IMG/VR virus record: IMGVR_UViG_3300037222_000116
Coordinates: 1-64,000 of that record
Reading direction: 5' to 3' (one strand)
DNA length: 64,000 nt
Origin: a virus
The notes beneath the pieces were generated by a model. That model was not told where the DNA came from and did not search any database. It saw only the letters and a program-made list of their open reading frames with translations. Made by a program: the position numbers and the translations under genes. Shown in pieces: positions 1 to 64,000 of the stretch (within the stretch, counting starts at the first letter, position 1; each line of letters begins with the position of its first letter).

Positions 1-121
1 CGACGCGCTTCGCGGACGGATGCGAAGCCTCGCCCGAGGCACGCGCCACTGCATCGACGAAGCGGACCAGCGTGCGCAGGCTGTAGCGCGGGCGCTTGGC
101 GTCACCAAGGAGAACGCATGA
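1..121 (+). CDS. 3' end of an unidentified gene (5' truncated by window)
   Basis: The reading frame starting at base 2 is open from the window edge for 39 codons and stops at TGA 119-121. Its stop overlaps the next start as ATGA, the translational coupling used throughout this region. The visible C-terminus is charged and probably helical (it ends ARALGVTKENA). Too little is left to assign a function. Confidence 0.6.
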   Translation, partial: DALRGRMRSLARGTRHCIDEADQRAQAVARALGVTKENA

Positions 122-252
122 GCGCCGGAATGAATGCTTGTACCTGCGGCCATGCTCCCGAAGATCACGGCGGTGACAAAGAGAATCCCGGCTCGACGGC
201 CTGTGTCGAGTGTGAATGCATCGCCTACGAAGAGATCGAAGATGAAGAATAG
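118..252 (+). CDS. small Cys-rich protein, 44 aa
   Basis: A 44-residue frame begins at ATG 118 with a good ribosome site (AAGGAG, 107-112) and ends at TAG 250-252. It holds CTCGH near the N-terminus and CVECEC near residue 30, so a small zinc-binding knuckle is likely, and it ends in an acidic tail (EEIEDEE). It overlaps the gene before it by ATGA and the gene after it by 11 bp, consistent with one operon. Function unknown. Confidence 0.6.
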   Translation: MSAGMNACTCGHAPEDHGGDKENPGSTACVECECIAYEEIEDEE

Positions 253-595
253 CGAGCGGCTGTCCGCTGTGGCATGCGCCGACTGCGGTTGTCTCAAGAC
301 CAACCACAAGAACGGCCTTGGCACCTGCGTTCATTGCGGGATCGAATGCACGAGGTTCCGAAGCGTAGCCTCGACAGAGACACCGACGCACAAGTCGTGG
401 CTGCGAGGCTATGCTGCGGCCCTTGCTGCGATGCAGCGACTCTGTAATGAGTCGTCGACTGTATGCAGTCTCATGGTTGCTGACGGGCTCACCTTGCGAG
501 ACTTCCGACGGGCGGGCGTCGAGGATTTTGACATGACAGAGCTTCGTCACGCGGCTCGCGGTGACACGCCGATGGCTCGTGCAGCACGGCGTTGA
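242..595 (+). CDS. zinc-ribbon protein, 117 aa, function unknown
   Basis: The ATG at 242 is preferred over an upstream in-frame start at 134 because it places the gene directly after the 44-aa gene. Residues 12-35 contain CADCGC and CVHCGIEC, a four-cysteine zinc-ribbon arrangement. The rest is helical, with no catalytic motif. It is the third member of a short forward operon of Cys-rich small proteins. A nucleic-acid or protein-binding adaptor is possible but unproved. Confidence 0.55.
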   Translation: MKNSERLSAVACADCGCLKTNHKNGLGTCVHCGIECTRFRSVASTETPTHKSWLRGYAAALAAMQRLCNESSTVCSLMVADGLTLRDFRRAGVEDFDMTELRHAARGDTPMARAARR

Positions 596-614
596 ACACT
601 CTGGCCGAGGGTAC

Positions 615-833
615 ATGACCGTGCGGATACCGGGAACGGACATTTGCACTGAAGCTGCGATGGACAACGATCTCAAGCACCGTCTCGCAGCGATGCCTTA
701 CGCGAATCATCTCAAGCCGTGGCAGGCTGAAATGAAGCGGCTTGAAGAACAGGCAATCGAGGCTGCCCGTGCCGAAGCGAAACGCGTCGGGCTGCGCGCC
801 GACGACGTGAAGTCTCGACGGAAACCACGATAA
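615..833 (+). CDS. small charged helical protein, 72 aa
   Basis: The start at ATG 615 is chosen for the GAGG ribosome site at 606-609. The earlier in-frame start at 561 would overlap the preceding gene. Residues 35-72 are strongly helical and charged and end in a basic RRKPR tail. The gene is last in the forward operon and converges on the leftward hydrolase gene 16 bp away. No family recognised. Confidence 0.5.
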   Translation: MTVRIPGTDICTEAAMDNDLKHRLAAMPYANHLKPWQAEMKRLEEQAIEAARAEAKRVGLRADDVKSRRKPR

Positions 834-848
834 CCTCTCTTTACAGAG

Positions 849-1388
849 CTAGGCTGCTCGCGGCGTATGCCACAGCTCGAAGCGACCAACCGTTGCCAGC
901 GGCCTCTCGCCGCGAGCCTGCCACCGAGAACGAATCGTGTCAGCGTCGTCGTGGTAGGGCGCGAAACGCTTTAGCTCCGGGCGCGTCTTACGATTTGCTC
1001 TATAGATTGCTCCGAGCTTGGCAGCTTTGTCCTGCTGGTCAGGCTCGAAGTACGAAGTCGCCGCGCCTGTCGGATCGTCCTTCAGCGGCGATTGCAGAAT
1101 TCGTTTCGCAAGGTGGTAATCCCGAGCAACAGGCGTCTGAATCGACGCGAACGGCGGCGATCCGCCGTGCTGCTCTCGCCACGGGAACTCCATCGCGTAG
1201 ATCGTCGTGTGCGACTTGCGGGCTCTGTTCCTGACGACCCAGCCAACCGCCAATCGCTCAGCCTCGCTATAGTTCCCGGCTTCGCTTTGCAACACATGCG
1301 CGAGCGCTTCGATTTCAAGATCGAACGGGTTGGTGGCGACGGGTGCTGACAGTGCGTCACCCAATGCCCCGTACATGCAGATGGGCAT
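849..1388 (-). CDS. SleB-like cell-wall hydrolase (Hydrolase_2 type), candidate endolysin
   Basis: This 179-aa protein has the SleB/CwlJ layout: a helix with the likely catalytic Glu in LQSEAGN (residues 33-39), then VGWVVRNRA, then the loop EFPWREQHGGSPPF. Proteins of this family cleave peptidoglycan, so endolysis or virion entry is the probable role. There is no signal peptide. The N-terminus carries MYGALGDA, one of the recurring MxGA motifs of this window. It is paralogous to the membrane-anchored hydrolase at 1948-2697; both share SEAG, MEFPWREQ and a VGRFE(L/F) terminus. Its start overlaps the stop of the next upstream gene. Confidence 0.75.
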   Translation of the reverse strand: MPICMYGALGDALSAPVATNPFDLEIEALAHVLQSEAGNYSEAERLAVGWVVRNRARKSHTTIYAMEFPWREQHGGSPPFASIQTPVARDYHLAKRILQSPLKDDPTGAATSYFEPDQQDKAAKLGAIYRANRKTRPELKRFAPYHDDADTIRSRWQARGERPLATVGRFELWHTPRAA

Positions 1389-1588
1389 TACGCACCACCC
1401 TTGAAGACAGGCGGATCGACAGCAAGCAGCAAACCGTCAGCGCCATAGCGCATGACACACACCTGCTCGGCGTCCTCCATGACAATCAGACCGCCATCGC
1501 CAGCGCCATGCCGAACGATGACGTTCATCACGTCGCCGTAGTCGCGCTCGATCTGCGTAGCCGCCTCGTGAAAGCGACGAGCGCTCAT
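1388..1588 (-). CDS. unidentified small protein, 66 aa
   Basis: The ATG at 1588 has a ribosome site (GAGGA, 8 nt upstream), so it is preferred to the longer frame from 1705, which overlaps the neighbouring gene. The product is a compact alpha/beta protein (IVMEDAEQVCVMRY) without recognisable motifs. It sits between the two genes of the lysis-like cluster with overlaps at both ends, so it is co-transcribed with them. Confidence 0.5.
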   Translation of the reverse strand: MSARRFHEAATQIERDYGDVMNVIVRHGAGDGGLIVMEDAEQVCVMRYGADGLLLAVDPPVFKGGA

Positions 1589-1944
1589 CGCCGTTTCCTC
1601 CCTCGTCGGCGTGCTGCGGCCAATGGCCCTTGCGGTCGTCCTGAGAAGCCCTCGATGTTGCAAGACACGTAGTAGTTGCCATCGGCGTGCTTGTACTCGG
1701 AGCATTGGTACAAAGGCATGCGCCCGTCATCGCAGACGACATCGACCATGGACAGTCCGACCTGAGCCATCGCCCTCGCGCGTTCACGAGCGTCGTGCCA
1801 TCCCTGCGGCGAGAACGGAAAGCTGTCCTCGCCGCGCGACACGCCACCAACGCGCAACGTACAGCCACAAGCTCCCGGCTTGAGCTTGACGTTCGACTCA
1901 TCGGCGGCGTCGTGTTCGAGAAGCCTGAAGCGATTGCGAGCCAT
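1585..1944 (-). CDS. unidentified protein with polybasic C-terminus, 119 aa
   Basis: The frame ends in AAARRRGRKRR, the type of basic tail repeated in many small proteins of this window. The middle part has several cysteines (CGCTL, YQCSE, VSCN) and a helix. It overlaps the following gene as ATGA. A virion or nucleic-acid-associated role is plausible from the tail alone; nothing else identifies it. Confidence 0.5.
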   Translation of the reverse strand: MARNRFRLLEHDAADESNVKLKPGACGCTLRVGGVSRGEDSFPFSPQGWHDARERARAMAQVGLSMVDVVCDDGRMPLYQCSEYKHADGNYYVSCNIEGFSGRPQGPLAAARRRGRKRR

Positions 1945-1947
1945 TGC

Positions 1948-2697
1948 CTACACCGCCTTCCGGTAGAACTCGAACCGACCGACGTTGGCGACGCGGACTT
2001 CACCACCGCGAGTCCAATCAGCACGCACTTGCGCGAGCGACTTGTTGTAGTTCCAGAAGCGCCCGTAGTTGAGCAACTTGGTCGTTCCCTTCTGCGGACC
2101 CCACATCACAGGCGGCTGCACACCGGGATGCGCCTTGCGATATGCCTTCGTGTACTCGGGGTGCGCGGCGCGAAACAACCGTCCGTACTCCACGAAGTCG
2201 TCCTGCTCGCCGGGAGCGAAGAACGAGGTCGCGCCGCCCGTCGGATCGTTGCTGCTTTGCAGCACAGCCATCGCCAGCAAGCGATCGGCGACGCTTGGCG
2301 GCTTGCTCGATGCGAACGGGGGATTGCTACCACTCTGCTCACGCCACGGGAATTCCATCCGGTGCAAATCGCCACCAAAAGCAGCCGCGGCCCGGTTGAC
2401 AGCCGTGTGCGCGACCCAGAGCCTCTCCAGCTCAGACCCCTTCGCACCCGCCTCACTGGCGATTACGTGTGCGAGGGCCTCGGCGTTGGCTGCATTCGCT
2501 TCGACGGGACCATGCGTAGGTGCGATCGGCGGTTCCGTCTGCACAGGCGGCAGCGGTATCTCAGGACGTCGGCGTGGCGGCTGACGAACCGCACCGCGCG
2601 CGAGTCGCTCGATGCCAATGAACGCGAGCCCGGCCCCAAGAAGAAGGACCGGCCACGCGGGAACTTGTGAAGGGCGCATCGACACACCGAGAGCCAT
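1948..2697 (-). CDS. membrane-anchored SleB-like cell-wall hydrolase
   Basis: This is a 249-aa paralog of the hydrolase at 849-1388. Residues 14-29 are a hydrophobic segment (PVLLLGAGLAFIG), followed by a Pro-rich linker to about residue 65 and then the hydrolase domain with IASEAGA (likely catalytic Glu), VAHTAVNRAA and MEFPWREQSGSNPPF. The anchor suggests a virion-membrane or host-membrane lytic enzyme, with the shorter paralog as the soluble form. It begins MALG, as do two other genes at 19 kb. Confidence 0.7.
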   Translation of the reverse strand: MALGVSMRPSQVPAWPVLLLGAGLAFIGIERLARGAVRQPPRRRPEIPLPPVQTEPPIAPTHGPVEANAANAEALAHVIASEAGAKGSELERLWVAHTAVNRAAAAFGGDLHRMEFPWREQSGSNPPFASSKPPSVADRLLAMAVLQSSNDPTGGATSFFAPGEQDDFVEYGRLFRAAHPEYTKAYRKAHPGVQPPVMWGPQKGTTKLLNYGRFWNYNKSLAQVRADWTRGGEVRVANVGRFEFYRKAV

Positions 2698-2715
2698 CCT
2701 ACAGCAAGAGCACCA

Positions 2716-3114
2716 TCAGTGCGCGGTGTCGAGGAGCATCTGCGCGAGCTGGACGGCGGTGCCGTCGTCACCAATCAGCATGAGACGACCACGACTGCCG
2801 TTGGTCAGATGAACGGCGCAGGTGGGGTGCAGGACGTCGTCAGTCACGACGAGATCAAACGCCGCGCCGCCGCTCTTGGCGAGCACCTCGCGGATGCTGT
2901 CCTCGTCACAGACGAGCATGTACGACGTGAAGAGGTCGGCGTCGACGAGTCGCTTGACGACGCGACGCGCACGTTCCTTGTCGAGCATCGCCACGAGCAA
3001 ACGCTTCCCACTCGGTGACGCAACGGCTGCACGCAGCATCCGATGCGCCGCAGCATTTTCGAGCCTTGATCCGCGTACATCGACAGCAACATTGCCCGTG
3101 ATTGGACTGTCCAT
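2716..3114 (-). CDS. unidentified alpha/beta protein, 132 aa
   Basis: The start at 3114 (MDSPITGN) has a strong AAGGAG site eight bases upstream; the longer frame to 3153 would overlap the next gene. The sequence alternates strands and helices (RLLVAMLD, FDLVVTDD, RGRLMLIGDD), like a Rossmann or receiver-like fold, but there is no nucleotide-binding or phospho-acceptor signature that I can trust. It belongs to the leftward virion/lysis operon. Confidence 0.5.
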   Translation of the reverse strand: MDSPITGNVAVDVRGSRLENAAAHRMLRAAVASPSGKRLLVAMLDKERARRVVKRLVDADLFTSYMLVCDEDSIREVLAKSGGAAFDLVVTDDVLHPTCAVHLTNGSRGRLMLIGDDGTAVQLAQMLLDTAH

Positions 3115-3118
3115 GGGA

Positions 3119-3436
3119 CTACTCCTTCTCCTCCCTCGCCTTGAACACTGCAACGGGCCTGCCGTTGTCGAGGTGCTGCACGAGGGTCACGAGGCTGTTG
3201 GTGTTGTCGGCGAGCGCCGCCTGATATTCTTTGATCACCGCCTTGTAGTCCTCAATTCGCGCATCGGCTGCGGCCTTGGTCGCCGTGGCAGTCGCGTCGT
3301 TGAGCTGATTCTGCCGCTTGTAGAGCAGGTACACGGCGTAGCCCATGGCGAGCAGGATGACACCGACGATGCCTTGCTGAAGGACAATCGAGCCAGCGGA
3401 CTCCCAGATGGACGGCGGCACTGCGATCGGAGGCAT
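3119..3436 (-). CDS. single-TM plus coiled-coil protein, holin-like candidate
   Basis: In this 105-aa protein residues 15-40 form one long hydrophobic helix (GIVGVILLAMGYAVYLLY), followed by a charged coiled-coil to about residue 85 and an acidic KAREEKE end. This architecture is common in phage holins, spanins and membrane-tethered virion proteins. It lies five bases from its neighbour in the cluster that holds two cell-wall hydrolases, which favours a lysis role. A minor virion membrane protein is the alternative. Confidence 0.45.
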   Translation of the reverse strand: MPPIAVPPSIWESAGSIVLQQGIVGVILLAMGYAVYLLYKRQNQLNDATATATKAAADARIEDYKAVIKEYQAALADNTNSLVTLVQHLDNGRPVAVFKAREEKE

Positions 3437-3445
3437 GCGAAGCTC

Positions 3446-3973
3446 CTAGAGCCGCGTCGGCGACGAGGAGGACACAGACGCGCGGGTGAACGCATAGGCG
3501 AGCACACCGCCTCCCAGCGCGATGAAGAGCGCGGCTGCCACACCGAGGCGTGGTGGCGGGGGCGGCGGCGTGTAAGGCTCGGGAGGAGGCGGGGGTGGCG
3601 GCGTCGTCGAGACATTGTTGTCGCCATCGAAGACGAGGTTGGTCCTCGACGTCCAGAATTCAGTTCCGGGGGAAGGCCCTGCCGCTGGCACGAGCCGAAA
3701 GTTCGCAACCGTCGGCGGGGTACGCAGGATGCCGCTGCGCAGCCGTGTCGGCTGCTGTGCGACGTTGGGACGCAAGAACTTGAAGACGCGTGTTCCAGCC
3801 GGAATGAAGACACGCACCCACTCAATCGTGCGTCCAGTCTTGGGGTCGCGGGACGGACCTCCCGTCACGGTTTCGCCGAGGTCCAACGTTACGCCGCCAT
3901 CGACCACCAGCGCAGCAGCGTCGTAGGAAGGACGCGTGAGCAAAGACGTCCGAACGCGTGTTTGAGCAAGCAT
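3446..3973 (-). CDS. virion-like protein with Pro-rich linker and C-terminal TM
   Basis: This 175-aa protein has a beta-rich N-terminal half (residues 20-115), two runs of seven and six prolines around 120-140, and one TM helix near the end (GVAAALFIALGGGVLAYAF). The layout is a globular head on a rigid stalk with a C-terminal anchor, as in membrane-anchored spikes of internal-membrane viruses. That role is inference; no sequence family was recognised. Confidence 0.45.
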   Translation of the reverse strand: MLAQTRVRTSLLTRPSYDAAALVVDGGVTLDLGETVTGGPSRDPKTGRTIEWVRVFIPAGTRVFKFLRPNVAQQPTRLRSGILRTPPTVANFRLVPAAGPSPGTEFWTSRTNLVFDGDNNVSTTPPPPPPPEPYTPPPPPPRLGVAAALFIALGGGVLAYAFTRASVSSSSPTRL

Positions 3974-3988
3974 GATGCCTCTACCCTC

Positions 3989-4480
3989 TCACGCCGACGC
4001 GGCTCTTGTCGAACGCGCGCTGTTCCGGTAGTACTTCACGAAGTCGGCGTAGGTCGTGTTGGTCAGGGCGTGCGGGCGCACGAGCTGGATGTCTCGTACA
4101 GCATCCTCACCGGGCTTGCCGTTGAGGACCATTGCCAACCCAGCCACGAGGCCGCTCCGATTGCGGCCTTGAGCACACGTCACCAGAACTCGTTTCCCGC
4201 CGCGAACGCAGGCGGCGACGTGTGCAGCAGCTTGCAAGCCTCGATTGGCGATGTCGACGGTGATCTGACAATCGTCGAGTGGCACACGGACTACCTGCAC
4301 GCCGGGGAACATGCGGTGGTCGGGCTGGTATTCCATGGCGCAGAGAACAACTACGTGAAAGCCGTGCGCGCCGATGGTTGGGTTGTGGGGAGCACTCCCC
4401 ATGTAGAGCTTGCTGCCGACGCGGGTTGCGTCGATGCTCCCGAAGGCCGGAAGGGGAAACGTCACCGTCCGCAGCCACAC
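3989..4480 (-). CDS. dual-specificity protein phosphatase-like
   Basis: The 163-aa protein carries the PTP/DSP loop CAQGRNRSG at residues 102-110, matching Cx5R(S/T). Cys102 would be the nucleophile and Arg108 the phosphate-binding residue. The usual preceding His is replaced by Thr. LDD at 68-70 may supply the general acid. The size is that of a minimal DSP. It lies in the leftward virion/lysis operon, overlapping the next gene by 19 bp. It may act on phosphoproteins, RNA 5' ends or nucleotides; substrate unknown. Confidence 0.7.
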   Translation of the reverse strand: MWLRTVTFPLPAFGSIDATRVGSKLYMGSAPHNPTIGAHGFHVVVLCAMEYQPDHRMFPGVQVVRVPLDDCQITVDIANRGLQAAAHVAACVRGGKRVLVTCAQGRNRSGLVAGLAMVLNGKPGEDAVRDIQLVRPHALTNTTYADFVKYYRNSARSTRAASA

Positions 4481-4674
4481 CCGCCGAGCTTGCGCCCCGC
4501 GACGCGTGAGAAGTCGAGGCCGCGCATCTCGCGCGAGCCACGCAACGGTTGCTGTGGACCTCGCGATCCATTCGACTTGTCGCTGCTCACAGCAGCAGCA
4601 ATGCCCGCACCAGCAGCGATCAGCGCGCCGACGATGCCAAGACCGATTCCGACTTTCGCTCCTGTCGATGCCAT
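4462..4674 (-). CDS. small membrane protein, 70 aa
   Basis: The start at 4674 (MASTGAKV) follows a GAGG site by nine bases. Residues 6-30 are a Gly/Ala-rich hydrophobic helix (GIGLGIVGALIAAGAGIAAAV), followed by a short Arg-rich tail ending KLGGCGCGR. It is a probable virion-membrane or holin-like peptide. It overlaps the phosphatase gene start, so the two are coupled. Confidence 0.5.
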   Translation of the reverse strand: MASTGAKVGIGLGIVGALIAAGAGIAAAVSSDKSNGSRGPQQPLRGSREMRGLDFSRVAGRKLGGCGCGR

Positions 4675-4721
4675 CTTCTCAATCCTCTCTGGCAAGCGGC
4701 ACGCGCCTGCTACGAACCGTC

Positions 4722-5774
4722 TCAGCTTCCTTCGTCAGCGTCTTCGAGTATATCGCCCTGCTGCTGGACAATCGAGGACTCGATCGGCGTCAGGCCCGTC
4801 TCGGCGTCGACGGGAGCCTTGATGACGCGCGCCTTGCGCTTCTTGCGGCGCTTCTTGGGAGGAGCCATGAGCATGCGCGGTTCGTCGTCGTAGCCGTCGT
4901 CGTCGCCGTAGCCTGCGTCGCGTTCGCGCGGATCGAACATCTCGCGGCGGGATGATTGCTCGCGCTGATCCTTGCGACCGAAGTACCACGTCGCCACACC
5001 CACGCCGACAGTCAATGCCGTCGTCACGCCGCCGCCGATCCAGAGCCACTTGGACTTTGAATCTTCGACGTCTCCGCTCGGTTCCCCGGCGTCGTTCAAG
5101 CCTCGTGACGAGAAAAAATCATCGAGGATCTCGTCGAGGGCATTGGCCTCGGCGAAGACGACCTTGGGGGCCTGCTGGTCGAGCGGCACGTCGAGCATAC
5201 GGAGCTTCTCGCCCTCGGAGATCGGCCATGCCGTGCCACCACAGTAGTAGATCAGCCTGAGCAGGCTCAGGTTGTGCGGCGAGGGGCTCGTCTCCCGCGT
5301 CCCGGCGCGCGCGAACGGAGCGAGCTGGTCGAGCAAGAACTTGAACTGGTCGCGGGCCTTGACGCCGAAGGGCTTGTTGTCGCTCGTGACGCCGAGCGGC
5401 ACAAACGCGTTCTCACGCCACAGCTCTCTGAGCACGTTGTCGGTGACGTGGGCTCGCTTGTCGACGCCCGCGATGTACGCGCGCCCGTGCATGATGGCTT
5501 CGGGCGTGAAGTTGACCTCGTCGTCCCCCGGCGAGCAGCCACCGAACATCCCGAGCGACCTCGGGGCGTCCTCGGGGACCATGATGCCTGCCGCCTTCGC
5601 GGCGTCTCGAATGATCGCCTCCAGCTCACTCTGCTTCATGCGCAGGAGGCGATAGCTATCGAGCACGACGCAAGGCACACCACCGTTGGCCGCGAGGTTG
5701 ACGATGCGTCGGTACGCGTGGTTCACCAACTCACGACCGCGAGCGATGAACGGGAGGACGTATCCAGCTTGCAT
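4722..5774 (-). CDS. unidentified 350-aa protein with one TM
   Basis: Residues 1-230 form a soluble mixed alpha/beta domain with no recognised motif. A TM helix follows at about 243-262 (GGGVTTALTVGVGVATWYF), then a Lys/Arg-rich stretch (APPKKRRKKRKA) and an acidic end. The ATG at 5774 is only two bases from an 18-bp operator-like element (5777-5794), so either translation is leaderless or the true start lies further in. It is the first gene of a leftward transcription unit. Probable virion or membrane-associated protein. Confidence 0.5.
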   Translation of the reverse strand: MQAGYVLPFIARGRELVNHAYRRIVNLAANGGVPCVVLDSYRLLRMKQSELEAIIRDAAKAAGIMVPEDAPRSLGMFGGCSPGDDEVNFTPEAIMHGRAYIAGVDKRAHVTDNVLRELWRENAFVPLGVTSDNKPFGVKARDQFKFLLDQLAPFARAGTRETSPSPHNLSLLRLIYYCGGTAWPISEGEKLRMLDVPLDQQAPKVVFAEANALDEILDDFFSSRGLNDAGEPSGDVEDSKSKWLWIGGGVTTALTVGVGVATWYFGRKDQREQSSRREMFDPRERDAGYGDDDGYDDEPRMLMAPPKKRRKKRKARVIKAPVDAETGLTPIESSIVQQQGDILEDADEGS

Positions 5775-5776
5775 TG

Positions 5777-5794
5777 TGTAGCGAGCCTACCACA
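5777..5794 (-). promoter_or_regulatory. operator variant upstream of the 350-aa gene
   Basis: On the top strand the site reads TGTAGCG-AGCC-TACCACA, matching the window-wide TGTAGCA-N4-TGCTACA consensus at 6 of 7 and 5 of 7 arm positions with the same 4-bp spacer ending in C. It is divergent from a second copy at 5901-5918. Confidence 0.45.
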
Positions 5795-5807
5795 AGAAGG
5801 GCAGCCG

Positions 5808-5849
5808 CCCGAGGGTTCAGACCGGGGGGAGTAGCCTTTACCCCTCGGG
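5808..5849. repeat. inverted and direct repeats in a divergent intergenic region
   Basis: CCCGAGGG (5808-5815) pairs with CCCTCGGG (5842-5849), and GGGCAGCCGC is directly repeated at 5799 and 5847. The structure lies between two divergent genes and may be a regulator site or a terminator-like hairpin. Confidence 0.4.
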
Positions 5850-5900
5850 CAGCCGCGAAGACAAGACCGTGACAGACCGCACGGGAGATTGCAAGCTCTT

Positions 5901-5918
5901 TGTGGTAGAACTGCAACA
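5901..5918 (+). promoter_or_regulatory. operator variant upstream of the lipoprotein gene
   Basis: TGTGGTA-GAAC-TGCAACA matches the operator consensus with the same spacer length. Its right end runs directly into the AGGAGGAA ribosome site, 14 bases before the lipoprotein ATG. Confidence 0.45.
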
Positions 5919-5932
5919 GGAGGAAACACGTC

Positions 5933-6481
5933 ATGCGCCTTTACATCTTGCTCTTCGCTTCACTCATCGGCTGCACCGGAGACATCACGAGCACCGGCAC
6001 GCCGACGTGCGTCTGCGAGCCAACGGCATGCCCGACCGTCGATGGCGGCGTGGTAACAGCGCCGGATCTCGTTTCTGGAGCGGACGCGCTACCCGTTACT
6101 TCGATCGACATGACGCCGGATGGCTCAAGCAATCCAACTCCTCCTGACATGACACCACCGAACCTGCTAACGCTGCGCGCTGCCTGCGCGACAACCGGAG
6201 GGCAATACAACTTCGGTGTTTGCTGGCGCGAAGGGAACGTCGGCGAAGCGTGTGACGATGTGTGTTCTTCCTACGGAGGGCTCGATGCGCTGCACAGTGC
6301 CCACGATGGTTGTGGCATTGCTACGATGGCGTTCGCGGCGACAGCAACAACATCAAGCAACGGCACGCCATTCGAGGTCATCACCAACGGCAAATGCACA
6401 ACGGCAGACGGCAACCAGTTGCCGCATGGTACTTTGCTTCCACCAACGAACGGACGCTTTGTGTGTGGCTGCCGCGAGTAG
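5933..6481 (+). CDS. secreted lipoprotein with Pro/Asp-rich linker and Cys-rich domain
   Basis: In this 182-aa protein an N-terminal signal peptide ends in a lipobox (ASLIGC, predicted lipidated Cys14). A low-complexity linker with repeated PD, DMTP and PPDM follows to about residue 75. The C-terminal domain has at least eight cysteines, probably disulfide-bonded. Linkers of this kind are frequent in Myxococcota lipoproteins. It is the only forward gene inside a leftward virion block, with its own strong AGGAGGAA site and operator, so it looks like an independently expressed surface protein. Superinfection exclusion or host-surface modification is a guess. Confidence 0.65.
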   Translation: MRLYILLFASLIGCTGDITSTGTPTCVCEPTACPTVDGGVVTAPDLVSGADALPVTSIDMTPDGSSNPTPPDMTPPNLLTLRAACATTGGQYNFGVCWREGNVGEACDDVCSSYGGLDALHSAHDGCGIATMAFAATATTSSNGTPFEVITNGKCTTADGNQLPHGTLLPPTNGRFVCGCRE

Positions 6482-6485
6482 GAAA

Positions 6486-7232
6486 TCAGACGATGACGCG
6501 ATCGAGCGGATCGGCGGCATTCACACCCCAGATCACGGTGTAGCGTGTACGCCCGGCGACAGCGTGTGCGAGGATTTTGATGATGTAGAAGTTCGTGCCG
6601 CCGATCGCTTGTGTGAGACGCCCGAGCTTGATGTTGATGGCGGCAACGTCTTCGACGCCGTAGGCGAGCACTTCCGCAGGGCGATTGACGGAAGTTTGCA
6701 AAGACGCCTGATTCAAGAACTGGTTGATCTCCGTCCGCTGGTCGATCGGAAGGTTCTGCTCTTCGACAGACAGGTAAGGCAAGAAGAGCCCCGAGGTTGT
6801 GTCGAAGAACCACAGCTCGTCGAACTGAAGAACGCGAATGTTCTTCAGCGCCGTGCCTGACGCGCTTCCAGTCGGAAGGTGGGCAATCAGCACCGACAGA
6901 CGCGAGCGGCCATTGCTGTCGTAGGCGGCAGCGTCGACAATCTTGTAGTCACGAAACATCGTGACGCCGTCGCCGCCGAACGGCAATGCCGTGTCGTTGG
7001 CGAAGCGGTCGTTCAGCTCATTGCCGTCCGAGCGCCCGCCGTCGAGATTGCTCACGAGCCCACCGGCTGTGTTGATCTGTCCGATCTGGAAGTAGCGCCG
7101 AGCTGCCCCCGGAGGCAACGGAGCCCCATTCAACTCGTCAACGTACTCGGCGGCGGGCGTCGTGAACCCGCTGACGAGATCGGCTGTGTTGGCTTGCTCT
7201 TCGTAGGTGAGCTGGATGAGTGCCTGTGCCAT
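6486..7232 (-). CDS. predicted virion protein, 248 aa, beta-rich
   Basis: No family recognised. The protein is rich in short strands and Gly/Asn/Asp turns, with no TM or catalytic motif (for example LSVLIAHLPTG, YTVIWGVNAAD). It is preceded by a GAGGA site and lies 13 bp downstream of another beta-rich gene, in the order 8765, 8083, 7246, 6486. The arrangement suggests a capsid or vertex gene cluster. Its 3' end converges on the lipoprotein gene with four bases between stops. Confidence 0.5.
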   Translation of the reverse strand: MAQALIQLTYEEQANTADLVSGFTTPAAEYVDELNGAPLPPGAARRYFQIGQINTAGGLVSNLDGGRSDGNELNDRFANDTALPFGGDGVTMFRDYKIVDAAAYDSNGRSRLSVLIAHLPTGSASGTALKNIRVLQFDELWFFDTTSGLFLPYLSVEEQNLPIDQRTEINQFLNQASLQTSVNRPAEVLAYGVEDVAAINIKLGRLTQAIGGTNFYIIKILAHAVAGRTRYTVIWGVNAADPLDRVIV

Positions 7233-7245
7233 CGGGAATCCTCGC

Positions 7246-7785
7246 TTAGCTCTTCAGCGAGGCAAGCAGCCCCGCGAGCCTGTCAAATCCTGCATCGAGC
7301 GCATCAACAATCCTGCTCGTCGCAGGCTCACCATCTGCTGTCGCTTCCAGCAGCGCTGTCACCCACACAGACACCAAAATCTGATACCCGGAAGGAATGA
7401 CCGCCAACGTTGACGAATCACCACGGAAGTTGGCGTACATGCGTTTGCCCGGTGGGACCGGCAGCGTGACGACGACGTCGAGCGGCAGCATGGTTGCGTT
7501 GCCGGGCTGCGCCTGCGCCAGCTTGCCCTGATCGAAGCCGATGAACACCAGCGGGATCACCTGCCCACCCGCGACAGGCGGCAACCGCACGTTGAACTTG
7601 GTGCTGGTCTGGATGATCGTCGCGACGAACGACACGCTTCGCGCCTGCGTCTGCTCGGGCGTCAGGATCTCCTGCGGAGCAGGCGTGCCGTCGGCAAAGT
7701 ACTGGCCCGCCAACGGCAGATCAAAGAAGAACGATCGCGCCTGCGCGAGATAAGACCCTTGGGGTCGTCGAAGAGGGTTCGCCAT
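7246..7785 (-). CDS. predicted virion protein, 179 aa, beta-rich
   Basis: The central part alternates hydrophobic strands and Pro/Gly turns (VIPLVFIGFDQ, LDVVVTLPVPPG, GYQILVSVWVTALL), compatible with a single jelly-roll or similar beta sandwich. A C-terminal helical segment follows (RIVDALDAGFDRLAGLL). The start at 7785 has a GGAG site. It is adjacent to the putative capsid genes. Function inferred from context only. Confidence 0.5.
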   Translation of the reverse strand: MANPLRRPQGSYLAQARSFFFDLPLAGQYFADGTPAPQEILTPEQTQARSVSFVATIIQTSTKFNVRLPPVAGGQVIPLVFIGFDQGKLAQAQPGNATMLPLDVVVTLPVPPGKRMYANFRGDSSTLAVIPSGYQILVSVWVTALLEATADGEPATSRIVDALDAGFDRLAGLLASLKS

Positions 7786-7819
7786 CAGCGTCTCCTGACT
7801 ACACTACTACGAAGGACGC

Positions 7820-8077
7820 TTATCGCCTACGACGGCGACGGCGCGCACCACTCATGCCGTGCGCTGCACGCCGCGCAGCGTCTTCGGCTGCCTTTGCATG
7901 AGCAGCATTGCAGTCACGCATGGCCTCTGCGTGACCTTCCAACCACGCTTTGTGCTCCACGTCCTCCATGTTGTCTTCGCAATAATGCTGCAAATCTTGC
8001 TCTTGTTCATCGAGCAAGACTTCACATTCGCGGCGTCCGAGTTGCCCGCGAATATCTCCTCGCGCGATCCGGCTCAT
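7820..8077 (-). CDS. small helical protein with GMSGARR basic tail
   Basis: The start at 8077 (MSRIARGD) is chosen because it lies just after the stop of the preceding gene; longer frames read into it. Residues 15-70 are a charged helix with His/Cys (YCED, RDCNAA). The C-terminus is GMSGA followed by eight arginines, an example of the MxGA-plus-arginine ending repeated in this genome. Possible DNA-binding or virion core protein. Confidence 0.5.
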   Translation of the reverse strand: MSRIARGDIRGQLGRRECEVLLDEQEQDLQHYCEDNMEDVEHKAWLEGHAEAMRDCNAAHAKAAEDAARRAAHGMSGARRRRRRR

Positions 8078-8082
8078 TGGGG

Positions 8083-8616
8083 CTACCGCTCCTCGGGGTA
8101 CATCGACTCGGGGGCCTCGGCCAGCTCTTCCGTGTAGCCGTGGACGGCGACCGTGATGTTGTAGGGAGCGCCGATCGCGCCCTCCTGCACCTGCACGCGG
8201 AACTGCACGCCGCCACCGAGAGCGCGAAGGATCAGCTCGCCGGGGTGGAAGATCCACTCGCGCCGTTCCTTGTCGAGAAGACCATCACACGCGATCGGGT
8301 CTTTGGTCAGGTCTTCGTTGCGAACCAGATCCGTGACGAGCAGCGAGACGTTGGCGTAGTCGGAATCGACTTCGTCACCGCCGCCGACGCGTGTGATCGA
8401 GACTTTGATGCGCTTGACGATGAAGGGGCGTGACAGGGCATTGAGGAACGGATCGAGCGGGAACGGAGCCGTGACGCCTGCACCAACGGCTCCCGAATTC
8501 TCCTGCGTCCCGTCGCCGCTCGTGAAGAGCTGCGAGCCGAATGCGAAGGGGTAGCGGAAGAGGCGCTTGCCAGTGGGGACGGCGGCGTCGGAGGGCTTGC
8601 GAACGGGCTTTGCCAT
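8083..8616 (-). CDS. candidate minor/second capsid protein, 177 aa
   Basis: The start at 8616 (MAKPVRKP) follows a GAGGAG site. The body shows strand-turn repeats (FIVKRIKVSITRVGGGDE, VSLLVTDLV, GVQFRVQVQEG, YNITVAVHGYTEE), consistent with a beta-sandwich fold. Together with the 239-aa protein upstream it resembles the two small single-jelly-roll capsid proteins of sphaerolipovirus-like internal-membrane viruses. That comparison rests on size, order and strand pattern, not on recognised sequence identity. Confidence 0.5.
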   Translation of the reverse strand: MAKPVRKPSDAAVPTGKRLFRYPFAFGSQLFTSGDGTQENSGAVGAGVTAPFPLDPFLNALSRPFIVKRIKVSITRVGGGDEVDSDYANVSLLVTDLVRNEDLTKDPIACDGLLDKERREWIFHPGELILRALGGGVQFRVQVQEGAIGAPYNITVAVHGYTEELAEAPESMYPEER

Positions 8617-8684
8617 GGGCGTCTTGCTCCTCGCTCGACGACGGTCGGTTCCGCCCGAGCGGTGATGCACTACGAAGAACTACA

Positions 8685-8712
8685 GGGGAGCGCGGCACGC
8701 GCCGCGCTCCCC
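8685..8712 (-). terminator. perfect 12-bp GC hairpin downstream of the 239-aa capsid candidate
   Basis: GGGGAGCGCGGC (8685-8696) and GCCGCGCTCCCC (8701-8712) pair perfectly with a 4-nt loop. In the leftward direction the hairpin follows the putative major capsid gene and is followed by a mildly U-rich stretch. It probably terminates or stabilises the capsid transcript. Confidence 0.65.
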
Positions 8713-8764
8713 GAACTTGCACCAGCACCAGCAACCACGCGCACTCGTAAGTACGCGGAATTGC

Positions 8765-9484
8765 TTAGGTGACCGGAACCTTGAGAAGCCCCTCGAACTG
8801 GACCTGCGGCTCGACGGTCGTGTTGTCGGCGTCGTTGACCTGCTGCGCCTGCGTGAGCTGGAGCGCCACGACGGGCTGGCAGCCGACCTTGAACGACACG
8901 TTCGGGCGCAGGTGGACGGGGATCACGTACTGGAAGCCGTCGCGCGGGCTCGGGATGCCGTTGTTGGCGAGCGTCTCGGCGACGTCGTTGGTGACGACGT
9001 TGATGCCGCCCGCCGACGGGTAGTCCTCGAAGCGGCCCTGCGAGCGGGTCTTGTTGTTGACCTTGAAGTCGAGCATGCACTTGCGGTCCAGCTCGAACCA
9101 CATGCGGCGGTTCGGCGTGTCGGCGTTGACCGAGTCCTCCCACGTCGAGTTGGAGGGCTGCGTCTCGGGGTCGTTGGAGCCCACGACGTCGAGGATCTTC
9201 GTCCGCATGCTGAACACGAAGATTTCCCAGTCGATCGGGAGGCCGTTGACGCCGTCGCGCGGCATGTTGGTGTCGACGTCGGTCAGCGTGCGGACGCCGC
9301 CGCTGATCTGCTGGCCGATCTGGCCGACGAAGAAGTCACGGCGCGACGTGTCGCCATCGGAGTAGCTGATGGTCGACCACACGCGATCCCACTTCCACTC
9401 GCCGAACTTCAGCTCGCCGGGGATGCCGTTGACGCGCACCGTGAGGGTGCCGATGTTCTGCGAATCCGCGAATCCGTTTCCCAT
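8765..9484 (-). CDS. candidate major capsid protein, 239 aa
   Basis: A soluble, strand-rich protein with no TM, no catalytic motif and little low complexity (GLPIDWEIFVFSM, RRMWFELDRKCMLDFKV, FQYVIPVHLRPNVSFKV). Two features suggest high separate expression of a major structural protein: perfect GC hairpins on both sides of the gene (8685-8712 and 9525-9555) and a good GGAG site. With the 177-aa protein it would form a two-capsid-protein pair. No HK97-type capsid is present in the window. Assignment is inference. Confidence 0.5.
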   Translation of the reverse strand: MGNGFADSQNIGTLTVRVNGIPGELKFGEWKWDRVWSTISYSDGDTSRRDFFVGQIGQQISGGVRTLTDVDTNMPRDGVNGLPIDWEIFVFSMRTKILDVVGSNDPETQPSNSTWEDSVNADTPNRRMWFELDRKCMLDFKVNNKTRSQGRFEDYPSAGGINVVTNDVAETLANNGIPSPRDGFQYVIPVHLRPNVSFKVGCQPVVALQLTQAQQVNDADNTTVEPQVQFEGLLKVPVT

Positions 9485-9524
9485 GGTTCTTCACTCCGTT
9501 TTGTACTGCTCGGTTTGGTCCGTA

Positions 9525-9555
9525 GAGGAGGCGGGGGTTTTACGCCCGCCTCCTC
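9525..9555 (-). terminator. 11-bp GC hairpin upstream of the capsid candidate
   Basis: GAGGAGGCGGG (9525-9535) pairs with CCCGCCTCCTC (9545-9555) around a 9-nt loop. It lies after the stop of the three-TM gene and before the capsid candidate, so it should separate their transcripts. Confidence 0.6.
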
Positions 9556-9580
9556 GTGATGGTTCTTGTCGGCCTCGCGC

Positions 9581-10171
9581 CTACGACTGGTAGGGCGAGA
9601 GGCTCATGGCGGGCTCCTGCGCGCCCGCCATCTCGTCCTGATAGAGCCCGAGGCTCACGGGCGTGCCGCCGCCCATGATCTGAAGGCCGCTCGGCATGCC
9701 GAGCGCGCCCGCCACGAGGGCCTGCGCGACGGCGTCCGTGTCCGCGGACTCGCCGAGGATCTGGAGGTCCGCGCCCGCCATCTCGGCGGCGTACTCACCG
9801 AGCGCGCCGTTCATCTCGGGCTCGATGTAGTGGCCGCGGAGCAGCTCGGTGATGGCGATGACCGCCGTCAGGCCGAGGCCGAGGAATCCGGCGCTGCGGG
9901 TCTTGCGGAAGAACAGCGCGATGGTCGACGGGATACCACCCGCCGCCAGCGCGATGAACCCCGCGTACTTCGCGATGCGCGGGCTGGAGTGCCGCATCGC
10001 CTTGGCGGCGAGGAGGCCACCGCCCGCGAGGCCCGCGCCGAGGAGCGCGCCCCACGCGGGGGACACCTCGCCGTAGTAGCCGTATCCGTCGAAGAGGCCG
10101 CCCAGCTCGTCGCTGGCGACCTCGGCGGGCTCACCGGCCGAGAACTGGTCGAACTTCATCGAACGGGTCAT
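9581..10171 (-). CDS. three-TM virion membrane protein candidate, 196 aa
   Basis: The start at 10171 (MTRSMKFD) has an AAGGAG site six bases upstream; longer frames are not supported. Three hydrophobic segments lie at about 42-60, 68-88 and 95-112. After them comes MNGALGEYAAEMAGA, then a Gly/Met/Ala-rich tail with VAGALG and PVSLG. The MNGALG site falls right after the last TM, where a maturation cleavage would release the tail. Adjacent to the capsid candidates, so probably a virion membrane component. Confidence 0.5.
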   Translation of the reverse strand: MTRSMKFDQFSAGEPAEVASDELGGLFDGYGYYGEVSPAWGALLGAGLAGGGLLAAKAMRHSSPRIAKYAGFIALAAGGIPSTIALFFRKTRSAGFLGLGLTAVIAITELLRGHYIEPEMNGALGEYAAEMAGADLQILGESADTDAVAQALVAGALGMPSGLQIMGGGTPVSLGLYQDEMAGAQEPAMSLSPYQS

Positions 10172-10354
10172 GTGGACTCCTTCAATTTCGTTGTCGGGTT
10201 GGTGCTCGTCGTCGCCCTCGTTGGCTCCGTCGACACCGTCCCGTGGTTGCCCTTGTGGACCGTCCCACTGCGCACACCGAATGAACTCCCCGACGTCAGG
10301 GACCTTCACCTTGTCCGTGCGTGTGCAGCGTCTTCGCTTCACGTTCTTGTGCCT

Positions 10355-10621
10355 CTACCTGCACTTCTTGAAGGCCCCGGTGGTCTTGTTGCGGCAGCGC
10401 TTGCCGCCCTTGCGGGTCCACGTCGCCACGACGCGCCCGGTGCCACCGCTGACGCGAGACTTGGCGCGCTTGCGGCACTGCCCCTTGCGGGGTCCGCTCT
10501 TCACCTTGCCGTAGGGGCACTTCCGACGGCCTCTGGACCCGTCAATGGTGAACGTGCCGCTCTCAGGAGAGCCGCCGTAGCCATCGTCACTGCCCAGCGT
10601 GAACACGCGCTTGCCTCGCAT
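10355..10621 (-). CDS. small basic Cys protein (CPYGKxK family), 88 aa
   Basis: An N-terminal acidic/Gly part ends in GTFTIDGSRGRR. It is followed by CPYGKVKSGPRKGQCRKR and a second basic Cys segment (KRCRNKTTGAFKKCR). The Cx(Y/F)GK-x-K-(x)-G-x-C core is shared with five other small proteins here (10631, 56225, 57158, 57385, 57715). Strong positive charge suggests genome condensation or packaging. The paired cysteines could bind zinc. Confidence 0.55.
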   Translation of the reverse strand: MRGKRVFTLGSDDGYGGSPESGTFTIDGSRGRRKCPYGKVKSGPRKGQCRKRAKSRVSGGTGRVVATWTRKGGKRCRNKTTGAFKKCR

Positions 10622-10630
10622 GACGCGCCG

Positions 10631-10786
10631 TTACTTCCGGCGACGCTTGTGCTTGAGGCACTGGCCCTTGCGACGACCGACCTTGACCTTGCCGAAGCGG
10701 CACTTCTTGGTCGACTTGCGCCGACGCGCCTTGCCCAGCTCGTCGCTGTCGTTGACGTACATGCTGCGAAGTCCCGTGGTCGTCAT
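10631..10786 (-). CDS. small basic Cys protein (CRFGKxK family), 51 aa
   Basis: The start at 10786 (MTTTGLRS) has GAGGAG eight bases upstream. The order is SDELGKARRRK, then CRFGKVKVGRRKGQC, then LKHKRRRK. ELGKA followed by arginines recurs in the forward paralogs at 56-57 kb. About 40 percent of residues are Lys or Arg, so nucleic-acid condensation is likely. Confidence 0.6.
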   Translation of the reverse strand: MTTTGLRSMYVNDSDELGKARRRKSTKKCRFGKVKVGRRKGQCLKHKRRRK

Positions 10787-10823
10787 CTGCGTGCTCCTCT
10801 TGTGCTGCTGGTTGATGTCCCGT

Positions 10824-12611
10824 TCACCACGGGAGTCCGTGAACCGCTGCAACGGTCGGATCGAAATCCGCCGTGGAAACCGAATCCGTATCGTCGTCGA
10901 AGTCGCCTTGATCCTCGTCGGGCGCGAAGCCGTCATCACCCGATTCCGGCAATGGAGCGACCGAAGCGGACGGAGCGGACGGCGAAGGCCCACCACCCGA
11001 TCCACTGCCACCACCTGACTGCTGCGGCGCAGGGACATTCTGGTTCTGGGACAGCGGCGTCGCTGTCGGAGCAGTCCCGGCTGCGGGTCCACTCGCGCCG
11101 GGCGTAGCGGTGTTGGGAGGCACCGAGGACCACGGTGCTCCAGTCGGCGTCGTCGACATCACCGACGGACCCGAGCCGGTGTAGGCGCTCGCCGTGGGCG
11201 TGCTGCTCGCGCTCGGCTGGCATTGGTTGCCGTTGACGAGCATCGACCCCGGAGGACAAATCGGAGTGGCTGTATTGTCGATGGGATCGGCGTGCTGAAT
11301 GCACTGATTGCCGACCAATCGAAACCCCGGAGGGCACGTCGCTGGAGTGCGCGCGAGTGAATTCGCCGTTGCACCCGGTCCCGGTGGGGGAGCGCTGATG
11401 ATTCTCGCGGGCATTGCAGCTTGCGGCGGTGCGAACGGCGTTGCCGTCGCAACCGACTGCTGTTGCGCTGCCGCTGCCGCTGCCGCTGCTGCGGCCTGCT
11501 GTTGCGCGAGCGTCTGCCCGCCACCGCCGCCATGCGAGCGACCGTGACGACCATGGGCTGCGTGACCATGCGTGCTGCGCGCATGCCCGCCGTGCCCACC
11601 GTGCGCGCGACTGCTGCGTGATCGATGTGCTGCGCCGAGCGCGTCGTTCATGTGCGCCTGCTGGAAGTAGCTCGGTCCCAGCACGCGCTGCATCATCGGC
11701 AGCATGGCAATGACAGGAGGAGGCGTGCCGACCGTCGACTTGTCGGAGCCGACTGTCGATTCAATGGTCGTTCCGCCACCGCCAGAACCACTGCCGCTCG
11801 TGTAGCCGCGCGCCTGTGCTTCGGCGACCGCTTGCGCGTGAGCTTGCGCGCGAGACATGCCGTGGTGATGCCCGCGCGCAGCGTGTGCGCCGCGTGCGTA
11901 GCCGTGACCACCACCCTGACGGACGCGTGTGGACGTGCGGGAGGCCCCGCGACGCGCCGCGCCGAGCCCCCCTTCTTCAAAAGGGAGGGGCGAGCCTCCG
12001 TTGTATGGATCGAGTGCCTGCACGGGCGGCTCTTCGCCACCTTCAGACGAGAGCGAGATCCGCTCCATCATCTGCGGGAAGCCGAAGGGCGGCGGGATGA
12101 CGACCGTCAGCCCGCCGAACTTGGCGACGACCGGACGGCCCTGAAGCATGATCTGCGCGGCGCGGCAGATGGCTCCTGCGACCGAGCCACCACCGGGGCA
12201 CTTGCCCTGAATGGAGCCCACGTCGCCGAGCCCGCCACTGAGCGCGCCGTTCATCGCCGCCGTCTGCACGGCTTGTGCAAATGCACCAAGCGCGCTCTGC
12301 TGCTGCGGCGAGAGCTGACGGGAGCCCGGATCGACCCCGATCACCTGCGGAGGAGGCAATCCCGGCGCACCGGAGCCATCTCCCGGCCCGAGCGTCTCAT
12401 CCATCGGGTCTGTTCCCGGTGGAGGAGCACCCGTAAACCGCTGGTGCTGGTAGGGATGATCGTTGAATCCCTGTGCGGGGTGCGCGATGGCATTGATGAG
12501 AGCGCCACTTTGCACCGCCGCAATGCCGCGCTGTCCGAACGGGATGACAACTCCCGTGCGGAGCACCGCGTTGGGATCGACCGCGAGGCGGGCCATTCCG
12601 TGTTGCGCCAT
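10824..12611 (-). CDS. large low-complexity virion-like protein, 595 aa
   Basis: Residues 1-190 contain an ordered Gly/Pro-rich domain. Residues 190-360 are Arg/His/Gly-rich, with GGLGAARRGASRT, HMNDALGAAHRS and a dense HGGHGGHARS-type stretch. Then comes a poly-Gln/Ala run, two CPPGxxLVxNQC knuckles (about 435-475), a Ser/Thr/Pro-rich segment and an acidic end. The His-rich linker before an ALG motif and the CPPG knuckles recur in the 433-aa protein at 21631. It has its own leaderless promoter at 12619-12648. Likely a structural protein; no enzyme motif. Confidence 0.5.
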   Translation of the reverse strand: MAQHGMARLAVDPNAVLRTGVVIPFGQRGIAAVQSGALINAIAHPAQGFNDHPYQHQRFTGAPPPGTDPMDETLGPGDGSGAPGLPPPQVIGVDPGSRQLSPQQQSALGAFAQAVQTAAMNGALSGGLGDVGSIQGKCPGGGSVAGAICRAAQIMLQGRPVVAKFGGLTVVIPPPFGFPQMMERISLSSEGGEEPPVQALDPYNGGSPLPFEEGGLGAARRGASRTSTRVRQGGGHGYARGAHAARGHHHGMSRAQAHAQAVAEAQARGYTSGSGSGGGGTTIESTVGSDKSTVGTPPPVIAMLPMMQRVLGPSYFQQAHMNDALGAAHRSRSSRAHGGHGGHARSTHGHAAHGRHGRSHGGGGGQTLAQQQAAAAAAAAAAQQQSVATATPFAPPQAAMPARIISAPPPGPGATANSLARTPATCPPGFRLVGNQCIQHADPIDNTATPICPPGSMLVNGNQCQPSASSTPTASAYTGSGPSVMSTTPTGAPWSSVPPNTATPGASGPAAGTAPTATPLSQNQNVPAPQQSGGGSGSGGGPSPSAPSASVAPLPESGDDGFAPDEDQGDFDDDTDSVSTADFDPTVAAVHGLPW

Positions 12612-12618
12612 GGGGTGA

Positions 12619-12648
12619 AGGCTACGGCGGTGTGGACTGGTGTGTCAA
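12619..12648 (-). promoter_or_regulatory. sigma70-like promoter, leaderless, for the 595-aa gene
   Basis: On the minus strand TTGACA, 18 bp, then TAGCCT, then seven bases, then ATG at 12611. There is no ribosome site, so the transcript should begin at or next to the start codon. Confidence 0.65.
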
Positions 12649-12740
12649 ATGCAAGTGCTTGATATGATTCACGATATGTATTACGTTGTGCGACGGGACG
12701 CCGCTCGAATTGGATTCCGTATCGACGGTGACAATGCGTA

Positions 12741-12770
12741 TTGCATTGTGAAACAGGTTTGTTGTAGGCT
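12741..12770 (+). promoter_or_regulatory. sigma70-like promoter, leaderless, for the 123-aa gene
   Basis: TTGCAT (12741-12746), an 18-bp spacer and TAGGCT (12765-12770), then seven bases to ATG 12778. Divergent from the promoter at 12619-12648. Confidence 0.6.
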
Positions 12771-12777
12771 GCACACC

Positions 12778-13149
12778 ATGACAAAACCATCTGCCGAAGA
12801 AACCGGCAAAAAGCTCGATCACCTGAACGCCATGATTGCCCGCCTCGAAGGGATCTTCGAGAAGACCTACGGCTTCGGGGCAAGCATCCCGCTCACCGAA
12901 GGGGTCTTCGAGTACAAAGAATTGATCTTCGAGAAGAACGCACACGGAAGCTGGCAATTCGCCATGGGCGACAACAACGCGTCGCACCCACTGCGCAGCA
13001 CGGCAGCACTGACCCGCATTCGCATCGTCTGCGACGGCTACCTGACGGCATTGCAGGCGAAGCTCGAAGACGGTGTGCGCGAACGTCACGACGGCGTCGA
13101 CAAGGCCATCGCCACAGCGACGGCGTTGATTGCCGAGCTGGAGCGCTAG
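12778..13149 (+). CDS. unidentified helical protein, 123 aa
   Basis: The ATG at 12778 is chosen because it sits seven bases after a good -10 element; the upstream frame back to 12640 covers the promoter. The protein is mostly alpha-helical (TGKKLDHLNAMIARLEGIF, DGVDKAIATATALIAELER) without TM or motif. It forms a two-gene forward unit with the next gene. Function unknown. Confidence 0.55.
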   Translation: MTKPSAEETGKKLDHLNAMIARLEGIFEKTYGFGASIPLTEGVFEYKELIFEKNAHGSWQFAMGDNNASHPLRSTAALTRIRIVCDGYLTALQAKLEDGVRERHDGVDKAIATATALIAELER

Positions 13150-13151
13150 AC

Positions 13152-13397
13152 GTGTCTGACAAGTACGCCCGAATCGACCCATGGTACGACGCGGTGCAGG
13201 GTATTACGCGAGGACTACGAGAACCCGCACACTGGATGATTCATCTGGATGCGGGGATCACAGGGTTACGCTACAACCCGACCTCCGCTGGCGGCGTCAA
13301 ATCCGTCCATGAGCTATACCGCAAGCTCGTGGACGCCGAGGAACGCATCAAGAAGGCCCTCGAAGACTTGAGGGCGCTCGGCGAGCGGAAGTTCTAG
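13152..13397 (+). CDS. unidentified helical protein, 81 aa
   Basis: GTG start two bases after the preceding stop, with GGAG about nine bases upstream. The N-terminal half contains aromatic residues (DPWYDAV, AHWMIHLD) and the C-terminal half is a charged helix (KLVDAEERIKKALEDLRAL). The stop overlaps the convergent gene's stop by four bases. No family recognised. Confidence 0.5.
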   Translation: MSDKYARIDPWYDAVQGITRGLREPAHWMIHLDAGITGLRYNPTSAGGVKSVHELYRKLVDAEERIKKALEDLRALGERKF

Positions 13398-13837
13398 CGA
13401 TAACGCCGAGCGCCGGTCAGCGCAGGCTTCTTCTTGCGCCTTGGCTTGGGCGGGGGCGGCAGCGGAATGTCCTCGTCAATCTCCAACAGAGAGATGCGAC
13501 TGCCCTCGCGCTGCTCGGTCGGCATGTCAGCAGCCGAGTCACGCGGGACACAGAGGCAGCGTTTGGCAATGCCTTCGCTGATGCCCTTGACCTTGTCCAA
13601 AAGCATCTGCGACGCCTCGACACCACGCGGGGAATCAGCGCCGATGAAGTTCGCTGCGGCCATGGACGCGTGAGCGGTTGCAACACGCGTGAACCTGTGT
13701 GCGTCCTCGCAGCGGTCGTCTTTCAGAGCGTCTCGGGCCTGCTCCATGGCCTTGACGCCCTCTTCAATGCTGGCGTTGCCGCGCGCAATGTGCGCCGGGG
13801 CGAGTGATCCAAGGTTGTGCGATCGTCGGCGTCTCAT
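13394..13837 (-). CDS. helical Cys-pair protein with LTGARR tail, 147 aa
   Basis: Residues 25-95 match a helical domain repeated in this genome: ALKDDRCEDAHRF, then about 50 residues, then ISEGIAKRC. A Pro-rich acidic stretch (LLEIDEDIPLPPPPK) and a basic end KKPALTGARRYR follow. It overlaps the 623-aa paralog by ATGA. Probably a virion-internal protein; no catalytic motif. Confidence 0.5.
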   Translation of the reverse strand: MRRRRSHNLGSLAPAHIARGNASIEEGVKAMEQARDALKDDRCEDAHRFTRVATAHASMAAANFIGADSPRGVEASQMLLDKVKGISEGIAKRCLCVPRDSAADMPTEQREGSRISLLEIDEDIPLPPPPKPRRKKKPALTGARRYR

Positions 13838-15705
13838 CGGCGGGCTCCCCTTCTTCGCTGCGGTGCTCGCTGCTGCACACGCCGACGACGTGCGCCCTCG
13901 ATGTGAGAAAAGCGGCCTCGGTCTTCCTCACGCTCGCGGGCCTCTTCTTCCTCGTGGAAGCGCCGCACGCGCTCTTGTGCTGCTGTCTCGTCGATGTCCT
14001 CGACATCGAGATTGGCGTAGCGAAGTCGCTCCTCCAACGCCGTCATTCCTTGACGATGTTCGGCTTCCTCAACACCCAACCGAGTGATCTGCTCTTCGAG
14101 GGCTTCGAGCGCGACGAGCTGGATGCGCGTCCTCGGCGGCAAACGATAGCGAGGCGAGGCAGCGCTCTTGGCGAAGCACCGATCGAGGTTCTGACGAATG
14201 GTATTCAAGACGGCTTTGGTATAGTTCTGCCGACCGCCTTGGGCTTGGGTGCAATCGCGGCGCACAGCACGCAGCAAGAGTTGATTGCCCATATCGCCAT
14301 GAGCATTCGTATCGAGGTTCTGACAAAGGCTTGAGAGATTGCCTGCTCGACGATACGCACGCACGCGACGAATGCCACGTTGGATCAAGTCTTCGTCATT
14401 GCCGTAATCACTCTCGACGCGATGAATCAAGCACGAGTTGGCGATCGTCTCTTTGACGTGCTTGAGGCCGTTGAGGACTTTCTGCTCGGTCGCGGACAGC
14501 ACGTTCTCTTTGGCCTGCGACCGCGCGCTGAACGTGTGAACGGACGCCTTGCCGTACTTCTCGATGGCAAACTCGATCGTCTCCAATGCCGCCTTGCAAT
14601 GCCCGTCATTGAGCGCTCGCAAAGCGATCCGCGTGAACTCGTCAGCTTCACGCAGGAGTGGCTTGCCCTCCTGTGAATGCCACTTGGCTCCTGAGCCGGG
14701 ACCGTGCTCGGAAATGCGTTCTGCGGCTTCTCGGGCAAGAGCTTTCGCCTTGGTCTTACGCGGCGCAGCGCCGAGACGATTGCTACGTCCGAGCGCACCG
14801 TCGATTTCAAGGTACTCGAAGCGCCCCGGCTGTCGAGGCTCGCCACGCGCTTCACGGGCTTCTTCTTCCAGTTCGATTTGCTCGATGCGTGAGCGCCGGT
14901 GAGCATCTTCTTCGCGCTGCTGCATCTCTTCGTGCGCTCGCTCCCGAGCAAGACGCTCTTCTTCGAGTCGCTGTGCAGCAGCCTCGTTCTGCTCTTCGCG
15001 CGTCATCAAGTAGCCGGGGAGCGGCTCGCCGGGATTCTCTCGATGCCATTCACGACGAGCATTCTCACGAGCTTGCGCGCGCTGGTCTTCGTAAGTCTGA
15101 ACGCGCTCGGGACCACCTTCTTCCATCGGAACCGACGTGCCCTCGTGCGGCGCGAAGTCCTCAACCAACCCGCCGCCGCTCCCAGAGCGTGACGATGTTG
15201 GTGCTTCTTCTCGTCGCTGGCAGGCTTGACGAATCACATTCGCGTACTTGACAACCCGGTTGCGGAACTTGCTGTCACCGCTGCCGAGACAAGCGAGCGA
15301 ATGTGCGAGCGCCTCGGCCTCGAAGGACAACATGACGCCGTCGCGACAGCCTTCTTCGGTGCGAGCAAGATGCACAGCCTCACGCAACTTGCTAGTCGCG
15401 GCGAGCTTGGTTGCGACGACGGCATCGTGATCAGGAATGCAGCCGTGCGAGAGGTCTTCGACTTCGACGCGAGCGGCGTTGATTGCTCGTTGCGCGCGCT
15501 CAACCAACCCGGTATCGCCTGCGCTCTCGGCGTGCGCCATGCCGATCGCGGCTGCAAGTGCATTCTTGGTCGCTGTCGAGAACCGACCGTCGCAAGACCG
15601 ATCGCCACTACGTGTACTTTGCTCGGCGAGCGAGATCATGCGCTCGGCGTTGTCTGCCTTGTGAACAGACTTGACAAGGCCGAGGCCCGCGTATGCACGC
15701 CGCAT
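13834..15705 (-). CDS. multi-domain helical virion-like protein, 623 aa
   Basis: The protein looks internally duplicated. Helical Cys-pair domains (residues about 20-165 and 350-515) are each followed by a charged coiled-coil (215-290 and 530-600) and then a basic motif: YLEIDGALGRSNRLG near 300 and SHIEGARRRR near the end. The domains share the pattern GxC(x)2A ... C with 13394-13837, 15741-16676 and 17169-17498. Strong charge and coiled-coils suggest a structural or scaffolding role. The IDGALG and IEGARR sites could be maturation cuts. Confidence 0.5.
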   Translation of the reverse strand: MRRAYAGLGLVKSVHKADNAERMISLAEQSTRSGDRSCDGRFSTATKNALAAAIGMAHAESAGDTGLVERAQRAINAARVEVEDLSHGCIPDHDAVVATKLAATSKLREAVHLARTEEGCRDGVMLSFEAEALAHSLACLGSGDSKFRNRVVKYANVIRQACQRREEAPTSSRSGSGGGLVEDFAPHEGTSVPMEEGGPERVQTYEDQRAQARENARREWHRENPGEPLPGYLMTREEQNEAAAQRLEEERLARERAHEEMQQREEDAHRRSRIEQIELEEEAREARGEPRQPGRFEYLEIDGALGRSNRLGAAPRKTKAKALAREAAERISEHGPGSGAKWHSQEGKPLLREADEFTRIALRALNDGHCKAALETIEFAIEKYGKASVHTFSARSQAKENVLSATEQKVLNGLKHVKETIANSCLIHRVESDYGNDEDLIQRGIRRVRAYRRAGNLSSLCQNLDTNAHGDMGNQLLLRAVRRDCTQAQGGRQNYTKAVLNTIRQNLDRCFAKSAASPRYRLPPRTRIQLVALEALEEQITRLGVEEAEHRQGMTALEERLRYANLDVEDIDETAAQERVRRFHEEEEAREREEDRGRFSHIEGARRRRVQQRAPQRRRGARR

Positions 15706-15740
15706 GGTTCCTCAATACCTACCACAGCGAGACGAAACGC

Positions 15741-16676
15741 TCATAGCTCAGGCATCTTCTGCGAGCGACAGATCGACCGCACCCGCTTGCGCACGAACTC
15801 CAATCGCTTCGCAAGCGCGGGCAGTGTCCTGCTGTCTTCGATCAGCTCGTCAGGGAAGTCGTTGAAGATGATGTCGGCGTTGCGAAGTGCATAACCAGCC
15901 ACAGTACAGTTGCCACCGTTGGCGTGAGTCAAAGCACTTTGAATTTGATCTACAAGCTGGTTTCGCTTGTCGCCGTACTCTTTGAGGGCTTCTTCTTTGC
16001 CTTCTTCTTTGCCCTCTTCGTGGCCTTCATTGTATTGCTCGACGAGATCGCTCTCTAAGGTATCGTTGTCGATGCACTTGTGATCGCTGTCTGAACAACA
16101 GGTGTTCTCGTCGTTTGAACAGAAATCGTTGCTCTCATACATCGACTCTCGTTCCATCTCGGAACCGCGCTCTTCGGCGCGTTCGATCTTACGGCGCATC
16201 TCACGCTGACAAGGATTGTCACTGTCGTCTTCATCGATCAAGACATCGCAATCGGGTGATGCCTCGTCAGCGGCCTCTTCACGAGCGACACGCAGAGCCT
16301 CTTCGCCGACGAGAAACCGAGCGTCCTCGAAGCCTTCATCGTAAGCGGCCTCGAAGGCTTCACGATGCTCGGGAGCGAAGCGTCGCTGACCTGCAATTCG
16401 GCGATGAGCACCCCGACCCGGCCTTGCCCAGAACTCGAACATCACCTGCGGGTCGGATGATTCAGGAGCAACGCCATACTCGGGGCGTTCAAACTCAGGT
16501 TCATCAGGATGCCCCGAGCCACCGCCGCTGTACTCCCACGCCATCCGACCGTCACCGAGTCCACGAGACACCCTACGGCGACGTGGCTTGCTACTCAGGT
16601 ACGTCCCGCCGAAGGCAAGAGCGAGCAGCCCGATGAACGGGACGACGATGCTCAGTATGCGAAAGGTTCTTGTCAT
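15741..16676 (-). CDS. N-anchored helical Cys-pair protein, 311 aa
   Basis: Residues 7-28 form a TM helix (ILSIVVPFIGLLALAFGG), followed by SKPRRRRVSRGLGDGR. A charged central region is rich in Glu/Arg and Cys (DFCSNDENTCCSDSDHKC). The C-terminal domain (about 240-305) repeats the helical Cys pattern (GGNCTVAGYAL ... VRSICRS). Gly-Lys-Glu-rich helices (GHEEGKEEGKEE) may form a coiled-coil. Likely a membrane-tethered virion protein. Confidence 0.5.
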   Translation of the reverse strand: MTRTFRILSIVVPFIGLLALAFGGTYLSSKPRRRRVSRGLGDGRMAWEYSGGGSGHPDEPEFERPEYGVAPESSDPQVMFEFWARPGRGAHRRIAGQRRFAPEHREAFEAAYDEGFEDARFLVGEEALRVAREEAADEASPDCDVLIDEDDSDNPCQREMRRKIERAEERGSEMERESMYESNDFCSNDENTCCSDSDHKCIDNDTLESDLVEQYNEGHEEGKEEGKEEALKEYGDKRNQLVDQIQSALTHANGGNCTVAGYALRNADIIFNDFPDELIEDSRTLPALAKRLEFVRKRVRSICRSQKMPEL

Positions 16677-16993
16677 CGGCGGCGTGGGGCTCTGCGACCG
16701 ACTCTACCAAGATCAGGAAGCTGCTGCTTCCGAGGCTGCTTGCCTGCACAGCCTCGCTTGGCCCATTCCTCGTCGAGAACCCACTGATCGAGGTTGCGCT
16801 GAAAGAAGCTGTCAAGGTAGCCGCTGTCGTACATCCCACGCTTCACGGGAACCCGCACCTTGCTCGGATCTCGTTTCCACGTCTTGACTTGTCCGGTAAC
16901 ACGGACCCTCATGGGCGTCCCGTCAGCATTGCGCGCGAAGCAATGGTAGACGACCTGACCGTGACGCAGCCGCTTGGCTTCTTCGAGCGTCAT
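16673..16993 (-). CDS. LPDLG-tail protein, 106 aa
   Basis: The N-terminal domain (residues 1-85, MTLEEAKRLRHGQVVYHC) is a small beta-rich module resembling the N-termini at 53343 (MTKKEWDGLKEGDTIFFC) and 53853 (MTEKEWAKVKVGDRICYC). The C-terminus is PRKQQLPDLGRVGRRAPRRR, one of nine copies of the R-x-Q-x-L-P-D-L-(G) tail. It overlaps both neighbours by four bases in a run of three such genes. Function unknown. The tail probably directs packaging, binding or cleavage. Confidence 0.6.
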   Translation of the reverse strand: MTLEEAKRLRHGQVVYHCFARNADGTPMRVRVTGQVKTWKRDPSKVRVPVKRGMYDSGYLDSFFQRNLDQWVLDEEWAKRGCAGKQPRKQQLPDLGRVGRRAPRRR

Positions 16994-17172
16994 CGGCGTC
17001 GGCGTCCTTGACCGAGATCAGGAAGCTCCTGCCGACGGCCACGCTTCAGGCAGGCATCAGGCGTCAACTCCCAATGCTCGACTTGCTTCATGTTGGTCGA
17101 ATAAAGGGTCGTCGCCCAACCCTTCAAGCCGATCTCGAAGTGTCCTGACGGTGAACCGCGCACGTACTTCAC
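16990..17172 (-). CDS. LPDLG-tail protein, 60 aa
   Basis: GTG start overlapping the preceding stop (GTGA). A short beta-rich body (HFEIGLKGWATTLY) is followed by GRRQELPDLGQGRRRR. It is the smallest member of the tail family, showing that the tail can be a quarter of the protein. Co-transcribed with its two tail-bearing neighbours. Confidence 0.6.
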   Translation of the reverse strand: MKYVRGSPSGHFEIGLKGWATTLYSTNMKQVEHWELTPDACLKRGRRQELPDLGQGRRRR

Positions 17173-17498
17173 GGCTTGCCGAGGTCAGGGAGCTTCTGCT
17201 TGCGCTTGGTTGTCCTCTTGCTGCATGCGCCTTTCATTACGTCTTCGGCGTTGCGCATCTCGCGCAGCAACTCGCGGCCTCGATCCCGAACAGCCTCCGC
17301 GCCCTCCCCGGCTGACAGCGCATGCGCCCACGCTTCCCCGGCGTACTCAGCAGCGCCCACCAACGATGTCCAGCGTTCACTGCACGAGCGCTGTGGATCG
17401 CGCGCGGACTTCAGCGCATAGCGTGCATGCTCTGCCTTCTCCTCGAAGAGAAGTCGATGCTGTACTGGACTACCACCAAGAGGATTGTGCTCACTCAC
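17169..17498 (-). CDS. LPDLG-tail protein with helical Cys-pair domain, 109 aa
   Basis: GTG start with GGGAGG upstream. Residues 20-95 match the helical Cys-pair domain of this genome (ALKSARDPQRSCSERW ... AEDVMKGAC). The end is TKRKQKLPDLGKP, a tail copy that lacks the usual arginine run. It links two of the window's paralogous systems in one protein. Confidence 0.6.
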   Translation of the reverse strand: MSEHNPLGGSPVQHRLLFEEKAEHARYALKSARDPQRSCSERWTSLVGAAEYAGEAWAHALSAGEGAEAVRDRGRELLREMRNAEDVMKGACSKRTTKRKQKLPDLGKP

Positions 17499-17507
17499 AA
17501 CGCCTCC

Positions 17508-18074
17508 CTACCAACCCATGTACGTCTGCGGCTGAATGATGCGCGGGCCGTAGACGATCTGGTGTCCGTCGAATTCGAGTCCTGCTCTCGGGGCGTGCGG
17601 CGGCAGCGTGAAGGACTTGCTGAAGCCGATCGTCCAGTCGATCGGAAGCCAGCGATCCGGGTTCATCTTCGGGTAGGCGATCAGCGGGAAGATGTGCGCG
17701 TAGGGTCCATTGGCTTCGTTCTTTGTCACGGCTCCCTTGACGCCGAAACCATTTCCCATGGCGAGGGTAGCAATGAGTGTAAAGCCGTCGTCGCAGTCAC
17801 CACCCCGAAATTGCAACGTCCTGCGGGCACTCTGGTAGGTGTCATACCCGGCGATGTCACCCGTGTACCGGATGTTCTTCGCCATGAAGAGGTTGATCGC
17901 TTCCAGCTCACACATCGAATCCCGCCACGGACAACCGTGCGTGATCGCCAACGCGAGCTGGCGACTGATCGCGGGGTCACGGATGGACTCGTAGACCATC
18001 TTGCGGATCAGCTTGATGCGATCCTCGATGGACTTGGGCTGCCACTCCTGCATACGCATGTTGCCGACGGGCAT
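17508..18074 (-). CDS. transglutaminase-like cysteine protein, 188 aa
   Basis: A papain-like/transglutaminase core is visible: Cys94 in RGGDCDDG, His127 in YAHIFPL, and Asp146 in LPIDW, in the right order and spacing for a Cys-His-Asp triad. NIRYTGDIAGYDTYQSA precedes the Cys, as in related phage and bacterial proteins. Members act as proteases, amidases or crosslinking enzymes. In this block of virion-like genes it is the best candidate for a maturation protease, which is inference. Confidence 0.6.
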   Translation of the reverse strand: MPVGNMRMQEWQPKSIEDRIKLIRKMVYESIRDPAISRQLALAITHGCPWRDSMCELEAINLFMAKNIRYTGDIAGYDTYQSARRTLQFRGGDCDDGFTLIATLAMGNGFGVKGAVTKNEANGPYAHIFPLIAYPKMNPDRWLPIDWTIGFSKSFTLPPHAPRAGLEFDGHQIVYGPRIIQPQTYMGW

Positions 18075-18083
18075 TGGCGTCCT

Positions 18084-18347
18084 CTACGTCAGCTTGCGCT
18101 GAAGGCGAATGGTCAGCGCCCGAGCGTGGGCGCGCAGGTTGGGATAGCGGGTTGCGCCGACATCGCCGTCGATCCGACCAAGCGCGTAGACGGCTTCGAT
18201 CAGCACGGGCAGTGCCTCATCAGACGGCAATCGCTCAGCAGACTGCAACATCTGCTGAACCTCCAATGCCATGTTCCCACCGCTCGGCATGGACGAAGCC
18301 TCCCCGAGCGAGTAATTACCCCCAAGAATTGTAATCCCTCGTGTCAT
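18084..18347 (-). CDS. unidentified helical protein with GITILGG leader, 87 aa
   Basis: The N-terminus is M-T-R-GITILGGNYSLG, encoded by a 36-bp perfect repeat shared with the adjacent gene. The rest is helical (EVQQMLQSAERLPSDEALPVLIEAVYALG) and basic at the end. The start overlaps the upstream stop as ATGA and has no ribosome site, so it depends on coupling. Function unknown. Confidence 0.5.
   Translation of the reverse strand: MTRGITILGGNYSLGEASSMPSGGNMALEVQQMLQSAERLPSDEALPVLIEAVYALGRIDGDVGATRYPNLRAHARALTIRLQRKLT
18303..18338. repeat. 36-bp perfect direct repeat, copy A
   Basis: Identical to 18620-18655. It contains ATTAC and GTAAT in inverted orientation and is much more AT-rich than its surroundings. 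It encodes GITILGGNYSLG at the start of the 87-aa gene. Confidence 0.8.
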
Positions 18348-18667
18348 GGGATTGGTCGCAACACATGAGGATCGACGTAGAAGACAGAGCCGATCGTCGG
18401 CAATGCCGTCTCTCGGTCGATAACAACCGTCGCACGCAGTCTGGGTGCTTCTCCTGCGACGCGGTCGATGAACACAACACGCACGCGCCCCTCAAGCCGT
18501 CCTCCACGACGCGGACTGTTCCACCACACACGGCGACCAACAATAGGAGACGCGAGCCCGTTGTCTCGCTCTTTCTCCCACTGCCATTGATCCTCCATGG
18601 CACTACCCGTATCGGGAAACCCGAGCGAGTAATTACCCCCAAGAATTGTAATCCCGCTGCGAGGCAT
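18344..18667 (-). CDS. small beta-barrel-like protein with GITILGG leader, 107 aa
   Basis: Begins M-P-R-S-GITILGGNYSLG, the same leader as the next gene. The body is strand-rich (SPIVGRRVWWNSPRRGGRLEGRVRVVFI), typical of small SH3/KOW-like folds. It is coupled to both neighbours. No function can be assigned. Confidence 0.5.
   Translation of the reverse strand: MPRSGITILGGNYSLGFPDTGSAMEDQWQWEKERDNGLASPIVGRRVWWNSPRRGGRLEGRVRVVFIDRVAGEAPRLRATVVIDRETALPTIGSVFYVDPHVLRPIP
18620..18655. repeat. 36-bp perfect direct repeat, copy B
   Basis: Identical to 18303-18338, 317 bp away, and placed at the same position within the leader of the neighbouring gene. Confidence 0.8.
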
Positions 18668-18670
18668 GGG

Positions 18671-19237
18671 CTACGCGTAGCTCCGCGAGCGCTTGCGTCG
18701 ACTCCGATACGGAGGGTTGGACGTCAGCATGCGCCCCGAACCATGCATCGCAGAAACGCTGCGTGACTTGAGTGCGTAGCCGATCCCCAAGACAAGTAGC
18801 CCAGCAATGCCAATGCCGCCGACCCACGGCAGCCACGCAGGCATGTCGTCTTGTGGCGGGCCAACAGGAGGACCATATCCGCCGCCATGCGAAGGAACGT
18901 GCTGGGGCAAGTTCGGCGGCGGCGCAACACCAGACGCAGCGAACATCTGCGAGGTCACGAACGCCGCCTTCTTGCCGATGTCAAGAAGCAGGCAGCAGAT
19001 ATGCGACGCGGGCAGATGCCGCTCAACGCTCTTCTCGGCTTGCTCGTACTGCGAGTAAATCGCCTCGACGATCGTCTCGAATGGCTTGTGCCTGTTGTTC
19101 TTCTGCAACACGCCGAAGACATCGAGCATCTTCTGCACGGCGGCTTCACCCGTGAAGCAATCGGATTCAATGCAGAACGGGCCACCACCGGGGCCATTCG
19201 AGGGACCATCAATCGTGAAGACGTTTCCGAGGGCCAT
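18671..19237 (-). CDS. MALGNVFTIDG paralog with C-terminal TM, 188 aa
   Basis: The start at 19237 is set by the shared leader MALGNVFTIDG, two bases after the stop of its paralog. A helical Cys-containing domain spans about 20-110, a Pro/Gly linker about 115-140, one TM follows (WLPWVGGIGIAGLLVLGIGYAL), then MHGSGRM and a basic end. It is a probable virion membrane protein and a tandem duplicate of 19240-19707. Confidence 0.55.
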   Translation of the reverse strand: MALGNVFTIDGPSNGPGGGPFCIESDCFTGEAAVQKMLDVFGVLQKNNRHKPFETIVEAIYSQYEQAEKSVERHLPASHICCLLLDIGKKAAFVTSQMFAASGVAPPPNLPQHVPSHGGGYGPPVGPPQDDMPAWLPWVGGIGIAGLLVLGIGYALKSRSVSAMHGSGRMLTSNPPYRSRRKRSRSYA

Positions 19238-19239
19238 GG

Positions 19240-19707
19240 CTACGCGTGCCTCCGAGCGGACAATCGACGACGACGTGAACCACGCAGCGGCATGCCCTTC
19301 TGGGTCCGGTAGACGTTCACGCCACCCCAGATCAGCGCCCCGACGAGTCCGAGCCCGAGAGCCCACTTGACGACACTCATCCACGATGACGCCGTATTGA
19401 GCTTGGGAGGAATGCGCGATCCCATGAGCGCCGTCAACGCCTGCGCTTGCTCACCGAGCTGCTTCATCTGACAGCAACGCATCGCGTTCCAGACGTTGAT
19501 TTGCCCAAGCTGAGTCAGAATCGCCGTGACATCGCCACGGAACGAATTGGCCTTGGAAGGATCGCTGCGAGCGAGGTCGATGAAGACCGCCTTCATCTCG
19601 CCGATGGCGTTCTGCGCGTCGGTGCAATCGGACTCACCGCACGGGAGCCAATCACTCGCCCCGAGATCAGGCGCTCCGTCGATGGTGAACACGTTTCCGA
19701 GAGCCAC
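19240..19707 (-). CDS. MALGNVFTIDG paralog with C-terminal TM, 155 aa
   Basis: GTG start. The leader MALGNVFTIDG is identical to that of the downstream paralog. Residues 30-105 are helical with Cys pairs (NAMRCCQMKQ). A TM follows at about 115-135 (WALGLGLVGALIWGGVNVY), and the end is KGMPLRGSRRRRLSARRHA. Tandem duplication with divergence is clear from the matching domain order. Confidence 0.55.
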   Translation of the reverse strand: MALGNVFTIDGAPDLGASDWLPCGESDCTDAQNAIGEMKAVFIDLARSDPSKANSFRGDVTAILTQLGQINVWNAMRCCQMKQLGEQAQALTALMGSRIPPKLNTASSWMSVVKWALGLGLVGALIWGGVNVYRTQKGMPLRGSRRRRLSARRHA

Positions 19708-19722
19708 GAGACGCCTCCAGCT

Positions 19723-20232
19723 TCACGCCGTTTGACGCACGGTAGCACGGCGCTCGGCGACCTCGCAAAGCGGCTTCGCCAGCGTCAGCATGCGAGTCCC
19801 GTTGGGGTAGACGACGTACTCACCACGACGAACCCACTCGAAGCCGAAGCTCTTGAGCAACGCGTGGATCGGCTCGTTGTCCTCGGCGCAGTTGGCTTCG
19901 ACAGCCACGACCGGCAGCTCTTTCATGGCGACTTTGGCCGCGTCGATCACGCGCTCAGTCAACTCGCGTCCCACGCCACGTCGACGAATGCGAGTATCCA
20001 CCGCCAGCGCCATGAAGTCGGCGATCGACTTGCCTCGGTGATTCGGGTCTTCTCGAACGCACATCATGGCGAAGCCGAGGTTCTTGCCGCTCGCCTGCGC
20101 GACGAAGCGCTGAATCAGGCGATGACCCCACATCTCGCCGCACAGCCCGGCATTGCCGTACTTCTCGAACGCCTCGCGCGAGACGCGCTCGACGAACGGC
20201 AAGTCACTATTCTCTCCAAGTCGGATCAACAT
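19723..20232 (-). CDS. GNAT-family N-acetyltransferase
   Basis: A 169-aa protein of typical GNAT length. It has an N-terminal IRLGENSDLPFVERV helix-strand, the acetyl-CoA-binding motif A as LAVDTRIRRRGVGREL (R/Q-x-x-G-x-G/A), then VIDAAKVAMKELPVVAVEANCAEDN and GFEWVRRGEYVVYPNG. It would transfer an acetyl group to an amine; the substrate is unknown. First gene of the long leftward operon that runs to 13394. Confidence 0.8.
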   Translation of the reverse strand: MLIRLGENSDLPFVERVSREAFEKYGNAGLCGEMWGHRLIQRFVAQASGKNLGFAMMCVREDPNHRGKSIADFMALAVDTRIRRRGVGRELTERVIDAAKVAMKELPVVAVEANCAEDNEPIHALLKSFGFEWVRRGEYVVYPNGTRMLTLAKPLCEVAERRATVRQTA

Positions 20233-20255
20233 CGACGCGCTCCCTCCCTCTCGAT

Positions 20256-20285
20256 TTGACGCCTCCTCAAGTTACCACGTACCTT
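20256..20285 (+). promoter_or_regulatory. sigma70-like promoter, leaderless, for the 196-aa gene
   Basis: TTGACG (20256-20261), 18 bp, TACCTT (20280-20285), then seven bases to ATG 20293, with no ribosome site. Confidence 0.65.
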
Positions 20286-20292
20286 CTGACCC

Positions 20293-20883
20293 ATGCTCAC
20301 ACATCACACGTTGCTCCCACACGTTCTTGCGTGGACGGCCCTGATCCCGGTCGGCCTCCAGTTGCTCAAAGGCATGAACGCGCAGGGCGGCGCACCGACG
20401 GGTGGTGGGACCAATCCCCTCGGCAACATCGGCGGCATCTTCGGATCGCTCGGATCGATGCTCGGCCTCGGCACGGGAGCGCCGCCACCTGCACCGGCTG
20501 CTGCTGCGGCGACGTTGACGCAGGCCGCGACGCAGGCAGGAGCGAACGTCACGCCCGAGCAGATCGCCCAGCTCATCAACGCAGCGTTCGCGGCCCACGG
20601 CGTCAATCCCGGTGGCACGTCCAACGCGCCGTACCAACCGTTCGCACCCCCGCCGCCTCCGCCCATGCCGCTGCCGGGAGGACGCACGCGCGGCAAGATT
20701 CATCGAAGACACGGACACATGCACGGGGCGCTCGGCTACAGCCGCCAGATCAGCCTCGGTGATGGTGCGGGAGGCGGGAGCGGCTTCATCGTCGGCCTCT
20801 TCATCGGCCTCGGGACGTTGGTAGCGGCAGGCGCGGCTGTGCATCTCTGCCATCGACAGAATCGTCCCCGCTTCATGCGCTAA
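20293..20883 (+). CDS. virion membrane protein candidate with MHGALG motif, 196 aa
   Basis: An N-terminal hydrophobic stretch (LLPHVLAWTALIPVGLQLL) is followed by a Gly/Ala-rich region and a run of prolines. Then comes RRHGHMHGALGYSRQISLGDG, followed at once by a TM helix (FIVGLFIGLGTLVAAGAAVHL). The His-rich linker plus MHGALG is shared with the 433-aa protein at 21631. The motif directly before the TM would let a protease detach the anchor. Expression is from its own leaderless promoter. Confidence 0.5.
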   Translation: MLTHHTLLPHVLAWTALIPVGLQLLKGMNAQGGAPTGGGTNPLGNIGGIFGSLGSMLGLGTGAPPPAPAAAAATLTQAATQAGANVTPEQIAQLINAAFAAHGVNPGGTSNAPYQPFAPPPPPPMPLPGGRTRGKIHRRHGHMHGALGYSRQISLGDGAGGGSGFIVGLFIGLGTLVAAGAAVHLCHRQNRPRFMR

Positions 20884-20903
20884 CTGCGCTATCTTCCTCG
20901 TTC

Positions 20904-21650
20904 ATGCCCGACCCGTCGCACTGGTCAAACCGCCTTGCACTCCTACACTCCTGCTCCGAAGGCGTCGCCTTCGCCTCGCAGCACGAAGACATCTTCTCCG
21001 TCTGGAAGCATTGCCAGCGTGGCGACTGGTTGCTCTGGTTGACGGCGAGACTCTGTTTGACCGAGGACGACCGCAGGCAAGTCATCGGTGCCTGTGTGAC
21101 GATCGCGCAAGCAGCTTTCGTAGTTCTCCCACCCGAAGAAGAACGCTTGAACGACGCGCTGACCATCGCCTACGCGTGGAGCGACGGCGCGGTCCAGAAA
21201 GACAAGTCGTCACTGCGACACGCGCTCCAGCTCGCGCTGAGCGCCAAGCGCGACCTCGACAAGATCGCCCCCGCCATGGGGGCTGCTGCCGCAAGTGTTG
21301 CAGCGACGCTCTGCGCGATCGGCGACGCCGAGCGCGCGTGGTTGCCCGATGATGGCAGTGTCCGATCGCCTGCCGTCAAGTGGGCTGAGGCGGCGACACG
21401 GCCCGCTGCGTGGCATGCGGCAAGTCTGAGTGCAGCAGCACACGCGCTCTTCTCGCCGCACAGCACCGCAGCACAGACCAAAGCGCAATGCCTCTCTGTA
21501 GCCGCCGACGCCTTCGCATCGAGCGCCGACATCGTGCGTGTGGCCTTCGAGGCTGACGAAATTCTTGAACCTCTGATACACTGGCAAGGCGGGCGACGCG
21601 AGCCCAATCATCGACAGGAGAAAGAAGCCCATGACTGCAATCCTCGCTGA
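20904..21650 (+). CDS. helical protein resembling the 'putative immunity protein' family, 248 aa
   Basis: The pattern CSEGVAFASQHEDIFSVW-x-x-C-x-RGDWLLWL near the N-terminus, long Ala-rich helices, and a final SSADIVRVAFE match a family of helical bacterial proteins annotated as putative immunity proteins (from memory; not searched). Their real role is poorly defined. The gene starts eight bases after TATCTT, with no ribosome site. Its 3' end overlaps the next gene by 20 bp. Confidence 0.5.
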   Translation: MPDPSHWSNRLALLHSCSEGVAFASQHEDIFSVWKHCQRGDWLLWLTARLCLTEDDRRQVIGACVTIAQAAFVVLPPEEERLNDALTIAYAWSDGAVQKDKSSLRHALQLALSAKRDLDKIAPAMGAAAASVAATLCAIGDAERAWLPDDGSVRSPAVKWAEAATRPAAWHAASLSAAAHALFSPHSTAAQTKAQCLSVAADAFASSADIVRVAFEADEILEPLIHWQGGRREPNHRQEKEAHDCNPR

Positions 21651-22932
21651 CTTCGGGTCGCGCAACGGCAACCACCGCCAGTACGACCCGGCCAACATCT
21701 TCCTCGGCAAAGGCATCACCGACATCCTCGACCCGATCGGCATCACCAAGATGCTACCCGACCCGCTCGGCATCAAGGACAAGGTCGCCGGGATCACGAG
21801 CGGAGGCGCGGGCGGGCTCTTCAACAGCTCGGGCGGCGCAGGTGGCCTCTTCAACAACGGCGGCACGGGGCAGCAGACGCCTTGCTACCTGCTCGCGGCG
21901 AACGGCACCAAGCACCGCTGCAACGCCGCGGGCTTCGCCAACGCCTCGCAGTTCGGGCAGGTGCAGATGTTCCGCAACGGGCAGTCCATGGGCCTCGCGC
22001 AGCCGGGCATGTTCCCGCCCGCAGGCTACGGCGCTCCCGGCTACGGCGTCGCTCCCCCGCCCGCTTATGGCGGCTACCCGCCTCCGGGCGGCAGCTACCC
22101 GCTCGGGCCGAACGGGACGTGCCCGCCCGGCTACGTCCAGTCGGGCCTCTCGTGCGTCCCGGCGTCGCAGGCGCTCGCGCAGCGTCGTGCAGGTGGCGGT
22201 GGTGGGCGTGGCAGCAAACACGGCAAGGGCAAGCACGGTCGTCACCACGGCATGCACGGAGCCCTCGGCGACGCCTACGGCGACCAGCAGGACGCGCTCG
22301 CGCGCGTCCAGCAGGGCACGAGCGGCTACCCCGGCATGCGCCCGCCGCTGACCAATCCCGGCATCTTCACCGCCGATGAAGGCGGCACCTCGACGCCCGC
22401 CATGAACCGGCAGTACCCGATCAAGCCGTGGATGCGCAATCGTCGTCCTCCGGGGCTGCACGCGCAGGCGCAGCGCGCGGGCTATACGCAGGCCGACGCG
22501 GGCTACGCGCAGAGCGCGGCGCGAGAGGCCATGGCGAACATGGCGCGTCACCTCCATCACCACGGCGCGGCGCACGCGGCACACCACGCGCAGGCTCGCG
22601 CGGCGCACTACGGCTTCATGCAGCACGGCGGCGGATCGCCCGTGCAGGCCGCGCAGGACAACGTGCAGGGCAGCGGCCTCGGCTACCCGGTCGACTACCT
22701 GTCGATGGAGCTGAACCGCCAGCGCTACGGCGTGGCGATCGACCGCTATCCGGGCAGCAAGCCCGCCCTCGACATGAACGCGCTCACACGCGGCAAGATC
22801 AAGATGCCCGCGTGGATGGGCATGCGGATGCCGCCCGAGGGCGGTGCGCAGATGATGCCGTCCGGTGGCATCCCGACGGGATTGAATGGCCCGCGCGCGT
22901 CGCGCGATCCCTCGGCGTGGTGGAGCTACTAG
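21631..22932 (+). CDS. Gly/His/Ala-rich virion-like protein, 433 aa
   Basis: Has an AGGAGAAAG-type ribosome site. The N-terminal 80 residues are Gly/Asn-rich repeats (GGAGGLFNSSGGAGGLFNN). A Pro/Gly/Tyr region precedes a CPPGYVQSGLSC knuckle. A basic His-rich linker then leads into HGMHGALGDAYG, followed by Ala/His-rich helices and a Met/Pro-rich end. It shares its linker and motif with 20293-20883 and the CPPG knuckle with 10824-12611. Probably a fibrous or core structural protein. Confidence 0.5.
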   Translation: MTAILADFGSRNGNHRQYDPANIFLGKGITDILDPIGITKMLPDPLGIKDKVAGITSGGAGGLFNSSGGAGGLFNNGGTGQQTPCYLLAANGTKHRCNAAGFANASQFGQVQMFRNGQSMGLAQPGMFPPAGYGAPGYGVAPPPAYGGYPPPGGSYPLGPNGTCPPGYVQSGLSCVPASQALAQRRAGGGGGRGSKHGKGKHGRHHGMHGALGDAYGDQQDALARVQQGTSGYPGMRPPLTNPGIFTADEGGTSTPAMNRQYPIKPWMRNRRPPGLHAQAQRAGYTQADAGYAQSAAREAMANMARHLHHHGAAHAAHHAQARAAHYGFMQHGGGSPVQAAQDNVQGSGLGYPVDYLSMELNRQRYGVAIDRYPGSKPALDMNALTRGKIKMPAWMGMRMPPEGGAQMMPSGGIPTGLNGPRASRDPSAWWSY

Positions 22933-23249
22933 CCCTCGTCGAGCAACCGTAACGCCGTCGCGTCCAAGTCTGACTTCTCCCTCCGCAAGAAGAAATCGTA
23001 GACCTTCGTATCAGGCACCTTGCCCTCACGTTGGGCAATAGCGATCACTGCATCGCGCGCAGCCTCACAGTATGCCGTGCTCGGGTTCCAGTCGTCGCAT
23101 TGCCCAGCTCGATAATGCGCCCAGATGCGATCTCGAATCGACTTCGGAACCATGCACCAATGCCTGTGACACGAGAACATCGCGGGAGGAACAACCACCT
23201 CGCACCCGGTCGCATGGCAATGGTGTGCTGTCACCCAATCCTCGGGCAC
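22929..23249 (-). CDS. small zinc-finger protein of a phage-common family, 106 aa
   Basis: GTG start. The N-terminus reads HCHATGCEVVVPPAMFSCHRHWCMVP, then RDRIWAHYRAGQCDDWNPS. I recognise this layout from small uncharacterised phage proteins with a Cys/His zinc knuckle. Function unknown. It is the last gene of the leftward Zn-ribbon/ThyX operon. Confidence 0.6.
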   Translation of the reverse strand: MPEDWVTAHHCHATGCEVVVPPAMFSCHRHWCMVPKSIRDRIWAHYRAGQCDDWNPSTAYCEAARDAVIAIAQREGKVPDTKVYDFFLRREKSDLDATALRLLDEG

Positions 23250-23440
23250 ATGCGGCAGTAGAACTTCTTGGGCGGTGCTTCGACGACAAGCTGCTTGTCT
23301 TTACCACGCCCGACCGTGAACTCCTCGGCCTCTGCACCAGCCTGATGCCCGCAGGCGAGCGTGAAGGACCACCTGACGCTGCCGTCCATGAAGCGCATGA
23401 ACCTCGCCTCGTAGACACCGACCTTGGGTGCGCGCGCCAT
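23231..23440 (-). CDS. small zinc-ribbon-like protein, 69 aa
   Basis: A short beta-rich protein (RFMRFMDGSVRWSFTLACGH ... KKFYCRMC) with a Cys-Gly-His and a CxxC pair placed to bind one zinc. It overlaps both neighbours. Function unknown. Confidence 0.55.
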   Translation of the reverse strand: MARAPKVGVYEARFMRFMDGSVRWSFTLACGHQAGAEAEEFTVGRGKDKQLVVEAPPKKFYCRMCPRIG

Positions 23441-23856
23441 CAGTGCGTGACCGGCTTCGCCAGCTCGGCGGTCAGCGCGTCAGCGAGCTTCTTCCACTGC
23501 TTCGGATCTTCTTTCGCGCGCTGCTGGATCGCTGCGACGAGCTTGCGGTCCTGCGCCATCTTGGCGACCTCGAAGGGAACAAGCTCGGGGTGGTCGCAGA
23601 TCATGTGCCCGGTGACGATCGTCCCGAGGTCCCCTTCGTGATCGGCGCAGTAGGGAAACCGCGCGTGACAGAGCTTGCACACCTGCGCCTCGGGAGCGGG
23701 CTTCTTGCACTCGACGCCCATGCCCTTGCCGACCACGCAGGGCTCGGGCTTGGTCATGCTCGGTTGCTGCGCGCCGTGACAGCGCTTGAACTTGAGGCCA
23801 CTGCCGCAGTGGCAGGGTTGGTTCCTGCCAATGTCGTGTCCGTTCGATCCGCTCAT
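23440..23856 (-). CDS. SEC-C motif protein, 138 aa
   Basis: The N-terminus carries a SEC-C zinc motif (GRNQPCHCGSGLKFKRCHG), as in the SecA C-terminus and many small adaptors. A second Cys cluster (CKLCHARFPYCADH) and a C-terminal helix follow. SEC-C modules bind zinc and partners such as SecB or ribosomes. Here it may simply be a binding adaptor. ATGA overlap with the next gene. Confidence 0.65.
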   Translation of the reverse strand: MSGSNGHDIGRNQPCHCGSGLKFKRCHGAQQPSMTKPEPCVVGKGMGVECKKPAPEAQVCKLCHARFPYCADHEGDLGTIVTGHMICDHPELVPFEVAKMAQDRKLVAAIQQRAKEDPKQWKKLADALTAELAKPVTH

Positions 23857-24251
23857 CGCTTGCCTCGTGGTCGTCTGACTTCAATGCCACCAACGCGCGT
23901 TGTCTCGAATGGCTCGTCTTCCGTCGCCACAGAAGGCGCGAGCACCGGAGCGACCATGACGGTGTGATTGCGCTGCGGCGCAGGATCGCCGTCCTTGCGC
24001 CCGCCCGCCGCCGCCTTCGCCATCTCGGGCGTGACGACCGTCAGGAACTCTTCGCAAACCTGATCGAGCACGGCGAGCGCTGCCACTACACGAGCGAATA
24101 GCTCGTGTTGCTCAACAGACATCGAATGGTCACTCGACGCGAGCTTGGGATCGTGAATGTCACGAAGCCGCTCGACCTCGTAGACAATCTGAGGATCGAG
24201 ACGCTCACGCAATTCCATAAGCCACATGCGGCTGATGTTCAACGCAGGCAT
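23853..24251 (-). CDS. unidentified helical protein with basic tail, 132 aa
   Basis: Residues 1-75 are helical (ISRMWLMELRERLDPQIVYEVERL; ELFARVVAALAVLDQVCEEFL). The rest is low complexity and ends GGIEVRRPRGKR. No family recognised. It lies between the SEC-C and DUF3310 genes in one operon. Confidence 0.45.
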   Translation of the reverse strand: MPALNISRMWLMELRERLDPQIVYEVERLRDIHDPKLASSDHSMSVEQHELFARVVAALAVLDQVCEEFLTVVTPEMAKAAAGGRKDGDPAPQRNHTVMVAPVLAPSVATEDEPFETTRVGGIEVRRPRGKR

Positions 24252-24482
24252 CTACGGAATCGCTTTCTTTTCGAGACGTGCGATCTCCCGATCGAGATAG
24301 AAGCGGGCTTTCTGGAGGTCTTCAAGCTCCTTCGCTGGATTCTTCTTCCCGGCGCGCGCGATGTACTTGACGGCACTGCCGAGACAGAACCCGAGCGACC
24401 AAGCCTCGATGACTTTGATGACCTCGTACACGGTGTCGCCACCATAGTACGAGGGGTGATTGACAGCTTCCTCCTTGCTCAC
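24252..24482 (-). CDS. DUF3310 protein (phage nucleotide-metabolism-associated), 76 aa
   Basis: A GTG start at 24482 overlaps the ThyX stop, giving VSKEEAVNHPSYYGG. Family signatures are VNHPSYYGG, EVIKVIEAW, GFCLGSAVKYIARAGKK and ELEDLQKARFYLDREI. DUF3310 proteins are common in phages, often next to nucleotide-metabolism genes, as here. The biochemical role is not established. Confidence 0.8.
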   Translation of the reverse strand: MSKEEAVNHPSYYGGDTVYEVIKVIEAWSLGFCLGSAVKYIARAGKKNPAKELEDLQKARFYLDREIARLEKKAIP

Positions 24483-25216
24483 GATTTGCCCTCCATGAAG
24501 AGAGCATACGTCCTCGGCCAACACGCCTTGACGATCTCGGCGACGGCCTCGGCATAGCAACGAATCTCCCACTGCGCGCCAGCAGCCATGCGAAGCGTCA
24601 GGAAGTCGAGCCAATTCCGAAGGTCGGTCTTGGCGACCATCTTCGAGTAGCGCCCGACCGGCAGATGAACACGGGCCAACTCCTTCGGCACACCCAACTT
24701 GAGCGCCTGCTGGTAGAGCGTTTCGGCCTCAGCATAGATCGCCTTCAATCGGATTTGAGACTCGACGCTCGGGATGTAGTTGACATCCGGCAACGGAACG
24801 TAACGCGCCGACATCTCGTTGTAGCTCTGCGTCCGGTGACGATGCCATTCGCGGAACACGAAGATCGGCGCTTGTACCTCGATATGAAGCTCGCCAAACT
24901 CGAAAGGCGTCGCGTGTCGATTTTTCCACATAAAATCGAGCATCGCGAGATCGCCGCGTGGGAACTCCTGCCAATCGTGTGGATTACCTGTAGGCTGCGA
25001 TCCGATGCAGCACGACGAGTTTCGCAAGCCGTCTGCGCGCTCCGGTTCCGCTAGATCGCAGACTCGGCAGCGATGGTAAGCGCTCCACGACACGAAGCCG
25101 CGACCGGTACTCATACGCGCCGCTTCCACGATAGCCTCGTCTGACCCCATCGAGGCGATTAGCTTCACGTAGCCGTGATCGAGGACTTTGATGGTGTCGA
25201 GAGTATCGAGGGGCAT
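24479..25216 (-). CDS. thyX: flavin-dependent thymidylate synthase ThyX
   Basis: Converts dUMP to dTMP using FAD, NADPH and methylene-tetrahydrofolate. The ThyX motif RHRTQSYNEMSARY lies at residues 126-139. HATPFEFGELHIEV and the C-terminal WLDFLTLRM, AQWEIR also match. Odd: a roughly 40-residue insertion (about 48-88) with CRVC and CC looks like an added zinc ribbon. The ATG at 25216 is preferred to GTG 25225 because it sits seven bases after the -10 element (leaderless). An operator overlaps the promoter. Confidence 0.85.
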   Translation of the reverse strand: MPLDTLDTIKVLDHGYVKLIASMGSDEAIVEAARMSTGRGFVSWSAYHRCRVCDLAEPERADGLRNSSCCIGSQPTGNPHDWQEFPRGDLAMLDFMWKNRHATPFEFGELHIEVQAPIFVFREWHRHRTQSYNEMSARYVPLPDVNYIPSVESQIRLKAIYAEAETLYQQALKLGVPKELARVHLPVGRYSKMVAKTDLRNWLDFLTLRMAAGAQWEIRCYAEAVAEIVKACWPRTYALFMEGKS

Positions 25217-25224
25217 AGCGAACA

Positions 25225-25253
25225 CCTGTAGCAGTCTTGCAACAGGACAGCAA
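25225..25253 (-). promoter_or_regulatory. promoter plus operator for the thyX operon
   Basis: On the minus strand TTGCTG (25253-25248), 17 bp, then TACAGG (25230-25225), seven bases before ATG 25216. The operator TGTAGCA-GTCT-TGCAACA (25227-25244, top strand) overlaps the -10. Confidence 0.65.
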
Positions 25254-25260
25254 GAAGAAA

Positions 25261-27261
25261 CTACTTCGTGTCGCCTTCCTGCTCTTCCTCGGCCTGCTCT
25301 TTCAGGTCATCGAGAGCTTCTTTCAATGCAGGAGGCAGCATGCGCAGGATCTCGGCTCGATACGCCCCCGACGCATCGGGCAGCGACTTGTCGATGGCCC
25401 GCCGCGGGTCGTGCATGATGTCGTGGACGACCGGCAGGTTGACGCTGAAGCCTTGGAAGTACATGAACGCGTCGACGACGGCGCTCACCACCTGCTCGGG
25501 CTTCATCAGCCCGCCAGCGACCGCCAAGCGCAACGCCTTGATCTGCGAGTACGAGTCGCCGAAGTACGGACGCTCGTCATCGGCGAGAAGATCCTCGGCA
25601 GTCCGACCATCAGCAACCGGCTCGTTGTCGTCGTCATCGTCGGGCAAAGGCGGCAGAGGCGCAGCAGGATGCGCTGCGCCGTTGGCACCATTGGCAGCAC
25701 CATTGAGTCCCGCCGCGGGCGTTGCACCATTGGCGGGCACCTGCGCCTGTGGCACACCACCACCCATCTGCCGCCGACGCAGCTCTTCGGCTTTCTTGCG
25801 AGCCGCCAACTCCTTCTGCGCCTTGCTGCGCTCTTCGGCGGTCTTGTGCTCGAAGTACGAACCGAGTACGCCGGTCACACGTTCCAACGCTGTCCCGCCG
25901 AGCTGCGCGATCATGGCAGCCGTCGAGGGTGCTCCGCTGTTGGCGGGACCGTTGAAGAGCTGGTCGAGGGCGTAGTCTTTGATCTTGGAGGCGAAGGGAT
26001 CGTCGCCCTGAAGCTGCTTAAACAGCTTCATCATCTCCAGCATGCCGGGCTCGCGCTTGAGTGCTTCCTCGAAGACGCGGCGCTGCGCGTCCTGCGTCTC
26101 TTTCTGGATGGCGGTCATGCGATCGAACATCGACTGTGTCGCTGACTGGCCGAGAGCCTTATCGGCGCTGGCGAGCTGCTGCTGGATCTTGTCGGACTCC
26201 GCTTTGGCATTGGCGGAAATCTGCGCCAGCTCACGCCGGAACTCGGCTTCGCGCTGCTGCGCAGCAAGCGCTGCTGTCTCCTGCTGATGGCGCTGTTCGA
26301 GCTTCGCCAATTCGAGCTTGAAGTTGGACTCACTCTCGCCGTTACGAGGCCCTGCCTGCGCCTGACGAAGCTGCTCCAACATCTGATTGAACTTGGTGTC
26401 GGTGTCGGCTTTGTTCTGCGTCACCAAGTTCAGAAGCCGATCGAGGCCCTCGTTGGCCTGCCTGCGAATGGCATCTTCCCGCAAGGCAGCAATCTGCTTT
26501 TCGAGCAACTCGGCCTTGGAATCGCCGGGAGCCGCCAACTGCGGCTGCGTGTAGAACGGCTGCTGGCCCCAATTCCCCATCGGGGGTGACGGCTGGAATC
26601 CATTTCCGTAGGGAGGCTGCTGACCGAAGCCGCCCATGTTCGGACTCGGCGCTGCGCCGGGCGTGCCGGGACCACACGGCTGGCCGTTGGGATAGTACCA
26701 AGGCTGCTGCGGCTGGCCGTTGTAGTAGTACGGCTGCTGATATTGCTGCTGCGCCTGATGCTGTTGCTGTTGCTGCTGAGCTTGCTGATAGCCAATTCGC
26801 TGCCACCACGGGACTTCAGGAGCAGGAGGCGGCGGCGGTGCTGCTCCGAACGGCGGCGTGTACCCCGGAGGAGGCGGATACGCATGGTTGAAGGGCTGCT
26901 GCTGGGGGCCGACCGGAACGCCGCCGTACTGACGATGAGGACCGGGGAAGAAGATGTCTCCTGACACCGAAGTCCCACTGGAATCAACAAAGGTCACATG
27001 GAAGTTGCCCCCACCGAGCAACTCGGGCATCTCACCCGAGGCGAAAGCAACGGCGGCGGCGACCGTCCAAACGCGCAGAAGGCCGGTGTTGGGATCGATC
27101 AGCGCAGGAACCACCTCGTTCAACGCCTTGTTCTGCCCGTCACGCCCCTGCCGCACGAACTGTACGACTTGCAACGGCTCCTTGAGGAGCGCGAGGCGTG
27201 CTACGTCGATGTTCTTGGGGCCGGTATTGGCGGGGTTGGGTGTCTGCTTGGCGTTGGACAT
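25261..27261 (-). CDS. Gln/Pro-rich coiled-coil protein, scaffold-like, 666 aa
   Basis: The start at 27261 (MSNAKQTP) lies eight bases from a strong leaderless promoter. An ordered N-terminal domain spans about residues 1-115. A Gln/Pro/Tyr/Gly-rich region follows to about 250, with runs of up to six Gln. A long charged coiled-coil (about 265-520) leads to an Ala/Asn-rich linker and an acidic helical C-terminus. No enzymatic motif. The layout suits a scaffold, tether or condensate-forming structural protein. Confidence 0.5.
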   Translation of the reverse strand: MSNAKQTPNPANTGPKNIDVARLALLKEPLQVVQFVRQGRDGQNKALNEVVPALIDPNTGLLRVWTVAAAVAFASGEMPELLGGGNFHVTFVDSSGTSVSGDIFFPGPHRQYGGVPVGPQQQPFNHAYPPPPGYTPPFGAAPPPPPAPEVPWWQRIGYQQAQQQQQQHQAQQQYQQPYYYNGQPQQPWYYPNGQPCGPGTPGAAPSPNMGGFGQQPPYGNGFQPSPPMGNWGQQPFYTQPQLAAPGDSKAELLEKQIAALREDAIRRQANEGLDRLLNLVTQNKADTDTKFNQMLEQLRQAQAGPRNGESESNFKLELAKLEQRHQQETAALAAQQREAEFRRELAQISANAKAESDKIQQQLASADKALGQSATQSMFDRMTAIQKETQDAQRRVFEEALKREPGMLEMMKLFKQLQGDDPFASKIKDYALDQLFNGPANSGAPSTAAMIAQLGGTALERVTGVLGSYFEHKTAEERSKAQKELAARKKAEELRRRQMGGGVPQAQVPANGATPAAGLNGAANGANGAAHPAAPLPPLPDDDDDNEPVADGRTAEDLLADDERPYFGDSYSQIKALRLAVAGGLMKPEQVVSAVVDAFMYFQGFSVNLPVVHDIMHDPRRAIDKSLPDASGAYRAEILRMLPPALKEALDDLKEQAEEEQEGDTK

Positions 27262-27269
27262 TGATGAGT

Positions 27270-27299
27270 GTCTTACTGCCTGCGTCTCATCCTCGTCAA
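27270..27299 (-). promoter_or_regulatory. leaderless promoter for the Gln-rich gene
   Basis: Minus strand: TTGACG (27299-27294), 18 bp, TAAGAC (27275-27270), eight bases, ATG 27261. Confidence 0.65.
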
Positions 27300-27329
27300 G
27301 CCATACCCAACATACCCAACACATAGGGC

Positions 27330-27359
27330 TTGACCATCATCAGGCGCAACCAGTACAAG
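27330..27359 (+). promoter_or_regulatory. leaderless promoter for the forward 27.4-29.8 kb operon
   Basis: TTGACC (27330-27335), 18 bp, TACAAG (27354-27359), then six bases to ATG 27366. Divergent from the promoter at 27270-27299. Confidence 0.65.
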
Positions 27360-27365
27360 GCCAAT

Positions 27366-27968
27366 ATGCCCGTTCGTGAACTCACCCTCCCTCCCGGCGT
27401 ACCCCCGAATGGGATCTGTGGCACTTGCAGGTTCTTCGTCGATGAACCGAACGAGCTGATGGCTGAATTGGCCTTCATGTCGAGCCATGGCAACGGGCAA
27501 AAACGCGGCTTCAAGTACGGCGAGCGCGTGCAGACTGGACGCAAGATGGTCGTCCACACGCGCGAAGGCACCAAGGAGAGCTTCGACATTCCTGACGGCG
27601 CGAAGGTCCAGACCGTCGTCGACGAGGTCGGCGACATCATGCGCCTCTTGCACGACCGCGCGCCGCAGGTGAAGGCATGGGATTGGGGTCTGTGCGAGCT
27701 GGGTGTCGTCGGCCTCACCGACCGTCGCGCCGGGCTCGGTCCGGTTCCGGGGCCGTGTGAACACTGGAAAGAGGGCACGGTCCTCGTCAACATCCGTCCC
27801 TTCGACTGGAAGGCCAAGATGCGCGAGATCCTCAAGGCCGGGGGACTCGCCAAGATCCCTGACAACGCGCCCTGCATCTGCGAGAAGGGCCGTGTCTTCG
27901 GCTACACGTTCGCCAACTGCTGCAAGCCGGTGCAGAAGCACCCCCAACCACCCACGGAGACACCCTGA
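27366..27968 (+). CDS. Cys-rich metal-binding protein, 200 aa
   Basis: ATG 27366 is chosen because it sits six bases after a -10 element; the in-frame TTG at 27330 is part of the -35. Cysteines occur as CGTCRFF near the N-terminus, CEHW in the middle, and CICEKG ... NCC near the end. This pattern suggests a zinc site or an iron-sulfur cluster built from distant parts. First gene of a six-gene forward operon. No family recognised. Confidence 0.5.
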   Translation: MPVRELTLPPGVPPNGICGTCRFFVDEPNELMAELAFMSSHGNGQKRGFKYGERVQTGRKMVVHTREGTKESFDIPDGAKVQTVVDEVGDIMRLLHDRAPQVKAWDWGLCELGVVGLTDRRAGLGPVPGPCEHWKEGTVLVNIRPFDWKAKMREILKAGGLAKIPDNAPCICEKGRVFGYTFANCCKPVQKHPQPPTETP

Positions 27969-28201
27969 TGGCAACCCTCCTCGAAACGGCCAAAGACCTC
28001 GTCGGCAAGGTCGAAGCGTGCAGCAAGACGATGCCGCGTGCGGCGCTGCGCCAACTCGTGCAGCAGGGGCAAGCGCCCGCGCGTCCCGACAACACGCTGC
28101 CTGAGCCGCTCTGGAAGAAGGCACGCGCCGTGTCCGAGGCGACCGCCAAGCTCGCCGCGGTCATCGACGACTTCAACGACGCCATCGGCAAGGTCGAGTA
28201 G
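27968..28201 (+). CDS. small helical protein, 77 aa
   Basis: Overlaps the preceding gene as ATGA. Two amphipathic helices (LLETAKDLVGKVEACSKTM; KARAVSEATAKLAAVIDDF) with no motif. Function unknown. Confidence 0.5.
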   Translation: MATLLETAKDLVGKVEACSKTMPRAALRQLVQQGQAPARPDNTLPEPLWKKARAVSEATAKLAAVIDDFNDAIGKVE

Positions 28202-28204
28202 CTC

Positions 28205-28543
28205 ATGCTCGCTCTCGTCACGTTCACGGCTCTCTGCACAGCAATCTATTACCTGACGTGCCGAGCTGCCATCACCGAGCCGATCTGGAAGCGCTATCCG
28301 GCGTTCCTCGACCGACTTGCCAGATGCCCAGCGTGCAGCGGTTGGTGGCTCGGAGCGCTCGTCGCGCTCTACGTGAGCCCGATCGAGCCACACATCACCA
28401 ACCACACGACCATCGAGCGCGCGATCCTCGGGGCGCTCTTCGGCCTCGTACTGACGCCGCTCGGAACGTACCTCGTCATCGTCGCACTCGAACGCACGAC
28501 CATCCCCGACCCCACATCATCGCAGGAGGAGCCTCGTGGCTGA
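28205..28543 (+). CDS. DUF1360-like membrane protein, 112 aa
   Basis: TM segments lie at about 2-18, 44-58 and 76-98. RCPACSGWWLGALVAL in the middle resembles the CPxCxGxW signature of DUF1360 membrane proteins found in phages and bacilli. Role unknown. Embedded in a small forward operon. Confidence 0.5.
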   Translation: MLALVTFTALCTAIYYLTCRAAITEPIWKRYPAFLDRLARCPACSGWWLGALVALYVSPIEPHITNHTTIERAILGALFGLVLTPLGTYLVIVALERTTIPDPTSSQEEPRG

Positions 28544-29312
28544 GTGGGTAGCAACCAACGACGAGCTGAAGATCAAGCTGATCAACGCTGCCTACCACAT
28601 CTTCGATGACGCTTACGCCAATGACCAAGTCGCCAACTACCTCGACTTGCCTCTGGCTACCCTCATCTCGGAGATGAAACGTCTGGAAATGTGGTGTGAT
28701 GAGGCCCCTACCGAAGCCAATACACCCACGACAGAAGCACCGCCAACAGCCAACGTCAACGCCGCTGCCGCGCCGCCAGAAGCCAACGCCAACGACACCA
28801 ATACAGCTCACACGAAGCATGCACCCGCCCCAAATGATGCTATCCCGCGGGCGGTCCTGCCGGTCGTTCCCAAGAGCAATCATTGGACAACCACGCGCAA
28901 GTTTGCCGGGCCTGATGGTGTGCGGCGCTGCGATTTTTTCAACAGCAAGACCAAGGCGTGCTTCCATTACTGGCAACTGCAAGACGGCTTGTTTTCCAGC
29001 CTGCGATGTCCCGGCGACAATGTACCTAGCGGGCTGAAGAACCGTGCCGCGTGGTTGCAGCGTGAGGAATTTTCGCCAACGGGCGAAGAACCGCGGGTTG
29101 GCTGCCCCATGCACCACGGCTACCCCGAAGTCAAAATCGAGCAACCCACACCACCACCACCAACAGGACGATCCAACCTTTCGTTGCTCCCAGCACGACC
29201 GACGCAGATCCCGCACGTCACGCGTCCCGGCGAGGACGAAGACGAGAACGACGACCACCGCGGACCCGACGAAGAGCCCGAGGACGACGGCAACGGGAAG
29301 CTCAACTCGTGA
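28536..29312 (+). CDS. two-domain protein with Ala/Pro linker, 258 aa
   Basis: GTG start overlapping the previous gene. The N-terminal helical domain (residues 1-55, NDQVANYLDLPLATLISEM) resembles a small winged or HTH-like fold. A Pro/Thr/Asn/Ala linker spans 57-110. A Cys/His domain follows (RRCDFFNSKTKACFHYW ... LRCPGD ... GCPMHHG), and the tail is acidic. No known family. Confidence 0.45.
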   Translation: MAEWVATNDELKIKLINAAYHIFDDAYANDQVANYLDLPLATLISEMKRLEMWCDEAPTEANTPTTEAPPTANVNAAAAPPEANANDTNTAHTKHAPAPNDAIPRAVLPVVPKSNHWTTTRKFAGPDGVRRCDFFNSKTKACFHYWQLQDGLFSSLRCPGDNVPSGLKNRAAWLQREEFSPTGEEPRVGCPMHHGYPEVKIEQPTPPPPTGRSNLSLLPARPTQIPHVTRPGEDEDENDDHRGPDEEPEDDGNGKLNS

Positions 29313-29704
29313 GTGAAGAAGCCCTCCCGAAGTCGTTTCTGGGTCGTGTCTGGTGGACGATGAACTACATCGCGTGGGCCGTGATGTCGTTCTTCGCCAG
29401 CTTCACGTATCCAATCCGCGCGACCCTCGCCCTGCGTGCAGCCGGGCAGGAAGAGCAACGAGGCAACTGGATCGGTGCCTATGCGTTCTACGCACGAGCG
29501 ATGCACTTCGTCATCCTGCACGGCCTGAACCTCACGGCGAGCCACAAGACACTGCTCAAGCACAACCATCCAGCTCGCCGAATCGCTTTCATCGAGAGCG
29601 AACTCGCCAAGTGGACAACGCGCGCGGACGCCCTGTGGGCAGCTTGTGAGCACTGCCGCGAGCACATCCTGCAAGTGGTCAAGACCGAACGCGAAGCCGC
29701 ATGA
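29309..29704 (+). CDS. membrane-associated helical protein, 131 aa
   Basis: GTG start coupled to the previous stop. Residues 15-42 are hydrophobic (WTMNYIAWAVMSFFASFTYPI). The remainder is helical with an EHCREHILQVV segment. Function unknown. Confidence 0.5.
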   Translation: MSEEALPKSFLGRVWWTMNYIAWAVMSFFASFTYPIRATLALRAAGQEEQRGNWIGAYAFYARAMHFVILHGLNLTASHKTLLKHNHPARRIAFIESELAKWTTRADALWAACEHCREHILQVVKTEREAA

Positions 29705-29823
29705 TTCACGTTCTCCACAAGCTCGCCATCGCGGCCTGCGTGTCCTGCCTGACCATCTGCATCAGCACTTGCCCGAGTGGCCTCTGCCGCAAGTGCTGTC
29801 GCAAGCAATGCCCCAACGGGTAG
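29701..29823 (+). CDS. Cys-rich membrane peptide, 40 aa
   Basis: ATG 29701 overlaps the preceding TGA and the frame stops at TAG 29821. A short hydrophobic segment (LAIAACVSCLTICIS) precedes CPSGLCRKCCRKQC, giving nine cysteines in 40 residues. Possibly a small membrane or lipidated peptide. It ends exactly inside the operator at 29819-29836. Confidence 0.45.
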   Translation: MIHVLHKLAIAACVSCLTICISTCPSGLCRKCCRKQCPNG

Positions 29824-29838
29824 CAGTTCTGCTACAGT
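29819..29838 (+). promoter_or_regulatory. operator and -10 element for the 86-aa gene
   Basis: GGTAGCA-GTTC-TGCTACA (29819-29836) overlaps an extended -10 (TGCTACAGT, with TACAGT at 29833-29838). ATG follows nine bases later. No clear -35. Confidence 0.55.
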
Positions 29839-29847
29839 CTTGCTCCC

Positions 29848-30108
29848 ATGTCAGCCCGAGCCAAGCAGCGCCGTCGCCTCGAACGAGTCCAACTCTTCGG
29901 CAACGGCTACCGCATCAAGTTCAACTACGGCAGCGAGAAGGATGGCTCACTCGCGGCGCTGACCGACTTCCTGCTCGACCACTTCGGCACCGCTGCACTT
30001 GTCCGACGCGCAACATGGGAAGAGGGCCGTTATGAAATTCTAGACAACATACACGGGGCCGTCCTATGCTCCCTCTATCGACGTCCACTGACTCGGAGCA
30101 CACCATGA
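29848..30108 (+). CDS. unidentified small protein, 86 aa
   Basis: Leaderless start after an operator-controlled -10. The protein begins basic (SARAKQRRRLERVQLF), with one helix (LAALTDFLLDHFG) and a C-terminal strand region. It could bind nucleic acid. Monocistronic, followed by a structured region and a terminator. Confidence 0.5.
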   Translation: MSARAKQRRRLERVQLFGNGYRIKFNYGSEKDGSLAALTDFLLDHFGTAALVRRATWEEGRYEILDNIHGAVLCSLYRRPLTRSTP

Positions 30109-30156
30109 CGCGAGGGCGGTGAAAGACCGCTCGGTGAGAGAGCAACCTCACTCGCG
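30109..30156 (+). ncRNA. candidate structured RNA (three-way junction)
   Basis: CGCGA (30109-30113) pairs with TCGCG (30152-30156) and encloses two hairpins: GCGGT/ACCGC (30116-30130) and GGTGAG/CTCAC (30133-30151). It lies after the 86-aa gene and before a terminator-like hairpin, in a 360-bp stretch without a convincing gene. It could be a 3' UTR element or a small RNA. Confidence 0.3.
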
Positions 30157-30197
30157 ACCATACATGCAGTAACCACATCCTCGAAAATCCCCACGAG

Positions 30198-30233
30198 CCC
30201 GTCGATGGTCAGTCATCGGCGGGTTTCGTATTT
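30198..30233 (+). terminator. Rho-independent terminator candidate
   Basis: CCCGTCGATG and CATCGGCGGG form a 10-bp stem with one G-U pair and a 6-nt loop, followed by TTTCGTATTT. The rest of 30234-30470 shows no gene I can support. Confidence 0.6.
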
Positions 30234-30470
30234 CAAAGAGCTTGACGACGGAATCGAGATCCGAGTAGGACTTCTCTCGTTGCAAAGAGCGCGGCTTTGG
30301 TCATCACCCAGCGAAGCGGCACCCGGCACGGCGAGTCAGAGGGCGAGCAGAGATGCTCGCCCTTTGGCTTTCAGAGACGAACTACGATACAAGAGCAGTC
30401 GAGGCCAAAGCCGCTCATACAGCGCCCCACCGAAGCCATATGCTGACTCTCAGCATGTCCGCAAAGACAA

Positions 30471-30740
30471 TCAGCCATCGGCGACCTCGGTCAAAGACGC
30501 CCCGCTACGAGCCCACTCGGGAGCTTCTTCCAGACCCTTCCCCACGCGCTCTCCGTGCCTGTAGGCGCTCTCGAACGTCTCGATGAAGCACGAGGGGATG
30601 TCAATTCCTCGCGGCGCTCCTGCGAAGCCGCGCAGGTATCCAACCATGTAGACCGACGGGTTGTTCTTTGTCCTCGCCTCGTCGACGTCTTTGACCAGCG
30701 CCTCGATGTCGATGCTGAAGTGGATCTCTCGCGCCGCCAT
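30471..30740 (-). CDS. unidentified protein, 89 aa
   Basis: The start overlaps the stop of the HTH gene. The sequence is a strand (IHFSIDIEALVKDV) followed by helices, with no motif. Co-expression with the regulator suggests an accessory role. Function unknown. Confidence 0.5.
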   Translation of the reverse strand: MAAREIHFSIDIEALVKDVDEARTKNNPSVYMVGYLRGFAGAPRGIDIPSCFIETFESAYRHGERVGKGLEEAPEWARSGASLTEVADG

Positions 30741-31177
30741 CAGTCGTTGTCCCGAGGCGCATCGTCATCGTCTTCGTCGGTGGGAGACGGCGAGATAACC
30801 GCGCCGAGCGGAGGCAGAGGCCACAAGTTACGCTGCTTGAGCATGGTCCCGCAGCGGGACTCCATGAACTCCGCACCTTCGAGAAGCAGCATGGATCGAG
30901 CCTCTGCCACCAACGTTGCGTCGTCGTGCTTCTGAAAAGCCTGCCATGCACGATATTCCTCGTCGGTGGCGACCTTCTCGACCCATTCAGCACCACCAAG
31001 AGAGTCTGTCTTGGCCTTGCGAATGAAGGCGTCGATGTCGTCGCTGTCATAGCGAACCGCCCGCGGAGGCACGCGGATGTGTGGGAACGACAACTTCTTG
31101 TCGAGCCGCGCCAACATCAACGATCGGTACGAGATCCCGAGGCGCGCTGCGGCCTCACGTTCACTGATGAGTGCCAT
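30740..31177 (-). CDS. MerR/excisionase-like HTH regulator, 145 aa
   Basis: The start at 31177 (MALISERE) follows GAGGAG by eight bases. Residues 3-52 read as a winged-helix of the excisionase/HTH_17 type (SEREAAARLGISYRSLMLARL ... VPPRAVRYDSDDIDAFIRK). Helical and acidic parts follow. It lies next to the putative origin and the primase gene, and an operator-like site is in its own upstream region (31225-31242). It is therefore a candidate for the factor that reads the window-wide operator. This is inference. Confidence 0.65.
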   Translation of the reverse strand: MALISEREAAARLGISYRSLMLARLDKKLSFPHIRVPPRAVRYDSDDIDAFIRKAKTDSLGGAEWVEKVATDEEYRAWQAFQKHDDATLVAEARSMLLLEGAEFMESRCGTMLKQRNLWPLPPLGAVISPSPTDEDDDDAPRDND

Positions 31178-31224
31178 TTGAATGCTCCTCTGCGAAAACC
31201 GCAAGTTCTCCACCTTCACACGCC

Positions 31225-31242
31225 AGTAGCAAAACAGCAACA
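31225..31242 (-). promoter_or_regulatory. operator variant upstream of the HTH regulator
   Basis: AGTAGCA-AAAC-AGCAACA (top strand) matches the operator consensus at 6 of 7 and 5 of 7 arm positions, with the same spacer. No clean -35 accompanies it, so it is weaker than the other sites. Confidence 0.35.
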
Positions 31243-31315
31243 AAAAAACGACACGGCTTGCTACTTGTTCATGCGCCTTGGTCCACCGCTCGCACGGCGC
31301 TGGCCTAAGACAACC

Positions 31316-31356
31316 AAAGGTTTTCAAAATAGGGCGTTTTGGTGAAAACCTTTTTT
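31316..31356 (+). terminator. stem-loop followed by T-run
   Basis: AAAGGTTTTCA (31316-31326) pairs with TGAAAACCTTT (31343-31353) and runs into six Ts. It looks like a rightward terminator but also forms two of the repeat units of the origin-like region. Confidence 0.35.
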
Positions 31357-31434
31357 CCGTTTGTGTTCCATCAAGTTACACCACCAACTACCAAAGGTTT
31401 TCAGGTTTTCATCGAATAAAAGTGGTCTAGGATC

Positions 31435-31516
31435 AGAGGTACTTGTATGACAAACTCGTAATTAGCTTTAGAGGACCGAAAAACACAAAATACGAGTTTG
31501 TTATGCAAGTACCTCT
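31435..31516 (+). repeat. 26-bp hairpin with two G-U pairs
   Basis: The arms 31435-31460 and 31491-31516 pair along all 26 positions in top-strand RNA. The only two departures from perfect DNA complementarity are both G-U wobbles. The loop is 30 nt. In bottom-strand RNA the same positions would be A-C mismatches, so a rightward RNA may be the selected form. Confidence 0.7.
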
Positions 31517-31610
31517 CTGTAGAGAGAAGTTATGCAGGCGTGAAAACCTGAAAACCTTGAATGAAATCGCGGAAACGACGAAAAAGTTGAAAAGCTTTTG
31601 AAAAGCTTAC

Positions 31611-34091
31611 TTAGTTGACGAGACTGCCGGGAGGCAGGCACGAAGTACGAACTCGTATCGAATACATGGTCTGGTGCTGTCCTGAAAGCGTCACCACAGG
31701 GTAGGTTCCGACGCGGAGGGAACGCAGACGCCGACGCAACGTCGCCGACGACATCTTGGCATGTCCGTTCTTGGACGCCCAATACGCGTAGGCTTCGTAG
31801 AGATCGTCCAGCGTCGTCCCGAGGGGGGTAGCTACGATCTCGGTCGTCTCGTTGACCCAGCGCATCACCGGGTCGATGTCCTGCTGCCAGTCGAAGCCCG
31901 ATGTCTCTGCCGAAGGTGGCAGGAGCAGGCTGCCTCGCGTAAGAGCCCTTCTTGCGCCCTCGACCGCCCAGAGAGCGATCCCTGCCAGCTCCGTCATCGC
32001 GATGCGCTCGGCGAGCTTCAGGTCGCGCTCGTGGGCTTGGAAGTGCCTGTTGAAGTGGATGACCGCGAAGCGTCGGAAGAACGCCGGGGTGTAGTCGTTG
32101 GAGGCGGGGAGGTCGTTCGCCGAGAACATATGTCCAGCCCGCGGCCTGTAGAAGAAGCTGCCCTTATACAATTCCCGTGCCCGAATGAGCTTGCCGCCGA
32201 CGATCTCCTTGAACGACGCCGACGCCAAGATGTCGCGCTCGGGGATTTCACTGACGGCGTTCAGGAGCTTGCCGCGCAGCGCAGCACGCACCCCCTCGCC
32301 GTCGAGGTCTTGGGGCTTGATGGTCGACGTGAATGCCTGCGGGAAGAGGCCGGGGACGTGGTCGTTAGGACCGCTCAGGATGTCGATCAGGACGCTCTTG
32401 CCGTTTTGAGTGAGTCCGGTGAGCATCGCGCAGACCTCGAAGCGCCACGCCTCGCCGAAGAGCGTGACTCCAATCCACTCTTGCAGAAACGCGATCTTCT
32501 GCGCCTTGTCAGCGTCGTTGATGAAGCACTCGTCGAGGTAGAGCAAGAAGCGGGCGGCTCGCGCCTCTTGGTCATAATCGTAAGGCATCGTTGAGCGAAT
32601 TCGGTGCGCAGCGGTGAACGGCTCCAGAATAGTCACGCCGTCAGCAAAGCGCAGGAAGCCGTTTCTGAACGGGACGCCTGCGGGTGCCAGCGCAAAGAAG
32701 TCAGGCTGGTTAATCAACTTGCTGGCGAGGCGGATTGTACCGACGATGTCGCTGTCTTTTAGAGCGAGGCGCTTCGTGATCCCTTGAATCATCCCGGCAT
32801 AGCTGCTGACGATGCGTGTGAGATCGTCGGCGAGAATGGGATGCCATTGCTTCGTCGCTGGATCACACCTGTAGTGTTGTCCGTCGCTGTGGACGACATC
32901 CTCGAAGCTGTCACCTTTGAGATCGCTGTTGAGCTTCGCTGCCAACTCGGGGTGATCTCCCCGGTTGAACCCCCAATCACCACTCTCACCCCAACCGCCG
33001 ATGAGCTTTTTGACCTTCATCCATGATTGCGCGTTGTTTCCACAATGATTGTGAAAACAGGATGAGAGAATCGCTCCGGTCGGAATAATCGAAATCATCC
33101 GAGTGTATGGAATAGGGTGTGCGGGATCGGTTGGACATACTTTGAGATCCCAATGGAATTGTGTTTTTTTAGAGAATTCGATTTTCTGTTTTATCAGCCA
33201 GCTCTCGACGCGGTGAGCGTTGGTGAGTGCATCTTCGGTTGGTGTCCAATCTGTAATTGGTTCGTGCTTACGTACACCCGTGTCGGTTGCATTGCTTTCG
33301 AGGATAGGATGAGCATCTATCATTGCCGTCAACGTGTGCGACATCGTTTCGTTGAAGCTCACCCAACGAGTGAGGTAGGGATCTTTGCGCTTCCAGTTCC
33401 ACGAGCCCGCGAGACGCAAGACTTGGCGGGGACTCTTAGCAATGGCTTTGTCGGTCTGAAGGTGGCATGCGAGCTGTAGCTCAGCTTCAGTCCAACGGGC
33501 AATAGGCTCTCCGCTGTTGATGGCGAAGTAACCGTGCTTCTTGCGGTCGCTGTTGGATGTTTGAAGAATTGCCGTCGGTGGTAGCTTGGGAGCAGGAGGC
33601 GTCTCACACGTCCCGTCGTCATCGTAGACAAGCATCTTGACGATCGCATCGGGAGCCGTCTTGGGTCGCGAGTAGAGGACTTCAGTCATCTCGGCTGGCG
33701 GCGTGTACCCGGTCGTGTCGCAGGCATTGACGCTGATGTAGATAGCTGCCTTGCGTTGTGGCGAGTTGTAGTTGGAGATCGCCTTCCAGCATTCGTCCAG
33801 TGTCCCGACGAGAATTGGATTGCGCGCCTTGCGCACGCCGTCCTTGGTGTAGTGCATCATGTTGTCGTCGGGGTGAGGGACGATCTGGAAGACGCAGACG
33901 GTCTTGGTGGGGTCTGCGTCGCCAAAGAGCAGCTTGATGTGCTTCTCGGCGTCTGCTCGATTGATCATCCCCGGCGTCAGCGTGATTGGAGCTGGAGGTG
34001 TTACCAGCGTGCTACGCAACGGTGGCAGGGTGATGTCGTCCACGCCGACGTCTTCATCGTCGGGCAACGGAGGCAGCGATGGCGCTGACAT
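31611..34091 (-). CDS. D5/P4-type primase-helicase, 826 aa
   Basis: Replication initiator combining primer synthesis and unwinding. The N-terminal half (about 50-250) looks like an archaeo-eukaryotic primase domain (CVFQIVPHPDDNMM, KAAIYISVNACD, AILQTSNSDRKKHGYF, QVLRLAGSWNWKRK). A Cys/His spot (SSCFHNHCG, 343-351) follows. The C-terminal half is an SF3 helicase of the D5/phage P4 type with Walker A GLTQNGKS (559-566), LLNAVSEIP (609-617), SANDLP (657-662) and an Arg pair at 673-674. The start MSAPSLPPLPDDED follows no clear ribosome site. Confidence 0.85.
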   Translation of the reverse strand: MSAPSLPPLPDDEDVGVDDITLPPLRSTLVTPPAPITLTPGMINRADAEKHIKLLFGDADPTKTVCVFQIVPHPDDNMMHYTKDGVRKARNPILVGTLDECWKAISNYNSPQRKAAIYISVNACDTTGYTPPAEMTEVLYSRPKTAPDAIVKMLVYDDDGTCETPPAPKLPPTAILQTSNSDRKKHGYFAINSGEPIARWTEAELQLACHLQTDKAIAKSPRQVLRLAGSWNWKRKDPYLTRWVSFNETMSHTLTAMIDAHPILESNATDTGVRKHEPITDWTPTEDALTNAHRVESWLIKQKIEFSKKTQFHWDLKVCPTDPAHPIPYTRMISIIPTGAILSSCFHNHCGNNAQSWMKVKKLIGGWGESGDWGFNRGDHPELAAKLNSDLKGDSFEDVVHSDGQHYRCDPATKQWHPILADDLTRIVSSYAGMIQGITKRLALKDSDIVGTIRLASKLINQPDFFALAPAGVPFRNGFLRFADGVTILEPFTAAHRIRSTMPYDYDQEARAARFLLYLDECFINDADKAQKIAFLQEWIGVTLFGEAWRFEVCAMLTGLTQNGKSVLIDILSGPNDHVPGLFPQAFTSTIKPQDLDGEGVRAALRGKLLNAVSEIPERDILASASFKEIVGGKLIRARELYKGSFFYRPRAGHMFSANDLPASNDYTPAFFRRFAVIHFNRHFQAHERDLKLAERIAMTELAGIALWAVEGARRALTRGSLLLPPSAETSGFDWQQDIDPVMRWVNETTEIVATPLGTTLDDLYEAYAYWASKNGHAKMSSATLRRRLRSLRVGTYPVVTLSGQHQTMYSIRVRTSCLPPGSLVN

Positions 34092-34209
34092 TTACGAGGG
34101 CCGCAGGCTTTTCTGAAAGGACATCTCGCTCCCCAAAGTTGGCGTTGGGCGGTCGGCGGGCCGCAGGAGTCTGCGCTTCTACCTCAAGGCGTTGGTGATT
34201 GGCAAGATG

Positions 34210-34237
34210 TTTACAGTCGATTCACTCTAAGTAGGCA
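34210..34237 (+). promoter_or_regulatory. possible promoter of the replication operon
   Basis: TTTACA (34210-34215), 16 bp, TAGGCA (34232-34237) in the 250-bp divergent gap between the primase gene and the forward operon. The first gene has its own ribosome site at 34329. The rest of 34092-34341 holds only a repeated GGCCGCAGG at 34099 and 34159. Confidence 0.4.
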
Positions 34238-34341
34238 TTTCATATGGTCTTAGGTGATACCTCTAATTTTTTGTTTGACGTGATTGCAATGCCGTGCGAG
34301 AACGGGAGTCTCTTTTCTCGTTGTCGATGGAGACGTGTCGA

Positions 34342-34809
34342 ATGTCTAAGCCCAAGAAGGGCGCGAGTTCGCGTCGCGCTTTGCCTGTTCTGCGTGGCGG
34401 CTTTGCCGATCGCAATCCCAAGCCGAAGCATGCCAAGGCGAAGGTGAAGGCGGGCTTGCCTGCTCCCTTTGTCGAGCACGAGGAAGCCGTTTCGCAGGCG
34501 CGCACGCAGTCCTACGACGAAGACCTCCGCGAGCTGGGTTTTGTCAACGAGGACGCCTTTCACGAGGCGGTCGACATGAACCGCGCTGCGTTCGCCGCGG
34601 CGCTGGTCGGCCAGCGGCGAGCAGCAGCACAGGTCGATCGCAATGACCGTGTCAGGCGGTCGCTGCTCGGTCTGTTGGAGGTTGAAGAGGTCCGTCTCTT
34701 CATTGCCGAGAAGACCGGGCGCTTCCACGAGACGGTTCACCAGCTCGTCGAGTTGGCGAAAGACCCCTCGGACCCAGCGTGGGACGAAAAGAAGCCGGTG
34801 GCGCGGTGA
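34342..34809 (+). CDS. basic N-terminal, helical protein, 155 aa
   Basis: ATG 34342 follows GGAGA by about nine bases; the longer frame from 34294 lacks one. Residues 1-45 are Lys/Arg/Pro-rich (MSKPKKGASSRRALP; KPKPKHAKAKVK). The rest is helical. First gene of the long forward replication operon. It may bind DNA. No family recognised. Confidence 0.5.
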   Translation: MSKPKKGASSRRALPVLRGGFADRNPKPKHAKAKVKAGLPAPFVEHEEAVSQARTQSYDEDLRELGFVNEDAFHEAVDMNRAAFAAALVGQRRAAAQVDRNDRVRRSLLGLLEVEEVRLFIAEKTGRFHETVHQLVELAKDPSDPAWDEKKPVAR

Positions 34810-34982
34810 GCACCAAGTTAGACTTGGACGTCATCGGTCCCGAGGCAGAGGCAGTCAAGACCATTGATGCCTTGATGTTGGAGAATGTTCCGGCAGCGCG
34901 GATTTGTGATCGCTTCGCTTTGCTGCGAAAGGCGTGGGACGAGCCGATCGATGCGCTCGTCAAAGAAGCTCGGGGGCAATGA
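34806..34982 (+). CDS. small helical protein, 58 aa
   Basis: GTG start overlapping the previous stop (GTGA). The product (VSTKLDLDVIG ... ICDRFALLRKAWDEPIDALVKEARGQ) is short and helical. Function unknown. Confidence 0.5.
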   Translation: MSTKLDLDVIGPEAEAVKTIDALMLENVPAARICDRFALLRKAWDEPIDALVKEARGQ

Positions 34983-34992
34983 CGAAGGTGAC

Positions 34993-35346
34993 ATGGATCT
35001 TCTCATGAATCACCTGCGAGGACTCGCGCTCGGCGCGTATGTCATCGGGCGGCTCGATGGTGCGGACGAAGCGACGGCGCAAGCCGCCGCGAAGCTCATG
35101 CTCGATGTGCAGAGCGTTGCCATGGTCGCTTCGCTCGAAGCGAACGAAGTCAATCGGCGGCGGATCAGCATTGAGCGCGCTGAAGTGACTTTGGCGAAGC
35201 TCAAGAGCGCCTATCACTCTGAGCATCCGGCTGTCCTTCGCGTCTCGAAAGCATTGTCGCGCTTGCGTGCGGGTGATGACATCGCGATGGTGCTCGCCGA
35301 GTTGAATGCCGATGCCAAGGTCAGTGGCGGGTTCTCTCTCGGCTAA
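34993..35346 (+). CDS. helical protein, 117 aa
   Basis: ATG 34993 follows an AAGG site. The sequence is continuous helices (GLALGAYVIGRLDGADEAT, AKLMLDVQSVAMVASLEANE, VTLAKLKSAYHSEHPAVL) with no motif. Its stop overlaps the helicase start, so it is coupled to it. Confidence 0.5.
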   Translation: MDLLMNHLRGLALGAYVIGRLDGADEATAQAAAKLMLDVQSVAMVASLEANEVNRRRISIERAEVTLAKLKSAYHSEHPAVLRVSKALSRLRAGDDIAMVLAELNADAKVSGGFSLG

Positions 35347-37097
35347 TGCCTGTCGTTCTCGCACAAGGCAACGCTGGTATTCCTGTCACGCCAGTAGTCG
35401 GCGAGCGTGACTGGTTCCGCGTGCCGTGGAAACAGATTCACGAGAAGACCGGCTTGCCGCCGTATGTCATTCCCGGCGTTCGCGAGCCCAAGACCGGAGG
35501 CCAGCTCTCGCCGTGGCCTCGCTACGTCCATCGGACGCACCTGCCAGCATTGGGCTTGGTTGTCCCGGTTGATGATGCTCCTTCGCCGCACAAGTACGGC
35601 GAGGACGTCTTGCGGTCGTATCAGAAGCTCGATCGGGATTTCGTTTCTGCCCGACGTGGCGTGATTCTGAGCCAAGAACAGCGTGTGGGTAAGACTCCCA
35701 CAGCGATGTACGCACATGAGCCGAACGACGGCATGATGGTTGTTGTTGGCCCTCTTGCGTCGCGTCTCGTGTGGCACGAGTGGGCCGCTCGTCGCTTCGG
35801 GTGGTGTGCTGACGAGACGTGCATTACTTGCTCGCGGCTCTGTACTGTCCATCGCGACGTTCCGAGCTTCATTGCTCTCGAAGGTAGGACGGTCGATCCG
35901 AAGCTGCCGCCGTTGACCATGACGAAAGCGATCCGTTGCTTTTCGACAACATCGCTCTTCGCGATGGGACAGCTCAAGCCGCGTGTAGTCTTCATGTCGC
36001 ACGCGATCGTCTTTCCGTGGTCTGAGCAATGGACGCTTTTCGAGCCGCTCGGGACATTGGTTGTCGACGAGTTCCACATGGTCGGCCTTGGCAATCGACA
36101 CAACCTGACCGTCAAGGGCCTACGCCGCATCAACACGGTCGCGTCGCGTGCAATTATGTTGTCTGGTACGCCGATTTCCAATCGCATTGATGGCCTGTGG
36201 GCACCGCTCGACATTGCTGTCCCCGGTGCGTTTGGAAAATATTGGGATTTTGGGCGCCGCTGGGTCGGCGCGACGCCGGGAGCCCATGGCTATCAGATGG
36301 GTGCTCCGACACGGGTTGATGAACTGAAGGCGCGTTTGTCTGAAGTCTTGATTCGACGCACTTGGAAAGAGATCGCGCCGAACCTGCCGCCGATTTCGCG
36401 CAGTACAGAACTGGTCGCGATTCCCGAGAAAGTGCGCTGGGAGGTCGAGCAGCTCGCGTCCGAGCTTCGCAAGATGACGGATGGTCTTCAGACCAAAGTC
36501 GGGCACTTGGCAAGATTGCGGCGGCTCTTCGCCGAAGCCAAGACCGATGCGGCTGTGCTGCAAATCGAAGACGCCATTGCCAACGGGCACTCGTGTATCG
36601 GCTGGGTATGGCACCGTGATGTCGCGTTCAAGCTGGTTGAGAAGCTGCGCGCGAAATCAATTCGGGTCTTTGATCCGATTCACGGCCAAGTACCCCCCAA
36701 AGAGCGCGAAGAAATCCTGCGTGACGCCGCGAGCGGCATTGGTCCTCGCGTGTTGGTCGCGACCATGGCATCTCTGGGAACGGCTGTGGCCCTGACGTGG
36801 GCCTCGCACGAGTTCTTCGCCGAGCTGGACTGGAACCCGACCAACATCGCCCAGCCCGAGATGCGTCCTTTTGACGGTGTCAATAGCGTGTCGAGCGTGT
36901 TCATGGTCGCCGACTGTGACTCGGACATTCGATTGGCTCAGTCGTTGGTATCAAAGCTCGGGACCACGAGAGCACTCGGGCTCGAAGCCGGGGTTGGAAG
37001 CTGTGCTGAAGTTCTCGGGGAGACGTTCGGCATCGCTCCGAGTCGCAGTCTCGATGAAATGGCCGAGCGGCTCCTCGAAGCAAGAGACGACGAATGA
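35346..37097 (+). CDS. SNF2/superfamily 2 helicase-like ATPase, 583 aa
   Basis: Motif I is SQEQRVGKT (109-117), motif II DEFH (241-244), motif III LSGTP (272-276). Motif VI is degenerate (AQPEMRPFD instead of Q-x-x-R-x-x-R). A zinc-like cluster CADETCITCSRLC (154-166) is inserted between motifs I and II. Phage relatives of this kind remodel or unwind DNA during replication or recombination. It overlaps both neighbours in the replication operon. The weak motif VI leaves it uncertain whether it unwinds or only translocates. Confidence 0.75.
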   Translation: MPVVLAQGNAGIPVTPVVGERDWFRVPWKQIHEKTGLPPYVIPGVREPKTGGQLSPWPRYVHRTHLPALGLVVPVDDAPSPHKYGEDVLRSYQKLDRDFVSARRGVILSQEQRVGKTPTAMYAHEPNDGMMVVVGPLASRLVWHEWAARRFGWCADETCITCSRLCTVHRDVPSFIALEGRTVDPKLPPLTMTKAIRCFSTTSLFAMGQLKPRVVFMSHAIVFPWSEQWTLFEPLGTLVVDEFHMVGLGNRHNLTVKGLRRINTVASRAIMLSGTPISNRIDGLWAPLDIAVPGAFGKYWDFGRRWVGATPGAHGYQMGAPTRVDELKARLSEVLIRRTWKEIAPNLPPISRSTELVAIPEKVRWEVEQLASELRKMTDGLQTKVGHLARLRRLFAEAKTDAAVLQIEDAIANGHSCIGWVWHRDVAFKLVEKLRAKSIRVFDPIHGQVPPKEREEILRDAASGIGPRVLVATMASLGTAVALTWASHEFFAELDWNPTNIAQPEMRPFDGVNSVSSVFMVADCDSDIRLAQSLVSKLGTTRALGLEAGVGSCAEVLGETFGIAPSRSLDEMAERLLEARDDE

Positions 37098-37285
37098 ACA
37101 TTCTTGATTGGGTTTGGCATATGTTCACGACAGACGCCGGGCGTGCGTGGTTTCTGCGCGAAGTCAACGACCCGGCAATCAACGCTGCGCTGGCGATTGT
37201 CCGTGCCGAAGACACTTTCTTTCGGACGCTGCTTCGTCTCGAAGAAGCAGCATCCGAGTGGGACGACCTTGGAGGAGAATCGTGA
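37094..37285 (+). CDS. small acidic helical protein, 63 aa
   Basis: ATG overlaps the helicase stop. Aromatic-rich N-terminus (NILDWVWHMF) then helices (AALAIVRAEDTFFRTLLRLEEA). No family recognised. Confidence 0.5.
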   Translation: MNILDWVWHMFTTDAGRAWFLREVNDPAINAALAIVRAEDTFFRTLLRLEEAASEWDDLGGES

Positions 37286-37722
37286 AAATCTACGTTGCGT
37301 CATCATGGCGTAATCTCTTGCAGCCGGGCATCGTGCTCGCGTTGCGACGGTGTGGTCACGAGGTCTACGACTTCCGCCATCCGTCTCCCGGTAACAATGG
37401 CTTCTCGTGGAAGGAAATCGACGGCGGCTGGGAGTCGTGGACGCCCGAGCAGTATCGTGCTGCGTTGCAGCACCCGATCGCCGTTGCGGGGTACGATCAC
37501 GACATCGGTGCGCTGAAGGCTTGTGATACCTGCGTTCTCGTCCTTCCATCGGGGCGCTCAGCCTCGTGGGAGTTCGGCTATGCGATGGGGCAGGGCAAGC
37601 GCGGCGTCGTGGTGCAGCTCGACAAGATCGAGCCTGAGTTGATGTACCGCGAAGCCGAGATCGTCACGTCGATGGACGAGTTCTTCAACGTCTTCGGCGA
37701 GCCGAGCGAGCACGGCTCGTGA
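37282..37722 (+). CDS. nucleoside 2-deoxyribosyltransferase-like protein, 146 aa
   Basis: GTG 37282 overlaps the preceding TGA and follows GGAGGAG; the longer frame from 37108 is a shadow. The fold signature is VKIYVASSWRN at the N-terminus and SASWEFGYAMGQGKR near residue 95-109, where the Glu would be the nucleophile. Such enzymes exchange or hydrolyse bases on deoxynucleosides or dNMPs. With ThyX and DUF3310 elsewhere, it fits a viral nucleotide-pool or modified-base pathway. Confidence 0.7.
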   Translation: MKIYVASSWRNLLQPGIVLALRRCGHEVYDFRHPSPGNNGFSWKEIDGGWESWTPEQYRAALQHPIAVAGYDHDIGALKACDTCVLVLPSGRSASWEFGYAMGQGKRGVVVQLDKIEPELMYREAEIVTSMDEFFNVFGEPSEHGS

Positions 37723-37979
37723 AGATCGCCGAGCTGAAGATTTGGCTGGAGTGCTACAAGAGCGCGCTCCCGGCCTACATGATCTCTCGGGACAAAGAGA
37801 GTGATCCGCCGCCCAAGACGATCGAGGGCTATACGGACGCGGACTACGTGAGTGAGCGGGCGGCGTTGATCGCCGACAAGATGCTCATGCAGTACCAGCT
37901 TCGCCTGATGAACTACGCCGATCCCACCGAGAGTGAGGACGCCCCTCCTCTCAAGGAGAAGACCGATGTCCCTGCGTGA
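37719..37979 (+). CDS. small charged protein, 86 aa
   Basis: GTG start coupled to the previous gene. A helix (KIAELKIWLECYKSALPAYM), a charged loop and a second helix (SERAALIADKMLMQYQLRLM), ending acidic. Function unknown. Confidence 0.5.
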   Translation: MKIAELKIWLECYKSALPAYMISRDKESDPPPKTIEGYTDADYVSERAALIADKMLMQYQLRLMNYADPTESEDAPPLKEKTDVPA

Positions 37980-38142
37980 CAAGAACGGCAAGATGGTATT
38001 CCCCGAGGACAAGCTGCGCACCAAGCCCAAGCGCGGCAAGAAGTCCGCGACGGGCGGCATCGTGCGCACCGGGCGCAAGGCCAATGGTGCCAAGCAGCGC
38101 CAGTGGCGGGAGCCGACACCGGGAGAGCGCGTCGATGGCTGA
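37966..38142 (+). CDS. small basic protein, 58 aa
   Basis: ATG 37966 lies 14 bp inside the previous gene. Lys/Arg/Gly-rich throughout (RTKPKRGKKSATGGIVRTGRKANGA). Possible nucleic-acid-binding peptide. Confidence 0.5.
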   Translation: MSLRDKNGKMVFPEDKLRTKPKRGKKSATGGIVRTGRKANGAKQRQWREPTPGERVDG

Positions 38143-38335
38143 TTATTCCTGCCTCGACTTCACGTCGCAGACGAGGCGCACACTTCTCGCGGCGGCGGTG
38201 ATTCAGGGATTGCTTGCCGACGGCAACATCGTCAAGGGCAATTCCAAGGACACCAACGAGCAGATCGCCAAGAAGCTCGCAGTGGCGGCTGTGCGAATCG
38301 CAGACTTTGTCTGCGCCGAGCTGGACAAGGAGTAG
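38135..38335 (+). CDS. small helical protein, 66 aa
   Basis: ATG 38135, preceded by GGGAGAG. Helical with two cysteines (DYSCLDF; ADFVCAELDKE). Similar small helical proteins near phage SSB or RecT genes are usually uncharacterised; none is recognised here. Confidence 0.5.
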   Translation: MADYSCLDFTSQTRRTLLAAAVIQGLLADGNIVKGNSKDTNEQIAKKLAVAAVRIADFVCAELDKE

Positions 38336-38342
38336 AAGCCAA

Positions 38343-38618
38343 ATGGCGCTCGACGACATCAAGATCGTTCGTGTCCTCCGCATCATCGAGTACACAGGAC
38401 CGCGGCATGTCGTGACGACCACCATCGCGCAGAGCATTGACGGGATGTTCGATGCACCCAACGGCATGCGCATTGTCGCTGCTTTGGTTGCCAGCGGTAC
38501 TCCCGACGAGATAGCAGCGGCGTTGCGCTATGGCATTGGTGCCGATGCGCGACGAGCCTTGATGAACGCGCGTGAGCGAACGTGGGTTAATCCACGCAAG
38601 TACAAGAAAGGCTACTAG
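38343..38618 (+). CDS. unidentified protein, 91 aa
   Basis: ATG 38343. The N-terminal half is strand-rich (IKIVRVLRIIEYTGPRHVVTTTIAQSI) and the rest helical with a basic end (NPRKYKKGY). No motif. Confidence 0.5.
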   Translation: MALDDIKIVRVLRIIEYTGPRHVVTTTIAQSIDGMFDAPNGMRIVAALVASGTPDEIAAALRYGIGADARRALMNARERTWVNPRKYKKGY

Positions 38619-38620
38619 CT

Positions 38621-38836
38621 GTGGCTGACTTCAATCGGCGAGAAGAAGATCACGAGATCCCGCGTGCGACGTGTATCGGCGAGACGGCGAAAGCTCTCAA
38701 GGTCGAGCACTCCTCGGGTGAGGAGTTGTGGGTTCCCAAGTCTGTGATCTGCGAAGCGTCGGACGTCAAGGAACTCGGTGACTATGGCACTCTCGTCATT
38801 CCTCAGTGGTTTGCGAAAAAGGAGAACTTGTTCTAA
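38621..38836 (+). CDS. small beta-barrel-like protein, 71 aa
   Basis: GTG start two bases after the previous stop. Strand-rich (TAKALKVEHSSGEELWVPKSVI ... GTLVIPQWFAKKENLF), in the style of small phage OB/SH3 proteins that modulate nucleases. The gene at 46839 ends with a similar WVPKNKVF pattern. Function unknown. Confidence 0.5.
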   Translation: MADFNRREEDHEIPRATCIGETAKALKVEHSSGEELWVPKSVICEASDVKELGDYGTLVIPQWFAKKENLF

Positions 38837-39156
38837 TGGCAAAATCAGTCGAAATACAGGCGGCGTTCGGTGTTCGTTTCAAGCTCCGCGCCGAGGGGGA
38901 CAAGCTCTACGCCGCGGGGGGCAAGCTCTGCGCCGAGGGGGACAAGCTCTACGCCGCGGGGGGCAAGCTCTACGCCGAGGGGGGCAAGCTCCGCGCCGAG
39001 GGGGGCAAGCTCTGCGCCGAGGGGGGCAAGCTCCGCGCCGAGGGGGACCTCGTTTTCTCTGTTGCGGTCATCGCTGCCTTCGGAGCAAAAGCAATCATCG
39101 AGTGGTGGAGGAAAGACGGTAGCGTCTTCGTGAACGATGAGGAGTATAGCTCGTGA
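38836..39156 (+). CDS. heptapeptide-repeat protein, 106 aa
   Basis: ATG 38836 overlaps the preceding TAA. Residues about 15-71 are eight tandem copies of a seven-residue unit, K-L-x-A-(E/A)-G-(G/D). A hydrophobic stretch follows (LVFSVAVIAAFGAKAII), then a charged end. Similar KLxAEG repeats occur in uncharacterised phage proteins (from memory). The regular unit suggests a solenoid or coiled fold. Function unknown. Confidence 0.6.
   Translation: MAKSVEIQAAFGVRFKLRAEGDKLYAAGGKLCAEGDKLYAAGGKLYAEGGKLRAEGGKLCAEGGKLRAEGDLVFSVAVIAAFGAKAIIEWWRKDGSVFVNDEEYSS
38880..39048 (+). repeat. 21-bp tandem repeats inside the heptapeptide-repeat gene
   Basis: About eight copies of a 21-bp unit (GGCAAGCTC-type start) encode KLxAEGG/D. 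Copies differ mainly at the x residue (Arg, Tyr, Cys) and at G/D, so the array can expand or contract by recombination without frameshift. Confidence 0.85.
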
Positions 39157-39761
39157 GCGCTGCCGTCCTGTTCGATGCGATTGCCCGTGGCGTTGAAGCC
39201 GCTCTCGACAACAAGACGACGCCCTACAAGGTCGGCGAGAAGCGTCCCTACAGCGAAGAGCGAGCGGACTTGTCTTCAAAGTGCCAGCGGCTCGTTGCGA
39301 TGGCGATTGGCGAGATGAATGCTGCCGCCAAGCAGTCCGATCGCGCCGCCAAGCAAGCCGGGCGTAAGTTCGTCAAGCCTGCGGGCGACCGTCGTCCTAC
39401 ACCCCCGCCGCGCTTCACCGAGCCGCGCGTCGCAGCGAGGCGTCCTGCGCGCAGCATCCCGGTGGTTGTCGAGGAGCAGATCGAGGTCGAAGACGAGGGA
39501 ACCGAGGCGCAACGCGTCTCGCCGTCGTTTCCCGCCAAGACGGCGGCGGCTGGTCAGCATGTGATGACCGGCGCAGGCGTGGAGCTGGAGGCCCTTGGTA
39601 GGGTGTCAGCCAAGAAGCCGGGGTCCTTTCTCTTCAAGCGCGGCGACGGCGCGATTCTCGCCATTCTCGCCGACACCATGATGGTCGAATGGCCGCAAGG
39701 CAACGGCGAAGTCGTCGAAGACGATGAAGAGCAGGCACCCCCGAACGGAGACGCCTCGTGA
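39153..39761 (+). CDS. unidentified two-part protein, 202 aa
   Basis: GTG start (GTGAG) overlapping the previous stop. The N-terminal helical domain (1-80) is followed by a Pro/Arg-rich linker, an acidic stretch and a C-terminal strand region (GDGAILAILADTMMVEW). It sits directly before the nuclease and ATPase genes. Possibly a recombination accessory protein, by position only. Confidence 0.45.
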   Translation: MSAAVLFDAIARGVEAALDNKTTPYKVGEKRPYSEERADLSSKCQRLVAMAIGEMNAAAKQSDRAAKQAGRKFVKPAGDRRPTPPPRFTEPRVAARRPARSIPVVVEEQIEVEDEGTEAQRVSPSFPAKTAAAGQHVMTGAGVELEALGRVSAKKPGSFLFKRGDGAILAILADTMMVEWPQGNGEVVEDDEEQAPPNGDAS

Positions 39762-40882
39762 GCAATTCGATTACTCTTGTCGACGTCAATGATCCCAACT
39801 TCGTCGACTTCACGATCCCGTCGCCACCGCAGACCGACGTCGAGGCGTGTTTGCCCCTCGACGATGCCATCGACATCGCAGCGACGCATCTCGGTTTGCC
39901 GCTGCTCGGTGGCCCTTCCGGGCGCGGTTGGAGCTTCTACAGCGTCGCCCAGCTCTGCCCGCACCTGTTCAAGCAGACCTACGAACGCGGCGACGGAACC
40001 GAGCGCGGCAATCCCGCTGAGCCGCTTCAGATCGGCGGTATGTACCACGCGCTGCAAGCCTACTTCTATGCAGGTGGGCTCGGCGAGACATGGGCGCAGG
40101 ACCGTGGCCTCTGTCGAAGTGAATTCGCGGACGCCAAGACCGCCACCGGGCGCAAGCGCCAGCCGAAGCCCGGCGACGCCCAGCTCGTCAAAATCCCGCC
40201 GACAGCAGCCGATGATTTGCTCGCTCTCCTCAAGCGCATGGCCGAGGGCAAAGAAGACAAGCTGCTCGGTGGCGATGGCGTCAACGAGCCCAAGCGTCCG
40301 AGCATCAACTTCATTCTGATTGCTGAAAAAGCCTTCGATGCCCATACAGCCGAATGGGGAAGTCGCGAGGACATGACGCCGTTGGCGATCGAGTGGCTCG
40401 CGCGGCATCCGCTGACCGGCTACACCTGCCGCTACGACGCCATCATGCGCCTCGGGCCGAACGATCCGCTCGTCATCGCGCATTCCTACGACAAAGAGCC
40501 GACTCTCTTCAAAGAGGGCGGCGTGGTCGTCATGGAGCGCAAGACGGCTGCGTGGCTCGGTGAGGCAGCGATCGACGGCTGGACGCTCGATGGAGAAATC
40601 CTCGGCGAGATCATGTGCTGGAAGGCGAGCGGCTGTGAAAAGAAGTTCGGGCCGCTCGCGGGCGTGATTATTGACATCGTCAGCAAAGGCAAGAAGACCG
40701 ACTTTCACCGGATGGAAATCCCGGTTGCTCCCGGCAACGTCAAGCTGCACGAGAAGTGGCTGCGCTGGACTGACGGTCAAGTCCAGCTTTGGCGCGCGAC
40801 GGGAGCTTTCCCCAAGCACTTCAACTCGTGCTGGGGTAGGTACGGTCGCTGCCCCGAGTGGCACGCCTGCGTCAGTGGGTAA
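39758..40882 (+). CDS. Cas4/RecB-like PD-(D/E)XK nuclease with Fe-S-type cysteines, 374 aa
   Basis: GTG start. The nuclease core shows GGMYHAL (93-99), Asp227 in CRYDAIMRL, and Glu260-x-Lys262 in VVMERKTA, then LGEIMCWKA. Cys67 plus C358, C365 and C371 at the C-terminus form the four-cysteine set typical of AddB/Cas4 iron-sulfur exonucleases. It would resect DNA ends for recombination. The downstream Sak4-like ATPase and SSB candidate make a recombination cassette. Confidence 0.8.
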   Translation: MSNSITLVDVNDPNFVDFTIPSPPQTDVEACLPLDDAIDIAATHLGLPLLGGPSGRGWSFYSVAQLCPHLFKQTYERGDGTERGNPAEPLQIGGMYHALQAYFYAGGLGETWAQDRGLCRSEFADAKTATGRKRQPKPGDAQLVKIPPTAADDLLALLKRMAEGKEDKLLGGDGVNEPKRPSINFILIAEKAFDAHTAEWGSREDMTPLAIEWLARHPLTGYTCRYDAIMRLGPNDPLVIAHSYDKEPTLFKEGGVVVMERKTAAWLGEAAIDGWTLDGEILGEIMCWKASGCEKKFGPLAGVIIDIVSKGKKTDFHRMEIPVAPGNVKLHEKWLRWTDGQVQLWRATGAFPKHFNSCWGRYGRCPEWHACVSG

Positions 40883-40964
40883 GGGCAAGGGCAAGTATGC
40901 CCTGAAGCGAGGGCACAAGAGTTATCACCTTCCCGGTAAGGGAAGAGCAGGAAAGGGATTACGC

Positions 40965-41144
40965 ATGTCGCGCGATGGCAAGCTCGAATTTGTCTGGGAC
41001 ATCGAGCGGCGTGAACGGCGCACGCGCTTGTTCTTCGCTGCCTGCTTCTTCGTGCTCATGCTCACGATCGCTGGCGGAATGCTCTACGTCGCGCTCACGG
41101 ATACGGACAACACACCTGCGGAGAAGACCAATGCCTCGGATTGA
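40965..41144 (+). CDS. small single-TM protein, 59 aa
   Basis: ATG 40965 follows an AAAGGGA site. A GTG at 40875 that overlaps the nuclease stop would add a Lys/Gly-rich 30-residue N-terminus and cannot be excluded. A charged helix (FVWDIERRERRTRLFF) leads into one TM (FFVLMLTIAGGMLYVALT). Function unknown. Confidence 0.5.
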   Translation: MSRDGKLEFVWDIERRERRTRLFFAACFFVLMLTIAGGMLYVALTDTDNTPAEKTNASD

Positions 41145-41979
41145 TATGAATGCCAAGCCCCACATCAAGACGAGCATGATCTTCGGCGGCTCGGGAGCAG
41201 GAAAGACGCACCTGTGCTGCACGTACCCGAAGCCCGCGTGGATCGGCAGCACGCGCGAAGAGGGATTCGTCACGATTCAGACGATGGATCGGGCGAACCT
41301 CTATGACCCCAAAGTGCCAGTGCAAATCTTCGGCGTCTCCTCGATGCTGGAGATGATGCGGGACTTCAATCAGTTCATCATCCCGCAGATCCGTGCGGGC
41401 AAGATCGAGACGGTCTGCGTTGAGTTGAGCTACTACACCAACGACGTCATCGACGCCGCGCCCGAAGAGGCGAACGGCTGGGTCAAGTACATGGCCCTGA
41501 TGAAGCACATCAACTTCATTGACAAGGTCATCAAGGCATTCCCGAATTGTCGGCTTGTCTACAATGCCCTGTCCGCGCCCGAGAAAGAGGTCGACAAGGC
41601 CCCGACCGGCATTCTCACGGCGGGCAAGGCGATTTCCAAGACCATTCCCGCGGCGACGTCGCTCTTCGGCTATCTGCGCACCGAAGACAAAGGCAACAGC
41701 GTCGTCGACCGCGTGCTTCACCTGACGACCTACGGCCCGTATATGTGCCGTCACAGGTTCGGCAACAAGCTCCCCCCGCTCGTGCGCAACCCGAGCTATC
41801 GCAAGCTGGAGCAGTTGTTGTCGGGCGAAATGACGGTCGATCACGAAGGCTATGTTGTCGCGCCGGGAAGTGTGGTAGCAATGCCACCGGCAAAGACGAT
41901 CGTGGCTGCTGCTCCCGCCAAGCTGCCCGACATCAACCTGCTCGACCCCGAGCCCCTTCCGCCGCTCGAATTGGATTAG
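41131..41979 (+). CDS. Sak4-like RecA-fold recombination ATPase, 282 aa
   Basis: ATG 41131 follows CGGAGAAG. Walker A is GGSGAGKT (19-26). The following THLCCTYPKPAWIGSTREEG and the Walker B-like strand ETVCVELSYYTNDV fit the phage ATP-binding/Sak4 family, which are single-strand annealing or strand-exchange proteins with a RecA core. It precedes an SSB-like gene, as in many phages. The roughly 40-residue C-terminal tail is Pro/Ala-rich and ends in acidic residues. Confidence 0.75.
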   Translation: MPRIDMNAKPHIKTSMIFGGSGAGKTHLCCTYPKPAWIGSTREEGFVTIQTMDRANLYDPKVPVQIFGVSSMLEMMRDFNQFIIPQIRAGKIETVCVELSYYTNDVIDAAPEEANGWVKYMALMKHINFIDKVIKAFPNCRLVYNALSAPEKEVDKAPTGILTAGKAISKTIPAATSLFGYLRTEDKGNSVVDRVLHLTTYGPYMCRHRFGNKLPPLVRNPSYRKLEQLLSGEMTVDHEGYVVAPGSVVAMPPAKTIVAAAPAKLPDINLLDPEPLPPLELD

Positions 41980-42061
41980 AGCGAGGCGTAGGAAACCGAT
42001 TCTGTAATTCGTCTCTGGAGTAGTACCAGCAGTACAACGCCCACTGAGGAGAAATACCAAC

Positions 42062-43027
42062 ATGGCCGACAAGGACAAGCCTTCGCAGGACTTCGTGATG
42101 GACTTCGTGACGCCCGAGTACATGGCGTCGACGAAGACGGAAGACGGACGCGGCGGCGGTTTCGCGCGCGTCCCGGTCTGTGACTGCGCGCGCTTCAAGA
42201 TCGTCGACGCCGCGATCCAGCCCAAGGAAGGCGACAAGCCCCACAACATGCTCGCGCTGACGCTCGCGGTGCTCGCGCACCCCGACGCGAGTGCGGTCGG
42301 CATGAACACGAAGGTTCTCCTCGCGGGCTCCAAGGAAAGCCCCAAGTTCATGCGGGGGCGTCTCGCGCACTACATCAGCACGCTCAAGATCCCGCCCGGT
42401 CGCATCGCGCGGTCGGCGTGGATCGGTCGCGAGTTCGAGGGCTCCGTCGTCTGGGAGAAGGCCAAGCCCACGATGAACTCGCAGGGCGAGACGGTCATCT
42501 ACGTCAACGACCGCGTGTGCAACGAGCGCGCGTTCGGTGCCGAGGTCCCCAAGGGCTTCAACGCGGAGAAGGCGAGCGCCGAGGCCAAGAAGTACCTCGA
42601 TGCCAAGGACGGCGGCTCGCCGGGCGCGAACGTCGAGGGCGGCGGTGCGGCTCCGTGGGCTCCCGAGGGCAGCGCGCCGACCGAAGGCGCGACGGCGACG
42701 GTCGACGGCGCGGGTGCTGCGACCGGCACGACGGGCTTCAAGCCCGAGAGCGAGATCAACGACGACACGGTCTTCGCGTACCGTGCGGCGATCAAGCTCG
42801 ACATGAAGTCCAAGGAGACGGCGCGCGAGGCCCTCATCGGCATCGGCTTCGACCCGGACGGCCCGGTGGACAGCAGCAAGCTCAAGGGGACGATCAAGGC
42901 GAAGTACGACGCCAAGTTCCCCCCGCAGGCCGACGAGGACGAGCTGCCCGCGCTTGGCGGCGCGAACGGCGCGGCGACGGCTGCCAAGACCGGCACGCGC
43001 ACCAAGCCCGCGGGCGCGACCGCGTAG
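42062..43027 (+). CDS. candidate single-strand DNA-binding protein, 321 aa
   Basis: A strong GAGGAG site precedes ATG 42062. The N-terminal half (1-165) is a strand-rich domain of the kind found downstream of Sak4-like ATPases (SSB or DUF669-like). A Gly/Ala-rich linker follows, then a helical domain (FAYRAAIKLDMKSKETAREALIGIGF) and an acidic ADEDELPALGG tail. It has its own strong terminator, suggesting high expression. The family is assigned from position and layout, not from a clear motif. Confidence 0.55.
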   Translation: MADKDKPSQDFVMDFVTPEYMASTKTEDGRGGGFARVPVCDCARFKIVDAAIQPKEGDKPHNMLALTLAVLAHPDASAVGMNTKVLLAGSKESPKFMRGRLAHYISTLKIPPGRIARSAWIGREFEGSVVWEKAKPTMNSQGETVIYVNDRVCNERAFGAEVPKGFNAEKASAEAKKYLDAKDGGSPGANVEGGGAAPWAPEGSAPTEGATATVDGAGAATGTTGFKPESEINDDTVFAYRAAIKLDMKSKETAREALIGIGFDPDGPVDSSKLKGTIKAKYDAKFPPQADEDELPALGGANGAATAAKTGTRTKPAGATA

Positions 43028-43042
43028 TCAGCAACGATGAAC

Positions 43043-43075
43043 GGGAGCACCACGCCTCGCCCGCGTGGTGCTCCC
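43043..43075 (+). terminator. 13-bp perfect hairpin after the SSB candidate
   Basis: GGGAGCACCACGC (43043-43055) and GCGTGGTGCTCCC (43063-43075) pair perfectly around a 7-nt loop and are followed by GGTTGTACTTTCT. A likely terminator or 3' stabiliser, 15 bp after the stop. Confidence 0.75.
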
Positions 43076-43109
43076 GGTTGTACTTTCTCTCGCTGGGGAG
43101 ATGAATCTG

Positions 43110-43580
43110 ATGCCGCCTTGGTCGGCGCGTGAGCTGAAGGACGCTATCGTTGCGCGAACTGCCGTCGAAACCGGGATGAATGTTCTCGGTGGCGAGCTGC
43201 GCAAGCAGTTGCGGCTCGCGCTCGATTGGATCGATCGGCAGCATTCGGCTCTTGTAGAAGCTGGTGAGAACGCTCAGCTCAAGCAGCGCGTGCGCGCGCT
43301 GCAAGATCAAGTCAACATGCTTGAAGCCGAGAAGAGCGGCGTCGAGAAGCAGCTTCTTGAATCGTATGAAAATCGCAATCGCGAGATTCAGGCAGCGCTG
43401 GCACGCCACGATCGATCGCAAATTACGAACGCCAGCGTCGCGCAGTTGCTCGCGCTCCAAGAAGACCACAAGAGACTGCGCGACAAGCTCGGTGTGGGCT
43501 TATACGACTGGTCGATGACCGACGGCCTGCCGTGGTGGGAAACCCATCCGGGGCTCTCTCGTACTTCTGGAGGGAAGTGA
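43110..43580 (+). CDS. coiled-coil protein, 156 aa
   Basis: ATG 43110 is nine bases from a GGGGAG site; ATG 43101 abuts the same site and is less likely. Residues 50-110 form a long coiled-coil (LKQRVRALQDQVNMLEAEKSGVEKQL, broken here only by normal heptads). The C-terminus is Trp-rich (GLYDWSMTDGLPWWETH). Function unknown. Confidence 0.5.
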   Translation: MPPWSARELKDAIVARTAVETGMNVLGGELRKQLRLALDWIDRQHSALVEAGENAQLKQRVRALQDQVNMLEAEKSGVEKQLLESYENRNREIQAALARHDRSQITNASVAQLLALQEDHKRLRDKLGVGLYDWSMTDGLPWWETHPGLSRTSGGK

Positions 43581-43585
43581 ATTCC

Positions 43586-43840
43586 ATGGCGAGTTGCAAA
43601 GTGTGTCTCGAACACCTGCGCAAAGATGGCACCTGCAAATGGGCTTGTGATCCAAAGCTCGCCAATCCATTCAAGCGCACACGCCCTGTCGGCGTCAAAG
43701 AAGTGCCTGCTGACCAGCGCGGCGCAACGTTCTCGGTGGCAGAGCGACAGAACATGAGCAACGCGGTCGCCAAGGTCGACAAGACCTACGCGAGCTGGAG
43801 CAATGAGATTCTTGCCCGGAAGAACCACGGCTCACGGTGA
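43586..43840 (+). CDS. zinc-knuckle protein, 84 aa
   Basis: ATG 43586 is about eleven bases after GGAGGG; a GTG at 43577 is possible. CKVCLEHLRKDGTCKWAC (residues 4-21) is a compact four-cysteine site. The rest is polar and helical. It is coupled to the polymerase gene and may be a polymerase accessory factor, by position only. Confidence 0.5.
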   Translation: MASCKVCLEHLRKDGTCKWACDPKLANPFKRTRPVGVKEVPADQRGATFSVAERQNMSNAVAKVDKTYASWSNEILARKNHGSR

Positions 43841-46836
43841 GCACGGCAGTCGCTACGCCTGTTGTTCGCCTGACCGTCTTGCAGAAGCGTCTGCTCGATG
43901 ACGGGGCGAGATGCTGGGAGTGTCCTCTAGGGCGCGACGGCGCTCCATCCAAGCCTGTAGCTACACAATGGCACAGCAATGGTTCGCCAGCGTTGGCCTT
44001 GGTAGGGGAAGCGCCCGGCAGGAGAGAATGTCAAGTAGGTGCCCCATTCGTCGGCGCGAGCGGAAAAATGCTCGATACGGTCTTGAATCAGACCGAGATC
44101 CCACGAAACCAAATCGCCATCCTGAACTGCGCTGCTTGCGGTCCAATCCCATCTGCGGCTGACGACATCAAGCGTCGTGCGGTCGAAGCGTGCAGGCCGC
44201 GCCTGCTCGCTGAGCTGAACAGGCTTCAGCCCAAAGTCATTCTTGGGCTCGGTGCGAGCGCCCTGAAGTCTCTCTCGCCACAGCAGAAGAGCGGCATTAC
44301 CGTCCTGCGCGGTGCAATGCTGGACTTAGGTACTGACGTCGCGACCAAGTGGAAGCCGTCAGGCTTCTTTACAACTTTTCATCCGGCGCACATTCTTCGA
44401 GGCGGTGACGCCGAGGCCGAGGGACCGGGAGACGAGGGAAGCAGCGCCGTAGACCTCCTGTTCTACTTCTTCCTGTACGACGTCCTGAAGGCGTGGAACG
44501 TCGCGCAGGGCCTTGCGTCACCGTGGCGCGACGAATGTGACCTGTTCGTCCACAGTGAAGAAGGCAAGCTGTTTCGGGCGACGACCAATGCCACTGGCGC
44601 AGGCGTCGTTGGAGACGAAGCACACGCCGACGAGCTGATTGCTGCCGCACAGCGCCTCGCCGACGAAGCGCGTACCGAGGGCCGCTTTGCCTGCGACGTC
44701 GAGACAGACGGCAAGAATTCACTTCTCGCCAACCTGACTGCCATCGGCTTCGCGACGACGTTGGGCGGCTTGAGTGCGACGTGGGAGGCATGGCAGCGCG
44801 TACCGCAGGCGCTCGGGATCATGCGCGAACTGCTCGCTGATCCACATATCCACATCGTTTTCCACAACCGGACCTACGACACCTGTGTCCTGCCACGACA
44901 CGAGCTGCCGGTGCTCGGCATCGTCGACGACACGTTGCTCTTTCACCATGCAGCGTTCCCCGGCCTGCCACACAAGCTCGACCAAGTAGCCACGCAGTTT
45001 CTCATCACGCCGCCGTGGAAAAACGAATTCCGAAAGGGCACAAAAGACTTCGCGACGTTGGTGCTTTACAACTTCAGAGACGCGCACGCGACAGCATTGT
45101 TGGTTGGGCCGTTGATCAACATGATCAAGGCCCACAAGACCGAGAAGGTCTACGAAGTCGACCGCCAGTGTGCGGGCGTCGCGACCGAGATGCGCAAGAT
45201 CGGCTTCTACGTCGATCGCGTCGAGCAGAAGCGACATAGCGACATTCAGCACGCCCGCCTCAAGTACATGCGGGAGTCGTTGACCAAGAGCTTCACGGAC
45301 ATCGCTGAGCCATGGCGCGTCCAGCTCGCCAAGAACAACGCCAACAAAGTCAGGAAAAAAGACCCCGAGAGCTATCTCGACCGGGTTGCGATTCGCTATC
45401 GCGAGATCGCCGAGCGAGAGAAGAAGCCGACAGACATCGGCTTCTTCAAGCCCAAAGCCAAAGCAGACATCGTCGCTCTCTTTGAAGTGCTCAGGATTCC
45501 CTTCACGGCGTACACGAGTAAGGGCGCTCCGATCACAGACAAGAACGCAATGGAGCTGGCATCGATGCGCCACCCGTTGCTGCGGCAGTTGATTGACCTA
45601 CGAGAAGCGCAGCAGTTGCTCGCGACCTACATCGACGGTCTGCCAGTGATGTTCGATGGACGCCTGCACCCTGATTGGAGCGTGAATAAAGTCACTGGAC
45701 GATGGTCTGCTGGGAAAACCCAGAACGTCCCCAAGCAGGTGAGTAGCTGGCCCCCGGAGACGAATGACGATGGGACTTGGAAGAGGAAGAAAAAAGGCGC
45801 GTACATCACGCCGATCGAGAACCCGCGCTCGATTGTCTGCGCGCCGAGTGCGGCTCAAATTCTGTCACTCGGCTCGAAAGCGCATCCCGAAGTCCTGAGT
45901 CGTGCTCTCGAAGGCTACAGGCGTATGCTCTTCGGAGCTGACTCAGCCCAACAAGAGCTGCGCATCGTCGCGCTGATCAGTGGTGACAAGTTCCTGCTGG
46001 ACATCTTCAATCGTGGCGAAGACCCGCACGCCGCCTTCGCGCGAATCGCTTTCCCGAAGGTCTTTCCTCAGATCGAAGCTGAGCTGGCGAAGCACGGCGT
46101 CAAGCCCAAGGACACAGCATTCACCAAGAAGAAGATTGCTGAAGCGCAGAACGACATCGAGCGGGCGCATTGGAATGCTGTGCTGCGGCTTCAGAAGAAT
46201 TGGAGCAAGCTCCGCGACGTCTCGAAGAACGGCGAGTTCGGCTGCATCTACGGCGCAGGAGCCATGAAGATTTACGAGACATGGCGCATGCGTCTGCCCG
46301 ACGAGGAGACGCTGACTCTGTCTGATGCCGAGGCATTCTTCGAGACGTGCAACCGAGTGCTGGAGGGAGTCAACCGCTGGCGCAATCGGATGGAGACAGA
46401 CGCGAGATTGCGAAGAGAGATCCGAGAGGTCTTGGGATACCGGGTTCGACTCTTCCCGCTCGGGCACTTCAATCCCAATATCTGTTACAACTTCCCGGTC
46501 CAAGCCTTCGGCGCATCGTTGATTGCGAGGGCTATCTTCCGGTTCGTGGCGCTGACGCAGCCGTCGTGGCTCAACCTCGGGATGCTCTACAAGAACGGCC
46601 TGCTCGATGCCAAGTGGGTGAGTGACAGAAGAGCCGAGGGCTATGGTGATTGGAAGGCTCCTGTGTGGCTGTTGATCAACGGCCACGATTCACTGGTCGG
46701 TGAATGCGACGAGGAGGACGCTGCCAAAGCCGCCAAGCTGCTAGAGCTGGCAATGACGATGCGCGTGAACATCGGCGACGCGTCGATTCTCTTTCCCGCC
46801 GAGCCTGACGTCGGCGTTCGTTGGTCGGAGGTTTGA
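43837..46836 (+). CDS. uracil-DNA glycosylase (family 4-like) / DNA polymerase A fusion, 999 aa
   Basis: GTG start, GTGA overlap. Residues 1-220 match a family 4 UDG: GEAPG (57-61), GAPFVG (68-73), HPAHI (182-186) and cysteines 26, 29, 98/101 and 119 for a 4Fe-4S cluster. Residues 283-425 are a DnaQ-like 3'-5' exonuclease (DVE 287-289, NRTYD 344-348, YNFRD 411-415). Residues 440-999 are polymerase A: TGRW near 620, motif A DSAQQELR (702-709), motif B R793-K797-YG805, motif C HDS (950-952) where HDE is usual. It is the replicative polymerase, apparently able to remove uracil from its own template. Confidence 0.85.
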   Translation: MSTAVATPVVRLTVLQKRLLDDGARCWECPLGRDGAPSKPVATQWHSNGSPALALVGEAPGRRECQVGAPFVGASGKMLDTVLNQTEIPRNQIAILNCAACGPIPSAADDIKRRAVEACRPRLLAELNRLQPKVILGLGASALKSLSPQQKSGITVLRGAMLDLGTDVATKWKPSGFFTTFHPAHILRGGDAEAEGPGDEGSSAVDLLFYFFLYDVLKAWNVAQGLASPWRDECDLFVHSEEGKLFRATTNATGAGVVGDEAHADELIAAAQRLADEARTEGRFACDVETDGKNSLLANLTAIGFATTLGGLSATWEAWQRVPQALGIMRELLADPHIHIVFHNRTYDTCVLPRHELPVLGIVDDTLLFHHAAFPGLPHKLDQVATQFLITPPWKNEFRKGTKDFATLVLYNFRDAHATALLVGPLINMIKAHKTEKVYEVDRQCAGVATEMRKIGFYVDRVEQKRHSDIQHARLKYMRESLTKSFTDIAEPWRVQLAKNNANKVRKKDPESYLDRVAIRYREIAEREKKPTDIGFFKPKAKADIVALFEVLRIPFTAYTSKGAPITDKNAMELASMRHPLLRQLIDLREAQQLLATYIDGLPVMFDGRLHPDWSVNKVTGRWSAGKTQNVPKQVSSWPPETNDDGTWKRKKKGAYITPIENPRSIVCAPSAAQILSLGSKAHPEVLSRALEGYRRMLFGADSAQQELRIVALISGDKFLLDIFNRGEDPHAAFARIAFPKVFPQIEAELAKHGVKPKDTAFTKKKIAEAQNDIERAHWNAVLRLQKNWSKLRDVSKNGEFGCIYGAGAMKIYETWRMRLPDEETLTLSDAEAFFETCNRVLEGVNRWRNRMETDARLRREIREVLGYRVRLFPLGHFNPNICYNFPVQAFGASLIARAIFRFVALTQPSWLNLGMLYKNGLLDAKWVSDRRAEGYGDWKAPVWLLINGHDSLVGECDEEDAAKAAKLLELAMTMRVNIGDASILFPAEPDVGVRWSEV

Positions 46837-46838
46837 AC

Positions 46839-47066
46839 ATGGTCGAATACGCGGCTACCGGAGTTGTTGTTGGTGGGTTCGGCTTTGTGGAAGTCCACGT
46901 TCCGCGAACCGAGAAGCACATGAGCGAGTGCTATGCACTGGTAGAGATTCATAGGGCGAATCGGCGCGCTGATGGCGTTGAAGAATGGGAAGTTACTTTG
47001 GTGGCTGGCGATCGAACGGTTCTTTGGGTTCCGAAGAACAAGGTCTTTACCCGACGAGCGTTCTAA
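46839..47066 (+). CDS. small beta-rich protein, 75 aa
   Basis: ATG 46839 follows CGGAGG. Strand-rich (GVVVGGFGFVEVHVPRTE; WEVTLVAGDRTVLWVPKNKVF). Similar in size and C-terminal pattern to the 71-aa protein at 38621. Function unknown. Confidence 0.5.
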   Translation: MVEYAATGVVVGGFGFVEVHVPRTEKHMSECYALVEIHRANRRADGVEEWEVTLVAGDRTVLWVPKNKVFTRRAF

Positions 47067-47071
47067 TCAAG

Positions 47072-47719
47072 ATGACCTATGCAGGCATCTTCGATGCAGA
47101 GGGGATTGAGGGCATGGCGAGAGCGAACTACAGCGAAGACGGCAACAGCGACAACGTTCACGTCAACTCGCATGAGCGTGAGCTTGCAATCGTCCGCGCC
47201 TTTGCTCCCATTGGCTTAGACCCATGCTCGAACATTCACAGTACGGTCAAGGCTCGTGTCGAGTGGTTTGGACCTCGGGCGACGTGGCCGAACATCTGTG
47301 AGGATTGCTTTGGCACGGGCAAGCTGCTCGGTGGTGTCGAATGCGAATGTCAGTTTGACATCCACGCCGTCGACGGACTACAAAGCGATTGGAAGAGTGT
47401 CCTGCAACCCGGCGAAATCGCTTATGTAAATCATCCTTACGGCAAGTACTGCAAGCCGTGGGTGGCGAAGATGAACGAGGAAGGCGACAAGGGCACCGAA
47501 AGCGTTTCGCTGACGCCGGGCAGGTTCGATACGCAGTGGTTTCGGTCTGCTCGACCGGCATTGATTTGCTGGTATGGTCGTCGGGTGGCCTTCGTCGACA
47601 ACGTGCTCAGGATTGGCATGAAGGACTCTGCCAAGTTCCCTTCGGTCTTCCTCTATTGGGGCAAGCGCGTCGACGAGTTCGAGCAGCACTTCAAGCAGTA
47701 TGGCAAGGTGACGACGTGA
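47072..47719 (+). CDS. phage-type DNA N6-adenine methyltransferase (Dam family), 215 aa
   Basis: Order of motifs: IGLDPCSN, VDGLQSDW, AYVNHPYG (catalytic N-P-P-Y motif present as NHPY), PWVAKMNEE, LTPGRFDTQWF, ICWYGRRVAF. These match the phage Dam family that methylates adenine in short sites such as GATC. Odd points are the NHPY variant and an inserted zinc-knuckle-like CEDCFGTGKLLGGVECEC near residue 72-89. The start at 47072 is preferred because upstream sequence belongs to the previous gene. Its last 24 bases are duplicated at 48608. Confidence 0.75.
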   Translation: MTYAGIFDAEGIEGMARANYSEDGNSDNVHVNSHERELAIVRAFAPIGLDPCSNIHSTVKARVEWFGPRATWPNICEDCFGTGKLLGGVECECQFDIHAVDGLQSDWKSVLQPGEIAYVNHPYGKYCKPWVAKMNEEGDKGTESVSLTPGRFDTQWFRSARPALICWYGRRVAFVDNVLRIGMKDSAKFPSVFLYWGKRVDEFEQHFKQYGKVTT

Positions 47720-47720
47720 G
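47697..47720 (+). repeat. 24-bp direct repeat, copy 1 (3' end of the Dam gene)
   Basis: Matches 48608-48631 with two mismatches. It encodes YGKVTT-stop here and YGKVTM-stop in the second copy. Confidence 0.75.
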
Positions 47721-47949
47721 AATCACAGACGTTCACCTTTGGACTCATTGGACGAGCCCGCTGCACTGTACGTTGGAGATTGCTGGCATTCACATCGGCC
47801 TGCATTGGTGTCTGCCGTGGGCCTATGCCATAAGCAAAGCGTCTGCGCTTCCGTGGCGCTTGTGGGTCTACTCTGAGGCTCACGGGTCTGATTCGTTCTA
47901 CTGGCGCGTGCTCGGCTTGGAAATCAACATCCCGTTGGACCAGTCGTGA
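47716..47949 (+). CDS. unidentified aromatic-rich protein, 77 aa
   Basis: GTG start overlapping the Dam stop. Trp/His-rich (VHLWTHWTSPLHCTLEIAGI; IGLHWCLPWAYAI), strand-forming, no motif. Small proteins of this type are common in phage early regions. Function unknown. Confidence 0.5.
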   Translation: MRITDVHLWTHWTSPLHCTLEIAGIHIGLHWCLPWAYAISKASALPWRLWVYSEAHGSDSFYWRVLGLEINIPLDQS

Positions 47950-48056
47950 AGTACGTCTCGGCATTGAGTGGCGGCAAGGACTCCGTCGCCATGACCTCGT
48001 GGGCAATCCGCACGGGACTCAATCCAATGCAGGCTTGTCGACGATGGGGCCGTTGA
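47946..48056 (+). pseudogene. truncated PP-loop ATPase (PAPS-reductase-like) N-terminus
   Basis: A GTG start coupled to the previous gene reads VKYVSALSGGKDSVAMTSWA and stops after 36 codons. SGGKDS is the ATP-binding PP-loop of PAPS-reductase/ATP-pyrophosphatase proteins, normally 200 or more residues. The frame is cut where it runs into the opposing gene at 48019. Probably a remnant left by an insertion or deletion. A functional 36-aa peptide is unlikely. Confidence 0.65.
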
Positions 48057-48585
48057 CGTCGTGGAAGGGGCGGGTGTGGATGCCGCCGTCGCCGCGCCAC
48101 GTTCCGGGGTAGGAGGGATGGAAGCTGGGGTAGGCATCAGCGATCACGTTCTCGAACTCGGCGTCGACAACTTCGCCGGGCTCGATGACGGGCAGCGCGT
48201 GCTTCTCGCACAGGTGCGCGCGGCGGGTGCGTGTCGCGCCGATGTTGTAGATGCGCGAGCGCAGCGGTGCAGGTGGCTCTTTCTCCATGGCGCTCTGGAG
48301 TGCCGCCATGGCCTTCTGGATGATCGTCCTGCCTTCGGGTGTCGCGGCGAACGCCGCGAGGTCGGGGTCAGCTTGCAAGGCCGCGCCGACGACCCCTGCG
48401 TAGTCCATGAAGGCACGCGCGAGCCCGCCGATGGTCGGCTCAGGCGGCGTGTACGGCTCCTCGATCTCGACGGTGTGCCAGCCGGGCGGCGTCTTGCCGT
48501 GCTGGTGGTTGAAGCAGCCGCCCGATGGTCCTCTCGTGGGCACGGCACTCGTGCAGTCTTTCGCGTCGCATTTGAGCATCAGCAT
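48019..48585 (-). CDS. zinc-binding helical protein, 188 aa
   Basis: The N-terminus has a zinc-like cluster (CDAKDC ... GGCFNHQHG). The middle is helical (GLARAFMDYAGVVGAALQADPDLAAF) and the C-terminal half has HLCEKHALPV. It is the only leftward gene between 34 and 51 kb, lies over a truncated PP-loop gene, and is bracketed by copies of the Dam gene end. It therefore appears to be a recent arrival. Function unknown. Confidence 0.55.
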   Translation of the reverse strand: MLMLKCDAKDCTSAVPTRGPSGGCFNHQHGKTPPGWHTVEIEEPYTPPEPTIGGLARAFMDYAGVVGAALQADPDLAAFAATPEGRTIIQKAMAALQSAMEKEPPAPLRSRIYNIGATRTRRAHLCEKHALPVIEPGEVVDAEFENVIADAYPSFHPSYPGTWRGDGGIHTRPFHDVNGPIVDKPALD

Positions 48586-48607
48586 GGTATCTCCGTTGTC
48601 TCCATTG

Positions 48608-48631
48608 AGTACGGCAAGGTGACGATGTGAG
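48608..48631 (+). repeat. 24-bp direct repeat, copy 2 (remnant of a Dam-like gene end)
   Basis: Second copy of 47697-47720. In frame it reads IEYGKVTM-stop, like the Dam C-terminus KQYGKVTT-stop, with no gene before it. Confidence 0.7.
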
Positions 48632-48638
48632 CATGGTG

Positions 48639-48667
48639 TTGCAAAAGTAGCACGGGCACAGTAGCGT
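48639..48667 (+). promoter_or_regulatory. promoter of the glycosyltransferase gene
   Basis: TTGCAA (48639-48644), 17 bp, TAGCGT (48662-48667), then eleven bases to ATG 48679, with no ribosome site. GTAGCGTCC followed by CACAAA recurs at the promoter of 61353. Confidence 0.6.
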
Positions 48668-48678
48668 CCGCATCACAA

Positions 48679-51132
48679 ATGCGCGGGCGAGGTAGAGGCA
48701 GAGGACGAAGACCGATCTCGCGTACCCCCGCTCGCGTTTTGGCTGCACGCCCGCCAAGTATCATCGAAGCGCAAGAGCAAGAAGAAGAGAGCACGAAGAC
48801 CGAAAGCGTTTCGCTTTCATCACTTCCTCCGTTTGTTTCGCTCATACCGCAAGAGAGAGCCGACTTTTGTATTTGGACTGTCAGCATGGATCTTTGCTTC
48901 GCTGAGATCGTCATTGGACTGGCGGCAGCCCTGCGCGCGCTTGGCTTTGTGGTCGTCACCAGACAAGGCGGGGACGGGCACGCGCCACTTGATTGCGGGC
49001 GCTTGCTAATCATTGCCGGGAACGGACTCGACAACGACACAACTATCACCAAGTTGCCGAGAGACACGATTGTCTACCAGCTTGAGCAGTTCAACAGCCC
49101 GTGGCTCAAGCTGCCGCATTACATCAAGCTGTTGCAGCGCTGTGTTGTCTGGGATTTCTCACCGAGTAATGTTCGGATGCTGCGCAAGCTCGGATGCTCA
49201 CGCGTGCAGTTGTGCAGGATAGGCTATGCACCCGAGCTGGAACGAATCAATCACAGCGTCACGCAGGATATTGACGTCTTGTTCTACGGCTCGATGAACA
49301 AACGACGACAGAAGATTATCTCTCGCTTGCGCCAAGCCGGAATTGCTGTGACTGCTCCGTGCGAGGGTGGTGTTCCTTGTTATGGCAAAGAGCGTGACGA
49401 CCTGATTGCCCGGTCTAAGATTGTTCTTAATCTTCACTACTACGCCGATGCCTGCTTGGAGGTCGCGCGTGTCAGCTATCCGCTCGCCAATCAAGTTGTC
49501 GTCGTCAGTGAAAAGGGTAGTGACACTGAGCTGGATGATTTATTCGCCACCGGCATTGTCTTTGCCGACACCGATGATCTTGTCGAGATGCTTCAAATCA
49601 CACTGAACCAGAAGCGCAGCGAGCTTCGCGGGCAGGGTGTTCTAGGGCGGTCGGCGTTGCTCGCCATTCCACAGGTCGATGAGATTCAGCGCTGCTTGTC
49701 TCACGGGTATCATTGGGATGCTCTGGATGCTGTTCAATCGAGTGCCACGGTCCTGATCGGCACTGTTCAGTGGCGCCTTGAATCAACCCTGCGTTTGCTC
49801 GAACTACTGGAGCACCAGACGCGTGCTCCAGATCGCATTGTCGTTTGTCCTGACGGCTACGACGCCGCTGTGCTGGGAAAGTTGCAACGCTTCGCCCGGT
49901 CGATGTCGATTCCGACTCTCGTTGTCGAGCACGCGTGGTCGGTGCAAACGCCGCTGCATGGTCCGGGGGCTCGTTGGCAGACGATACAGACGCTCGGGCT
50001 GCCAGCGAGCGAGCTGATTCTCTGTATCGACGACGACATCTTGGTGCCCTCACAGTATGTTGCCAAGATGGCGACGGCGTGTGAGGAATACGGCGCCGTG
50101 AGTGCTATGGGAACCAATCCCAACGGTGACACGATAACGACTGAATCAGTCGCTTTGATTGCCGGGTGCAAGACATGGATCAGCGACTACGACGGCGAGC
50201 TGCGCAGCTTTGGCGCGGGCTTGTCGGCGATTCGCTTGGGCCTCCTGCATGGCCTCATGGAGATGCCTCTGGCGAGCGAGTATCTCGGCTACAACGGCCA
50301 CGACGAGATCCTGCTCGCTGCGCACCTGTGGCGTCAGAAAGTGCCTATCAGGTATGTCCGCGTCGACGGCATCAGCTTCGACAAGAAGCTCGCGTTGGAC
50401 GCTCGGGCAACGTATCGACACCGCGCCAGCGATGATCTAGAAATAAAGCTGTCGGCAGCTACCGGCTGGAAGCGCCCCGGCGCTGCGCGCCCGGCGCTCG
50501 AATCTGCCTTCACACACATCGCTCGCACTGATGGCTTCAATGTTGCTGGCGGCGGTGAGTCACTGTCGGGGCCGGGGTCGTCTCTCGCACAGACTGTTCG
50601 CTTGCGGGACGCGCTGCCGGGTGTCTTGCGCGAGCTGGAGGTTCGCTCGTTGTTGGACGCGCCCTGCGGCGACTTTCACTGGATGAAGGACGTGGCGCTT
50701 GACGGCATTGCCTATATCGGCGGCGAGATTGTCTCTGAGTTGATATGGCGAAACGTCCAAAAGTACAGCTCTTCGCATCGCAAGTTCATGCAGCTCGATA
50801 TTGTCTCAGGAGCATTGCCGACTGTCGATGCGGTCTTCTGTCGTGACTGTCTGGTGCATCTGTCCAATGCCGACAGCCTTTTGGCGCTACGCAACATGGC
50901 TTGGGCTTCACGCTACCTGCTCTTGACGACGTTCACTGATGTTCATCGAGTCAATCAGGACACGGTGAGCCCGGCATGGCGTGTTTTGAACCTGTGTCGT
51001 GAGCCATTCAATCTGCCTGCGCCACTGCTGCTCATCAACGAAGGCTGTTCAGAAGAGAACGGCGCCTTCGCCGACAAGTCGATTGGCGTCTGGAAGTCCG
51101 AGGATATTCTGCGCGTGCTGGATGGTGAGTAA
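48679..51132 (+). CDS. three-domain glycosyltransferase-glycosyltransferase-methyltransferase, 817 aa
   Basis: After a Gly-Arg-rich and acidic start (1-60), residues about 68-330 resemble a GT-B/CgeB-like glycosyltransferase (VLFYGSMNKRRQKII, IVLNLHYYADACLEVARVSYPLA). Residues about 355-610 are a GT2-type GT-A domain with CIDDDI near residue 450 and GHDEILLAA downstream. Residues about 615-817 are a SAM-dependent methyltransferase (SLLDAPCGDFHWMK). It probably builds and caps a glycan on a virion or host-surface molecule, or on modified DNA. The target is unknown. Confidence 0.75.
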   Translation: MRGRGRGRGRRPISRTPARVLAARPPSIIEAQEQEEESTKTESVSLSSLPPFVSLIPQERADFCIWTVSMDLCFAEIVIGLAAALRALGFVVVTRQGGDGHAPLDCGRLLIIAGNGLDNDTTITKLPRDTIVYQLEQFNSPWLKLPHYIKLLQRCVVWDFSPSNVRMLRKLGCSRVQLCRIGYAPELERINHSVTQDIDVLFYGSMNKRRQKIISRLRQAGIAVTAPCEGGVPCYGKERDDLIARSKIVLNLHYYADACLEVARVSYPLANQVVVVSEKGSDTELDDLFATGIVFADTDDLVEMLQITLNQKRSELRGQGVLGRSALLAIPQVDEIQRCLSHGYHWDALDAVQSSATVLIGTVQWRLESTLRLLELLEHQTRAPDRIVVCPDGYDAAVLGKLQRFARSMSIPTLVVEHAWSVQTPLHGPGARWQTIQTLGLPASELILCIDDDILVPSQYVAKMATACEEYGAVSAMGTNPNGDTITTESVALIAGCKTWISDYDGELRSFGAGLSAIRLGLLHGLMEMPLASEYLGYNGHDEILLAAHLWRQKVPIRYVRVDGISFDKKLALDARATYRHRASDDLEIKLSAATGWKRPGAARPALESAFTHIARTDGFNVAGGGESLSGPGSSLAQTVRLRDALPGVLRELEVRSLLDAPCGDFHWMKDVALDGIAYIGGEIVSELIWRNVQKYSSSHRKFMQLDIVSGALPTVDAVFCRDCLVHLSNADSLLALRNMAWASRYLLLTTFTDVHRVNQDTVSPAWRVLNLCREPFNLPAPLLLINEGCSEENGAFADKSIGVWKSEDILRVLDGE

Positions 51133-51599
51133 TGGACCCTTATGGCACGCACCAGCAGGCGTTGATTGCTGCCGTCATGCGAACAACCGGGCCTGTTGTT
51201 GAATTCGGCGCCGGGTACTACTCGACACCCGTGCTGCACGAGATATGTGGTGTGCAAGGGCGGCATCTGGTCACGTTGGAGCAGGATCAAGAGTGGATCG
51301 ATCGCTTTACGCGCTTTCGCGCGGACCACCACGAAGTCCTGCTCGTGGAGGATTGGGCGTTGTCTCCCGCGGCTGATTTGACTTGGTCGGTCGCGCTTGT
51401 CGACCACGCCCCGGCATGGGCTCGGGTCGGGGTGCTGGATCGTCTGTGGCGTTCGGGGACGCAGTTCGTGGTCGTTCACGACACCGAAGGTGCTGTCTAC
51501 AGCTACGAGCCCGTGCTGGCGCTGTACGCGCACCGGAAGGACTTTCGGGAGCTGACGCCGTGGACGACGGTCGTCAGCAACACCTGTCCGATCTGGTGA
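51132..51599 (+). CDS. SAM-dependent methyltransferase-like protein, 155 aa
   Basis: ATG overlaps the preceding TAA. VVEFGAGYYSTPVLHEI is a motif I-like SAM loop and SVALVDHAPAWARVGVLDRLW matches the later strand of small methyltransferases. It is coupled to the glycosyltransferase and likely works in the same glycan pathway. Confidence 0.6.
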   Translation: MDPYGTHQQALIAAVMRTTGPVVEFGAGYYSTPVLHEICGVQGRHLVTLEQDQEWIDRFTRFRADHHEVLLVEDWALSPAADLTWSVALVDHAPAWARVGVLDRLWRSGTQFVVVHDTEGAVYSYEPVLALYAHRKDFRELTPWTTVVSNTCPIW

Positions 51600-51602
51600 G
51601 CC

Positions 51603-52211
51603 TTAACGCCGCTTGCGCGATCGGCGCGGCCCGTCGAGGTCGGGTAGCTCTTGGCGTCTTGGAGCCTTCTTGCCCTTCGTCCACGCAGGAGGCTCCCAGA
51701 GGCCGGGGCACATGAAGGCACCTTTGCCGCGCGCTGGATACTCGCCAGTCCTGATGATGCGCTTCAGGGCCTCATAATCACGGACGCAGGCAATGTTCTC
51801 CCAGCCAGTGTACCGCGTCTTGCGTTGCTCTTCCCGAGCGCGCTCTCGCCAAGGTCTGCCATCGTGTTCGGGATTGTAGGGAGGATAGGCAACTCCTGTT
51901 CCGAGGTGCTTGGCAAGTGCGTAGATTTGCCTGTCGGTCTGCGCTGACGTGTGGTGTTCATCGGGTGTGAGGATGTAGACGCGGTTGTCGGCGTCTCGAT
52001 AGGCGATCGGTGTCGAATAGTTGTAGCTGTAGGCGACAATGCCCATTCTGCCGGGATGTGCGTTGTCAGCTATCGTTTCTGTCCAGAAGCCGGGGTTGCC
52101 GTAATTGCGCCGCGGCTTGCATGACTTACCTTCGTCCCAGCACTTCAGGATCTTCTGGTAGTACGCGTGGGTGCCGGACCCCCATCCGAGCGCTGGTGCT
52201 CGACGAGCCAT
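51603..52211 (-). CDS. LPDL-tail protein, 202 aa
   Basis: The body has Tyr/Asn/Pro-rich strands (GIVAYSYNYSTPIAYRDADNRVYIL), a helical part and scattered cysteines. The C-terminus is APRRQELPDLDGPRRSRKRR, a tail copy with Asp instead of Gly after LPDL. It is the largest single-tail member of the family. Function unknown. Confidence 0.55.
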   Translation of the reverse strand: MARRAPALGWGSGTHAYYQKILKCWDEGKSCKPRRNYGNPGFWTETIADNAHPGRMGIVAYSYNYSTPIAYRDADNRVYILTPDEHHTSAQTDRQIYALAKHLGTGVAYPPYNPEHDGRPWRERAREEQRKTRYTGWENIACVRDYEALKRIIRTGEYPARGKGAFMCPGLWEPPAWTKGKKAPRRQELPDLDGPRRSRKRR

Positions 52212-52217
52212 TGGAAC

Positions 52218-52583
52218 TTACTTCTTGCCGAGGAACGCGTTGGCGCGGGCGACCGCCACCAGCACTTCCGGCTTGGGTTGAGAGCCACGCAGGACGGTCT
52301 TCTCGATGGTCTGGAGCGCGACCATGACGACGCACGTCGCCAACTCGGGCGCGAGCGAGGTCAGCGTGCTCTGCTCGTTCGCCCACGCGCCTGTGTCGCC
52401 GAGCAGCGCGTTGACGGCGTTGTCGACGAGGGGACCGACGCTGCCGATCGTGACGTTCGCTGCACAGCCGAGCGTCGCGAGCCCTGCCTGCGTCAGCGTC
52501 GATTCCACCTGCGCCGTGTTGCACGTCGCACACGACGTCACGAAGAGGCAGAGGGCCGTCAGAAACCGATTCGGTGAGCGCAT
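52218..52583 (-). CDS. small lipoprotein, 121 aa
   Basis: A signal peptide ends in a lipobox (LCLFVTSC, predicted lipidated Cys18). The mature part is helical and polar with three further cysteines. It is driven by a leaderless promoter interleaved with the divergent promoter of the neighbouring gene. A host-envelope role is likely. Confidence 0.6.
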   Translation of the reverse strand: MRSPNRFLTALCLFVTSCATCNTAQVESTLTQAGLATLGCAANVTIGSVGPLVDNAVNALLGDTGAWANEQSTLTSLAPELATCVVMVALQTIEKTVLRGSQPKPEVLVAVARANAFLGKK

Positions 52584-52584
52584 G

Positions 52585-52613
52585 TTGAGCAGCTTATGCT
52601 ACTCGTGTAGGCT
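52585..52613 (+). promoter_or_regulatory. leaderless promoter for the 241-aa gene
   Basis: TTGAGC (52585-52590), 17 bp, TAGGCT (52608-52613), seven bases, ATG 52621. Confidence 0.6.
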
Positions 52614-52620
52614 CTTGCAA
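52591..52620 (-). promoter_or_regulatory. leaderless promoter for the lipoprotein, interleaved with the divergent one
   Basis: Minus strand: TTGCAA (52620-52615), 18 bp, TAAGCT (52596-52591), seven bases, ATG 52583. Its -35 and -10 interlock with those of the rightward promoter within one 37-bp gap. Confidence 0.6.
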
Positions 52621-53346
52621 ATGGGCAAGCCACGCCGACGCCGACGCCGGATGTTCCGAGGAGTAGGACGGCTCGGTGCGCCTGCCGTGCGCGTGCCGCC
52701 TGTTCACGCTCGCCAGCGCGGCGTCTGTCAGGTCATCCGAGATCCTGACACGCTGCTGGTTCGCCACGCTCTTCAGGACGAAGAGCTGGAGTCGATGTAC
52801 CTCGTCGACAAGAACATCCTGATCTTCGGCGATGAGAACTGCGTTGGCGAACCTGATCGGACCACGCACCTCGGGCCGAACTTCTGGATCGTCCACAACC
52901 ATCCGCTCGGGAGCCCACCGTTCCTGTCTGTCGCTGACGGCTGCTTCGCCAACTACCATTCTGCGCGTCGCATGGACGTCGCGGGCTTCATGCCGATCGA
53001 CGAGCATCACGCCGTTCGGGTCGTCATGGAGTTCCGACAGCGCAACGCTCGGAAGCGATGGCCTTGCGACGATGACGCCGACATGAACTCGATGATGCCG
53101 AACGACGGCAACATCGAGGTCAAGCAGTACATCGCTGATGAATACCCGCTCTACTTCGATACGGGGCGGCGACGGATTGAGCTTGCCAAGATGGACCGCG
53201 AGTTCCAGCGCGAGGAAGCTGAGCGCATCCGTGAAGACGAAGTGGAGAGGGAGCGAAGGAAGACCGCTCGATTCAATGACCTCGAAATCGACGGCGCTCG
53301 TCGTCCTCGAAAGCGCGTGAAGGCGGCACGTCGAGCTTCCCGATGA
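52621..53346 (+). CDS. virion-like protein with LEIDGARR tail, 241 aa
   Basis: ATG 52621 is leaderless. A basic start (MGKPRRRRRRMFRGVGRLGAP) leads into an ordered domain (about 40-170, NFWIVHNHPLGSPPF, GFMPIDEHHAVRVVMEF). A charged helix follows, and the end DLEIDGARRPRKRVKAARRASR is near-identical in type to the LEIDGALGR and IEGARRRR sites of the 623-aa protein. HNHPLG recalls JAB/MPN-type metalloprotease segments (H-x-H-P), but the rest of that motif is not clear. Confidence 0.5.
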   Translation: MGKPRRRRRRMFRGVGRLGAPAVRVPPVHARQRGVCQVIRDPDTLLVRHALQDEELESMYLVDKNILIFGDENCVGEPDRTTHLGPNFWIVHNHPLGSPPFLSVADGCFANYHSARRMDVAGFMPIDEHHAVRVVMEFRQRNARKRWPCDDDADMNSMMPNDGNIEVKQYIADEYPLYFDTGRRRIELAKMDREFQREEAERIREDEVERERRKTARFNDLEIDGARRPRKRVKAARRASR

Positions 53347-53618
53347 CCAAGAAGGAATGGGATGGTCTGAAGGAGGGAGATACAATCTTCTTTTGCGCTA
53401 CGGAAGAGGGAGATTTTTTCGGATATGGCGATCGTGCGCGTGTTCGCGGATCACGGTGGACGACAGATGGTACTCGGGTACACGTAACTGCTGAAAAGCA
53501 AGGTGTTGTCGTTCTTCCTGTGCAATCAGCAAAAGCATGGATGCTCAAGCCATGTAAGAAACGCCCTCGCCGCCAACAGCTTCCTGACCTCGGACGCACC
53601 AGAGCACGCCGTCGATGA
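53343..53618 (+). CDS. LPDLG-tail protein, 91 aa
   Basis: ATGA overlap. The N-terminal beta-rich domain (MTKKEWDGLKEGDTIFFC) is paralogous to 53853 and 16673. The end is KKRPRRQQLPDLGRTRARRR. It is the only forward member of the cluster, so the tail is found in both transcription directions. Confidence 0.6.
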   Translation: MTKKEWDGLKEGDTIFFCATEEGDFFGYGDRARVRGSRWTTDGTRVHVTAEKQGVVVLPVQSAKAWMLKPCKKRPRRQQLPDLGRTRARRR

Positions 53619-53932
53619 GCCCTCCGTCGTGGAAGCATATTGCACCGCAGCATCGAGAAGCCGTCCTGCGTGGGCTTGAGAAGGCCGCTCTCGCTGCCGA
53701 GAAGCACGCAGCGACGTTCGCCAGTGACGTCAACGTCAGGACGTTTCACGTCGAGCTGGCGAAAGCGTTTCGGGCGGCGGTAGGGAGACTCAACGAGGTC
53801 GACGCTGTTGCTGTTGGTGACGTCCCGCCCGGCTACGTTCCCGACGACAAGATCACTTCCGGCGACGTTTTGGATGTTGTCGCTGGGATGGCACGCGCAT
53901 TCGGCATGGAAATCCCGCCTCGGCGTCGTTGA
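53615..53932 (+). CDS. helical protein, 105 aa
   Basis: ATGA overlap. Helices in the N-terminal half (EAVLRGLEKAALAAEKHAATF; FHVELAKAFRAAVGRL), a Pro/Asp turn region and a basic end IPPRRR. The last 80 bp overlap the opposing gene antisense. Function unknown. Confidence 0.5.
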   Translation: MSPPSWKHIAPQHREAVLRGLEKAALAAEKHAATFASDVNVRTFHVELAKAFRAAVGRLNEVDAVAVGDVPPGYVPDDKITSGDVLDVVAGMARAFGMEIPPRRR

Positions 53933-54260
53933 GGTCGGGGAGCCTTTGCTGCCTCGGTCTGCTCTTCGCGCAAGCCTTCTCGGTGCGGTGCCAGTACTGG
54001 ATGTCTTGCGGATAGATTAGGGACTCGCCGCCCGTGTAATGCTTCACCACGCCGCGATACGAGTAACCTCTACGAAGAAGTTTGCGCGCTTCTGGCGTTG
54101 GGTCAGCGTCGTAAACAGCATTATGGAAGTCTTCCGCCGTTGATGCCTTGAGCGGTTTCTCTGCGAGCTTTGCACATTTCATGGCGTACCCGGCGTACTG
54201 CGGCCCGCAGTAGCAGATGCGGTCGCCGACTTTGACCTTCGCCCATTCCTTCTCGGTCAT
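53853..54260 (-). CDS. LPDL-tail protein with extended C-terminus, 135 aa
   Basis: The N-terminus MTEKEWAKVKVGDRICYC is paralogous to that of 53343. The tail SRPRQQRLPDLNDAEAG reads on into the antisense of the convergent gene and ends HPKRRRK. The normal G after LPDL is Asn, so the original stop may have been lost and the tail extended by overprinting. Confidence 0.55.
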   Translation of the reverse strand: MTEKEWAKVKVGDRICYCGPQYAGYAMKCAKLAEKPLKASTAEDFHNAVYDADPTPEARKLLRRGYSYRGVVKHYTGGESLIYPQDIQYWHRTEKACAKSRPRQQRLPDLNDAEAGFPCRMRVPSQRQHPKRRRK

Positions 54261-54517
54261 CGGCGTCTGCGCGCTTTGCCGAGGTCAGGGAGTTGCTGAC
54301 GACGAGGTCGCTTTCGTGGATTGCAGTCGACTGTCTTTACTTTGTACCAATCTCGGAAATCGTCGAAAGTGGTTCCTCGTTTCCAAGCGTCAGGGTGACT
54401 TGAGGCATTGGCGACAAGTGTAGCTGTGTGAGACGCGACCTTTTTCCATACGGTCGTTTCGCCTTCAACGAAGACAAAGCATGTTCCGACCGGGACCGCA
54501 CTGAATAGATAAGCCAT
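54257..54517 (-). CDS. LPDLG-tail protein, 86 aa
   Basis: ATGA overlaps at both ends. A short strand-rich domain (AVPVGTCFVFVEGETTVWKKV) is followed by PRKRPRRQQLPDLGKARRRR. The end GKARRRR equals the DELGKARRRK element of the small basic protein at 10631, linking the two motif families. Confidence 0.6.
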   Translation of the reverse strand: MAYLFSAVPVGTCFVFVEGETTVWKKVASHTATLVANASSHPDAWKRGTTFDDFRDWYKVKTVDCNPRKRPRRQQLPDLGKARRRR

Positions 54518-55260
54518 CAGCGTCCTCGCCCCAATGTCATCGCCAAGGCAATCCCCAACCCAACTGCGACGGCTGCTGCGCTCCCGAGGTACACGCCGAC
54601 GGCGGCAGTCTCACGCAGGCCATTGCCGAGATGGTTGGCTCGCGCCAGCGTGAATGCTCGTCGTGCTTGCAGGCCGCTGAAACGTCCGAGGTCGGGGAGG
54701 CGTTGTTTGCGGGGACCGCGATGCTTGCGTAGCAACTCATCACCCTCTGAGCGTGTGAAGCTCTGAACTTGACTGTCCTCTCGGGCGTCTTCATCAGTAA
54801 TGTCGAAGGGGTTGTAGTAGACAGGGTGTAAAACGTATGCGGCCCATTCGGTATCTACATAGGACAACTGCATCGGACGTCCATTGATGACGACGTCGTA
54901 GCTTTGCCGTTTTCTAGCTACTCCGAGGTCGGGGAGTCGTTGTCGACGCGGGCGCTTCTTGTGCTCGTCTATCCATGCTTGCTCTATCTCGGCAGCTTTG
55001 AGATTGGCGAGCTTGGCAATCACAGCTTTCGAGAAAAAGTGATCGGTGATTCCTATCTCGCGTCGATAGCGTGCAGCGGCTTCTTTGTACCATTGCCGCC
55101 AGAGCTTCTCAGCCAATGCTGGATCGTACTTCTTGGCTTTGAGGAATTTCTCGGCATTCTTCTCGATGGCCTGCTTGCGCGCGTAGAGTTCGTACTCGTT
55201 CTCGGCATAGAGATCGAGTTCGTCAGCGGAGCGTTCCTCATCACGCGACAAAGCGGGCAT
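54517..55260 (-). CDS. double LPDLG protein with C-terminal TM, 247 aa
   Basis: Architecture: helical domain (1-100), tail copy KRPRRQRLPDLGVARKRQ (about 101-118), strand-rich domain (119-175), second copy HRGPRKQRLPDLGRFSG (about 178-194), then a basic linker and a TM (GVYLGSAAAVAVGLGIALAM). Each tail lies exactly between folded modules, as expected for linkers or cleavage sites in a polyprotein. It looks like a fusion of two single-tail genes plus an anchor. Confidence 0.6.
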   Translation of the reverse strand: MPALSRDEERSADELDLYAENEYELYARKQAIEKNAEKFLKAKKYDPALAEKLWRQWYKEAAARYRREIGITDHFFSKAVIAKLANLKAAEIEQAWIDEHKKRPRRQRLPDLGVARKRQSYDVVINGRPMQLSYVDTEWAAYVLHPVYYNPFDITDEDAREDSQVQSFTRSEGDELLRKHRGPRKQRLPDLGRFSGLQARRAFTLARANHLGNGLRETAAVGVYLGSAAAVAVGLGIALAMTLGRGR

Positions 55261-55266
55261 TGCTGA

Positions 55267-56145
55267 TTACTTCGAGCCGAAGGCCGCTTCTTCGTAGATG
55301 GCGGTCGCGAGCGGCTCGACGTTCAGGAGCACTTCGCTCGGTGACAGCGGCGGAAGCCCGTGGGCGTCTCGGTAGTCGCTCACACGCGCCATCGTCGCCA
55401 CGTCGAGCTTGCCAGTGATCTTCACGGGGCGATACCCGCTCGACCACGCGTTGATCGCGCCTTGAAGGCGCATGATCTTTCTCATCATGCCCTCGGGCTG
55501 CACACGGACACCCGACGCCGCCGCCCCGAGGTTGATGTGCCGGGAGCCATTCAGCGACTTGTTGACAACGAATCGAACAGGTGCGATTGCGCCTGCCCCT
55601 GCTTGCCCTCCGCAACAACTCAAATGCCCTGCGGCGTCGGAGCAGAGGTTTGTGCCGGGGGGACAAGTTGGCGTTCCTCCTGCTGCTATTGCTGCTGCCT
55701 GCGACATACCCGATTGAGATTTTCTAAAATTCCCTACCGTAACTGGTTGTGTGTAGTGATGCGGCGCACGCGGACGCCGCCGCCGATAAACTGGAGATGG
55801 TGTCCGGTAGACCGGCGCAGCGTAGACCGGCGCAGCGTAGGCCCGACGCGCGTAGCCAAGGTCCCCGAGCGATCCCTGCATGCTGATGTTGCTCGACGAT
55901 GTGATCTTCATGTTCGGATTCGACGGATGCTTGCCGGGCAAGATCCCCGACTGCTGCATGCTGTCGTCCATGATCTTCTTGAGCATGTCGAGCTGGTCGC
56001 GCATGGCTTTCGGCAACTGCGGCTGCTTGCCGACGAGCATGGGCCTGACGATGCTCTCGGGCGTCGGTGCGCCGCCAAGTGGGCCGACGTAGGGGAACGG
56101 AAGGTCGTAGTACGAATCGCGCTCCGGGTAGTCGTCGTAGCCCAT
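55267..56145 (-). CDS. virion-like protein with peptidoglycan-binding-like C-terminus, 292 aa
   Basis: The start at 56145 (MGYDDYPE) has GAGGAG. An N-terminal helical part contains ISMQGSLGDLGYARRA. A Tyr/Pro/Ala-rich repeat (YAAPVYAAPVYRTP), Arg-rich stretch and CPPGTNLCSDAAGHLSCCGG knuckle follow. The C-terminal 70 residues (LQGAINAW ... VKITGKLDVATM ... LSPSEVLLNVEPLA) resemble PG_binding_1 and repeats in the 578-aa protein at 57941. It is a possible host-wall-contacting virion protein. Confidence 0.5.
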   Translation of the reverse strand: MGYDDYPERDSYYDLPFPYVGPLGGAPTPESIVRPMLVGKQPQLPKAMRDQLDMLKKIMDDSMQQSGILPGKHPSNPNMKITSSSNISMQGSLGDLGYARRAYAAPVYAAPVYRTPSPVYRRRRPRAPHHYTQPVTVGNFRKSQSGMSQAAAIAAGGTPTCPPGTNLCSDAAGHLSCCGGQAGAGAIAPVRFVVNKSLNGSRHINLGAAASGVRVQPEGMMRKIMRLQGAINAWSSGYRPVKITGKLDVATMARVSDYRDAHGLPPLSPSEVLLNVEPLATAIYEEAAFGSK

Positions 56146-56186
56146 GTGTCGTGCTCCTCTGTGTAGAACCCTCACCATACCTCAAG

Positions 56187-56216
56187 TTGCTTCTTGACTC
56201 CAACGTGGGCTAGGCT
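56187..56216 (+). promoter_or_regulatory. leaderless promoter for the 94-aa basic protein
   Basis: TTGCTT (56187-56192), 18 bp, TAGGCT (56211-56216), eight bases, ATG 56225. Confidence 0.6.
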
Positions 56217-56224
56217 CGTTGGTC

Positions 56225-56509
56225 ATGGACACCATCGACGACGGCGAGCTGGGGCGCGCAGGGCGCTGCAAGTACGGCAAGGTCACGCGCGGCAGGCGCA
56301 AGGGGCAATGTCGCTTGCACAAGAAGGCTCCCAAGGCGAGCAAGCGGCGCAGCGGGCAGCGGCATTGCGTGCGGACGGCGGTCAATCGTCTCACGCGCCG
56401 CGAGTACTGCGCTGACTACGAGCCGGGTCCGTCGCCCTACCCCAAGGGCACGCGCTTCATCCAGCCGGTCTACGGCGCGCGGCGTAGCAAGCGTCGTCGC
56501 TCACGCTAG
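56225..56509 (+). CDS. small basic Cys protein (CKYGKxT family), 94 aa
   Basis: ATG 56225 is the leaderless start; the upstream TTG is not. DDGELGRAGR, then CKYGKVTRGRRKGQCRLHKK, a second Cys pair, and an end VYGARRSKRRRSR. It joins the ELGRA, CxYGKxK and GARR motifs in one protein. Very basic, so a DNA-condensing virion protein is likely. Confidence 0.6.
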   Translation: MDTIDDGELGRAGRCKYGKVTRGRRKGQCRLHKKAPKASKRRSGQRHCVRTAVNRLTRREYCADYEPGPSPYPKGTRFIQPVYGARRSKRRRSR

Positions 56510-56513
56510 AGAA

Positions 56514-56565
56514 CAACGGCCCAAAGCGCGAGAACGCTCTGAGCCGTTGGACCGATGTTCCGGTC
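56514..56565 (+). terminator. paired hairpins after the 94-aa gene
   Basis: CAACGGC/GCCGTTG (56514-56549, with an inner AGCG/CGCT pair) is followed by GACCG/CGGTC (56550-56565) and TTGTGTGG. Probable transcription end before the next promoter. Confidence 0.5.
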
Positions 56566-56613
56566 TTGTGTGGTCCCGTCGGAAGCGGGGAGCCGCAACA
56601 GGCTCAGTTTCTC

Positions 56614-56643
56614 TTGACGTTGCTGTAGCAAATCTGCTACTGC
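56614..56643 (+). promoter_or_regulatory. promoter plus operator for the 135-aa gene
   Basis: TTGACG (56614-56619), 18 bp, TACTGC (56638-56643), six bases, ATG 56650. The operator TGTAGCA-AATC-TGCTACT (56624-56641) overlaps the -10. Confidence 0.65.
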
Positions 56644-56649
56644 TCGGGA

Positions 56650-57057
56650 ATGCCTTACATCACCCTCGATGGTATTTCCTATGCTGTCGTTCACGACGGC
56701 TGCTTCATCACAAATGATGGCCTCGATTACCTGCGGGCGATCGACCGCGGCAAGGGCTGTTACTCGAAGACGCGTGATGCCCCCGAACGTGAGCAGGTGG
56801 AACTCGCCAAGAAGTTCATCGTCGCGAACTGTCTCAAGACCAAGACGATCCGTGATCTGATTGATTCCTATGGCTGGAAGCATCGCTGTGAGCGTTGGGG
56901 GAAAGCACAGGGCTTTGCCGCCTACGTGACCAACGGCGCGTTTCTCCAAGCTGCCTATGAGATGGGAGGCATCGCCATCAAACCGTGCAGGCCGGGTTGC
57001 ATCAATGCATGGCTGTCCCTCGGATTTGCCCGAGGCCGCACGAAGCTCTGCTTGTAG
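56650..57057 (+). CDS. unidentified protein, 135 aa
   Basis: Leaderless. N-terminal strands (YITLDGISYAVVHDGCFIT), then helices with spread cysteines (VANCLKTKTIRDLI, HRCERWGKA, KPCRPGCINAW). The gene is monocistronic and operator-controlled, which marks it as a regulated early or late gene of the virus. No family recognised. Confidence 0.5.
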   Translation: MPYITLDGISYAVVHDGCFITNDGLDYLRAIDRGKGCYSKTRDAPEREQVELAKKFIVANCLKTKTIRDLIDSYGWKHRCERWGKAQGFAAYVTNGAFLQAAYEMGGIAIKPCRPGCINAWLSLGFARGRTKLCL

Positions 57058-57080
57058 TTTAGTTGCAATTATACAACAAT

Positions 57081-57110
57081 TTGCAATCGCTGTAGCTCCA
57101 CGTCTACACT
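57081..57110 (+). promoter_or_regulatory. promoter plus operator upstream of the basic-protein operon
   Basis: TTGCAA (57081-57086), 18 bp, TACACT (57105-57110). An operator variant TGTAGCT-CCAC-GTCTACA (57091-57108) overlaps the -10. Eight bases later lies ATG CTG TAA (57119-57127), a two-codon frame, before the real gene at 57158. Confidence 0.55.
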
Positions 57111-57157
57111 CGCTCCCGATGCTGTAAGCAATTCCTCGTTCATCTCGGAGCGACACC

Positions 57158-57373
57158 ATGGCGACCAACGAATTCGTTTCCAACGACGGCGAGCTGGGGC
57201 GCGCACGCAAGCGCACCTGCAAGTTCGGCAAGACCAAGGCGGGCAAGTGCCGCAAGACGCCCAAGCGCAAGGGTCGCCGTGGGTGCTCCTTCGGTCGCTC
57301 GCGCACCACCGGCAAGTGCAAGCCGCGCACGAGCAAGTACGGCACGCAGCGCGGCCCCCTGCGCCCTCGCTAA
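57158..57373 (+). CDS. small basic Cys protein (CKFGKTK family), 71 aa
   Basis: CGGAG precedes ATG 57158 (not leaderless). NDGELGRARKRTCKFGKTKAGKC, then a second CSFGRSRTTGKC unit. Two tandem copies of the CxFG(K/R)x(K/R)xxGxC module. More than a third of residues are Lys or Arg. Confidence 0.65.
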   Translation: MATNEFVSNDGELGRARKRTCKFGKTKAGKCRKTPKRKGRRGCSFGRSRTTGKCKPRTSKYGTQRGPLRPR

Positions 57374-57384
57374 AGGAGACGACC

Positions 57385-57699
57385 ATGAGCGACTGTGGAT
57401 GTGACGGAGGCGACGACCTCGGTCGCGCCAAGAAGCGACGCACCTGCAAGTACGGTCGCGTCAAGAGCACCGGGCGCTGCCGCAAGCAGCCGAAGCGTCG
57501 CACTGCCTCGAAGCGAGGCCGGGCGATCCCCAAGGTCTGCAAGCAGCAGCTCTCGCGCGACATGAGGGCCGCGCACGGCGACCGCGGGATGGCGCGCGAC
57601 GCGATGTACGCGTTCCACAACTGCACCGACGACATCAAGCGCGGTGTGCGCACGAGGTCGCAGGGCATGTTCGGCGCACGCCGCCGCAAGCGTCGATAG
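57385..57699 (+). CDS. small basic Cys protein with GMFGARR tail, 104 aa
   Basis: AAAGGAG precedes ATG 57385. GGDDLGRAKKRRTCKYGRVKSTGRC, a basic linker, a helical part (QQLSRDMRAAHGDRGMARDAMYAF) and an end GMFGARRRKRR. Paralog of its neighbours with an added helical domain. Confidence 0.65.
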   Translation: MSDCGCDGGDDLGRAKKRRTCKYGRVKSTGRCRKQPKRRTASKRGRAIPKVCKQQLSRDMRAAHGDRGMARDAMYAFHNCTDDIKRGVRTRSQGMFGARRRKRR

Positions 57700-57714
57700 G
57701 AGCCCTGTCCTTCA

Positions 57715-57891
57715 ATGCCCAAGCGCAGCGACGAGTACACCGAGGGCTTTCGCACGGGGTATGACGAGGGCAAGAACGACGGCTACGAGCAGTGCGAAGA
57801 AGCCGCGAAGCGTGGTGCGCTGAGCGGCTCTCGCCGCCGTTGCAAGTACGGCAAGACGAAGGCCGGGAAGTGTCGCAAGCGTCCTCGCTGA
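57715..57891 (+). CDS. small basic Cys protein (CKYGKTK family), 58 aa
   Basis: ATG 57715 to TGA 57889-57891. A charged N-terminal helix (EYTEGFRTGYDEGKNDGYEQC) is followed by GALSGSRRRCKYGKTKAGKCRKRPR. Third of three consecutive paralogs on one forward transcript. Confidence 0.6.
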   Translation: MPKRSDEYTEGFRTGYDEGKNDGYEQCEEAAKRGALSGSRRRCKYGKTKAGKCRKRPR

Positions 57892-57901
57892 GCAGCACTC
57901 G

Positions 57902-57932
57902 TTCGACAGCAGGCATCCCCTCGCGGTAGCAT
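57902..57932 (+). promoter_or_regulatory. possible leaderless promoter for the 578-aa gene
   Basis: TTCGAC or TCGACA near 57902-57908, about 18 bp, then TAGCAT (57927-57932), eight bases, ATG 57941. Weak -35. Confidence 0.4.
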
Positions 57933-57940
57933 CTCTCCCC

Positions 57941-59677
57941 ATGTACCAACTCGGCGATTCGCAGACCTCCCGGTTCGCTCCCAAGACCAAGACCACGCAG
58001 GCTGATCGTGACCTCGTGCGCCAGCAGCAGGCGCAGGCACTCAAGATCGCCCAGCTCCAGCGGGCGCTGCGGTCCGCGGCTGCCAAAGACGATCGAGGCC
58101 ACCTGCCGAGCGTCAACGGGCACATGGACTCTGTGACCGTCGAAGCCCTGAACAACCTGATGCACAATCGAAGGTCCGCCTTTCAGGGCGCGTCGCCGTC
58201 CGAGATCCTCGTCAACATGGACCGGCTGATTTCCGAGATCAGCAAGAATGCCATCGGTGCGACCGAGCACAGCGCCACGCCGACAGCCGGGACGCGGATG
58301 CACAACGATCATCCGAGCGCCTACACCGTGCGCGTCGGCAAGGCGACGATCGAGGAGCGCCACGTCGCCCCGAAGGGAAGTGCGATTGTCGGACACTACA
58401 CCTGCACGGGTGGCATCTGCGTCGGTAACTCTGTCGACGCGCGCGCCAAGTCGTTGATCCTGCAACGGCTGCTCAATATGTTCCCGCCTTCCATCACCGG
58501 GCAGCCTCTCATCGCCGATGGCAAGATCGGCAACAACGCAGCGGCGGCATTCAATGCCGTCCTCGCCCACGCGGCTGCACGTCAGAATCAATCCCCGCCG
58601 ACGCCGGTCCCGCCCGAGAACATCGTGCGCGACATCGAAGCGTATATCGACGCGCTCAACGAAGAGCTGCCGTTCGCGCGGCAGACAGGTGGCAGCCCGA
58701 CCTCGCCGCTGCTCTACACCGCGCAGGCCAACGGGAACATTACGGGCGACCCGCAATGGCGCTGCTACGTGATGAACCTGCAAGCGCAGCTCAATCGCTT
58801 CGGGCACCGGATTTCGTTCGATGGCGTCATCGGCAAGCACACGAGCGCGGCGGTGCAGTCGGCGCTCGGAGGAAGCTGGAATCCTCTCGCCGTCGCCAAG
58901 GCGATGCCCAAGCTCATCGTCATGGTCAAGCAGCTTGCCGACCGCAAGAAGAAGCCTCCGGTGCTGGCGAGCACCATCTCGCTCATCAACGCCAAGTGCG
59001 GCCTCGAAGTCACGCAGCCCGTCGAGGACAAGAAGCATCAGGGAGCCGTCGATCGCGTCGGCCAGCCGCCCGTCGTCATCCAGCAGAACGCGATGATCCC
59101 GCTCGAAAAGGTGCGGCTGCTGCAATCGCTCCTGAACACGATGCCGCTCGAAGCGGTCGGGGGACTACGCTTGCAGACAAGCGGGATGCTCGACGACCAG
59201 ACGGTCAATGCGTGGCGGGCCGTCAACCAGTACGTCGCGCACGTCAACGGGCGCGGTGATCTCGGAAACGAGATCGCGTCCATCGACGCGAGCGGCATGG
59301 TACGGGAGATCGACACCGTGCTCGCACAGGCAAAGCAGTGGACCGCGCAGTTCGTGCAGGCACGGGCTCCGCAGCGGCGCGGGAGTGGTGCTCCAGCTCC
59401 GCGCCACACGCGTTCGGCTCCGATGCCGCAGCCGCAGGTGTATCACCTGCCACCGGAAGTGACTGTGCCCGAGGCACCCTCGTTCCCGCAGGGACCGGAG
59501 GACAACTATCCGCCCGAGGGACCGGGCTCGGGACCGGACTATCCGCAGACCGCTCCCGAGCCGCCCCGAGGCAAGAAGACGCCGTGGGCTCTGATCTTCA
59601 GTGGCCTCGCTGCGGCTGCCACCGTCGTCGGCGTCGGTGCAGCCGTACTCAGCAAGCAGCACTCGCACTCGATGTAG
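57941..59677 (+). CDS. peptidoglycan-binding-like repeat protein with C-terminal TM, 578 aa
   Basis: At least four repeats resemble PG_binding_1: LQRALRS ... VNGHMDSVTVEALNNL (near 30-75), LQRLLNM ... IADGKIGNNAAAAFNA, LQAQLNRF ... FDGVIGKHTSAAVQSAL, and LQSLLNTM ... TSGMLDDQTVNAWRA. Several end in a helix of the SPSEILVNMDRL type shared with 55267. A Pro-rich linker (about 485-545) and one TM (ALIFSGLAAAATVVGVGAAVL) follow. Probably anchored in the virion membrane and contacting host peptidoglycan. Confidence 0.6.
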   Translation: MYQLGDSQTSRFAPKTKTTQADRDLVRQQQAQALKIAQLQRALRSAAAKDDRGHLPSVNGHMDSVTVEALNNLMHNRRSAFQGASPSEILVNMDRLISEISKNAIGATEHSATPTAGTRMHNDHPSAYTVRVGKATIEERHVAPKGSAIVGHYTCTGGICVGNSVDARAKSLILQRLLNMFPPSITGQPLIADGKIGNNAAAAFNAVLAHAAARQNQSPPTPVPPENIVRDIEAYIDALNEELPFARQTGGSPTSPLLYTAQANGNITGDPQWRCYVMNLQAQLNRFGHRISFDGVIGKHTSAAVQSALGGSWNPLAVAKAMPKLIVMVKQLADRKKKPPVLASTISLINAKCGLEVTQPVEDKKHQGAVDRVGQPPVVIQQNAMIPLEKVRLLQSLLNTMPLEAVGGLRLQTSGMLDDQTVNAWRAVNQYVAHVNGRGDLGNEIASIDASGMVREIDTVLAQAKQWTAQFVQARAPQRRGSGAPAPRHTRSAPMPQPQVYHLPPEVTVPEAPSFPQGPEDNYPPEGPGSGPDYPQTAPEPPRGKKTPWALIFSGLAAAATVVGVGAAVLSKQHSHSM

Positions 59678-59680
59678 CTG

Positions 59681-59710
59681 TTGCAATGCCTGTAGCAACT
59701 CTGCTACAGC
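59681..59710 (+). promoter_or_regulatory. promoter plus perfect operator for the 168-aa gene
   Basis: TTGCAA (59681-59686), 18 bp, TACAGC (59705-59710), six bases, ATG 59717. The operator TGTAGCA-ACTC-TGCTACA (59691-59708) is perfectly palindromic. Confidence 0.7.
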
Positions 59711-59716
59711 TTGAGT

Positions 59717-60223
59717 ATGTTCAATTCCGATGACGAGAAGCTGTTGACGCTGGAGGAAATCCAGTATCTCTACTTTCTCGACTACGGGCCGTTGCCGCTG
59801 CTCAAGGAGCAGGCGCACGGTTGCATGCCGAGGCAGCAGCGGCTCTTCGACAAAGGCGAAGCGGCCATTGCCGGGACAAAGGATCGACCTGTCGTTTCGA
59901 TCACGCGCAAAGGCCGCGAGCGGCTCAATGCGTTCCGTCTCGGCCTCGAACAAGGCAACCCGTCGCTCGTCTGCAACAACTTCTGGAAGGCGCTACGCAG
60001 GCCGCAGGAGTTCTCGCTTTGGACCTTCGATACCCTCAACCTGCGTGAAGGCTTCACGCACTGGCACTTCGCCGAGATGCCCAAGGCAACCGACCTCGTC
60101 GGCGTAGGTGCCTTCGAGCCGTCGTTTCGATGGCCGGGTCCGCGCTCTACGAAGACAACGGAAGAGGTATTGGATTTGCTGCGAGATATGCCGCTGCACG
60201 GTCCCACTTCTCCCCGCCGCTGA
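59717..60223 (+). CDS. unidentified protein, 168 aa, possibly winged-helix
   Basis: ATG 59717 is leaderless; the TTG at 59711 is too close to the -10. The start FNSDDEKLLTLEEIQYLYFL and SITRKGRERLNAFRLGLEQG suggest a DNA-binding helical domain, followed by an aromatic-rich half. Its last 77 bp overlap the convergent hydrolase gene. Function unknown. Confidence 0.5.
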   Translation: MFNSDDEKLLTLEEIQYLYFLDYGPLPLLKEQAHGCMPRQQRLFDKGEAAIAGTKDRPVVSITRKGRERLNAFRLGLEQGNPSLVCNNFWKALRRPQEFSLWTFDTLNLREGFTHWHFAEMPKATDLVGVGAFEPSFRWPGPRSTKTTEEVLDLLRDMPLHGPTSPRR

Positions 60224-60758
60224 TGCAGTCGTCCCCATAGGGGATCATGTTGTGTGCGTACTGCGGATTGCGAGCCTTGTAGGCGGGCCAATCGAGCCCG
60301 TAGTCAGCAATGCTCCCGAGTGCCCCCGGATGCTCGCCGGGCTTGCGGCGCGCTGCGGTCGCAAAGCGCCCGAGCCCTTGGTTGTGAGCGATTGCCAGAT
60401 ACGCCCAGACGTCGGGCGTCGGCTCGTCCAAATCTGCCGCAGCGAGAATCGTGTCGAGCCGGAATTCGCATCGGTTGGCGAAGACGAAGCACGCGTCGTC
60501 GAGGTCGTAGAGAACAGCTTTGGGCCTCCCGGCTGCCTTGGCTTCGTCACTGTCGAGCTGGAGGAGCCCACCGGATTGAAAGCCTGAGGGCTCGGTGTCC
60601 AATTCATTGAGCACGTAGTTCGTCTCGTGTTGCGCTGTCCCGCAGACGTGTTGGCAGGGAATGCGCGTCGTGTACTTGCGCCAGCAGGCAACGAGGTCTT
60701 CGGGACTGACGTAGCGCTTCACTCCATCGGGGACGTAGACGACCGTGCGCTGGCTCAT
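60147..60758 (-). CDS. lysozyme/lytic-transglycosylase-like protein, 203 aa
   Basis: CGTAQHETNYVLNELDTEPSG (catalytic Glu in QHETN) followed by QSGGLLQLDSDEA and, later, AYLAIAHNQGLGRF matches the order of GH23/goose-lysozyme-like transglycosylases (E-(T/S), GLxQ, AYNxG). The N-terminus lacks a signal peptide. A third wall-degrading enzyme in the window, but of a different fold. The gene is isolated and convergent with its neighbour. Confidence 0.6.
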   Translation of the reverse strand: MSQRTVVYVPDGVKRYVSPEDLVACWRKYTTRIPCQHVCGTAQHETNYVLNELDTEPSGFQSGGLLQLDSDEAKAAGRPKAVLYDLDDACFVFANRCEFRLDTILAAADLDEPTPDVWAYLAIAHNQGLGRFATAARRKPGEHPGALGSIADYGLDWPAYKARNPQYAHNMIPYGDDCISGGEKWDRAAAYLAANPIPLPLSS

Positions 60759-60783
60759 GGTGTGATCTCGTTTCTCAAATGGC

Positions 60784-60812
60784 TTGACGGTTGTAATCTC
60801 ACCGAATACAAA
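60784..60812 (+). promoter_or_regulatory. promoter of the ribbon-helix-helix gene
   Basis: TTGACG (60784-60789), 17 bp, TACAAA (60807-60812), twelve bases, ATG 60825. Confidence 0.6.
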
Positions 60813-60824
60813 AGCCTACGTCCA

Positions 60825-61061
60825 ATGACAAAGCCCAAGAAGCCAGCGAAGCCGTCGTCCGCTCCCAAGCGAGCATACACGAGGCGAAAGCCCCTCAAGA
60901 AGCCGACGACGCCCTTCGCGCTGCGCATCGAGAAGGACTTGCTGGCGACCGCACGCCGACGGGCGGCAGAGCACGATCGCAGCCTTGGCAGCTACATCCG
61001 TCATCTCATCAAGCAGGATTGCATCAAGGCAGTCCCGCCGACAACCCCCATCGCAGCATAG
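60825..61061 (+). CDS. ribbon-helix-helix DNA-binding protein, 78 aa
   Basis: A Lys/Pro-rich N-terminal arm (residues 1-30) precedes a ribbon-helix-helix: PFALRIEKDLLATARRRAAEHDRSLGSYIRHLIKQD. Arc/MetJ-type proteins bind DNA as dimers or higher. It is a second candidate regulator for the palindromic operator, although its own promoter lacks a copy. Confidence 0.65.
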   Translation: MTKPKKPAKPSSAPKRAYTRRKPLKKPTTPFALRIEKDLLATARRRAAEHDRSLGSYIRHLIKQDCIKAVPPTTPIAA

Positions 61062-61080
61062 GAAGGAGTTGCACATCATC

Positions 61081-61302
61081 ATGGCAAAGGCATCGGCGGT
61101 TCCGGCAGCGTTCAAGAAGGGTGACAAGGTCAAGTTCGCCATCGCGTTCAACAACGGCAAGCAGCAGGGCTTTGTGAAGGGGACAGGAACCATCAAGGCC
61201 CTCGTCCCCAAGGACGCCATCAAAGGTGCGCGTCGTCTGACCGTCGTCGACGCCAAGAACAAGGTCTTCAAGCCCTTCCTCAAGCAGTGCAAGCCCGCCT
61301 AG
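61081..61302 (+). CDS. small basic KOW-like protein, 73 aa
   Basis: GGAAGGAG lies 13 bases before ATG 61081. Strand pattern KKGDKVKFAIAF ... GFVKGTGTIKALVPKD, then AIKGARRLTVVDAKNKVF. The size and pattern recall KOW/SH3 domains. It contains an IxGARR element. Function unknown. Confidence 0.5.
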   Translation: MAKASAVPAAFKKGDKVKFAIAFNNGKQQGFVKGTGTIKALVPKDAIKGARRLTVVDAKNKVFKPFLKQCKPA

Positions 61303-61328
61303 ACAGGGTTGCTACACCGTAGTAGCGT
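61300..61328 (+). promoter_or_regulatory. promoter of the 96-aa gene
   Basis: TAGACA (61300-61305), 17 bp, TAGCGT (61323-61328). The downstream GCGTCC ... CACAAA resembles the promoter at 48660. The gene also has a CGGAG site before ATG 61353. Confidence 0.45.
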
Positions 61329-61352
61329 CCCTGCCACAAACGGAGCAACTCA

Positions 61353-61643
61353 ATGAAACCCGGCACGCGCGTCTACCGTCCCAACGTCATCCACATCGAC
61401 CTCCCGAACAAGATGTGCGTCGTCGAGCAACAGCTCGGCGTCGTGGCGGATGATGGCATTGCCGAGTTCCACGCCGCACCCAACGTCGCCATCCCGCTCG
61501 ATGAGACGCAGATGGAGATGCTCGGCGAGGCATTGGCTGAGCTGGAGACGATCGCCGCCAAGAAGCTCGGCGATTCGCTCGTGCTCTACATCCCGCCCGC
61601 ACCCAAGGCGGTCGAGACGCCCGCCACCACGGAGAAGAAGTAG
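61353..61643 (+). CDS. unidentified small protein, 96 aa
   Basis: Strand-rich N-terminus (TRVYRPNVIHIDLPNKMCVV), then an acidic helix (DETQMEMLGEALAELETIAAKK) and a Pro/Ala-rich end. No motif. It precedes the HTH gene in one forward unit. Confidence 0.5.
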   Translation: MKPGTRVYRPNVIHIDLPNKMCVVEQQLGVVADDGIAEFHAAPNVAIPLDETQMEMLGEALAELETIAAKKLGDSLVLYIPPAPKAVETPATTEKK

Positions 61644-61651
61644 GCATTGCA

Positions 61652-61912
61652 ATGGCGAAGAAGCAACCGTCATTGACTCTGCCTGAGTACGTCACCGTTC
61701 GCGGTGCGTCCGAGTGGAACACAACCGTCGACAAAGCCATTCACTGCATGCTCGTGCAGGCGTTGGCGGTGTCGAACGGCAACGTCCGTAGCGCCGCTGA
61801 CGCGCTCGGTGTCGAGCGGACGACGGCATACAGGTATGTCCGCAAGTTCTCGTTGGCGAAGTGGGCTGCTGACCTCGTCGACAAGGCGAGCGCCTCCAAG
61901 AAAGCCGCGTAG
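61652..61912 (+). CDS. Fis-type helix-turn-helix protein, 86 aa
   Basis: VSNGNVRSAADALGVERTTAYRYVRKF (around residues 40-66) is a Fis/HTH_8-type recognition helix unit, normally found at the end of NtrC-like regulators, here alone after a short N-terminus. It is a possible viral transcription factor and a third candidate for the operator. Confidence 0.65.
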   Translation: MAKKQPSLTLPEYVTVRGASEWNTTVDKAIHCMLVQALAVSNGNVRSAADALGVERTTAYRYVRKFSLAKWAADLVDKASASKKAA

Positions 61913-61971
61913 TTCTCCAGCAATGCCCTTCCGCCGTGACGCCCGTCACGGATCAAAGAAACCGATTCCTG

Positions 61972-61999
61972 TTGACACCTGTTGCAGAACTGCTACAGC
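61972..61999 (+). promoter_or_regulatory. promoter plus operator for the DUF932-like operon
   Basis: TTGACA (61972-61977), 16 bp, TACAGC (61994-61999). The operator TGTTGCA-GAAC-TGCTACA (61980-61997) overlaps the -10. The leader to ATG 62075 is about 70 nt, with a normal ribosome site. Confidence 0.65.
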
Positions 62000-62074
62000 T
62001 ATCCCTGCAACATCAACCGGACGCCTCGGCGAGTGCCGACCCGCAGAGGCGTTCACGTCTAACAGGGAGAACAC

Positions 62075-63365
62075 CATGTCGAACGTCACCAGTACCGCCA
62101 TCAACGAAGCAGGAGCCGATCGCGTCGCCGAGCAGATGAAGGCTGCGGTCAACGCGGGCCTCGGCTTCAAGGGCAATCTCTACTTCGCCGCAGGGACGCG
62201 GCTGATCGACGCTGGCGAAAAAGCGTTTCAGGTCAAGCGGCAGGCGTGGGAGAACGGCGTTCCCGCCCGTGACCTCCTCGACGGGCAGATCGCGACGGCC
62301 TACGCCGCCGAGGAGCGCAAGGACGTCGAGACGCCCGTCGAGTGGCTCAAGATGAACCCGCAGACCGGCCTCATTCACAGGTCCACCGGAGGCAACAAGT
62401 ACGGCGCGGGACTGACCGTCAGCAAGAAGGCGCTGTCGCAGATCCTCGACCGCGCAGGCGCTCCGGGGCACGCTGGCGCGTACCTGACCAAGTGCCCGGT
62501 CAACATGCGCGCCGAGCACACGAACATCTGGCTCGGGCAGGAGAGCAACAGCGGCGGCGATCCGGTCGTCATCCGCACTCGGCTCGATGGCGCGATGCGT
62601 GGCATCTACGCCTGCGTCTCGCAGAAGTACGCCAAGATGGACTTCCCGCAGGCGATCGAGGCGTTCCTGCGGGCCGTGCCGGGCAGCGCCAAAGGCGAGT
62701 TCACCTACGACGGCAACAAGTGGCGCTTCCGCGCGACCTTCCACAGCGACCTCATGCCCTCGGAAGTAGTCGTTGGCGACATCTACCAGCTCTCCGCGTG
62801 GATCGAGGGCGTCGATGACGCGAGCGGTAGCGTTGTCATCGGCCTCGACGCAGCGCGCGTCGCCTGCGTCAACCTGACGACGATTTATGCAAAGACCATC
62901 GAGGGATCTGTCCGTCACATGGGCAAGGCGATGCTCGACAAGATTGCCGCTGTCAGCGCGTCCGTGATGACCAAGGCCGCGCCCTTCGTCGATGCGTGGA
63001 CGGCGGCGACCAAGGATGTCATCTGCGAGCAGGCGTCCGAGAAGGGCGTCCAGTGGGTGTTCGTGCAGCTCGTCAAGGACGGCTACGTGAAGAGTGTCGG
63101 CGCGGACCCGATGGTCCTCGTCGAGCGCTTCATGCGCGCGTGGCAGAAGGAGCCCGGCTACTGCAAGAGTGACATCATCAACGCCATCACGCGGTCTGCC
63201 CACGAAGACGCGTGGCGCTCGCCGTGGGCGACGACGGAGCTGGAGGCGCAGGCGGGCGAGTTGCTCTTCCAGAAAGTCATCGACCTCGCGCCCTACGACG
63301 CGGGCTTCGTCATGGCTCCCGTCGACGGGACGGTCAATCGCTTCGCGACGCTGGAGGTGGGCTGA
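62075..63365 (+). CDS. DUF932-like protein, 430 aa
   Basis: ATG 62075 follows GGGAGAAC; a longer open frame from 61704 covers the promoter and HTH gene in another phase. The layout and segments such as NIWLGQESNSGGDPVVIRTR, GIYACVSQKYAKMD and SDLMPSEVVVGDIYQLSAWIE resemble the plasmid and phage DUF932 proteins, whose function is not known. It is strongly regulated by the operator. Confidence 0.5.
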
Positions 63366-63598
63366 TGGAACGCTACCTCGTCACCTGCCAAGGCTACAAG
63401 ACCGAGCGCAAGCTGATGGCTGGTGAGGACGCGCAGGCAGCTTGTCTCGCGCAGGAGATCCTCGCGGACGACGGCTACGCGCGCATCGTCATGGCCGAGG
63501 GACGCATCATCGCCGATGCGGACGGCAACTTCGTCCGTGGTGGGCACCGTCCCGACGCGGCGACGCAGACCGGGATGTACGATCGGGGGGACTGCTAA
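63365..63598 (+). CDS. small protein, 77 aa
   Basis: ATG overlaps the preceding TGA. Strands and a helix (RYLVTCQGYKTERKLM, EDAQAACLAQEIL, RIVMAEGRII), with an Asp/Gly-rich end. Paired with the DUF932-like gene. Function unknown. Confidence 0.5.
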   Translation: MERYLVTCQGYKTERKLMAGEDAQAACLAQEILADDGYARIVMAEGRIIADADGNFVRGGHRPDAATQTGMYDRGDC

Positions 63599-63608
63599 CA
63601 GGTTCACC

Positions 63609-63658
63609 GGGAGGGCGAGTGATGCGGGCGGTAGTGACGCCTCGGACCTCGCCCTCCC
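63609..63658 (+). terminator. 11-bp hairpin after the 77-aa gene
   Basis: GGGAGGGCGAG (63609-63619) pairs with CTCGCCCTCCC (63648-63658) around a 28-nt loop, starting eleven bases after the stop. No T-run follows. Confidence 0.5.
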
Positions 63659-63778
63659 ACTTTCTACGCAGCCCCCGACGACGGCGTTCAGGAATCTGTG
63701 GGGCGTTGACTGGTCTACTCCCGCAGCAGCGCACCCGGTCGGCCCGGTTCGCTCGCGTCGGAGGCTGCGTAGAAAGTG
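63658..63778. repeat. 16-bp inverted repeat with 89-bp spacer
   Basis: CACTTTCTACGCAGCC (63658-63673) and its exact complement (63763-63778). The arms begin where the preceding hairpin ends. The region 63599-63834 holds no gene that I can support. Confidence 0.6.
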
Positions 63779-63834
63779 CAGTAAGGCAAGAGCACACCAC
63801 TCGAAGGCGTCATGTACGCCGAAGGAGATAACCC

Positions 63835-64000
63835 ATGAAGCGCGCATTTCGTAACACCAACTTTCGTCCTGATTCACTCGCCCGCATTGCTCAGATGGAT
63901 AGCATTGTCCGCGAGTACGCGAGGCAGAACCTTCGCCTGACAGCCCGCCAGCTCTACTACCAATTCGTCAGCCGCGACTTCATTCCCAACACGCCACGCA
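63835..64000 (+). CDS. N-terminus of a topoisomerase VI-A/Spo11-like family protein (cut by window end)
   Basis: GAAGGAG precedes ATG 63835, and 55 codons are visible before the edge. IVREYARQNLRLTARQLYYQFVSRDFIPN matches the N-terminal segment of Toprim-containing topoisomerase VI-A-like proteins in phages and bacteria (R-Q-L-Y-Y). The catalytic Tyr and Toprim domain lie beyond the window, so the call rests on this segment only. Confidence 0.5.
   Translation, partial: MKRAFRNTNFRPDSLARIAQMDSIVREYARQNLRLTARQLYYQFVSRDFIPNTPR

Follow-up and report, generated by a model that had tools for sequence, protein, structure and literature searches.

Where does a virus with almost no recognisable relatives begin to copy its genome? 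Record IMGVR_UViG_3300037222_000116 holds 87,902 bases and ends in an exact 122-bp repeat, which gives a circular length of 87,780 bp; its positions 1 to 64,000 make up the stretch of DNA analysed here, hereafter the window. The initial annotation had singled out about 300 bp of repeats between a gene for a helix-turn-helix (HTH) protein and a primase-helicase gene as a candidate replication origin. This placement holds and can be made more precise: on the minus strand, which carries both genes, the repeats follow the primase stop codon (31611) and precede the start of the HTH gene (31177). In total, 433 non-coding bases separate the two, and the repeats are confined to bases 31310-31610 (the repeat region). 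The two genes are:

30740 to 31177, minus strand: small HTH_17-like gene (excisionase/regulator type), 145 codons, downstream of the proposed origin
31611 to 34091, minus strand: AEP primase / SF3 (D5/P4-type) helicase gene, 826 codons, with a C-terminal winged-helix-like domain, the proposed initiator

We consider it most probable (roughly 86%) that 31310-31610 is a Rep-adjacent iteron replication origin of a temperate-type phage, whose iterons would be bound by its own primase-helicase, leading to bidirectional copying. The basis for this reading was obtained by computation and consists of the location, the repeats, the mirror symmetry of the inner pairs, the instability of the DNA, the skew minimum, the homology of the helicase and the recurrence of the layout. 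Rep-adjacent iteron origins are already a known kind; what is new here is a member in a full-size phage.

Iterons and nested inverted repeats

The core GGTTTTCA has six exact copies in the whole 87.9-kb record, all of which fall within 31319-31556. Its longer form AAAGGTTTTCA occurs exactly at 31316-31326 (plus), 31343-31353 (minus) and 31393-31403 (plus), and with one mismatch at 31549-31559 (minus) and 31588-31598 (minus); these five copies in the window (three exact, two with one mismatch) compare with 0.34 expected, and none of 100 shuffles reached five. With one mismatch allowed, a 10-mer iteron gives eight copies in 300-450 bp (shuffle mean 2.25, maximum 3), a number that none of 60 background windows matched. 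The copies are present in both orientations, as had been claimed, at or within a few bases of where the initial annotation put them, and the tandem repeat it reported was found as TTGAAAAGCTT at 31587-31608. The nearest iteron ends 2-3 bases from the primase stop codon at 31611.

31316 to 31326, plus strand: iteron 1, AAAGGTTTTCA
31343 to 31353, minus strand: iteron 2, AAAGGTTTTCA
31393 to 31403, plus strand: iteron 3, AAAGGTTTTCA, first of a tandem pair with 8-bp period
31404 to 31411, plus strand: iteron 4, GGTTTTCA, second of the tandem pair
31541 to 31548, minus strand: iteron 5, GGTTTTCA
31549 to 31559, minus strand: iteron 6, CAAGGTTTTCA
31587 to 31608, minus strand: iterons 7 and 8, degenerate, TTGAAAAGCTT in tandem, 11-bp period

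An 18-bp perfect inverted repeat enclosing a 26-bp hairpin had also been described, and both are present. The arms of the former lie 52-69 and 199-216 nt past the primase stop:

31394 to 31411, plus strand: left arm of the 18-bp perfect inverted repeat (tandem iteron pair)
31541 to 31558, minus strand: right arm of the 18-bp perfect inverted repeat (mirrored tandem iteron pair)
31435 to 31463, plus strand: left arm of the central hairpin, 29 nt, free of iterons
31464 to 31487, no strand: loop of the central hairpin, 24 nt
31488 to 31516, minus strand: right arm of the central hairpin

The 29-nt hairpin arms are 90% complementary, with 26 bp paired including two G.T wobbles on the plus strand, which become A.C mismatches on the other strand (31435-31516). 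The 18-bp inverted repeat is centred at 31476 and the 29-nt-arm repeat at 31475.5, so that the two centres agree within 0.5 bp. When folded as DNA, the region has a z-score of -8.8, and none of 200 shuffles was as stable. The hairpin could serve in priming or in regulation, or be bound by another protein. One further copy of its half-site ACAAACTCGTA, carrying one mismatch, lies inside the primase gene at 31647-31657 (3 of 100 shuffles reach three matches). The inner tandem iteron pairs mirror each other perfectly and the outer iterons are not mirror-symmetric. Across all eight iterons four are mirrored, which equals the chance expectation, and we therefore claim mirroring for the inner pairs only.

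Genome-wide signals

Over the whole circularised genome, the check that the initial annotation had proposed, the cumulative GC skew is lowest at 31392 (31395 with the trend removed), a global minimum inside the repeat region. Its amplitude is 788, whereas 5000 block shuffles averaged 398 and surpassed it in 0.02% of cases (p = 0.0002). Skew at fourfold-degenerate sites, corrected for strand, is noisy, with best fits at 41-55 kb and 31-55 kb close behind. The AT-richness that had been noted is pronounced (62% against 39% for the genome), and nearest-neighbour energies place the genome's least stable stretches of 100, 200 and 300 bp here as well, with starts at 31405, 31337 and 31316, respectively:

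31316 to 31615, no strand: least stable 300-bp stretch of the whole genome, containing the cumulative GC-skew minimum (31392-31395)

Three genome-wide measures (skew minimum, lowest stability and confinement of the iterons) thus point to the same 300 bp as the origin, and the earlier proposal is supported by the skew minimum together with the iteron clusters beside homologous genes described below. No TTATNCACA, the DnaA box, occurs anywhere in the genome, and we therefore rejected a DnaA-dependent iteron plasmid origin. An Rfam search of the region gave no match.

The primase-helicase as proposed initiator

The 826-aa protein has Pfam-type matches to DUF5906, D5_N and Pox_D5 (the latter two below the curated cut-off) and matches several PHROG primase families. 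When its N-terminal half is aligned with phage relatives, the DxD, H and R-containing motifs of archaeo-eukaryotic-type primases can be made out by eye, and an SF3-type helicase with the Walker A motif GLTQNGKS is also present. A profile built from 30 relatives matched the SaPI5 Rep primase-helicase (7ola; E 7.9e-30) and the pRN1 protein ORF904 (1rni; E 9e-9), as well as poxvirus D5. The AlphaFold model is confident for residues ~380-815 and unreliable in the N-terminal half; its helicase part matches 7ola with a Foldseek E of 6.3e-19. At the C-terminal end the model shows several helices followed by a two-stranded beta wing, for which the sole hint from sequence is weak (RFX5, E 0.09).

SaPI Rep uses its C-terminal domain to recognise iterons that immediately follow its own gene, and the isolated C-terminal domain of Cch2 likewise binds repeats downstream of its gene (PMC7581432). 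By homology with these proteins we infer that the primase-helicase is the iteron binder here, and the loading of a double hexamer, the melting and the initiation would be conceived along the same lines. The winged-helix-like C-terminal domain would bind the tandem iterons past the end of its own gene. Given that one tandem pair faces its mirror image, helicase rings could load in head-to-head orientation, flanking the unstable AT-rich centre. They would then melt this centre and move apart, while the fused primase might prime both strands and thereby allow bidirectional copying.

Comparison with known origins

The closest parallel is found in phage-inducible satellites (PICIs), whose origins lie immediately 3' of pri-rep and have two iteron sets flanking an AT-rich region, an organisation that was called unique and present in no other known bacterial replicon (PMC6092414). 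The resemblance extends to SaPIs: in both cases the origin directly follows a homologous primase-helicase gene and places two iteron sets around an AT-rich region (PMC6092414; PMC7581432), and the helicase of our virus structurally resembles SaPI5 Rep (7ola). The location 3' of the gene, the opposed iteron sets around an AT-rich region and the homologue of the SaPI5 Rep/P4-type helicase, all hallmarks of a Rep-adjacent iteron origin, are present in the window. However, PICIs and SaPIs are small, helper-dependent satellites that have neither a virion nor replication-fork genes of their own, whereas this is an 88-kb virus with its own PolA-type polymerase, and only here does a separate long hairpin fill the centre. 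We rejected PICI satellite identity because the record spans 87.9 kb and carries its own replication-fork genes. The phage P4 alpha/ori-crr system has a second, distant iteron cluster (crr) besides ori; this type was rejected as the record has a single cluster that holds all six exact cores.

The record of Lactobacillus phage A2 (AJ251789.2) carries a rep_origin annotation, from which the origin status derives, on the bases that follow its homologous primase gene. The annotated stretch contains seven ACGGGAGGAT-type repeats, forward at 7, 19 and 83 and reverse at 159, 167, 223 and 235. As in the window, this origin begins at the end of the primase gene and has mirrored iteron sets around an AT-rich centre. 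The iteron letters differ, being ACGGGAGGAT in A2 and AAGGTTTTCA in the window, as do the periods (12 versus 8-11), and no long central hairpin was found in A2.

A more distant parallel is the Sulfolobus plasmid pRN1, in which experiments showed a ~100-nt stem-loop 3' of orf904 to be essential for replication (PMC4234260). This stem-loop (positions 3482-3581 of our locus L170) has 21-nt perfect arms. Read from the sequence, each arm holds a tandem TGTCCA repeat with a period of 9, which would make mirrored iteron pairs of the stem; we did not encounter this reading in the parts of PMC4234260 consulted. In pRN1 the perfect inverted repeat lies ~53-54 nt 3' of an AEP/SF3/winged-helix Rep gene, compared with 52 nt in the window, which thus has the long stem-loop ~50 nt 3' of the Rep gene that typifies pRN1, plus the central hairpin. 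Unlike the virus, pRN1 is an archaeal plasmid with one repeat pair per arm, a 58-nt AT-rich loop and no further iterons. PMC4234260 cites BIP-1 as having a similar stem-loop; our check of BIP-1 for the pRN1-like design found only a weak inverted repeat, without tandem iterons. A further partial parallel is Cch2 of SCCmec, a D5-type helicase that uses its C-terminal domain to bind direct repeats lying past the end of its gene, but in this case there are three 5-nt repeats and a separate primase-polymerase pair (PMC7581432).

Recurrence of the layout in distant homologues

No close relative was found by single-protein scans of viral contigs (primase, PolA and SNF2-type helicase) or genome contigs (primase), nor by nucleotide searches of phages and plasmids. 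We therefore turned to distant relatives and looked for iterons past the end of their homologous genes; an alignment of seven sequences proved too divergent for use as a search query. The conservation of repeats in relatives that had been proposed as a check can accordingly be judged in distant homologues, where two Myxococcales loci, A2 and pRN1 have clusters of their own, and not in the virus's own lineage, which has yielded no close relatives.

The two nearest primase-helicase homologues (35-36% identity) belong to Myxococcales MAG loci and are followed, at the same place 3' of the gene, by four and seven repeats of their own kind. In the first of these loci (L121) four copies are also reached by 9 of its 34 background windows, so that the inverted tandem arrangement is the better evidence there. 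Its gene order (4836-8272) is D5-type helicase, iterons, HTH_17 gene and integrase, and it looks like a small integrative element or a prophage edge. Its HTH protein has no BLASTP similarity to that of the window; both match HTH_17 weakly. This locus suggests, short of showing it, a myxobacterial host range for relatives of the virus.

Further afield, GGTGACGCAC-type repeats begin at the stop codon in 15 Rhodobacterales-type prophage loci, the fullest of which mirror exactly (-16, -5 and 45 forward; 140, 190 and 201 reverse); their TGACGCA iteron cores are largely invariant and the centre varies. Clusters 3' of the gene were also found in mycobacteriophage KiSi (eight iterons), Acidithiobacillus phage AcaML1 (five), Rhodobacter phage RcapNL (five, reached by 2 of 13 background windows) and Paenibacillus phage LincolnB (six, reached by 2 of 17). 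A2 and the alphaproteobacterial loci show significant mirror symmetry. No iterons follow the homologous gene in the Seuss-like lytic phages, in several others or, more generally, in most of the homologues surveyed; the primase alone does not, therefore, imply such an origin.

We scored all loci uniformly for an inverted repeat 3' of the gene whose arms contain a tandem repeat of period 8-12. Of the 104 non-redundant loci, 19 had this design, compared with 1 of 831 background windows; A2, pRN1 and the two Myxococcales loci are among the 19. Since the rule was framed after several examples had been seen, what carries information is the contrast with the background. One Rhodobacterales/Alphaproteobacteria family accounts for many of the 19 loci, and we judge the number of independent lineages to be about eight. 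The arm repeat period is 8 in the window, 8 and 9 in the two Myxococcales loci, 9 in pRN1, AcaML1, KiSi and RcapNL, 11 in the Rhodobacterales loci and 12 in A2. These replicons share the location and the mirrored tandem iterons but not the iteron letters, and the layout recurs beside related genes in phages, their satellites and one archaeal plasmid alike.

Alternative functions of the repeats

The repeats could instead serve the HTH_17-like protein as operators at the promoter of its own gene, in which case the hairpin might terminate or attenuate transcription of the primase. The region does flank the HTH gene on its 5' side and follows the primase gene, which has the same orientation. However, eight copies over 300 bp, the lowest duplex stability and the skew minimum exceed an operator's needs, and no intrinsic terminator or sigma-70-like promoter was matched within the region. 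Moreover, among homologous loci the gene beyond the iterons varies (RusA, terminase-type, HTH or hypothetical) while the iterons stay by the primase-helicase. We therefore regard a purely regulatory role as improbable, although dual use of the region as origin and operator is possible.

Inverted arm-like repeats around a dyad, an excisionase-like HTH neighbour, an integrase encoded in the genome and the helicase-iterons-HTH-integrase order of the first Myxococcales locus would also suit a phage attachment site (attP), in which arm-type sites flank a core and the HTH protein acts as excisionase. Yet the integrase gene (72990-73916) is 41 kb away from the repeat region, whereas a tyrosine-integrase attP would be expected beside it, and the dyad arms (29 nt, 24 apart) are unlike a tyrosine-recombinase core. 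Considering that pRN1 and loci lacking an integrase neighbour also have this layout directly beside a Rep gene, an attP is very improbable. Least credible is a role in partition or incompatibility through the ParB-like protein encoded at 64839-65819 of the record, for although iteron-like repeats also act as centromeres and such a gene is present, it lies 33 kb from the repeat region and homologous loci keep the repeats with a Rep gene.

Wider implications

With a Rep-adjacent iteron origin as the preferred reading, the layout described as exclusive to phage satellites (PMC6092414) is extended to full-size phages and prophages (A2 and the surveyed loci), and the pRN1 'stem-loop' origin can be read as the same mirrored iteron design. 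For a virus this isolated, it also provides a precise and testable proposal of origin and initiator. Food for a more tentative thought, to which we give somewhat less than even odds, is that mirrored tandem-iteron inverted repeats 3' of AEP/SF3/winged-helix Rep genes represent one ancient origin design in archaeal plasmids (pRN1), satellites and full-size temperate phages, the letters changing with the initiator and the geometry staying constant. If true, the origins of this Rep family that have been published under the names 'stem-loop' and 'iteron' would be one and the same. To this design our virus would add a second, non-iteron hairpin at the exact centre, perhaps as a priming site.

Other features of the genome

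The record encodes its own replication genes, namely a PolA-type polymerase, an SNF2-type helicase, a Sak4-like protein and ThyX. At 43837-46836 of the window, a fusion protein combines a uracil-DNA-glycosylase domain with a family A DNA polymerase that includes a 3'-5' exonuclease. Among the proteins scanned from the structural region (~1-23 kb and 75-87 kb), neither Pfam nor PHROGs recognised a terminase or major capsid protein, and a single portal-like match was the only one; the virion genes would thus appear to be highly divergent or of an undescribed kind.

Two adjacent genes (18671-19237 and 19240-19707) both start with the peptide MALGNVFTIDG, which suggests gene duplication or a signal common to both. 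A motif like C(K/R)(Y/F)GK(V/T)K.G.RKGQCR, often preceded by LGRA(R/K), is found in at least six short basic proteins, which are predicted from it to form a dispersed paralogous family:

10355 to 10621, 10631 to 10786, 56225 to 56509, 57158 to 57373, 57385 to 57699 and 57715 to 57891: short basic proteins with the shared motif

Finally, the protein encoded at 38836-39156 of the window consists largely of repeats of the type LRAEGGKLCAEGDKLYAAGGK.
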